Shown here in pieces: positions 1 through 32,682 of a DNA stretch of 32,682 nucleotides. The notes beneath the pieces were generated by a model that saw nothing but the letters and a program-made list of their open reading frames with translations, ran no database searches and was not told the origin of the DNA. This DNA is from Steroidobacteraceae bacterium. GTDB taxonomy: Bacteria; Pseudomonadota; Gammaproteobacteria; Steroidobacterales; Steroidobacteraceae. Positions within the stretch are counted from its first letter, which is position 1. Each line of letters begins with the position of its first letter. The DNA is taken from positions 1 through 32,682 of the forward strand of contig JAHCAN010000032.1 in NCBI GenBank assembly GCA_019634915.1. Direction: 5' to 3'. Both the position numbers and the translations under genes were made by a program.

Positions 1-233
1 ATCTCGAGCTTCTCGAGCCGGCTCTGCATCGTCAGCCTGCCGCGTGCGAACAGGCGCTCGAAATAGCTCCTGACCGCGTCGACTCCGCTGATGCGCTGGC
101 GGCCGCGCGGCATGATGACCGACTCGGCGTCATACAGGGCGAGCAGCGCCTCCACGTTGCCGGTGTTGTAGTAGACGATCCAGTCGTCGTGGATCCTGTG
201 CAGCGCCTGCAGATCGGATTCGTGTGTGCCCAT
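1..233 (-). CDS. SnoaL-like/DUF4440 family protein, C-terminus beyond window
   Basis: The minus strand reads open from an ATG at 233 to the window edge, giving 77 residues beginning MGTHESDLQALHRIHDDWIV. The pattern of an N-terminal helix with a conserved tryptophan, then YNTGNVEALLALYDAESVIM and a GVDAVRSYFERLF segment, is typical of the NTF2-like SnoaL/DUF4440 fold. These are small cone-shaped proteins that act as enzymes (isomerases, cyclases) or ligand-binding proteins. The start lies 16 bases after the stop of the upstream TonB receptor gene, so the two are probably co-transcribed. The substrate cannot be told from the sequence. The remaining part of the gene lies outside the window. Confidence 0.8.
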   Translation of the reverse strand, partial: MGTHESDLQALHRIHDDWIVYYNTGNVEALLALYDAESVIMPRGRQRISGVDAVRSYFERLFARGRLTMQSRLEKLE

Positions 234-249
234 GCCTGCCTCGGTGGAA

Positions 250-2541
<2,292 letters not shown>

Positions 2542-2588
2542 ACGCCCTCCTGCGCCGAGTATCGGCACGGTGCAGGAAGGCGGGCCAT

Positions 2589-2621
2589 CAACTTCGTGTC
2601 TTTATCGGCAACCCGAAGTTG
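2589..2621. promoter_or_regulatory. Perfect 8-bp inverted repeat upstream of TonB receptor gene
   Basis: CAACTTCG at 2589-2596 is repeated exactly as its reverse complement, CGAAGTTG, at 2614-2621, with a 17-base spacer. It lies in the 85-base gap between the LysR stop and the receptor start. No T-run follows on the minus strand, so an intrinsic terminator is unlikely. An operator, perhaps for the adjacent LysR protein, is the better guess, but its role is not shown by the sequence. Confidence 0.45.
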
Positions 2622-2626
2622 TTGCA

Positions 2627-3532
2627 TCAGTAGGTGCTACGCTCCACGATGCGCTTCAGTTCCTTGAGGAAGAATATCGAATCCGGCGAACGGGTGCTGT
2701 TCCTGCGGAAGAACACCACCGTCGGCCGGGTCCATCGTTCGGCCTGCACGTCGAGTGCGGCGAGCTGGCCCGATGCGACCTCGCGGCGCACGGTCTCGGA
2801 AGGCAGGATGAACAACGCATCGCTTTGCATCACCAGGCTGATCGCGAACGACACCGAATCGGTGCGGTACACGGGCAGCGGCAGCTCGAGGCCCGCGCCG
2901 CGAAAGCTCGCGGCGACATCTTCCGACACGCGGTCCTCGTCGGCGCCGGCGATCCACGGAAACTCGAGCAGCCGCGCGAGCGGCACCCGTTCGTGGCCGG
3001 CAAGCGGATGACCGGCGCGCGCGAACACACGGTACTGCTCGACCTGCAGCACGCGATAGTCGATCAGCTTGTCGACGGCGTCGGTCGTCATGATGCTGAC
3101 GACCACGTCGACCTTGCCGTGCATCAGGTGCGGCACCATCGCCTCGAACGTGCCCTCGAGCACGGTGACCTCGAGCGTCGGGTTGCGCGCGCGCACGGCG
3201 AGCACGGCCTCGACGACGATCTTGGTCGCGGCCGCCGCGCCGGCACCCACGACCAGCCGGTTGGTGCCGGCGCCGAGCAGCGAGTCGAGCGAGCGGCGCA
3301 GGCTGCGCGCCTCGGCATCGATGTTGCGGGCGTAGCTGGCGATCTGCTCGGCGAACAATGTGGGCTTGACCGAACGCGTGTCGCGATCGAACAGGCGCAC
3401 GCCGAGCTGCTCCTCAAAGCGCCGGATGCTCTTGCTGAGCGCCTGCGGCGTGATGCCGCATGACTCGGCCGCGCGCCAGTAGCTCTTCGTCTCCATCAGC
3501 GCCAGAAAATGGCGCAGCTGCCTCATTTCCAT
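2627..3532 (-). CDS. LysR family transcriptional regulator
   Basis: This is a 301-residue LysR-type regulator of standard length. An N-terminal winged helix-turn-helix spans about residues 5-65 (LRHFLALMETKSYWRAAE, TPQALSKSIRRFEEQLGVRL, FDRDTRSVKPT). It is followed by an inducer-binding domain of the periplasmic-binding-protein type. The start could be M1 or M3; MRQLRHF is the canonical LysR opening. The gene is head-to-head with the EamA/VOC pair and lies upstream of the TonB receptor on the same strand. That placement makes both neighbouring units plausible targets. The inducer is unknown; regulation of the neighbours is inferred from position only. Confidence 0.93.
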   Translation of the reverse strand: MEMRQLRHFLALMETKSYWRAAESCGITPQALSKSIRRFEEQLGVRLFDRDTRSVKPTLFAEQIASYARNIDAEARSLRRSLDSLLGAGTNRLVVGAGAAAATKIVVEAVLAVRARNPTLEVTVLEGTFEAMVPHLMHGKVDVVVSIMTTDAVDKLIDYRVLQVEQYRVFARAGHPLAGHERVPLARLLEFPWIAGADEDRVSEDVAASFRGAGLELPLPVYRTDSVSFAISLVMQSDALFILPSETVRREVASGQLAALDVQAERWTRPTVVFFRRNSTRSPDSIFFLKELKRIVERSTY

Positions 3533-3570
3533 CGGGTGCCAGGTCCGCTCGGCTCAGGGGTATCGGCTAC

Positions 3571-4398
3571 ATGCTGGCGGCCGTCGGGCTGTTCTCGATC
3601 GTCGACGTCACGCTGAAGGTGCTCGTGCAGTGGTACCCGCCGATGCAGGTGAGCTTCCTGCGGGCGATCACCTCGCTGCCGGTCGTCCTGCTGCCGCTGC
3701 TGTTCAACCGGCGCTGGCGCGAGCTTCGCACGTCGCGGCCCGGATTTCACCTGCTGCGCGGCCTGCTGGGGGTCGCCTCGCTGCTCGCCTACGTGCAGGC
3801 GCTGCGCTACCTGAGCCTGTCGAACATGTACGCGATCTTCCTGTCCGCGCCGCTGATGATCGCCGCGCTGTCGATCGTACTGCTCAAGGAGCGGGTCGAC
3901 TGGCACCGCTGGCTCGGCATCGGCGCAGGGCTGCTCGGCGTCGCGATCATCCTGCGGCCGGGTGCGGGCATGATCGGCCTCGGCGGTCTCGCGGCGCTGC
4001 TCGCCGCGCTGTGCTATGCGCTGAATGCGATCTCGATGCGCGCGCTCGGACGCACCGATACCACGGTGTCGATGGTATGGTGGTACCTCGTCGCGATGGC
4101 GATCGTCACCGGGGTACTCGCGGCACCGGGCTGGGTCGCGCTCGAGTTCGGCCACGCGTACTGGATCGCCCTGCTGGGCGTCGTCGGCGCCGCCGCGCAG
4201 CACGCGCTGACCGAAGCCTTCCGCTGCGCGCCGGCCTCGGCGGTCGCGCCGTTCGAGTACACGGCGCTGTTGTGGGGCATCGGTTTCGACCTGGCGCTCT
4301 GGGGCGCGCTGCCCTCGCCGCTCGTGCTCGCCGGCGGCGCGGTCGTGATCGGCGGCGGGTTGTATGTGATCTACTGCGAACGAAAGGTGCAAGCATGA
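3571..4398 (+). CDS. EamA/DMT-family transporter
   Basis: This hydrophobic protein, 275 residues from this start, belongs to the drug/metabolite transporter superfamily. It shows about ten membrane segments in two EamA halves. Recognisable motifs are SFLRAITSLPVV, ALRYLSLSNMYAIFLSAPLM and LLKERVDWHRWLGIGAGLLG; the second half ends in GGLYVIYCERK. Such proteins usually export small metabolites through the inner membrane. The start is uncertain. ATG 3571 has AGGGG ten bases upstream but removes a conserved 'LRG' lead-in. The only earlier in-frame ATG, 3460, would overlap the 5' end of the divergent LysR gene by 73 bases. The stop overlaps the next start (ATGA), so translation is coupled to the VOC gene. 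Confidence 0.87.
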   Translation: MLAAVGLFSIVDVTLKVLVQWYPPMQVSFLRAITSLPVVLLPLLFNRRWRELRTSRPGFHLLRGLLGVASLLAYVQALRYLSLSNMYAIFLSAPLMIAALSIVLLKERVDWHRWLGIGAGLLGVAIILRPGAGMIGLGGLAALLAALCYALNAISMRALGRTDTTVSMVWWYLVAMAIVTGVLAAPGWVALEFGHAYWIALLGVVGAAAQHALTEAFRCAPASAVAPFEYTALLWGIGFDLALWGALPSPLVLAGGAVVIGGGLYVIYCERKVQA

Positions 4399-4883
4399 GC
4401 CGTACGGGCCCCGTCAAGCGCGTCACGATCTGGGTGCGGGACATCGAGCGCTCGCTCGCGCTCTATCGCGATCTGCTCGGTCTCGAAGTCATCGAGGACA
4501 AGACTCTGAAGGGACCGGCGATCGCCGGCATGGTCGGCTACCAGGATGCCACGATGCGCATGGTGCACCTCGCACCTCCCGGCGCCGAGTACGGCTGGGT
4601 GGGCCTCTACGCACTGCAGGACGCCACACCACCGGCCGAACCTGCGCCGGCACCGCGCACCGATCGCCTGTCGCCCGGCCAGGCCGCCGTCGTGCTGACC
4701 ACCAGCCAGATCGACACGATCGCGCGCGATCTCGACGCGCAGGGCTACCGGTTCCTGCTGCGCCCGCAAGGCTATGTGAAGCCCACCGACAGCCCGAAGA
4801 TGCCCGCCGGCCGCTATACCGAAATGATCTTCTTCGACCCCGACGGCATCCCGGTCAGCATCATGGGCTACGAGCCCCTTTGA
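4395..4883 (+). CDS. VOC-fold (glyoxalase/dioxygenase superfamily) protein
   Basis: This 162-residue protein starts at the ATG inside the ATGA overlap with the transporter stop. It has the paired beta-alpha-beta-beta-beta modules of the vicinal-oxygen-chelate fold. The first opens with VKRVTIWVRDIERSLALYRD LLGL; the second ends EMIFFDPDGIPVSIMGYEP. The 'FFDPDG' strand is a strong glyoxalase-family signature and E/H-type metal ligands are expected there. Members include glyoxalase I, extradiol dioxygenases and fosfomycin-resistance enzymes; the sequence does not say which reaction applies. Coupling to an EamA exporter next to a LysR gene suggests handling of one shared compound. Its 3' end overlaps the convergent gene at 4861 by 23 bases. 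Confidence 0.88.
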   Translation: MSRTGPVKRVTIWVRDIERSLALYRDLLGLEVIEDKTLKGPAIAGMVGYQDATMRMVHLAPPGAEYGWVGLYALQDATPPAEPAPAPRTDRLSPGQAAVVLTTSQIDTIARDLDAQGYRFLLRPQGYVKPTDSPKMPAGRYTEMIFFDPDGIPVSIMGYEPL

Positions 4884-5622
4884 CGCCCTTCCAGGCGAGG
4901 TAGATCGCCGCCGCGAACGCGAGATAGGTGCCGAGGCCGATCGACACTGCCTTGCGGATCTCGGCCGCGAACTCCTCTGCGCCCTGCGGTACGCCGGGCA
5001 TCTTTGAGTACGCGACGATCAGCACCAGCAGCATCAGTGCAAGCGGCGCGGCCATGCCGTAGCGGGCGCGCGGGTTCGGCCACAGCTGCGGCAACAGCAC
5101 GGCGAGCAGCGCCGCGACGCACAGCAGGCCGTAGAAGCCGGTGCTGCCGCCGCCCATCGCGGCGACACCGCCGCTGTTCAGGAACTTGAGCGCCTGCCAG
5201 AAAGTCACCGAGTTCTTGCCCATGAAGCCGAGGTCGACCGACACGGCGGAGAGGAAGAACCAGCCGATGACCAGCGCCGCGAACGCAGCCAGCACCGGAT
5301 ATCCGATGCGCTGCGCGTATTCCTGGAACACCGGCAGGCCTTTCGACTGCAGCTCCGCGGCCAGCCGCTTCGCGGACTCCTGCGCGGCGCCGAGCGCCTG
5401 CGCGGCCTGCTCGCCGGCGAGTCCCCCGGCGCCCGCGCTGCGCAGCGCGACCAGCTTTCCCTGCTCGTCGAATTCGGCGTCGACACCCATGTTCACTTTG
5501 GGTGCGTACTCCGATTTCCAGATGCCCTCGAGGCGGAAGGCGTATTGCTCGCCGTCGACGAACACGAGCCCCTCGCCCGCGCCCGTATCGCGCAGCACCC
5601 GGCCCCGTTTGATCGTGCTCAT
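4861..5622 (-). CDS. Four-TM membrane protein with short N-terminal beta domain
   Basis: This 253-residue protein is not assigned to a named family. The first 60 residues look like a small beta-barrel (GEGLVFVDGEQYAF, WKSEYAPKVNMGVDAEF). That pattern recurs in bacterial membrane proteins carrying a cold-shock-like N-terminal module. An alanine-rich linker follows, then four predicted membrane helices around residues 107-130, 157-180, 190-208 and 228-246. The gene is last in a five-gene minus-strand operon; its ATG directly follows the TAA of the preceding gene (TAAATG), so translational coupling is likely. It probably sits in the inner membrane with the N-terminal domain in the cytoplasm. The function is unknown. 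Confidence 0.82.
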   Translation of the reverse strand: MSTIKRGRVLRDTGAGEGLVFVDGEQYAFRLEGIWKSEYAPKVNMGVDAEFDEQGKLVALRSAGAGGLAGEQAAQALGAAQESAKRLAAELQSKGLPVFQEYAQRIGYPVLAAFAALVIGWFFLSAVSVDLGFMGKNSVTFWQALKFLNSGGVAAMGGGSTGFYGLLCVAALLAVLLPQLWPNPRARYGMAAPLALMLLVLIVAYSKMPGVPQGAEEFAAEIRKAVSIGLGTYLAFAAAIYLAWKGVKGARSP

Positions 5623-6831
5623 TTATTTGTCCTTCAGTTTCTTGAACAGACCGATGACCTGGCTCGCGACATCCTGCACGGCGGTCGGCGTCCCGTCGGC
5701 CGCCGCCGTGCCGGCGAACGTGCCCGCCGTGATGTTCTGGAAGTTGAGGCTGTTCTCCCTGACCGTGCGTACCTGCTGGCCCGGCAGGATCTCGAGCTCG
5801 TCGACCACGACGTCATAGCCCCAGGCGTTGCCGATCGGCGGCTTCGCCTCGTAGCGGATCAGGTTGAAGGTCGCGTTGCGGCTCTGGCCGGGCGCGAGCG
5901 CGAACTGCGTGTCGGCACTGCGACCGTCGACATAACCCATGCCCTTGACGCTGGTGTCGTGCGTGCCGGCGCGACCGCGATAATAAGTATTGCCGAAGTT
6001 GTCGATGCCGGCGCTCGAGCCGGACTTGTAGCCGAGGATGATCGGCCGGTCGCTGACATTGCGGAAGCGGATGTTGAGTGCGATCGAATGATGGCGCACG
6101 CCGCTGCCCATTGCGGTCGACGACAGCTGCGCGACCTCGGCGATGAACGGACCGGCGTTGTAGCAGCGCGTCGAGCCCGCGCAGGGATCGGTCGCCGCGG
6201 CCGCGGGTGTGCCGGCCGCTGCAGCGGCCGCCGGTGTCGTGGCTGCGGCGACGGCCGGGGCCGCCCCAGTGCCGCCAGTCACGCCCGCCGCCACCGCCGC
6301 GCCGCCCGCCCCTTCGGCGAGCTGGGCGAAATGCAAAGCGTGCTCGGAGCCGAGGCGGAACTGGTCCGCGGTCACGGCGTTGATCTCGCGGATCGCGAGA
6401 TCGAGCTCATAGCTCACGCCGACGATCGCCTTGCCCGGCTCCCAGATCAGCTCGAAGCGCGTATCGCTCGCCTCGCCCGGCTGCAGCGTGAACTTCGGAT
6501 CGAAGCTGCTGCCGGACACCAGGCCGATGCCGCGCACCGCCTGCGCGTTCGCCACCAGGTAGCGATTGCCCTGCTCGTCCATCGCCACGCCCGAATCGCC
6601 TACATAGCCGAGCGTCAGCGGCTTGTCGGTCCGGTTGCGGAAATTCACGGTTGCGGTCAGCACGCGGTAACGCCCGCTCTTGCTGACGCGAAAGTTGGTG
6701 ATGTCCGCGACGAAGCTGCGCGTCGCGACGCAGTGGCTGTGGCCGGCGCAGTCGTCCGCTGCGGAAGCCGTCAGCGGCAATGCGGAAAACGGCAGCGCGA
6801 CGAGCGCGATCAGGACGGGCAAGGCTCTCAT
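5623..6831 (-). CDS. Exported protein with two tandem related domains, function unknown
   Basis: This 402-residue protein begins with a clear Sec signal peptide (MRALPVLIALVALPFSALPLTASA). Two homologous beta-rich domains follow, about residues 28-165 and 215-370, joined by an alanine/proline-rich linker. Each repeat starts with a C-x10 or so-FxA(D/E)V/I segment and shares a core: VNFRNRTDKPLTLGYVGDSG in the first, IRFRNVSDRPIILGYKSGSS in the second. Each then has a GxGxV segment and an 'F.L.PG...' strand. The architecture suggests a periplasmic or envelope Ig-like protein. AAGGAG overlapping the previous stop supports the start. It is the fourth gene of the operon. I do not recognise the family. 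Confidence 0.82.
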   Translation of the reverse strand: MRALPVLIALVALPFSALPLTASAADDCAGHSHCVATRSFVADITNFRVSKSGRYRVLTATVNFRNRTDKPLTLGYVGDSGVAMDEQGNRYLVANAQAVRGIGLVSGSSFDPKFTLQPGEASDTRFELIWEPGKAIVGVSYELDLAIREINAVTADQFRLGSEHALHFAQLAEGAGGAAVAAGVTGGTGAAPAVAAATTPAAAAAAGTPAAAATDPCAGSTRCYNAGPFIAEVAQLSSTAMGSGVRHHSIALNIRFRNVSDRPIILGYKSGSSAGIDNFGNTYYRGRAGTHDTSVKGMGYVDGRSADTQFALAPGQSRNATFNLIRYEAKPPIGNAWGYDVVVDELEILPGQQVRTVRENSLNFQNITAGTFAGTAAADGTPTAVQDVASQVIGLFKKLKDK

Positions 6832-6844
6832 TTCGATGGCTCCT

Positions 6845-8035
6845 TCAGTTGGCAGGCGTGGCGGCAGTGGCGGCCGCCCAGGCCGTGTCGGTCAGCGTCA
6901 GGTCGAGCGAACCGGCGCGCACGTCGCTCGAGCCGAGGCTGAGCGAATTGCCGTACGGGTCGATCCTGAGCGTGAGGCCGGGCCCGAGCGCCGCATCGCT
7001 CGTGCCCCAGCTGAGCTGCGGCGTGCTGCCGCCGCGCACCGCGGTCGCCGGTCCGAAGCGTGCGATCGCCGCGCTGCGCGCCTGCTCGTAATCGAAGCGC
7101 GGCAGCACACTCTGGATGCGCACCTGGCGCACGATGCCGTCCTTGTCGTAGAACGCGCGCAGGCAGACGTCGCCCGGCACGGGCTCGCGGTCATGGCTCG
7201 CCGGCACGTAGATGCAGTCCATCAGGTCGAGCTCGATCGAGCCGGCAAAGCGCGGATCGCTGTCGGATCGCGGCCCGCGCGGCGTGCGCGTCGGCTTGCG
7301 GTACAGGCGCGTGATCGCCGCCTCCGTCTCGTCGGCCGACACGCCGACCCGCAGGCCGCCGGCATCGACGGCCAGTGGATTGAACGCGGTGGGCGCCGCG
7401 GCCGGGGCCGCCGTCAGATCGGGCGTCGCGAGCACACTGCCGTCGCCGTCGAGCACTTGCGTCGAGATCAGTTCGGCGCGCACCACGTACTGGCCGCTCA
7501 CGGCACCCGCCGGATCGCCGTCGCCGACGATGCGGAACTTCACCGGCGTCAGCACCGAGCGGCTGCCGTCGCGCATGATGCGCCGGTCGAACTCGCGCGC
7601 CTCCTCCTTCGGCATGCGGATCGCGCGCGCCTGCGCCGCGTTGGCGAACACCACCCGGTACTCCTGGCCGTTGAAGCGCACCGGCATGTAGGAACCCGGC
7701 TCGAAGATCGCGACCGAGAACTCGCCGCGGTCGTGGTCGTAGTCGCTGATCGAGTTCTGGATGTCGGTCTTGAACACGATCTGGTCGCTCGCCGCGTCGA
7801 ACACCGCACGCTCGCGCGCGATCTCCTGTTTCAGCACGTCGGGGCGGTCGAAGCCCGAAGCCTGCGAGACGACGCGGGATGCGGCCGCATAGCGATCGAA
7901 GTCGAAGGCCTTGCCGGCGAGCTTGTGGTAGGTGAGCGCGAGCTGTTCGGGATCGAAGTCCCGGCCGGCGGCGAGCGCGAGCGGCGCGAGCAGCAACAGC
8001 ACGCCCGTTCTGAACAGGGAATTGACGGTACTCAT
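6845..8035 (-). CDS. Exported protein, possibly DUF4852-like
   Basis: This 396-residue protein has an N-terminal signal peptide (MSTVNSLFRTG, a leucine-rich core, then ALAAG). It has no other membrane segment, so a periplasmic location is expected. The N-terminal half (LTYHKLAGKAFDFDRYAAAS and the segment after it) reminds me of DUF4852 proteins, but that link is from memory and weak. The C-terminal half contains the single cysteine pair region LDLMDCIYVPASHD...GDVCLRAFY and a final repeat-like section on conformation 'LRIDPYGNSL'. The start overlaps the stop of the upstream lipoprotein gene by four bases (ATGA). It is the third gene of the five-gene operon; no enzymatic motif is evident. Confidence 0.8.
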   Translation of the reverse strand: MSTVNSLFRTGVLLLLAPLALAAGRDFDPEQLALTYHKLAGKAFDFDRYAAASRVVSQASGFDRPDVLKQEIARERAVFDAASDQIVFKTDIQNSISDYDHDRGEFSVAIFEPGSYMPVRFNGQEYRVVFANAAQARAIRMPKEEAREFDRRIMRDGSRSVLTPVKFRIVGDGDPAGAVSGQYVVRAELISTQVLDGDGSVLATPDLTAAPAAAPTAFNPLAVDAGGLRVGVSADETEAAITRLYRKPTRTPRGPRSDSDPRFAGSIELDLMDCIYVPASHDREPVPGDVCLRAFYDKDGIVRQVRIQSVLPRFDYEQARSAAIARFGPATAVRGGSTPQLSWGTSDAALGPGLTLRIDPYGNSLSLGSSDVRAGSLDLTLTDTAWAAATAATPAN

Positions 8036-8433
8036 CGTTTCGCCTCCGGCGCTTCGTACTTGCGCAGCGGCCCGCGCGGGCCGCTCGAGAACACGAGGAT
8101 CGGCTGCGCGCCCTGCGCTTCGATGCGCAGCTGCAGGTCGCCGGCGAGCTTTGCCGAACTCAGCGCACCGTCGACTTTCGCGGTATCGAGGCGCGTGGTC
8201 GCGGTGTAGATCTCCTCGTCCTTCAGCACGAAGCGGTGCACGCCGTTCAGGAACGCGAGCACCTGCGCGTCGGGCGGCGAGGCCGGATCGATCATCCAGA
8301 CGTCACCGCGCGACGTCGGCAGGCTCGCCGCCGCGGGATTGGCCGCATCGCCCGGGGCGCCGCCGCCGCAGGCGGCGAGCACGGCCAGCAGCACCGCGGC
8401 CGCGAGGCGCAGGCCCGCAAGTCGCGCCCTCAT
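8032..8433 (-). CDS. Lipoprotein, unknown function
   Basis: This 133-residue protein has a lipobox near residue 22: MRARLAGLRL, a hydrophobic core, then LAVLAAC. It should be lipidated on that cysteine and anchored to a membrane after signal peptidase II cleavage. The mature part starts GGGAPGDAANPAAAS and carries a folded section (VWMIDPASPPDAQVLAFLNG and FVLKDEEIYTATTRLD). The start at 8433 was chosen because it supplies the signal peptide and overlaps the preceding stop by four bases (ATGA). A longer reading up to 8724 would run through the upstream gene and is rejected. Second gene of the operon; no family recognised. Confidence 0.8.
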   Translation of the reverse strand: MRARLAGLRLAAAVLLAVLAACGGGAPGDAANPAAASLPTSRGDVWMIDPASPPDAQVLAFLNGVHRFVLKDEEIYTATTRLDTAKVDGALSSAKLAGDLQLRIEAQGAQPILVFSSGPRGPLRKYEAPEAKR

Positions 8434-8690
8434 GACTTGCACCGGATTTCGACGACGTCCTTGTTGCAGCGGGTATCGCCGGTGAACTGCCCGGCCCCGC
8501 TCTGCGCGCACACGCCCTGCAGCATGCCGCGGCCGAGGCTGAACTTGTCCGGGTTCTTGAGCTCGGCGCTCATGTCCTTGTCTTCGAGGTCGTTGCAGGT
8601 CATCAGAAGCGGCGGCAGCTCGATCCACCGCCCCTGGTCGCAGGCTGCGACCGCACCACATGCGATCAGCAGTGCAAGGATGTTCTTCAT
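8430..8690 (-). CDS. Small lipoprotein, unknown function
   Basis: This 86-residue protein begins MKNILALLIACGAVAACDQG, a short lipoprotein signal with the lipidated cysteine at about residue 17. The small mature part contains four further cysteines (MTCNDLED, GVCAQSG, DTRCNKD, EIRCKS), suggesting one or two disulfides in the periplasm. The start at 8690 was preferred over 8759 because it provides the signal and follows a GGGGCC stretch. It is the first gene of the minus-strand operon. Its start lies about 32 bases downstream of the transcription start predicted from the promoter-like element at 8729-8756. No family recognised. Confidence 0.8.
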   Translation of the reverse strand: MKNILALLIACGAVAACDQGRWIELPPLLMTCNDLEDKDMSAELKNPDKFSLGRGMLQGVCAQSGAGQFTGDTRCNKDVVEIRCKS

Positions 8691-8728
8691 TGGCTGGCCC
8701 CCTGTGCCATGGCTTGCCCGACAAGGGG

Positions 8729-8756
8729 GAGACGCAGGCGGCGGCCGATCGTCAGG
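8729..8756 (-). promoter_or_regulatory. Candidate ECF promoter for the lipoprotein operon
   Basis: On the minus strand CCTGAC (8756-8751), 16 bases, then CGTCTC (8734-8729). The same two hexamers with the same 16-base spacing occur in the opposite orientation at 8772-8799. A CGTC-type -10 is common for ECF sigma factors, and the element lies at a suitable distance upstream of the start at 8690. Assignment to the sigma factor encoded next door is inference. Confidence 0.6.
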
Positions 8757-8771
8757 CACGGGCCGCGGATT

Positions 8772-8799
8772 CCTGACAGAGCCGCCCGATCGGCGTCTC
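8772..8799 (+). promoter_or_regulatory. Candidate ECF promoter for the sigma/anti-sigma/CHAT operon
   Basis: CCTGAC (8772-8777), 16 bases, then CGTCTC (8794-8799) on the plus strand. It is an exact bipartite match to the mirror-image element at 8729-8756. The -35-like parts face each other 15 bases apart. Transcription would begin near 8806, leaving a leader of about 48 bases before the sigma gene. This suggests autoregulation. Confidence 0.6.
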
Positions 8800-8853
8800 T
8801 ACAGGCATGCAGAAAGTTCACCATGACTCCGGTAGGCTGTACCGGGGGACAGA

Positions 8854-9462
8854 TTGGACAAGCTGGACTTCATCCGGGCCTGCCGCGAAGGTGGCGTCGC
8901 GCTCGAGCGGGCGCTGGTCGCGCTCGACCGCGAGCTGTTCGCCGGGCTCTACCGCGAATGCCGCCGCGCCGTGCGCGACGCCGCGGCCGCGCGCGACCTG
9001 GTCCAGGACACCTTCATCAAGGTCTGGCAGCGCTGCGCGACATTCCAGGGCGACTCGGAGCTGCGACCGTGGGTACGCGCCATTCTGCGCCACACGATGC
9101 TCGATGCGTTCCGCAGAGCCGAGAGCCGGGTCTCGCTCGACGACACGGCCGCGGGCACCGAGATCGAAGCGAGGATTGCCGAATTGTCGGCCGTGCAGGT
9201 CGCCGCACCGCACGATGAAGCGCACGCGCGACAGCTCGCCGAGATCTTCCAGCGAGGCTGGGCGCGGTTCGAACAGGACTGCCCCGCGCACGCGACCGTG
9301 ATCGTGTGGATCAGCGAAGACGGGCTCGACAATGCCGCCGTCGCGCAGCTTCTTGGCCGCACCCCGGGCGCCACCCGTGAATACATCTCCCAGTGCCGCA
9401 AGAAGCTGCGCGTGTATCTGGCCGACTGGTTCGAGCTGGCCTTCGGAGCCTCGCCGCCGTGA
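8854..9462 (+). CDS. ECF-type RNA polymerase sigma factor
   Basis: This 202-residue protein has the two-domain layout of ECF sigma factors. Region 2 covers about residues 27-90 (AAARDLVQDTFIKVWQRCAT and RPWVRAILRHTMLDAFRR). Region 4 covers about residues 140-192, with a helix-turn-helix at NAAVAQLLGRTPGATREYIS. It should direct RNA polymerase to a small set of promoters. The start is TTG at 8854, preceded by GGGGG at 8844-8848; no better in-frame ATG is present. The stop overlaps the next start (GTGA), so sigma and the membrane protein behind it are translationally coupled, as is usual for sigma/anti-sigma pairs. The probable target promoters lie in the upstream intergenic region. Confidence 0.92.
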   Translation: MDKLDFIRACREGGVALERALVALDRELFAGLYRECRRAVRDAAAARDLVQDTFIKVWQRCATFQGDSELRPWVRAILRHTMLDAFRRAESRVSLDDTAAGTEIEARIAELSAVQVAAPHDEAHARQLAEIFQRGWARFEQDCPAHATVIVWISEDGLDNAAVAQLLGRTPGATREYISQCRKKLRVYLADWFELAFGASPP

Positions 9463-10061
9463 CCGACGATTCGACGCTCGACGTCTGGTTCGACGCGCTG
9501 GCCGGCCGTGACACGAAGGGCGGTGCCGCCGCCAACGAGGCGCGCGCGCTGCGCGCTGCGTTGCACGGGCGCACCGCGACCGACGAGGTGAGCCTGCAGC
9601 GCGAGCTGGCGGCGAGCGCTGCGCACCGCGAGGCGCAGCTGCTCGCGGCGGCACGCCGTGATCCAATCGTCGGTCCGATGCTTGCGCGCGACACCGGCCG
9701 CCGCGCCTCCCCGCGTCGCGTCTGGGGCGCGCTGCTCGCCGCCGGCATCGCCGGCCTCGCGGTCGCGCTCGTGTGGACGCTGCGGCCCGCGACCGAGACG
9801 CCCGCCTACCGCGAGGTGCCCGATCAGGTGTACCGCATGGTCGCCGACGATCCGCGCGCGCTGCGAGACGAGCTCGCACGGGCCCTGCGTGCCGCCGGCA
9901 TCGAGGTCGTCAGTTACCAGCGCTTCGGCCGGGAGGGGCTCGACGCCGAGCTGCCGCGGCCGCTCACGCTGCCGGTACGCGACATCCTGCTGCGCTATCG
10001 CATCCCCGAACCCGCCGACGGCGTGCTGCGCGTCGAGATCGAAGCAGCGGCGCCGCCATGA
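9459..10061 (+). CDS. Single-pass membrane protein, putative anti-sigma factor
   Basis: This 200-residue protein starts at GTG within the GTGA overlap with the sigma stop. Residues 1-87 are hydrophilic and presumably cytoplasmic. One membrane helix spans about 88-107 (VWGALLAAGIAGLAVALVW), and about 93 residues follow on the periplasmic side. Position and topology match membrane anti-sigma factors. It has no cysteine, so it is not a zinc-binding (ZAS) anti-sigma, and I recognise no known anti-sigma domain. The role is therefore inferred from context. Its own stop overlaps the start of the CHAT protease gene by four bases, tying all three proteins together. The periplasmic tail is a candidate substrate or partner of that protease. 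Confidence 0.78.
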   Translation: MTDDSTLDVWFDALAGRDTKGGAAANEARALRAALHGRTATDEVSLQRELAASAAHREAQLLAAARRDPIVGPMLARDTGRRASPRRVWGALLAAGIAGLAVALVWTLRPATETPAYREVPDQVYRMVADDPRALRDELARALRAAGIEVVSYQRFGREGLDAELPRPLTLPVRDILLRYRIPEPADGVLRVEIEAAAPP

Positions 10062-13000
10062 CAGCGCGGCACGGCTTCGCGGGACTGCTGCTCGCCGCGC
10101 TCGCGATCACCGGTCGCGACGCCGGCGCGCTCGAGCTGCCATCGATCTGCGCGCAGCAGGCAGTGCCCGACGACGTCGGCGCACCGGTCGCCGAGCTGCG
10201 CGCGCGGGTCGATGCGATCGGCGAGAGCGAACCGATGAAGGCGGTGGCCATACTGTGCGCCACGATCCCGCGCGTCGCGCGCGAATACGGCGCCGACTCC
10301 GTCGAGCTCGCCTGGTGGGTACAGACGCTTGCGACACCCCTGATCGCCTACCGGGACGAGTTCACCGAGGCGATCCCGCTGCTCGAGTACGCGCGACCGA
10401 TCATCGAGCGTGAACTCGGCCTGCAAAGTGCGCAGGTCGCCGAGCTGCACGTCGCCTATGCCTGGATCGCGTATCGCCAGGGCCGGCTCGCGGCAGCCGG
10501 CGAGGAATGGCAGGCCGCGCTGCGCATCCGCGAGCACGTGCCGGGCGCGAAGCAGATCGAACTGCAGAAGGTACTGGTAGGCCTCGCGCAGGTACGCGTC
10601 TCGCAGCGCCGCTTCGCCGACGCGCGCGCGCTGCTCGAGCGCGCGCAGGGCATCCTCGCCGCCAACGGCGAAACGAAGAGCGCGGCGGCGGGCGCGATCG
10701 AGAACGCGCTGACCAACATCGCGTTGCGCGAGGAGGACTACCCGCGTGCGCGCCGGCACGCCGAGGCACAGCTCGCGATCGAGCTGGGGCTGCGCGCCGA
10801 ACGCGGCGCGGCCCAGCCGGTAACCGCCTGGCTGCTCTATGGCCAGGTGCTCGAAAAGCTCGATGAATACGAGCAGGCCGAGCACGCGATGCGCGAGGCG
10901 GTACGGCTCGCCGAAGCGACCGACGGGCCGCTGCAAAGGCATTACCTGCGGGCGCTGACCGTCCTCGGCGTGCTGCTGAACGCGCGCGGCAAGCCACAGG
11001 AGGCATTGCCCTTCGCCCGCCGCGCCGTCGAAGTCGCCACGCAGCAGCTCGGCACCGATGCGCCGAACCGGGTGAGCATGCTGCTGAGTCTCGCCGAGAT
11101 CGAACGCGTCCTCGGCGACCTGCCCGCATCGCAGACACTCTATGGTGAGGCGGGCCGGATCATCGCCGTGCACCCGGACGACGTCGAGCGCCAGGTGCGC
11201 GTCAACTACCACCGGGGCCTCGGCCTGCTGCAACAGTTGCTCGGCGCGACCGCCGATGCACGCGCAACCCTCACCCGCGGTCTCGAGATCGCCGGCGGCG
11301 GCGCCGACATGACGACGGAACGCGCCAGCGTGCTGCTGCTGCTCGCGCGCCTCAACGCCGATGACGATCCGATGCTTGCCCGCGCGCAGCTCGGCGAGGC
11401 ACTCGCGCTGTACGCCTCGCGCCTGCCCGCCGGGCATCCGACGCTGCTGCGCGTCGTCAACGAACTGTGCGCAATCGACGTGCGCACGACACCGGCCGAC
11501 GCGCCGAACTGCCGCGACGCGCAGCAGCGGCTCGAGGCGGCACGCGAAGTCGAGCCCGCGCTGCGCCACGCCGTCTACGCCAACGAAAGCGCCCTCGAGG
11601 AGGCGCGCGGCAATACCGCAAGCGCCTGGTCGCTCGCCGTGCGCGCGTTGTCCGCAGCCGCGACGCTCGGCACGCCGGATCCGGAATGGCAGGCCCAGTT
11701 CCGCCTCGCGCGACTGCTGCACGAGCGCGGCGACGACGCGCTCGCGATCTTCTTCGGCAAGCAGTCGATCGGCCGCGTCGAGGCCTTGCGCGCCGGGCTC
11801 AACGATGCCGACCGCTCGCCGCACGGCGGCTTCCTGCGCGACAAGGTCGGCGTCTACCGCGCGGTTGCCGACTGGCTGATGCAGACCGGACGCATGGACG
11901 AAGGACTGCAGGTTCTCGATCTGCTGAAGGCCGAAGAGCTGAATGATTTCGTGCCGCGCGCGGCCCCGGCGGCGCGACCCGGCACCGGCATCGCGCTGAC
12001 CGCCGCCGAGCAGCGGCTCTGGGCGCGCTACCTCGCCTCGCTGCGCACGGATTCCGCGACGGGCGCCGAGATCGACACCCTGGCCCGCCGCCGCGAGGCC
12101 GGACGCATCAGTCCGGAGGAGCGGCAGCGGCTCGGGCAGTTGCTCGCGCGCCAGCCCAGCGAGGAGGCGGCGCGGGCGAAGCGCATCGACGCGTTCATCG
12201 GCACCGCGACGGGCACGGCCGCACCGATTCCGGGCCGCGTGATCTCCACCGAGCGCCTCGCACGCGAACTCGAGCGCTATGGCGAGGACAGTGCAATCGG
12301 CGTGTACCTGCTGACCGACCATCACCTGCGGATACTGGTGGCCACACGCCAGGGCCAGACCGAACACCGCATCGACATCGAAGCGACGACGCTGCGCCGC
12401 CAGATCGGCGAGCTGCTCGATGCGATCGGCCGGCGCGAGGACGTACGGGCGCGCTCGAAGGCGCTGTACGACATCCTCGCGCGCCCGCTCGCCGAGGCCG
12501 CCCGCCGCGCCGGCGCGCACCGTCTGATCCTGTGGCCCGACGATGCACTGCGCTACGTGCCGTTCGCCGCGCTCCACGACGGCGAGCAGTACCTGATCGC
12601 CCGCTACGCGATCCAGCTGTATGCGGACGCCGCGCCGCACACCGCTTCCGGCGGCGCTCCGGACGAGCGCCGCGAGCGCGCCGCGCCGACACCGATGACG
12701 GTGCGGGGGCTCGGCGTCACACGGGCCGTGGCGGGCTACAGCGCGCTGCCGGCGGTCGCCGACGAGCTCTGTTATGTCGTGCGCGGGCCGATCACCGGGC
12801 TTACCTCACCCGGCGAGGCCTGCGACGGGCCGACGCGCGGTTCCGGGCCTGCGACCGGACGCGGCGCGCTGCCGGGCGAAGGCTATGCCGATGCGGCGTT
12901 CACCGAAGCGCGGCTCGATTCGCTGCTGGAGGCGCCGCGGGATTTCTCGGTGCTGCACCTCGGCACCCACTTCAGCCTGCGGCCTGGCAACGCGATGCGC

Positions 13001-13369
13001 TCCTGGCTGCTGCTCGGCGACGGCGAGCAGCTCACGCTCGACAAGATCAGCACGCTCGACTTCTCCGGCATCGCATTGACGACCTTGTCAGGCTGCCAGA
13101 CCGGCATGGGCGGCGCGGTCACCGCCGACGGCCGCGAGATCGAAGGCCTCAGCGCGATCGTGCAGCGGCGCGGCGCGCGCAGCGTGATCGCGAGCCTGTG
13201 GCGCGTCGAGGATCGCAGCACCGCAAGCCTGATGCGCAAGATGTACGACGAGATGTCGACGCTGCATGCCCGCGGCGGCAGCACCGCGCGCGCACTGCAG
13301 CTCGCGCAGCTGTCCCAGCTCGACCGTCACCCGTACTACTGGGCCGGCTTCCTGCTGACGAGCCGCTAG
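10058..13369 (+). CDS. Secreted TPR-CHAT caspase-like protease
   Basis: This 1103-residue protein starts at the ATG in an ATGA overlap. Residues 1-25 form a signal peptide (MTARHGFAGLLLAALAITG...), so a periplasmic location is expected. Residues of about 70-560 contain many TPR-like helical pairs (EYEQAEHAMREAVRLAEA, GKPQEALPFARRAVEVATQQ). From about 730 to the end is a CHAT domain of clan CD, related to caspases and separase. The catalytic histidine is probably H971 in VLHLGTHFSLRPGN and the cysteine C1013 in TLSGCQTG. REIEGLSAIVQRRGARSVIA and SLWRVED complete the fold. TPR-CHAT proteins are known as signal-activated proteases. Coupling to a sigma/anti-sigma-like pair suggests it senses an envelope signal and cleaves the anti-sigma; that is inference. 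Confidence 0.9.
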   Translation: MTARHGFAGLLLAALAITGRDAGALELPSICAQQAVPDDVGAPVAELRARVDAIGESEPMKAVAILCATIPRVAREYGADSVELAWWVQTLATPLIAYRDEFTEAIPLLEYARPIIERELGLQSAQVAELHVAYAWIAYRQGRLAAAGEEWQAALRIREHVPGAKQIELQKVLVGLAQVRVSQRRFADARALLERAQGILAANGETKSAAAGAIENALTNIALREEDYPRARRHAEAQLAIELGLRAERGAAQPVTAWLLYGQVLEKLDEYEQAEHAMREAVRLAEATDGPLQRHYLRALTVLGVLLNARGKPQEALPFARRAVEVATQQLGTDAPNRVSMLLSLAEIERVLGDLPASQTLYGEAGRIIAVHPDDVERQVRVNYHRGLGLLQQLLGATADARATLTRGLEIAGGGADMTTERASVLLLLARLNADDDPMLARAQLGEALALYASRLPAGHPTLLRVVNELCAIDVRTTPADAPNCRDAQQRLEAAREVEPALRHAVYANESALEEARGNTASAWSLAVRALSAAATLGTPDPEWQAQFRLARLLHERGDDALAIFFGKQSIGRVEALRAGLNDADRSPHGGFLRDKVGVYRAVADWLMQTGRMDEGLQVLDLLKAEELNDFVPRAAPAARPGTGIALTAAEQRLWARYLASLRTDSATGAEIDTLARRREAGRISPEERQRLGQLLARQPSEEAARAKRIDAFIGTATGTAAPIPGRVISTERLARELERYGEDSAIGVYLLTDHHLRILVATRQGQTEHRIDIEATTLRRQIGELLDAIGRREDVRARSKALYDILARPLAEAARRAGAHRLILWPDDALRYVPFAALHDGEQYLIARYAIQLYADAAPHTASGGAPDERRERAAPTPMTVRGLGVTRAVAGYSALPAVADELCYVVRGPITGLTSPGEACDGPTRGSGPATGRGALPGEGYADAAFTEARLDSLLEAPRDFSVLHLGTHFSLRPGNAMRSWLLLGDGEQLTLDKISTLDFSGIALTTLSGCQTGMGGAVTADGREIEGLSAIVQRRGARSVIASLWRVEDRSTASLMRKMYDEMSTLHARGGSTARALQLAQLSQLDRHPYYWAGFLLTSR

Positions 13370-13385
13370 CGTGCAGCGCGTGCCA

Positions 13386-13958
13386 TCACGGCATCACCGG
13401 CACCCCGATCCACTTCGCATGCAGGCTGCCGACGAACAACACATACACCGCGAGCCCGAGCACGACGGCGATCAGGTCGTTCCACCGGCTCGCCGGCGCC
13501 GCCGGGATCGGGCGCTGCGCGCGATGCTTCAGTGAAATGCGGTCGGCGACCGCCCACGCGAGCAGGCCGCCGAACAGCACGATGTCGGCCAGCGTGCCAT
13601 TGGCGAGCAGGTGCGCGACGGCCCACAGCTTCACCGCGACCAGCATCGGGTGCTTCATCGCCGTCTTGATGCGGCCGGGCATGTAGGCCGCGAACAGCAG
13701 CGGGAACACCGGCAGCATCAGCAGCGCGGCGAGCTGGCGCATCCACGGCTGCGGCGTGTACAGCACCAGCGGCTGCTGTCGCGCGACGCCATAACCCCAG
13801 ATCAGCAGCACGAAGCCTGCGAGCGACACGATCGAGTACAGTGCACGCCAGCCCATCGGACCCATGCTCACCGCGAGGCGATCGCGCCCCGCCGGCGAGA
13901 AGATCGACGCGGAATGGATGCCGAGAAACAGGACCAAGCCGACTACCAGCCATGTCAT
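13386..13958 (-). CDS. NnrU family membrane protein
   Basis: This 190-residue polytopic protein matches the NnrU family: [20 protein letters not shown] at the start, GWRALYSIVSLAGFVLLIWG, then MPGRIKTAMKHPMLVAVKLW and AHLLANGTLADIVLFGGLLA. About six membrane helices are visible. NnrU was named in denitrifiers for a gene near nitrite/nitric-oxide reductase genes, but the family is widespread and its biochemical role is not settled. No denitrification gene is seen nearby. The 5' end overlaps the divergent DUF938 gene by seven bases, and the gene is convergent with the CHAT gene 16 bases away. Confidence 0.9.
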   Translation of the reverse strand: MTWLVVGLVLFLGIHSASIFSPAGRDRLAVSMGPMGWRALYSIVSLAGFVLLIWGYGVARQQPLVLYTPQPWMRQLAALLMLPVFPLLFAAYMPGRIKTAMKHPMLVAVKLWAVAHLLANGTLADIVLFGGLLAWAVADRISLKHRAQRPIPAAPASRWNDLIAVVLGLAVYVLFVGSLHAKWIGVPVMP

Positions 13959-14632
13959 CGCGATCTCCCTCCGATCCCCTGAGCTATCCTACCGCCGAAT
14001 CCCCCGCTTGCGAGCGGAACAGGCAGCCTATCCTCGAACGCCTCCGCCCCGCCCTCGCACATTCGCGGCATGTGCTCGAGATCGGCAGCGGCACCGGCCA
14101 GCACGCCGTGTTCTTCGCCCCTGCGCTGCCTCACCTCCTGTGGCAGGCCTCCGATCGCGCCGAGTGGCTGCCCGGCCTGCGCGCGCGGATCGCGCGGGAA
14201 GGCGCGGGGAAGCTGCCGCCACCGATCGAACTCGACGTGACCGCAAACCCGTGGCCACTCCCCGCCGGCACGGCAGTGCCCCCGGTCGACGCGGTGTTCA
14301 CCGCCAATACGCTGCACATCATGGGCTGGCCCGCGGTCGAGGCGTTCTTCGCCGGCGTCGGGCGGCTGCTCGCCATGAGCGGTGACGCCCGCGCCACCGG
14401 CACGAGCCCGCGACGCGTGCTCGCGGTCTATGGCCCGTTCCGCTATCGCGGCGCGTTCACGAGCGCGAGCAACGCGGCCTTCGATGCGACGCTCAGGCAG
14501 CGTGACCCCGCGAGCGGGATCCGCGACTTCGAAGCGGTCGACGCGCTCGCCGCGGCGCAGGGGCTCGCGCTCGAGGCCGACCACGCGATGCCGGCCAACA
14601 ATCAGCTGCTGCTGTGGGGCGCCGCCGCCTGA
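13952..14632 (+). CDS. DUF938 family class I SAM-dependent methyltransferase-like protein
   Basis: This 226-residue protein has the DUF938 opening [15 protein letters not shown], then SAM-binding motif I at residues 41-55 ([15 protein letters not shown]). Later come [20 protein letters not shown] and [20 protein letters not shown], typical of this family. The start at 13952 gives the usual short N-terminus; an ATG at 13841 would run deep into the divergent nnrU-like gene. The substrate of DUF938 proteins is unknown. The gene overlaps the NnrU-like gene head-to-head by seven bases and the convergent TerC gene by 31 bases, so it is probably expressed alone. Confidence 0.9.
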
Positions 14633-15366
14633 GCCCGCTTGCGCTGCGCGCGGCGCGCGAACATGTTGAGCGCCTCGACGAACGCCGAGAACGCCATCGC
14701 CGCGTACACGTAGCCGCGCGGAACGTGGACGCCAAAGCCGTCGGCGATCAGCGTCGTGCCGATCATCAGCAGGAAGCCGAGTGCGAGCATCACGATCGTC
14801 GGGTTCGCGTGGATGAAGCGCGCGAGCGGGTCGGCCGCGAGCAGCATCGTCACGACCGCGACGATCACCGCGATCACCATGATCGGGATGTGCTCGGTCA
14901 TGCCGACCGCGGTGATGATGCTGTCGAGCGAGAACACGAGGTCGAGCAGCAGGATCTGCACGATCGCCGACGCGAAGCCGATTTCGGCCCGCTTGCCGAC
15001 GAGCAGGTGCGGCGCGGCATCGGGATCGACGCTCTGGTGGATTTCGGTGGTCGCCTTCCAGACGAGGAAGAGCCCGCCCGCGATCAGGATCAGGTCGCGC
15101 CAGGAGAAGTCCTGGCCGAAGGCTTCGAACAGCGGCGCGGTGAGACGCACGATGATGGCGATCGTGCCGAGCAGCGCGAGCCGCAGGACCAGCGCGAGCG
15201 CGATGCCGATGCGCCGCCCGCGGCTGCGCTGGTGCTCCGGGAGCTTGTTGGTCAGGATCGAGATGAAGATCAGGTTGTCGATGCCGAGCACGACTTCCAT
15301 CGCGACCAGCGTCGCAAGAGCGGCCCAGGCGGCGGGGTCGGCGGCGAGCACGAGCAGCTGGTCCAT
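14602..15366 (-). CDS. TerC family integral membrane protein
   Basis: This 254-residue polytopic protein has the two paired acidic motifs of the TerC family. The first is [20 protein letters not shown] near residues 23-42 and the second is [18 protein letters not shown]. About seven membrane helices are visible. TerC proteins include Alx and manganese exporters of the MntP/Alx type, and the name comes from tellurite resistance. A metal-ion transport role, probably Mn(II), is the best family-based guess. Its 3' end overlaps the DUF938 gene by 31 bases. The VanZ-like gene starting at 16260 precedes it on the same strand with a 12-base gap, so the two may be co-transcribed. Confidence 0.92.
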
Positions 15367-15378
15367 CGCGCGAGAATA

Positions 15379-16260
15379 TCAGGGGCCGGGTTCGAGCCGC
15401 AGGCTTTCGAGGTCGAACGCCTCGCCGCGCGAACCCGGTGACAGGAAGATCACGACGCGGGTGACGTGCGACAGGTCGAGCAGGCGCCCGACCGGGCCAT
15501 GCTCGATTTCCGCAACTGGCACGCGCCACTGCAGCTGCGTCCGCGGCGGCACGATGCGCTCGCGGTTGAACCTGTCCTCGTACTCGGTGTCGCGCGGCTG
15601 GTCGTCGATGCGCAGATTCAGGGCAATCGGCGCGCTGCCGGGATTGGCGGCGCGGACGACGAGCGTCGCGTAGCCCCGCCAGTCCGGCGGCGGCTCGCGG
15701 ACCACCACACCCGCGTATGAATCGCTTTCGGCCATGAAGCGCGCCCGCGACGGATCGGGCAGATGCACCAGACGCCCGGTCCGGGGCGTTTCGATGAACA
15801 CGTTCCAGGTGGCGCGGCCGGCGTCCCAGACGACCTGCGGCTGCCGGGCACGCTGCGCATAGGCCCAGCCCGTGAGGGCGAGCGGCGCAAGGCCCGCGAC
15901 GATGGCGAGCGCCGCGGCGGCCAGCAGCCAGGGCCGGCGCGGACGCATGCCGACCCAGCCGAGCATCCCGGCCACGCCCCCGAGCAGGTCGCGGCCGACG
16001 TCGCCAATGGAAGGATCGCCCCCGCTCGCGCCCTGCGCCAGTTCGGTGCCGGCGCCGAACAGCAGCAGCAAGCCCAGGATCACGACGAACCCGGCGCCGC
16101 GCGGGCGCGCGATCGCGCACAGCAATACGGCGATCGCGGCGAAGGTCAGCACGTGGCCGGCATCATGCAGGGCGCCGAGCCAGACCATCGAGCCGATCCG
16201 TGGCGGGCTGACGACGAAGGCGAGCAACAGGGCGATCAGCAGGGCCGCGGCGGCGCGCAT
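15379..16260 (-). CDS. VanZ-like membrane protein with C-terminal extracytoplasmic domain
   Basis: This 293-residue protein starts at ATG 16260. The N-terminal half has four membrane segments of VanZ-like type, with HDAGHVLTFAAIAVLL and an FGAGTELAQGASGGDPSIGD loop resembling the conserved 'E..Q...R..s..D' VanZ pattern. After a further helix near residues 113-133, the C-terminal half is a beta-rich soluble domain (WNVFIETPRTGRLVHLP, ALNLRIDDQPRDTEYED, VTRVVIFLSPGSRGEAFDLE), probably periplasmic and carbohydrate-binding-like in fold. VanZ-family proteins are associated with glycopeptide resistance in one case, but most are of unknown role. A reading extended to 16755 would run antisense through nikR and is rejected. 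Confidence 0.85.
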   Translation of the reverse strand: MRAAAALLIALLLAFVVSPPRIGSMVWLGALHDAGHVLTFAAIAVLLCAIARPRGAGFVVILGLLLLFGAGTELAQGASGGDPSIGDVGRDLLGGVAGMLGWVGMRPRRPWLLAAAALAIVAGLAPLALTGWAYAQRARQPQVVWDAGRATWNVFIETPRTGRLVHLPDPSRARFMAESDSYAGVVVREPPPDWRGYATLVVRAANPGSAPIALNLRIDDQPRDTEYEDRFNRERIVPPRTQLQWRVPVAEIEHGPVGRLLDLSHVTRVVIFLSPGSRGEAFDLESLRLEPGP

Positions 16261-16290
16261 GGTGGGCGCAGTATGCAATAAACTCGCGCC

Positions 16291-16749
16291 ATGCAACGCG
16301 TCACCATCTCGCTCGACGACGACCTCGCCGAGCAGTTCGACCGACTCATCGCGCAGCGCGGCTACGAGAACCGCAGCGAGGCCGTGCGTGACCTGATCCG
16401 CCGCGACCTCGATCGCGACGCGCAGGAGCACGCGCCGCGCGGCCAGTGCGTCGCGAGCCTGTCCTATGTGTACAACCACCACGCGCGCGATCTCGCCGAG
16501 CGCCTCGCCGAGCGCCAGCACGCGCACCACGACCTGGTGGTCGCGACGATGCACGTGCACCTCGACCACGAGAACTGCCTCGAGAGCACCGTGCTGCAGG
16601 GCACGGTGGCGGCGGTGCGCAAACTGGCCGCGAGCCTGACCGCCGAGCCGGGCGTGCGCCACGGCAACCTGAACCTCGTTGCGGTCGAGCCGGCCGACCA
16701 CCACGCGCACGGCGGGCGCGCGCACCGGCACCTGAAGCCTAGGTATTGA
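16291..16749 (+). CDS. nikR: Nickel-responsive regulator NikR
   Basis: This 152-residue protein is a NikR-type repressor. A ribbon-helix-helix DNA-binding domain spans residues 1-45 (QRVTISLDDDLAEQFDRLIA, RSEAVRDLIRRDL). It is followed by the ACT-like nickel-sensing domain with HHDLVVATMHVHLDHENCLE. By alignment with E. coli NikR (H76, H87, H89, C95), the nickel ligands here are H77, H88, H90 and C96, all present. A histidine-rich tail (DHHAHGGRAHRH) could bind additional metal. Nickel-loaded NikR represses nickel uptake genes. A matching operator lies directly downstream, in front of the nickel permease/receptor gene. It is divergent from the VanZ-like gene with 30 bases between. Confidence 0.96.
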   Translation: MQRVTISLDDDLAEQFDRLIAQRGYENRSEAVRDLIRRDLDRDAQEHAPRGQCVASLSYVYNHHARDLAERLAERQHAHHDLVVATMHVHLDHENCLESTVLQGTVAAVRKLAASLTAEPGVRHGNLNLVAVEPADHHAHGGRAHRHLKPRY

Positions 16750-16761
16750 CCGCAACTGCCT

Positions 16762-16788
16762 GTATGACGATTTTTAGATTCGTCATAC
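16762..16788. promoter_or_regulatory. NikR operator upstream of the nickel transport gene
   Basis: GTATGACGA (16762-16770) and TCGTCATAC (16780-16788) form a perfect 9-bp inverted repeat. The half-sites GTATGA and TCATAC are those of the E. coli nik operator, but here they are 15 rather than 16 bases apart. The site ends ten bases before the ATG at 16799, so a bound repressor would block transcription of the permease-receptor gene. A TTGACC at 16746-16751 is a possible -35; no strong -10 was seen. Confidence 0.85.
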
Positions 16789-16798
16789 TCGGGCAGCC

Positions 16799-19669
16799 AT
16801 GGAACATCTGCCTGCATCTTTCGGCGGCCTCGCTGCCGTCGCCTTCCTGCTCGGCCTAAAGCACGGCTTCGACGCCGACCACCTCGCCACCATCGACGGC
16901 CTGACCCGCGTCAACACCCGGGCCGGCAGTGTGTTCGCCCGCTGGTGCGGCGCGCTGTTCTCGCTCGGCCACGGCGCCGTCGTGATCGCGATCGCGCTGC
17001 TCGTCAGCTCCGCGGTCGCGCGCTGGCAGACTCCCGGCTGGCTCGAGACCACCGGCGTCGTGATCTCGATCTTCTTCCTCACACTGCTCGGCGTGCTGAA
17101 CCTGTACGCCGTATGGCGCGCAGCGCCGGACGAAGTGGTGACGCCGATCGGCATCAAGGGTCGCTTCCTCGGCGCACTCGGCCGTGCGCGCAATCCGTTC
17201 GTCGTCGCGCTGGTCGGCGCCCTCTTCGCGCTCTCGTTCGACACGATCAGTCAGGCGGCCTTCTTCGCACTCGCGGCGGGCCAGTACGGTGGCCCGGTCT
17301 ACGCGGCCTCGCTCGGCGCGCTGTTCGTGCTCGGCATGCTGGTCACCGACGGCGCGAACGGACTGTGGATCTCGCGCCTGATCCTGCGCGCCGACGAGAC
17401 CGCGCGCATCGCCTCGCGCGTGATGAGCCTCGCGGTCGCGTGCGTCAGCCTGCTGGTCGCCGGCTTCAGTACCGCGAAGCTGCTGCTGCCGCGCGTCGAC
17501 GGCTGGGCAGAGGGCAAGGAGCTGCTGTTCGGTGCCACCGTCGTCGTCGTGGTGCTCGTCGGCTTCGTGTGGGGCCGCTCGATCGCCGCCGCCCGCGCCG
17601 CGCGCACGCCACGCGGTGGCAGCGCAGTCGCGGCGGTCGCAGCGGTCGCGTTGACGGCGCTGATCGGCGTCGACGCCCGCGCCGGCGGCATTACCGGCGC
17701 CGATCTCGAGGAAGTCACCGTGCGCGCCAACCGCCTGCCGCTCACCGGCCTGCCACGTGCGGCGAGCGAAGGCACGGTGCTCGGCGAGCAGCTCGAGTAC
17801 CGGCCGCTGCTGCGGGTCGGCGAGCTGCTCGAGACCGTGCCGGGCCTGGTCGTCACGCAGCACACCGGCGACGGCAAGGCCAACCAGTACTTCCTGCGCG
17901 GCTTCAATCTCGATCACGGCACCGATTTCGCGACGCGCGTCGAGGGCATGCCGGTGAACATGCCGACGCACGGCCACGGCCAGGGCTACATGGACGTGAA
18001 TTTCGTGATCCCGGAGCTCGTCGAGCGCATCGTCTACCGCAAGGGCACCTACTACGCCGACCTCGGCAACTTCTCCGCGGTCGGCGCGGCCGAGCTGCAG
18101 TATGTCGATGCGGTACGGCCGTTCATCGCCGTGAGCGGCGGCGAGGACAACTATGTGCGCGCCCTCGCGGCCGGCTCGATGCCGCTCGCCGGTGGCTCGC
18201 TGCTCGCGGGCTTCGAATACGATCACACCGACGGCCCATGGGTGCTGCCCGAGGATCTGACGAAGGTGAATGGCGTGCTGCGCTGGTCGCGCCGTGGCGA
18301 AACCTCGGGCATCGCGGTCGACCTGATGGCCTACGACGGCGAGTGGACCTCGACCGACCAGATTCCGCGGCGCGCCGTCGAGAGCGGCGCGCTCGACCGC
18401 TACGGCTACATCGATCCGACCGCCGGCGGCGAATCGCACCGCTACTCGCTGTCGGCGGCCGGCTATCGCGCCTACGGCCCGGGGCGGCTCGATTTCAATG
18501 CCTACGCGATCGACTACCGGCTGCAGCTGTACTCGAACTTCACCTATGCGCTCGATCCGGACCATGGCGATCAGTTCGAACAGTTCGACGACCGGCGCGT
18601 CTACGGCGCCGCGCTCGCCTGGTCGCAGCCGTTCGCGTTCGGCGCCGGCGGCAGCGTGTGGCGGATCGGCGCCGACATCCGCGCGGACGACATCTCACCG
18701 GTCGGTCTCTACCTGACGACCGCGCGCGCGCGCCACGCGACGATCCGCGAAGATCGCGTCGAGCAGACCCTCGCGAGCGCCTGGACCGCCGTCGCGACGC
18801 AGTGGACGCCGTGGCTGCGCAGCGAGCTCGGCCTGCGCGCCGATCGCCTCGGCTACGACGTCGCCAGTGATCGGGCCGTGAACTCGGGCTCGGGCCACGA
18901 CACGCTCGCGAGCCCGAAAGGCTCGCTCGCGCTCGGCCCCTGGCGCGACACCGAGTTCTTCGTCGCCGCGGGCCGCGGTTTCCACAGCAACGACGTGCGC
19001 GGCGCGACGATCCGCGTCGACCCGGTGGACGGCGTCACGCCGGTCGATCGCGTCACGCCGCTCGCCCGCGCCGACGGCTCCGAGATCGGCCTGCGCACCG
19101 CGCTCGTGCCACGCACGCAGCTCTCGGTGGCGCTCTGGAAGCTCGATCTCGACTCCGAGCTGCTGTTCATCGGCGATGGCGGCACGACCGAGGCCACGCG
19201 GCCGAGCCGGCGCGAAGGCGTGGAACTGAGCGTCTACTCACGACCGCGCGACTGGCTGATCGTCGACGCAGACTACGCGGCCTCGAAGGCACGCTTCCGC
19301 GACCTCGATCCCGCCGGCGATCGCATCCCGGGAGCCGTCGAGCGGGTCGCCTCACTCGGCATCACGCTGCAGACACCCGCGGGCTGGTTCGGCGGCGCGC
19401 GCCTGCGCTATCTCGGCCCCGCGGCGCTGCTCGAGGACGACAGCGTGCGCGCGCCGAGCTCGACGCTCGTGAATCTCGAGGCCGGCCGGCGCCTGGGCGA
19501 TCACTGGCGGGTCTCGCTGCAGCTGTTCAATGCCTTCGATCGCAAGGTGAACGACATCACCTACTACTACGAATCGCAGCTGCCCGGCGAAGCCGCTCCG
19601 GTCGAGGATCTGCATTTCCACCCGGCCGAACCACGTACGCTGCGTGGCACCGTGCACTACAGCTTCTGA
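16799..19669 (+). CDS. Fused NiCoT nickel/cobalt permease and TonB-dependent receptor
   Basis: A single 956-codon frame encodes two transport proteins. Residues 1-262 are a NiCoT-type permease with about seven membrane helices, the signature LKHGFDADHLATIDGLTR at 20-37, ALSFDTISQAAFF and FVLGMLVTDGANGLW. Residues 266-295 look like a signal peptide: arginines 266, 269 and 272, a hydrophobic core at 275-291, then DARA before GG. From 296 there is a complete TonB-dependent receptor: EEVTVRANRLP, a plug (YFLRGFNLDHGTDFATRVEG, MPTHGHGQGYMDVNFVIPEL) and a barrel ending in HYSF. No in-frame stop and no ATG or GTG separates the halves. Signal peptidase cleavage near 295 could release the receptor to the outer membrane. 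The NikR box upstream implies repression by nickel. Confidence 0.9.
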   Translation: MEHLPASFGGLAAVAFLLGLKHGFDADHLATIDGLTRVNTRAGSVFARWCGALFSLGHGAVVIAIALLVSSAVARWQTPGWLETTGVVISIFFLTLLGVLNLYAVWRAAPDEVVTPIGIKGRFLGALGRARNPFVVALVGALFALSFDTISQAAFFALAAGQYGGPVYAASLGALFVLGMLVTDGANGLWISRLILRADETARIASRVMSLAVACVSLLVAGFSTAKLLLPRVDGWAEGKELLFGATVVVVVLVGFVWGRSIAAARAARTPRGGSAVAAVAAVALTALIGVDARAGGITGADLEEVTVRANRLPLTGLPRAASEGTVLGEQLEYRPLLRVGELLETVPGLVVTQHTGDGKANQYFLRGFNLDHGTDFATRVEGMPVNMPTHGHGQGYMDVNFVIPELVERIVYRKGTYYADLGNFSAVGAAELQYVDAVRPFIAVSGGEDNYVRALAAGSMPLAGGSLLAGFEYDHTDGPWVLPEDLTKVNGVLRWSRRGETSGIAVDLMAYDGEWTSTDQIPRRAVESGALDRYGYIDPTAGGESHRYSLSAAGYRAYGPGRLDFNAYAIDYRLQLYSNFTYALDPDHGDQFEQFDDRRVYGAALAWSQPFAFGAGGSVWRIGADIRADDISPVGLYLTTARARHATIREDRVEQTLASAWTAVATQWTPWLRSELGLRADRLGYDVASDRAVNSGSGHDTLASPKGSLALGPWRDTEFFVAAGRGFHSNDVRGATIRVDPVDGVTPVDRVTPLARADGSEIGLRTALVPRTQLSVALWKLDLDSELLFIGDGGTTEATRPSRREGVELSVYSRPRDWLIVDADYAASKARFRDLDPAGDRIPGAVERVASLGITLQTPAGWFGGARLRYLGPAALLEDDSVRAPSSTLVNLEAGRRLGDHWRVSLQLFNAFDRKVNDITYYYESQLPGEAAPVEDLHFHPAEPRTLRGTVHYSF

Positions 19670-19686
19670 CCCGGCGCGCGCCTCGC

Positions 19687-20946
19687 TCAGACGGACTCCG
19701 GCAGCGGCAACGCCTCGCGCCGTACGCGGCGCACGTTGAAGGCGCTGACGATCAGCACGCCCTGCACCAGCGCGAGGCCCAGGATGACCGCCTCGTGCCG
19801 GCCGTGGTCCATCAGCGGACCGAAGATCAGCGGCGCGATGGCCTGGCCGATGTCCAGCCCGGCATAGACCACGCCATAGACACGTCCGCTGGCGTTGGCC
19901 GGTGTCGAGCGCTTGACCAGCAGGTCGCGCGACGGACCGGCGATGCCCGTGGCGAAGCCCATCACGCCGAACAGTACCGGCACCAGGCCCGGCGGGAACT
20001 CGGCCAGCGCGAGCGCCAGCGCGACGAGCGCGGCGGCGCCGAAGCCGATGCCGACGAGGCGCTCGCAGCGCGACGGATCGGAGACCAGGAAGCCGCCGGC
20101 GACCATGCCCACCGCGCCGGTGACCATGTAGACCGTCAGGCAGATCGCGACCATCGCCACCGGCACCGCATGCAGCTGGCCAGCCGCCGCCGGCGCGAAG
20201 GTCTGCACGATGCTGATGGCCATCGCGTAGAAGAAGAAAAAGCCGAAGCACATCCACACCGAAGGGATGCGCAGGAAACCGAAGGTGTCGGCGACCGCGG
20301 CGGGAGCGGCCTCGTCGCGGCCGGTGGCCTGCTGCACGGATTTCACATCGAGCGCCAGCGTGGCGCGGTTGAACCACAGCACCACCAGCACCAGCAGCGC
20401 GAGCGCGCCGGCCGCAGCCAGTGCCACGCGCCAGCCCCAGGCCATCGCGATCGGCACGACGAAGACCGGTGCCAACGCCCAGCCCAGGCTGCCGGTGATG
20501 CCGTGTACGCTGTAGGCATGGCCGAGGCGCGTGACCGCGACCTTGCGGTTGAACAGCGTGTAGTCCACCGGATGGAACACGCCGTTGCCCGCGCCGGCGA
20601 GCACGGCACCGGCAAGCAGCACCCAGTAGTTCGGCGCCAGCGCATAGACGAACGCGGCCAGCCCGAGACAGCCCAAGCCAACGAACAGCACCGGCCGCGG
20701 CCCGAGCCGATCGACCAGGAAGCCGGAAGCGGCCTGCACCGCGCAGGAGACGACGAAGAACACCGCCAGCACCGCGCCGAGTTCGGTGTAGCTGACGCCG
20801 AAGGCATCCTTCAGCCACAGGAACAGCGGCGGCAGGATCAGCTGGCTGAAATGGCTGATGGCGTGGGCGAGGCCCACGAGCCCGATCAGCTTTGCGTCGG
20901 AGCCCAGCGAAGGCGTGGCGGAGGAAGTGGCGGCGGTGGCGGACAT
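19687..20946 (-). CDS. MFS transporter
   Basis: This 419-residue protein has twelve predicted membrane helices and major-facilitator motifs: GFLVDRLGPRPVLFVG after helix 2, and AGAGNGVFHPVDYTLFNRKV resembling the VFHPE segment of the fosmidomycin-resistance (FSR) group. The central loop (VQQATGRDEAAPAAVADT) separates the two six-helix halves. The substrate cannot be read from the sequence; a metabolite or drug proton antiporter is likely. The gene follows the flavoprotein gene on the same strand after 21 bases, so the transported compound may be linked to that enzyme. It is convergent with the nickel gene 17 bases away. Confidence 0.9.
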   Translation of the reverse strand: MSATAATSSATPSLGSDAKLIGLVGLAHAISHFSQLILPPLFLWLKDAFGVSYTELGAVLAVFFVVSCAVQAASGFLVDRLGPRPVLFVGLGCLGLAAFVYALAPNYWVLLAGAVLAGAGNGVFHPVDYTLFNRKVAVTRLGHAYSVHGITGSLGWALAPVFVVPIAMAWGWRVALAAAGALALLVLVVLWFNRATLALDVKSVQQATGRDEAAPAAVADTFGFLRIPSVWMCFGFFFFYAMAISIVQTFAPAAAGQLHAVPVAMVAICLTVYMVTGAVGMVAGGFLVSDPSRCERLVGIGFGAAALVALALALAEFPPGLVPVLFGVMGFATGIAGPSRDLLVKRSTPANASGRVYGVVYAGLDIGQAIAPLIFGPLMDHGRHEAVILGLALVQGVLIVSAFNVRRVRREALPLPESV

Positions 20947-20967
20947 GGCGACTCTGGCAACGATACT

Positions 20968-22068
20968 CTAAAGCGACGCGCACACGGCTTGCGCGATCGC
21001 CAGCGACGCGGTGAGCCCTGGCGATTCGATACCGAAGAGATTCACGAGCCCGGCGATGTCGTGCTGCGCCCGGCCCTGGATGACGAAATCCGCCGCGGCC
21101 GCGCCGGGCCCGACGATCTTCGGGCGTATGCCTGCATACGCCGGCGCGAGCCGTGCGGGATCGACGTCGGGCCAGTACGCCCGGATGCTGTCCACGAACC
21201 GGTCGCGCCGCGACACATCGACCGCATAATCGATCGCCTCGATCCACTCGACGTCGGGACCGAACTTGAGCCTTCCGGCCAGATCGAGCGTGCCATGGAC
21301 GCCGAGCCCCGCCTCGTCCGGCAACGGATAAACGAGGTGCGTGAACGGCGAGCGCCCCGCATAGCTGAAATAGTGGCCCTTGGCGTAGTACGCGCGTGGC
21401 ACCAGCCCGGGCGCGAGGCCGGCGATACGGCGCGCAAGCTCCGGTGCCGCCAGCCCGGCGCTGTTGACCAATATCGGACTGCGCAGGCTGAGGCTGCCGC
21501 CGTCACCGGTGCGCACGTCGATCTCGAATTCACCCGCGACCGCCCGCGCCGCGACGCAGGTCGAGGCGAGCGCGAGCTGACCGCCTGCGCGCTGCAGATC
21601 GCCGAGCAGCGCCAGCATGTAGGCGTGGCTGTCCATGATGCCGGTATCCGGCGAGAGCAGCGCCGAGGTACAACGGACCGCCGGCTCCAGCGCACGCGCA
21701 TGGGCGGCGTCCTGCCACTGCACGGCCACGCCATTGCGCACCGCCTGGTCGTGGATGCCGCGCAGCTTGCGCTCCTGCGCATCGCCGCTCGCGACGATCA
21801 ACTTGCCGCAGCGCGCATGGGGCACGCCCCGCTCCGCGCAATAGGCATAGAGTCGCTCGCGCGCCGCCACGCACAGCTGGGCCTTCAGACTGCCGGTCGG
21901 ATAGTAGAGCCCGCCGTGGACGACCTCGGAGTTGCGCGCAGAGGTTTCAGTGCCGATCGAGTCGTGGCGCTCGAGCAGCACCACCTCGTGACCGGCGAGT
22001 GCCAGCTCGCGCGCCACGGCGAGCCCGACCACGCCCGCGCCGACGACGACAGCCTCGACACGATCCAT
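20968..22068 (-). CDS. FAD-dependent oxidoreductase, L-2-hydroxyglutarate oxidase/dehydrogenase-like
   Basis: This 366-residue flavoprotein opens with an FAD-binding Rossmann motif, VVGAGVVGLAVARELALAG (glycines 10, 12, 15), followed by VVLLERHDSIGTETSARNSE. The segment NSEVVHGGLYYPTGSLKAQL is characteristic of the L2HGDH/LhgO branch of the DAO superfamily, and GKLIVASGDAQ and GHYFSYAG agree with it. It probably oxidises L-2-hydroxyglutarate or a similar 2-hydroxy acid to the oxo acid. It is somewhat shorter than E. coli LhgO. The gene follows manB with a 10-base gap and precedes an MFS gene, suggesting one transcript. The exact substrate is inferred. Confidence 0.88.
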   Translation of the reverse strand: MDRVEAVVVGAGVVGLAVARELALAGHEVVLLERHDSIGTETSARNSEVVHGGLYYPTGSLKAQLCVAARERLYAYCAERGVPHARCGKLIVASGDAQERKLRGIHDQAVRNGVAVQWQDAAHARALEPAVRCTSALLSPDTGIMDSHAYMLALLGDLQRAGGQLALASTCVAARAVAGEFEIDVRTGDGGSLSLRSPILVNSAGLAAPELARRIAGLAPGLVPRAYYAKGHYFSYAGRSPFTHLVYPLPDEAGLGVHGTLDLAGRLKFGPDVEWIEAIDYAVDVSRRDRFVDSIRAYWPDVDPARLAPAYAGIRPKIVGPGAAAADFVIQGRAQHDIAGLVNLFGIESPGLTASLAIAQAVCASL

Positions 22069-22078
22069 CGCCGGGCGA

Positions 22079-23452
22079 TCAGTGATCCGCGGCGACCGCG
22101 CCGAGCTTCGCCATCTCCCCGAGCACCTCAGCCGTCTTCGCGTGCATCAGCGCCTCGTCGGCGCGGCTCTCGACATTGAGCCGGATCAGCGGCTCGGTGT
22201 TCGACGTGCGCAGGTTCATGCGCCAGCGCTCGAACTCGAGCGACAAGCCGTCGGTGAAGTCGATCGACGCCGCGCCGGGCGCGTACTTCGCCTGGATCGC
22301 CGCGATCGTCGCCGGGCCGTCGGGCACGCGCCGATTGATCTCGCCGCTCGCCGGGAACAGGCGCATGCGCTCGCTCACCAGTTGTGACAGCGACCGGCCG
22401 GTCTCGCTGATCACCTGCAGCACGATCAGCCACGGGATCATGCCGCTGTCGCAGTAGGAGAAATCGCGGAAGTAGTGGTGCGCGCTCATCTCGCCGCCGT
22501 AGATGCCGTCGACCTCGCGCATCACCTGCTTGATGAACGCGTGGCCCGATTTCGACAGCACGGCCTTGCCGCCGTTCTTCTCGACGACGTCGATCGTGTT
22601 CCAGGTCAGGCGCGGATCGTGCACGATGCGCGCGCCCTTCTCGCGCTTCAGGAACACCTCGGCGAGCAGACCGACGAGGTAATAGCCTTCGATGAACGTG
22701 CCCTGCTCATCGAAGAAGAAACAGCGGTCGTAGTCGCCGTCCCAGGCGATGCCGACATCGGCGCCGCTGCGCCTGATCGCCTCGATGGTCGGAGCGCGAT
22801 TCGCCTCGATCATCGGATTCGGCACGCCGTTCGGGAACGAGCCGTCGGGTGCGTGGTTCAGCTTGATGAACTCGTACGGCAGATGCGGCTCGAGCTGATC
22901 GACGATCAGGCCGGCGCCGCCGTTGCCGGCGTTCACGACGACCTTCAACTTGCGCAGCTTCGCGCGCTCGACATAACCGAGGATGTGCTCGAGGTACTTC
23001 TGCCCGGTGGCCAGCGCGTGGCGCGTGCCGGCCTTCGCCGCCGCCGGCGGCAGCTGCCCCTGCTCGATCAGTGCGCGCATGTCGAGCAGCCCGGTATCGC
23101 CACTGATCGGCCGCGAGCCCTCGCGCACGAACTTCATGCCGTTGTAGTCAGGCGGATTGTGGCTCGCCGTGACCATGATGCCGCCGTCCATCTTCTCGGC
23201 GAACGTCGCGTAGTACACGCCCTCGGTGCCGCACAGGCCGATGTCGTAGACGTCGACGCCGCTTTCGAGCAGCCCTTCGGTCAGCGCCTGCACCAGCTCG
23301 TCGCTCGAATGGCGGATGTCGCGCCCGACGATCACCTTCTTCGGCTCCACGAAGGCCGCATAGGCGCGGCCGATGTCACGCGCGAGGGAAGTGTTGATCT
23401 CGTCCGGAATGCGCCCGCGGACGTCGTAGGCTTTGAATGCTTTCAGGTTCAT
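22079..23452 (-). CDS. manB: Phosphomannomutase/phosphoglucomutase
   Basis: This 457-residue enzyme is collinear with E. coli CpsG/ManB (456 residues). The phosphoserine loop is MVTASHNPPDYNGMKFV with S97, the metal-binding loop is AWDGDYDRCFFFDE, the sugar-binding loop is GGEMSAHHYF, and the phosphate loop is LRTSNTEPLIRLNVE. It interconverts mannose-6-phosphate and mannose-1-phosphate for GDP-mannose synthesis, and may also act on glucose phosphates. The start at 23452 (MNLKAFKAYDVRG) matches the family. An ATG at 23461 adds three residues, and one at 23530 would overlap the divergent gene. It works in one pathway with manC at 25814. Confidence 0.95.
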   Translation of the reverse strand: MNLKAFKAYDVRGRIPDEINTSLARDIGRAYAAFVEPKKVIVGRDIRHSSDELVQALTEGLLESGVDVYDIGLCGTEGVYYATFAEKMDGGIMVTASHNPPDYNGMKFVREGSRPISGDTGLLDMRALIEQGQLPPAAAKAGTRHALATGQKYLEHILGYVERAKLRKLKVVVNAGNGGAGLIVDQLEPHLPYEFIKLNHAPDGSFPNGVPNPMIEANRAPTIEAIRRSGADVGIAWDGDYDRCFFFDEQGTFIEGYYLVGLLAEVFLKREKGARIVHDPRLTWNTIDVVEKNGGKAVLSKSGHAFIKQVMREVDGIYGGEMSAHHYFRDFSYCDSGMIPWLIVLQVISETGRSLSQLVSERMRLFPASGEINRRVPDGPATIAAIQAKYAPGAASIDFTDGLSLEFERWRMNLRTSNTEPLIRLNVESRADEALMHAKTAEVLGEMAKLGAVAADH

Positions 23453-23462
23453 ACTGGTCATT

Positions 23463-24056
23463 ATGGCATCGAAGCGCCGGCGGATACTGATCCTCGACGG
23501 CCACCCCGACGGTGGCGGGCGGCGCTTCATCCACGCACTGGCCGAAGCCTATGCAGCGGGCGCACGCGACGCGGGCCACGAGGTGCGCATCCTCGCTGTC
23601 GGGCAGCTCGACATCCCGCTGCTGCGCAAGGGCGAGGACTTCCAGACCGGCAAGCCGTCGAGCGAAGTGCAGCGCTGGCAGGAAGCGATCAGCTGGGCCG
23701 GCCACCTCGTCGTACTCTACCCGCTGTGGCTCGGCGACATGCCGGCGGCGCTCAAGGCCTTCTTCGAGCAGGTCCTGCGACCCGGCTTCGCGTTCGCGGC
23801 CGGCGGCGGGAAACGGATGCCGAAGACGCTGCTGAAAGGCCGCAGCGCGCGCGTGATCGTCACGATGGGCATGCCCGCCCTCTTCTATCGCTGGTACTAC
23901 CGCGCGCACAGCCTGAAGAACCTCGAGCGCAACATCCTCGCGTTCTCGGGTTTCGGTCCGATCCGCTCCACGGTCATCGGCGCGGTGGACGGCAAGGCCG
24001 CCACCCGCGCGGCGTGGCTGGAAAAGATGCGCAGGCTGGGCCGAAGGGCCGCTTGA
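23463..24056 (+). CDS. Flavodoxin-fold NAD(P)H-dependent oxidoreductase
   Basis: This 197-residue protein matches the NQO1/KefF-type flavodoxin-like fold family. It begins KRRRILILDGHPDGGGRRFI, contains WAGHLVVLYPLWLGDMPAAL and AFFEQVLRPGFAFA, and carries a GRSARVIVTMGMPALFYRW segment. Members bind FMN or FAD and reduce quinones or serve as potassium-efflux accessory proteins. The starts of this gene and manB are only about ten bases apart head-to-head, so their promoters must overlap each other's coding sequence. It is convergent with the nucleotidyltransferase-like gene, with three bases between the stops. Confidence 0.9.
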   Translation: MASKRRRILILDGHPDGGGRRFIHALAEAYAAGARDAGHEVRILAVGQLDIPLLRKGEDFQTGKPSSEVQRWQEAISWAGHLVVLYPLWLGDMPAALKAFFEQVLRPGFAFAAGGGKRMPKTLLKGRSARVIVTMGMPALFYRWYYRAHSLKNLERNILAFSGFGPIRSTVIGAVDGKAATRAAWLEKMRRLGRRAA

Positions 24057-24059
24057 GCT

Positions 24060-24707
24060 TCAGCCGATCTGCCAGGCCGCACAGGCGCGCAGTGCCGCCT
24101 CGGGTACTTCGTCGCCGTAGAAGCGCTTCAAGACCTGGTACCGGCGCGCCTCGCCCTGAATCCCGGCAGGAATCGATGCTTCCACGATCGCGCGGGCCGT
24201 CTCGTACATCGACGCCGCCGCCCGCACACGCTCCTCGACAGTCATCTCGGCGTGGCGCTCGGCAACGCGCTTCGCCATCTCCGGTGTGGTATCGGTCATC
24301 CGGCAGACGAGCTTGGAGAGGATGAGGTCCTCCCTGCTGACCACCCATAGTGACGTGTTGCCGACAGTGACCTGACGTCGACGTTCGAACTCGAGGCGCC
24401 TGAAAGGCAGATCCTTGCGCACGATCAGGTCTACCTTGAGACCGGTGCCGAGGTGCATCAGGTTGAACAGCCTGGCATGACGTACGGCGTCGCGCGCCAC
24501 ATCCTCATCGACGTAAAAGTCAGGCGAGAAGGCCGCCACGAGAGGAGACACTTTGGCTTGAGCGAGTTCCACGACGAGATCGAGGTCACGCGTCATGCGT
24601 GGCGTCGTATAGAACGCCATCGCAAACGAACCCGTCAGCATGTAGCGCAGACCCAGCGACTCGAGGCGCTCGCTGACGACACGTAGCACCTCGAGTTCGT
24701 CGCTCAC
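24060..24707 (-). CDS. Nucleotidyltransferase-like protein fused to a second small domain
   Basis: This 215-residue protein starts with GTG. Residues 1-135 are a nucleotidyltransferase-like domain: LRYMLTGSFAMAFYTTPRMT, then RDLDLVVELAQ with acidic residues D41 and D43, and VVSREDLILSKLVCR. At that point related proteins normally continue with a conserved C-terminal helical part. Here, from M137, the sequence changes to TDTTPEMAKRVAERHAEMTV, ARAIVEASIPAGIQGEARRY and KRFYGDE. This resembles a small protein that I recall as usually encoded by a separate neighbouring gene. The frame is unbroken, so this may be a natural in-frame deletion fusion of two genes. It lies nine bases downstream of wecB on the same strand. 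The biochemical role is unknown. Confidence 0.82.
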   Translation of the reverse strand: MSDELEVLRVVSERLESLGLRYMLTGSFAMAFYTTPRMTRDLDLVVELAQAKVSPLVAAFSPDFYVDEDVARDAVRHARLFNLMHLGTGLKVDLIVRKDLPFRRLEFERRRQVTVGNTSLWVVSREDLILSKLVCRMTDTTPEMAKRVAERHAEMTVEERVRAAASMYETARAIVEASIPAGIQGEARRYQVLKRFYGDEVPEAALRACAAWQIG

Positions 24708-24716
24708 GGCAGCTCG

Positions 24717-25817
24717 CTACGCTGGAATGCCGCTGCGTCGCTTCAGGCTCGCAACCGCGCGTGACGCAGCTTTGCCGTCCCACAACTCGGGCACATGGCC
24801 GAGCCGGCCTGGGTGGGCGAGCACCGAATCGACCTGCGCGACGAGCGCGGCCGGCGGCACCAGCCGGTTCGAACCCTCGGTCACGGTGACCGGCCGCTCC
24901 GTATTCTCGCGCAGCGTGAGGCACGGGATGCCGAGGTAGGTCGTCTCCTCCTGCACGCCGCCGGAATCGGTGATGACGAGCCGCGCGCCGGTCACGAGAT
25001 TCATGAACTGGATGTAGCCGAGCGGATCGACGACGCGGATCGCGCCCCCGGCCGACAGGCGATCCAACAAGCCGAACTCCTGCAACTTCTTGCGCGTGCG
25101 CGGATGCACGGCGAACACGAGCGGCACGCGCCGCGCCACCTCGAGCAGCCCGTCGACCAGCGGCGCGAGCGCTGCACGCGTATCGACGTTCGACGGCCGG
25201 TGCAGCGTGACGACGCCATAGCCGCCGGCCGCGAGACCCAGGTCGGCGCGCGTCGTGTCCGCCTCGATCGCGCCGCGCATCATCTCGTAGCTGTCGATCA
25301 TGATGTTGCCGATGCACTCGATGCGCTCGGCCGGCACGCCCTCGCGCAGCAGGTTCTCGTCACCGTCGCGCGAGGGCGTCCACAGCACGTCGGCGATCGC
25401 GTCGGTCACGAGCCGGTTGATCTCTTCGGGCATGCGCCGGTCGCGACTGCGCAGCCCAGCCTCGAGATGCACGACCGGGATCCACAGCTTCGCGCCGACC
25501 ATCGCGCAGGCAGCGGTCGAATTGACGTCGCCGACCACGACGATCCAGTCGGGCTTCTCCGTCATCGCCACCTTCTCGTAGGCGATCATCACGCCGCCGG
25601 TCTGCTCGGCGTGCGTACCGCTGCCGATCTCGAGGTGGAAATGCGGCTTCGGCATCGCGAGGTCGCGGAAGAACGCATCGGACATGTTCGGATCGTAGTG
25701 CTGGCCGGTGTGCACGATCGCCGGCCGGCACCAGGACTCCTTCGACAACGCATGGTACAGCGGCGCGATCTTCATGAAGTTCGGGCGCGCCGCCGCGATC
25801 AGGTGGATGTGCTTCAT
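24717..25817 (-). CDS. wecB: UDP-N-acetylglucosamine 2-epimerase (non-hydrolysing)
   Basis: This 366-residue cytoplasmic enzyme converts UDP-GlcNAc to UDP-ManNAc for surface polysaccharide synthesis. Family motifs in order are [17 protein letters not shown] near the start, [45 protein letters not shown] and [20 protein letters not shown]. The start at 25817 gives the standard N-terminus and overlaps the manC stop by four bases (ATGA); the frame extends upstream antisense-free only as a shadow of manC. Operon order is manC, wecB, then the nucleotidyltransferase-like gene. No UDP-ManNAc dehydrogenase is obvious next to it, although ugd-type enzymes are related to WecC. Confidence 0.95.
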
Positions 25818-27220
25818 CGGCCGTAGATATCCTCGAAGCGCACGATGTCGTCCTCGCCGAGATAGCTGCCCGACTGCACCTCGATCATGTGCAGCATGAT
25901 CTTGCCGGGGTTCTCGATGCGGTGCTTCGTGCCGATCGGGATATAGGTGCTCTGGTTCTCCTCGAGCAGGAAAGTCTCCTCGCCGCGCGTGATCCGCGCG
26001 GTGCCGGACACGACGATCCAGTGCTCGGCGCGGTGATGATGCATCTGCAGCGACATCTGCGCGCCGGGATTCACCGACAGGCGCTTGACCTGGTAGCGCT
26101 CCCCGTTCTCGATGCTGTCGTAGCTGCCCCACGGGCGGTACACCTCGCGATGCAGCGAATGCTCGTAGCGGCCGTCCTTCTTCAGGCGCTCGACCACCTT
26201 CTTGACGTCCTGCACGCGGCTCTTCGGCGCCACCAGCACCGCATCCTTGGTCTCGACGACCACGTGGTCACGCAGACCCACCGTCGCGACCAGCCGGCTC
26301 TCGGCGAACAGATAGTTGCCGCTCGAGTCCTCCGCGATCACGTCGCCCTGCGAGACGTTGCCGGCCTCGTCGCGGTCGATCGCGTCGTAGAGCGCCGACC
26401 AGGAGCCGACGTCGCTCCAGCCCGCATCGAGCGACACGACCACCGCGTCGTGGGTCTTCTCCATCACGGCATAGTCGATCGAATCGCTGCGGCAGGCCGC
26501 AAAGGCCTTGGCGTCGATGCGCGTGAAATCGAGATCGCGCTTGGCCGCCGCAAGCGCAGTAGCACAGGCGTCGGCGATGTCGGGCGCATGCTTGCGCAGC
26601 TCCTCGAGATAGCGCGACGCGCGGAACACGAACATGCCGCTGTTCCAGCGGTAGTTGCCTGATTCCAGGAACTGCTCCGCCACCTCGCGCGCGGGCTTCT
26701 CGACGAAGGCCGCAATGCGCGCCGCGCCGGCCACCGGCGCACCACGCTGGATGTAGCCGTAGCCCGTCTCGGGCGCCGTTGGCACAACACCGAACGTGAC
26801 CAGGTGCCCGAGTCCCGCCGCAGCCACCGCCGCACGGACCGCGGCCTGGAAGGCCGGCACGTCGCGGATCAGGTGGTCTGCCGGCAGCACGAGCAGGACC
26901 GGATCGGCGCCGGGCAACGACTCAAGCGCCACCTGTGCCGCGAGCGCGATCGCCGGCGCCGTATTGCGCCCCACGGGCTCGAGCAGGATCGCGCGGGGCG
27001 TCACATCGATCTGGCGCAACTGCTCGGCCACCATGAAGCGGTGCGCCTCGTTGCAGACCACGATCGGACCCGCCGCGCCGGTGCCCTGAAGGCGAGTCGC
27101 GGTCGCCTGCAGCATCGTCTGCTCGCCAACCAGGGGCAGCAGCTGCTTCGGGTATAGCTCGCGCGAAAGGGGCCACAGGCGGGTTCCGGCGCCGCCGGAG
27201 AGAATCACGGGAATTAGCAC
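25814..27220 (-). CDS. manC: Mannose-1-phosphate guanylyltransferase / mannose-6-phosphate isomerase
   Basis: This 468-residue bifunctional enzyme makes GDP-mannose and interconverts fructose-6-phosphate and mannose-6-phosphate. The N-terminal nucleotidyltransferase has [20 protein letters not shown] (residues 8-27), [14 protein letters not shown] and NSGMFVFRA. The C-terminal cupin isomerase has [39 protein letters not shown] and [14 protein letters not shown] with the metal-binding histidines. The start is GTG at 27220. It heads the minus-strand transcript with wecB. Together with manB at 22079, it supplies GDP-mannose for exopolysaccharide or O-antigen synthesis. Confidence 0.96.
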
Positions 27221-27305
27221 GGAAATCCTTGTTGCTAAAGGCTGTTCGGGCGCGGAATCATAGCCATTTTAGGCGCCTGGTTTGATCGACTGGCTCATCT
27301 CATAT

Positions 27306-27325
27306 AAGCTAGATTCAAGCTAGAT
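27306..27325 (+). repeat. Tandem AAGCTAGAT repeat in the toxin-antitoxin promoter
   Basis: AAGCTAGAT occurs at 27306-27314 and again at 27317-27325, an 11-base (one helical turn) period, in an AT-rich patch. The second copy runs into TATACT (27325-27330), a good -10 element. The start codon follows at 27341. Antitoxins of this kind commonly bind repeated sites over their own promoter, so an autoregulatory operator is likely. Confidence 0.5.
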
Positions 27326-27340
27326 ATACTGCAGTGCGTC

Positions 27341-27583
27341 ATGAAAACATACGGCGCCTTTGAAGCCAAGAATCGCCTCAGTGAACTGCTGGCGCGCGTG
27401 GAGCGCGGCGAGGAAATCATCATCACTCGCCACGGCCATGCCGTTGCACGCCTGGTGCCCACGGCCGATTTCGACCGCGAGGCCGTCCAGGCCGCGATCG
27501 ACAAGATCAAGGAGCTTCGAAGCCAGCAGACACTGGGTGATGTCGACCTGAAGGAGCTCGTAAACGCCGGGCGCCGCTACTGA
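27341..27583 (+). CDS. Phd/YefM family antitoxin
   Basis: This 80-residue protein has the Phd/YefM N-terminal DNA-binding fold: MKTYGAFEAKNRLSELLARV, then GEEIIITRHGHAVARLVP. Its charged C-terminal tail (AIDKIKELRSQQTLGDVDLK) should wrap the partner toxin. It should neutralise the PIN toxin encoded immediately downstream and repress the operon. The stop TGA shares its last base with the toxin ATG (TGATG). This is the first module of the toxin-antitoxin run between manC and ugd. Confidence 0.92.
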   Translation: MKTYGAFEAKNRLSELLARVERGEEIIITRHGHAVARLVPTADFDREAVQAAIDKIKELRSQQTLGDVDLKELVNAGRRY

Positions 27584-27981
27584 TGCTGGTCATCGACGCA
27601 TCGGTTGCACTCGGCTGGCTGCTCGATGACGAGCGCACCGCGGCGAGCCTGCAATGGCTCGACCAGCTGCGGTATCAGCGCGCGCTGGTGCCGGTGCTTT
27701 TCTGGCTGGAGGTCGGCAATGCCCTGCACGTCGCGGTCAGGCGAAAACGGCTCGCGCAGCCGCCGCTCACGGTGTTCGACAGCCTGCGGCGACTGCCGGT
27801 CACGGTGGACATGGAATCGCCGGCCAATACCGCGCGCGAGGCGATCGACCTTGCCGCCCGCTACGACATCACCGTCTATGATTCCGCTTATCTCGAGCTT
27901 GCGCTGCGCACTCGCTCATCACTCGCCACCCACGATGCGGCACTCGCGGCGGCGGCGCGGCAGGCTGGTATCAGCCTATAG
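27583..27981 (+). CDS. vapC: PIN-domain (VapC-type) toxin ribonuclease
   Basis: This 132-residue PIN-domain protein begins MLVIDASVALGWLLDDERTA. The acidic residues expected for Mg-dependent RNA cleavage are present: D5, E43 (LFWLEVGNALHVA), D100 (DITVYDSAYLELAL) and D118 (LATHDAALAAAA). VapC toxins usually cleave tRNA or rRNA when free of antitoxin. Translation is coupled to the upstream Phd-type antitoxin by a one-base overlap. The active site looks intact. Confidence 0.93.
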   Translation: MLVIDASVALGWLLDDERTAASLQWLDQLRYQRALVPVLFWLEVGNALHVAVRRKRLAQPPLTVFDSLRRLPVTVDMESPANTAREAIDLAARYDITVYDSAYLELALRTRSSLATHDAALAAAARQAGISL

Positions 27982-27983
27982 GA

Positions 27984-28001
27984 TTAGCTATACTTAGCTA
28001 A
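27984..28001. promoter_or_regulatory. Perfect palindrome over -10 and start codon of second TA module
   Basis: TTAGCTA (27984-27990), TACT, TAGCTAA (27995-28001) is a perfect 7-4-7 inverted repeat. It contains TATACT (27989-27994), a good -10 box, and its last base is the A of the ATG at 28001. It lies three bases after the previous toxin's stop. The position fits an antitoxin operator; transcription from this -10 would start at about the ATG itself. Confidence 0.6.
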
Positions 28002-28252
28002 TGCCGAGAATCGTGAACATGCACGAAGCCAAGTCCACGCTTTCGCAGCTCATTGCCGCCGTGGAACGCGGTGACGAGGTCCTGATCGCGCGCGCGGGCC
28101 GCCCGGTGGCGCGCCTGGTGCCGCTCGAAGCCGAGGCTCGTGGCATGACATTCGGCACCCTGCCCGGCCTCGTCGTTCACATGGCCGACGACTTCGACGC
28201 ACCGCTCACCGCCGACGCCGCAGCGTTCGGTGCGACCCCGATCGAGCCGTGA
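28001..28252 (+). CDS. Phd/YefM-like antitoxin
   Basis: This 83-residue protein opens MPRIVNMHEAKSTLSQLIAA and has GDEVLIARAGRPVARLVPLE, the standard Phd-type DNA-binding domain. The tail (HMADDFDAPLTADAAAFG) ends in the 'DDFD' toxin-binding pattern seen in partners of MKLLLDTH-type PIN toxins. The same pattern appears in the antitoxin at 31901-32146, so the two modules are related. No ribosome-binding sequence precedes ATG 28001; the in-frame ATG 28019 is an alternative. Its stop overlaps the toxin start (GTGA). Confidence 0.9.
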   Translation: MPRIVNMHEAKSTLSQLIAAVERGDEVLIARAGRPVARLVPLEAEARGMTFGTLPGLVVHMADDFDAPLTADAAAFGATPIEP

Positions 28253-28632
28253 AACTGCTGCTCGATACCCACATTCTCCTGTGGGCACTCGAGGACAACC
28301 CGCGGCTCAGCACCCGCGCGCGGGCACTGCTCACAGATGCGTCCCACGAACGCTGGATCAGCGCCGTGAGTTTCTGGGAGATCGCCATCAAAGTCCGGCT
28401 GGGAAAGATCACGCTCGGCAGACCGTTGGATGACATCGAACAGCACGCGCTCACGGAAGGTTGCCACGCCCTCGCGATCACGATCCCGCACGCGCGCGCG
28501 GTCGAGCACGTGGAGTGCGCCTCGACCGATCCGTTCGACAGGATGCTGCTCGCCCAGTGCGACGTCGAAACCCTGCGGCTGGTGACCGCCGATGCAGGGC
28601 TGAGTGATGCCCGCGCCGTGCTCCCTGTGTAG
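28249..28632 (+). CDS. PIN-domain toxin
   Basis: This 127-residue PIN-domain protein starts at GTG and begins MKLLLDTHILLWALEDNP. The expected acidic residues are D6, E44 (AVSFWEIAIKVRLGK), D97 (ASTDPFDRMLLAQ) and D115 (LVTADAGLSD). It is likely an Mg-dependent ribonuclease toxin paired with the preceding antitoxin, to which it is coupled by a four-base overlap. It is clearly similar to the toxin at 31518-31904 (same MKLLLDTH-LLWA opening, SFWEI/SMWEI and DPFDR motifs), so the two modules are paralogues or independent gains of one family. Confidence 0.92.
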   Translation: MKLLLDTHILLWALEDNPRLSTRARALLTDASHERWISAVSFWEIAIKVRLGKITLGRPLDDIEQHALTEGCHALAITIPHARAVEHVECASTDPFDRMLLAQCDVETLRLVTADAGLSDARAVLPV

Positions 28633-28649
28633 CGCACCATCGAGCCTGA

Positions 28650-28787
28650 GCTGCCGTCAAAGATTGGCCGGATGGTTCCCCCGGTTTCGCCACCAGGATT
28701 CGTGAGGCGTTTGATTCCTTGGGCGGAGTCGATTTCTCTCTGCCGCCGCGCGAATCGCCCCGGGAGCCCCCCAAGCTGGACGATTGA
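28650..28787 (+). pseudogene. Remnant of a FitA-type antitoxin (C-terminal part only)
   Basis: Translating from 28650 to the TGA at 28785-28787 gives a 45-residue tail ending FATRIREAFDSLGGV DFSLPPRESPREPPKLDD. The 'GGVD-LPPRE--REPP' ending is what I recall of FitA/StbC-type antitoxins that partner FitB-like PIN toxins. An in-frame stop lies at 28647 and no ATG or GTG opens the segment. The N-terminal ribbon-helix-helix is absent, and the previous module's toxin ends only 17 bases before. The remnant ends four bases before the toxin start at 28792, as in an intact pair. Confidence 0.65.
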
Positions 28788-28791
28788 GCGC

Positions 28792-29208
28792 GTGATCATC
28801 ATCGACACCAGTGTGCTCTCGGAGCTGGCGCGACGCCCGCCCGACGCCCGTGTACTGGACTGGTTTGAGTCTCAGCCCGACGGAGATCTTTACACGACAG
28901 CGATCACTTACGCCGAGATCCTCTTCGGACTGGCTCTCCTCCCGCATGGCGCGAAGCGTGGCCTGGCGGAGGCCGCGATCACCAGGGTTTTCACCGGAAC
29001 TTACGCCGACCGCGTGCTGCCTTTCGACTCGTCGGCGGCACCGGAGTACGCACGCATTTGCGCCAAAAGACGGGCCGCCGGTCGGCCGATCAGTCAGGCG
29101 GGCGCCCAGATTGCGGCGATCACGCGTGCGCAGCGCGCGCGTCTTGCAACGCGTGATCTCGCCGGTTTTGAAGGCCTCGGTATCGAAGTCGTCAATCCCT
29201 GGAGGTGA
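28792..29208 (+). CDS. FitB-like PIN-domain toxin with missing catalytic aspartate
   Basis: This 138-residue protein starts at GTG 28792 (MIIIDTSVLSELARRPPDAR), giving the normal FitB length; a start at 28672 would lie within the antitoxin remnant. D5 and E42 (TAITYAEILFGLALLP) are present. The third acidic position, normally in a QADAQIAAI-type motif, reads QAGAQIAAI: residue 104 is glycine (codon GGC at 29101-29103), one transition from GAC. ATRDLAGFEGLGIEVVNPW at the end is typical. With a truncated antitoxin and this substitution, the toxin is probably inactive or weakened. That is inference from the motif. Confidence 0.85.
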   Translation: MIIIDTSVLSELARRPPDARVLDWFESQPDGDLYTTAITYAEILFGLALLPHGAKRGLAEAAITRVFTGTYADRVLPFDSSAAPEYARICAKRRAAGRPISQAGAQIAAITRAQRARLATRDLAGFEGLGIEVVNPWR

Positions 29209-29418
29209 CCTCGGGTAGACGAACACGGCTTGGCTGCCGCCTGCTAAGCCTCGCCCCGCCCCGCGGCGTTGCAACCGATTCCGAAGCGCATCTGCGGTGG
29301 CGCGCTGTCGGAAATCGGTGCGATCCCCGCGGATACTCGACTGGCCGAGCGACCCGACGGGGTGCACCGTCGAGCCTGAATCTGGGTCGACCATTTCAAC
29401 GGCCACGCCTCGCGCGGG

Positions 29419-29447
29419 TTGCTTGTGTGTAGTCGTTTGTGTATACG
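29419..29447 (+). promoter_or_regulatory. Sigma70-type promoter of the VapBC module
   Basis: TTGCTT (29419-29424), a 17-base spacer, then TATACG (29442-29447) stands in front of ATG 29457. GTGTAGT is repeated at 29427-29433 and 29447-29453, 20 bases apart, and may be the antitoxin's operator. The rest of the 248-base gap from 29209 shows nothing I can identify. Confidence 0.5.
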
Positions 29448-29456
29448 TGTAGTTCC

Positions 29457-29711
29457 ATGGCCCTGAACATTCGCAACAAGACCGCCGACGAGCTGGCGAC
29501 ATCGCTCGCGCGAGTCACCGGCGAGAGCAAGACCGAAGCTGTCATTCAGGCGCTTCGCGAGAGGCTGGAGCGCCAGCAACGGCCTCGCCGCAAACGCAGC
29601 CTGGCCGACGAGCTGAACGAAATCGCGCAGCACTGTGCCACCCTGCCCCGGCTCACGGACGCGACGGCAGATGAGATCCTGGGCTACGACGAACACGGCC
29701 TGCCCCGCTGA
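29457..29711 (+). CDS. vapB: VapB-type antitoxin
   Basis: This 84-residue protein begins MALNIRNKTADELATSLARV and continues TGESKTEAVIQALRERLERQ, the ribbon-helix-helix of the VapB group in which IRN is followed by a helix-turn-helix-like pair. The C-terminal part (LPRLTDATADEILGYDEHGL) ends with the 'ILGYDE.GLP' pattern common in this group and binds the toxin. The ATG at 29457 was preferred over 29439 because it gives the family's standard opening. The stop overlaps the toxin start by one base (TGATG). It is of a different family from the Phd-type antitoxins nearby. Confidence 0.92.
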   Translation: MALNIRNKTADELATSLARVTGESKTEAVIQALRERLERQQRPRRKRSLADELNEIAQHCATLPRLTDATADEILGYDEHGLPR

Positions 29712-30115
29712 TGGTCCTGGATACCTCAGCGATCGTTGCGATCCTGCAGGACGAACCCGAACGCGGGCAGTTCATTGCCGCGATCGAAGCCGCCGACACG
29801 CGCTGGCTCTCGGTGGCCAACTTCGTGGAAGCGTCGATCGTGATCGAGACCCGGGTAGGCCCTGATGGCATCCGGGATCTCGATCTGCTGATCGCCAAGG
29901 CCTCCATTGAGCTTGTCCCGGTCGATCCGGAGCAAGCTCATCTGGCCCGCCACGCCTGGCGGCGATTCGGCAAGGGCCGTCACTCCGCGCGCCTGAATTT
30001 CGGCGACTGCTTTGCCTACGCGCTAGCCGCCACGATGGACGAGCCGCTGCTGTACAAGGGCGGTGACTTCTCGAGCACGGATATCCCGAGGCATCCCTGC
30101 AGCCGGCCGGCCTGA
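29711..30115 (+). CDS. vapC: VapC PIN-domain toxin ribonuclease
   Basis: This 134-residue PIN toxin begins MVLDTSAIVAILQDEPERGQ. Catalytic acids appear complete: D4, E40 (SVANFVEASIVIETR), D99 (ARLNFGDCFAYALA) and D119 (LLYKGGDFSSTDI). The LNFGDCFAYALA motif and 'L.KG.DF..TD' ending are hallmarks of the VapC group partnering this VapB type. It is expected to cleave a structured RNA such as a tRNA. It is translationally coupled to vapB and convergent with ugd, ten bases away. Confidence 0.94.
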   Translation: MVLDTSAIVAILQDEPERGQFIAAIEAADTRWLSVANFVEASIVIETRVGPDGIRDLDLLIAKASIELVPVDPEQAHLARHAWRRFGKGRHSARLNFGDCFAYALAATMDEPLLYKGGDFSSTDIPRHPCSRPA

Positions 30116-30125
30116 CTTCCGCCGG

Positions 30126-31454
30126 TTACCTCTCGCCCCGCCCCACCGCGTAATAGCTGTACCCGAACCGCTTGAGCAGCTGCGGATCGTAGAGATTGCG
30201 GCCGTCGAAAATGGCCGGCTGCTTCAGGCTCGCCTTCAGCCGGTCGAAGTCGGGGCTGCGAAACTCCTGCCACTCGGTCGCGATCACCAGCGCATCGGCG
30301 CCCTCGACGGCCTCGTAGGCCGATGCGCAGATCGTCAGGTCCTGGCGCGCACCGAACACGCGCCGCGCCTCGTCCGCCGCCACGGGATCGTAAGCGCGCA
30401 GCTTCGCACCCGCGGCCCAGAGCCTGCCGGCAATCGTACGACTCGGCGCCTCGCGCATGTCGTCGGTGTTCGGCTTGAACGCAAGCCCCCATAGTGCAAA
30501 CGTGCGGCCGTCGAGCTTGCCGCCGAAATGCCTGGCGATCTTGTCGACCAGGAAGGACTTCTGACGCTCGTTCACGCCCTCCACCGCCTCGAGCAGCGCG
30601 GGCTGGTGCCCCGCGGCGTTCGAGGAACGGATCAGGGCCTGCACGTCCTTCGGAAAGCACGAGCCTCCGTAGCCCGTGCCCGGATAGATGAAGCTGTAGC
30701 CGATGCGCGGGTCCGAGCCGATACCGACGCGCACCTTCTCGATGTCCGCCCCGACCCGCTCGGCGATGTTCGCCAGCTCGTTCATGAAACTGATTTTCGT
30801 CGCAAGCATCGCATTCGCCGCGTACTTGGTCAGTTCGGCGGAGCGCAGGTCCATCACGATCAGCCGGTCGTGGTTGCGCGTGAAGGGCTCGTAGAGCGCG
30901 CGCAGCAGCTCGGTGACGCGCGGATTGTCGGTGCCGACGATCACGCGATCGGGCTTCATAAAATCGCCGATCGCCGCGCCCTCTTTCAGGAATTCGGGGT
31001 TCGAGACGACGTCGAACTCGACGTCCGCGCCGCGCTGCTTCAGCGTCGCCGCGATCTGCGCCTTCACCTTATCCGCAGTGCCCACCGGCACGGTCGACTT
31101 GTCGATCACGACTCGGTACTCGGTCATGTGCTCGCCGATCGTGCGCGCGACGGCGAGCACGTACTTCAGATCCGCCGAGCCGTCCTCGTCGGGCGGTGTA
31201 CCCACGGCGATCAGCTGGAACAGGCCATGCCTCACGCCCTCAGCCGCGTCGGTCGTGAACCTGAGCCGGCCGGCCTCGGCGTTCTTCTTGATCAGAACTT
31301 CGAGGCCGGGCTCGTGGATAGGGACTTCACCCCTTTTCAGGCGGACGATCTTGTCCGCATCGACATCGACGCAGAGAACATCATTACCCGCGTCGGACAG
31401 ACAGGCGCCCGTGACGAGACCCACATAGCCGGAACCGAAAATCGTGACACGCAT
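30126..31454 (-). CDS. ugd: UDP-glucose 6-dehydrogenase family enzyme
   Basis: This 442-residue enzyme oxidises a nucleotide sugar, most likely UDP-glucose to UDP-glucuronate, with two NAD+. The N-terminal NAD-binding domain begins [20 protein letters not shown]. The linker carries [25 protein letters not shown] and [20 protein letters not shown]. The catalytic cysteine is C266 in [16 protein letters not shown]. The C-terminal domain has [20 protein letters not shown]-mannose and UDP-ManNAc dehydrogenases are related, so the substrate assignment is likely but not certain; the pattern fits UGDH best. It lies on the same strand as manC and wecB but is separated from them by the toxin-antitoxin run. 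Confidence 0.94.
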
Positions 31455-31517
31455 GGGGGCGGAAGGTTAACCGACTCGGGCGGCGATCGCATGGCCGCGC
31501 GTCACAACGACCCGAAG

Positions 31518-31904
31518 TCAGGCAAGCTTGATTGGCCCGGGATACTTGGCTACCACTGGATCGACGGTCAGCAGCGTCATGCCTTCGACCTGGGCTTGGG
31601 CGATGAGGATGCGATCGAAAGGGTCCCGGTGAAGAGCCGGCAGGGTTTCGACCGCAACGGCATGATCACTGCCGATCGGCAGCTCCTTGTAGCCGTTGTC
31701 GAGCAGGCCGCGGCGCAGTACGCGCGCATCGGCTTGGAAATCCTCGCGGCCGAGACCACTCTTGATCACGATCTCCCACATGCTGGCCGCGCTGAAGAAC
31801 AGTTCGTTCTCCGGATTACCGAGCAGCGCGCGCGTCGCGCTGGACAGGCGCTTCGGCTGCCCGGCCGCCCACAGGAGCAAATGCGTATCCAGCAAGAGCT
31901 TCAT
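31518..31904 (-). CDS. PIN-domain toxin
   Basis: This 128-residue PIN toxin begins MKLLLDTHLLLWAAGQPKRL. D6, E44 (SAASMWEIVIKSGLG), D97 (HRDPFDRILIAQAQ) and D115 (LLTVDPVVAKY) are all present, so it looks active. The start at 31904 overlaps the antitoxin stop by four bases (ATGA); the longer reading to 31946 lies in the antitoxin gene. It is a relative of the toxin at 28249-28632. Its stop is 63 bases upstream of the ugd start on the same strand, so read-through into ugd is possible. Confidence 0.93.
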   Translation of the reverse strand: MKLLLDTHLLLWAAGQPKRLSSATRALLGNPENELFFSAASMWEIVIKSGLGREDFQADARVLRRGLLDNGYKELPIGSDHAVAVETLPALHRDPFDRILIAQAQVEGMTLLTVDPVVAKYPGPIKLA

Positions 31905-32146
31905 GGCACAGCATCGAAAAGCTGCTCGATCTCCGCCGCACCCCATCGGTCAAAATCATCGGGCACGCGAATCTGCCCGGCGAGGAATCCAAGCCGCTTC
32001 ATTTGCGAAACCTCGGGCGCATCGAGTGGAGTCACCTTCACCAGCGGCTTGCCTGCCTTGGCAATGATGAAAGGCTCACCCTTGGCGGCCTGATCGACAA
32101 GACGGGAAAGCTGCGTCTTTGCCTCATGAATGTTGTAGGTGCGCAT
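31901..32146 (-). CDS. Phd/YefM family antitoxin
   Basis: This 81-residue protein begins MRTYNIHEAKTQLSRLVDQA and has GEPFIIAKAGKPLVKVTPLD, a textbook Phd-type DNA-binding domain. The tail (GFLAGQIRVPDDFDRWGAAE) has the 'G...VPDDFD' segment that binds MKLLLDTH-type PIN toxins. It neutralises the toxin encoded by the overlapping downstream gene. An AT-rich inverted repeat sits just upstream. The same tail type occurs in the antitoxin at 28001. Confidence 0.94.
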   Translation of the reverse strand: MRTYNIHEAKTQLSRLVDQAAKGEPFIIAKAGKPLVKVTPLDAPEVSQMKRLGFLAGQIRVPDDFDRWGAAEIEQLFDAVP

Positions 32147-32161
32147 CGGCTTGGCTGAGTA

Positions 32162-32184
32162 AACTAAGTCCGTTTAGTCTAGTT
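32162..32184. promoter_or_regulatory. Inverted repeat upstream of Phd antitoxin
   Basis: AACTA (32162-32166) pairs with TAGTT (32180-32184), and the overlapping ACTAA (32163-32167) pairs with TTAGT (32174-32178). The patch is AT-rich in a GC-rich setting and lies 16 bases upstream of the antitoxin start. It is a likely autoregulatory operator; no clear -35/-10 pair was found. Confidence 0.4.
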
Positions 32185-32230
32185 CATCCAGATGGCTCGA
32201 TCAAGGCCCGAGTCGGCTCGTCGCTCAGTG

Positions 32231-32682
32231 TCACCCCAAGGCCTCTTGCAGGGTCTGCGCCGTGAGCAGGCGCTCGCCGATTGCATCCAGGTCTTCGATC
32301 GAGGCGGCCGAGATCCGGGCGCGCGCGCCATCGCCCAGCGGACCGAAGCGCAGCGTGAGCTGGCGGGCAACAAGCTCCGCCCGGCCCTCTGCCTTCCCCT
32401 CGGCCTTTCCCTGCGCGACATAGCGGCGGGCGAACTCGCTCTGGTACTCGTACTTCGCCGGATCCATTGCCTGCAACTCCTTCCGGGCCGCCTCGCTCAG
32501 CGAGGCCAGGACCAGGTCAAAATACAATCTCGAACGATCGTCGTCGAGCCTAGCGCTCGCCGCCTGCGCCGCCGCCGCAATGCGCGCGGCTTTCCCGATA
32601 TCTGCGTCCCGCCCGTGCGCCATTGCCGAGAGCACGGCTAGCTCAGGAGCAGACCGTGCCTGCGCTTCCTCCGTGATCTCGG
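32231..32682 (-). CDS. DUF4351-like protein, C-terminal part (N-terminus beyond window)
   Basis: The minus strand is open from the window edge to a TGA at 32231, giving 149 residues. It shows PELAVLSAMAHGRD, then RSRLYFDLVLASLSEAARKE and KYEYQSEFARRYVAQGKAEG. The charged tail KAEGRAELVARQLTLRFGPL leads into a DUF4351-type end (IEDLDAIGERLLTAQTLQEA). As I recall, proteins of this layout carry an N-terminal PD-(D/E)XK/Rpn-like nuclease-related domain, which would lie outside the window. A GTG at 32635 is possible, but homologous-looking sequence continues upstream of it, so the gene is probably cut by the window end. Confidence 0.75.
   Translation of the reverse strand, partial: EITEEAQARSAPELAVLSAMAHGRDADIGKAARIAAAAQAASARLDDDRSRLYFDLVLASLSEAARKELQAMDPAKYEYQSEFARRYVAQGKAEGKAEGRAELVARQLTLRFGPLGDGARARISAASIEDLDAIGERLLTAQTLQEALG

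Follow-up and report, generated by a model that had tools for sequence, protein, structure and literature searches.

The intergenic region between two divergent operons of a Steroidobacteraceae bacterium carries two copies of one bipartite element, each pointing outward at the operon beside it. We consider it highly probable that the two are independent promoters and that both are recognised by the ECF sigma factor whose gene lies at positions 8854-9462 of the window (the whole stretch of 32,682 nucleotides analysed here). The sigma factor would thereby regulate its own synthesis and control an operon for exported proteins, under restraint by an anti-sigma-like protein. What can be read directly from the DNA is the pair of elements with its spacing and conservation, and the way the operons are laid out.

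The first-pass annotation had described two copies of CCTGAC-N16-CGTCTC, and both are exact, at 8772-8799 on the plus strand and at 8756-8729 on the minus strand. In the rightward copy, the putative promoter of the sigma operon, the -35 element CCTGAC (8772-8777) is followed after a 16-base spacer by the -10 element CGTCT (8794-8798); in the leftward copy, the putative promoter of the divergent exported-protein operon (8729-8756), the corresponding elements lie at 8756-8751 and 8734-8730. Transcription is predicted to start near 8805 on the plus strand and near 8723 on the minus strand. Of the -10 hexamer originally proposed, CGTCTC, the first five bases stand, but the last does not: position 8799 varies, and C, T, A or G is found there in relatives. 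The corrected element is CCTGAC(A/G)-N15-CGTCT. Between the spacers of the two window copies, 16 bases each, only 4 positions are identical, and no sigma-70-like promoter was found in 8600-8900. In G000, the genome that contains the window (2.78 Mb, 78.6% complete), there are four exact matches to CCTGAC-N16-CGTCTC and none to the reversed-pattern control. Two of the four make up the twin pair; another, on contig C57, immediately precedes an exported-protein gene, and the last, on C15, is apparently coding. When the 166-nt intergenic region was put through 20,000 dinucleotide shuffles, 66 of them yielded two exact outward copies (6+6 bases, spacer 15-19). The original judgement that the arrangement is unlikely by chance therefore holds in the sense that such a pair is uncommon, but the pair by itself is not decisive; it is conservation that decides.

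Every place at which a clear sigma orthologue was found was counted as an orthologous locus, and none was dropped. Three of them (L005, L006 and L007, with at least 57% sigma identity) were among 80 loci returned from genome contigs. A search of 396 genomes of the order, in which at most eight candidates were scored per genome, contributed all seven of its matches at E <= 1e-25. As L005 is G380 and L007 is G402, the set represents eight species (G000, G380, G318, G270, G014, G010, G402 and G061). A class-wide draw of 369 genomes, searched at E <= 1e-20, returned no further sigma orthologue, its one match being the window's own genome. In this sample of few orthologues, the three named ones of which are metagenome bins, both outward sites are kept in all eight species and 16 of 16 sites fit CCTGAC-R-N15-C(G/A)TCT. 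Position by position, CCTGAC is found at 16/16 sites, the next base is A or G at 16/16 and the -10 element is CGTCT at 15/16, the sole deviation being CATCT in G402. The spacer is 16 bases at every pair site although 14-18 were permitted, and its sequence has diverged (mean identity 36% on the sigma side and 40% on the divergent side). The first-pass annotation had staked its reading on a comparison of this region in relatives and on conservation of the elements upstream of homologous operons; with both sites and the 16-base spacer constant in eight of eight species, and a ninth, distant locus to add to them, that expectation was borne out.

These observations bear on two other explanations. 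One is that the elements are identical by chance, or through a recent local duplication, and have no function. The frequency of comparable pairs in the shuffles speaks for it, as do background matches, a bare motif match being present in 46 of 60 family genomes. It is nonetheless refuted because both elements are conserved: the two cores are kept in eight species around diverged spacers and recur in a distant family, which leaves this explanation with a negligible probability. The other takes the inverted copies for a palindromic operator, bound as a unit between the operons by one dimeric regulator. The orientation of the copies and their proximity in the window, where 15 nt separate the two -35 elements, would suit such an operator. 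Across the eight species, however, the gap measures 9, 15, 15, 15, 16, 19, 51 and 109 nt, and therefore the elements are separate promoters rather than one fixed operator. The variable gap, which reaches 256 nt at the ninth locus, largely refutes the operator model, against which single oriented copies upstream of other genes also speak; we regard it as very improbable.

The ninth locus emerged from a profile search with the anti-sigma-like protein. In 392 genomes of the order, eight matches were obtained, six of them in known sigma carriers and two in new genomes, G252 and G004; G402 carries an anti-sigma-like gene yet is absent among the eight. G252 belongs to another family of the order and, having been found through the anti-sigma profile, played no part in the definition of the motif. 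Its sigma factor is 30% identical to that of the window and falls under the E <= 1e-25 orthologue cut-off, and the locus also has an anti-sigma-like gene. There, an outward pair reads CCTGACA-N15-CGTC(A/G), one site lying upstream of the sigma gene and the other upstream of an exported-protein gene, with 152 nt from the -10 element to the start codon. The product of the third gene of the sigma operon combines Peptidase_C14, TPR and PPC domains with a signal-like segment at its N-terminus. A further Peptidase_C14 protein, its start also signal-like, is encoded second in the divergent operon (L221 8376-9998; the stretch analysed ends within this frame), and the His motif of GHG type and the Cys motif D(A/S)C are kept in both proteins. 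G004 holds a stretch that resembles the C-terminal domain of the anti-sigma-like protein only (L220 4459-4737). It was rejected as a further member of the module, there being no sigma gene and no motif at the fragment.

As a negative control we used the pattern C(C/T)TGAC-N15-17-CGTC, which detects the pair in 8/9 clade loci and misses G402 (CATCT). At 77 other sigma-like loci (L008-L084) it gave no outward pair within 300 nt. Eight places with distant sigma factors (at most 39% identity) were also considered as orthologues and rejected, none having an outward pair; the genes downstream of these sigma genes, where readable, encode another small membrane or zinc-type protein.

The first gene of the rightward operon (8854-9462, plus strand) has a TTG start and encodes a protein of 202 amino acids. 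It matches Pfam Sigma70_r2 (3.8e-13) and, above cut-off and over residues 32-189, the sigma70-ECF model TIGR02937. The length of about 200 residues and the presence of regions 2 and 4 only are those of an ECF sigma factor; a separate Pfam match to region 4 was not found. In the leader, a possible hairpin (8827-8847, plus strand) with an 8-bp stem and a 5-nt loop holds the ribosome-binding site in its 3' arm. Its energy is not exceptional (z -1.19) and makes it weak on its own; three congeners (G380, G318 and G270) clearly have a similar one, and G014 a weaker one. Farther along the window, a single frame (16799-19669) matches a NicO nickel transporter (10-239) together with the plug and barrel of a TonB-dependent receptor (327-911), and is either a real fusion or the product of a wrong start or frame.

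The second gene of the operon (9459-10061, plus strand) overlaps the sigma gene by 4 nt in six of the seven loci that hold both genes whole and by 8 nt in G014. It encodes the anti-sigma-like protein, 200 amino acids long, with a helical N-terminal part bearing the signature W-(F/L/V)-(D/E)-x-L-x-G, one transmembrane helix at about 87-107 and a conserved C-terminal domain that presumably lies beyond the membrane. Structure prediction gives this domain as a beta-alpha-beta-beta-alpha-beta unit (block pLDDT 85-97); elsewhere the model is weak, with N-terminal helices of low confidence and a whole-chain pTM of 0.41. Up to an E-value of 1, three orthologues matched no anti-sigma family in Pfam, where one chance-level match was seen in one of them, and the N-terminal 110 residues had no match in NCBIfam. 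A fold search with the model returned nothing at E <= 0.001 and only weak glyoxalase-like matches; a profile search with the alignment against solved chains gave only chance-like helical matches. Class I anti-sigma domains are treated in PMC7406223. The gene layout fits a membrane anti-sigma, with a predicted sigma-binding part, one transmembrane helix and an outer domain encoded within a sigma operon.

Third in the operon is a gene (10058-13369, plus strand) for a TPR-CHAT protein of the caspase clan, 1103 amino acids long (CHAT, 8.5e-51), which overlaps the anti-sigma-like gene by 4 nt in 7/7 loci. Its N-terminus appears by eye to be signal-peptide-like. The putative catalytic residues, His967/His971 and Cys1013, fall in the motifs H(L/I)GTH and LS(G/A)C, which recur in all seven loci with a long enough contig. 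The His and Cys are invariant in the six complete proteins and are predicted to form the His-Cys dyad characteristic of the clan. Besides Cys1013, these six proteins share invariant cysteines at 31/67, 471/485 and 905/922; the pairs fit disulfides and therefore argue for export. A predicted exported CHAT protein is the third gene product in 7/8 orthologous loci, the contig of G318 ending within the second gene. CHAT matches occur in 4 of 60 family genomes and are not exclusive to sigma carriers. A more distant CHAT relative is encoded in G025, a genome without a sigma match (C187:4023-4811, L219; 3.5e-56). The occurrence of two caspase families, CHAT and Peptidase_C14, in the same slot suggests that the protease matters to the circuit.

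The leftward operon consists of genes whose products were assigned by eye, as were all exported proteins and lipoproteins (from their N-termini) and the regulon sites described below. On the minus strand, it begins with a small lipoprotein of 85 amino acids with a lipobox (8430-8687), followed, with a 4-nt overlap, by a second lipoprotein-like gene (8032-8433). Next come P0006 (6845-8035) and P0007 (5623-6831), both with a signal-peptide-like start and the latter with an internal duplication, and P0008 (4861-5622), a membrane protein. A relative of P0008 in G061, 35% identical, has its own motif copy about 207 nt upstream. The divergent side opens with the lipoprotein gene in five sigma-carrying congeners and elsewhere with other genes for exported or membrane proteins. 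In G010, which represents another genus, a DUF4282 protein comes first and relatives of P0006 (23%, 194 residues) and P0007 (57%) are present.

Two of the putative target genes track the sigma factor. Of 100 family genomes drawn, five have the small lipoprotein, each of them a sigma carrier; G010 lacks it. The exported protein first noted on C57 was found in four of the 100, again all sigma carriers, and bears TPRs in G014; the site precedes its gene in 4/4 carriers, in G318 as CGTCA. Two of the six sigma carriers drawn, G380 (89% complete) and G010, lack the C57-type protein, and the sigma-less congeners G034 and G051 have neither protein. In G000 itself, the C57-type protein (L110, site 82179) is apparently shortened, its resemblance to the G014 protein ending, by eye, near residue 260.

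A genome-wide scan for the motif had been put forward by the first-pass annotation as a way to list the regulon. Beyond the pair, the eight genomes contain 18 exact CCTGAC-N16-CGTCT sites. Eight of these lie, by eye, upstream of a gene for an exported protein or a lipoprotein, and with the one before the P0008 relative, nine of 18 are at genes of exported or membrane type; the other nine are apparently coding or without an exported gene. One of these other nine, a G010 site (2178009), stands before a possible membrane-protein start but was not scored as a target. Apart from the G402 promoter, none of eight CATCT sites examined (of 10) precedes an exported gene. In G402, the CHAT gene is closely followed by a motif copy, and beyond that copy lies the gene of an exported PASTA- and RCC1-repeat protein (L007 7275-9350). 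Motif counts in 60 family genomes were rejected as a test of the link between sigma factor and motif: they were uninformative, the counts of sigma-less genomes (0-5) overlapping those of carriers. An automatic signal-peptide filter, a weak test that overlooked several sites counted by eye, selected 4/15 motif loci from sigma-bearing genomes versus 2/27 from the family draw. The 27 controls came from genomes without a sigma match in 26 cases and from G000 in one, and one locus per list (L169 and L163) had been dropped with the site not at the expected place.

One could also envision that the sites are real ECF promoters read by another ECF sigma factor, the local one being merely a target. Two sites alone cannot identify their reader, and the family has other ECF sigma factors. 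However, this ECF-type bipartite site, for which promoter activity is predicted, stands upstream of its own sigma gene, and the pair directly upstream of it, in all eight orthologues and in G252. Moreover, the lipoprotein (5/100) and the C57-type protein (4/100) are confined to the sigma-bearing genomes of the family draw. We therefore judge another reader unlikely. Co-occurrence, orientation and spacing support the initial proposal that the encoded ECF sigma drives both its own operon and the lipoprotein operon, and we infer from them that it probably reads the sites.

In the circuit that we favor, the anti-sigma-like protein with its single transmembrane helix would hold the sigma factor in the resting state, and its conserved C-terminal domain would sense or receive a signal. 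Once free, the sigma factor would transcribe its own operon (sigma, anti-sigma-like membrane protein and exported CHAT protein) and the divergent operon for lipoproteins and exported or membrane proteins. Both the role of the second gene product as the anti-sigma of this sigma factor and the direction of control are inferred here. It is tempting to speculate further that the exported caspase-clan protein is a site-1 protease: on an envelope signal it might cut the outer domain of the anti-sigma and free the sigma factor, and the twin promoters would in turn boost production of the sigma factor, the anti-sigma, the protease and the exported effectors. We offer this last step tentatively, as a possibility that we think somewhat doubtful.

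The kind of circuit, autoregulation by an ECF sigma factor with a membrane anti-sigma, is already known, and the present module is a variant of it. Like the RpoE-RseA and SigW-RsiW modules, it has a bipartite promoter with a 16-nt spacer before the sigma gene, a protein with one transmembrane helix encoded next and exported proteins as targets. Unlike in these modules, the -35 element is CCTGAC(A/G), whereas that of RpoE/SigW-type ECF promoters is of the GGAAC type; the anti-sigma-like protein falls outside Pfam, and the operon includes an exported caspase-clan gene. That anti-sigma factors can be controlled by regulated proteolysis is well known, RseA and RsiW being discussed as examples in PMC10028731. 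The same text describes Craspase: its TPR-CHAT protease Csx29 acts together with the CRISPR effector Cas7-11 and cleaves Csx30, which inhibits an ECF-like sigma factor (PMC10028731). In both systems a TPR-CHAT protein is encoded together with an ECF sigma factor and a candidate for its inhibitor, and the locus itself contains motif copies (PMC10028731); in contrast to Craspase, the CHAT protein here looks exported and the candidate inhibitor spans the membrane. PADLOC-DB models matched no CRISPR family among eight window proteins, Cas7-11 and Csx30 of type III-E (Craspase) included. ECF54, whose model member is from Geodermatophilus, is described in PMC8999054 as having CHAT, subtilase and carboxypeptidase neighbours and no anti-sigma; control by proteolysis is proposed. 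A CHAT gene lies in the neighbourhood there as well (PMC8999054), whereas here the gene between those for sigma and CHAT encodes a conserved membrane protein, and the lineage is that of the Gammaproteobacteria; the putative anti-sigma gene speaks against ECF54 membership. None of the Craspase, ECF54 and RseA/RsiW systems is the present module, and among the matches listed in a limited literature search there was no description of the promoter, or of a sigma/anti-sigma pair accompanied by an exported CHAT protein. What the module adds is a promoter with a precise consensus, CCTGAC-R-N15-CGTCT, and a first outline of the regulon of an uncharacterised ECF sigma factor. The repeated link to exported caspase-clan proteins raises the question of whether bacterial caspase relatives serve as envelope proteases in transmembrane sigma signalling. 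If the site-1 protease reading were true, the module would be a non-CRISPR, periplasmic counterpart of the Csx29-Csx30-CASP-sigma system.
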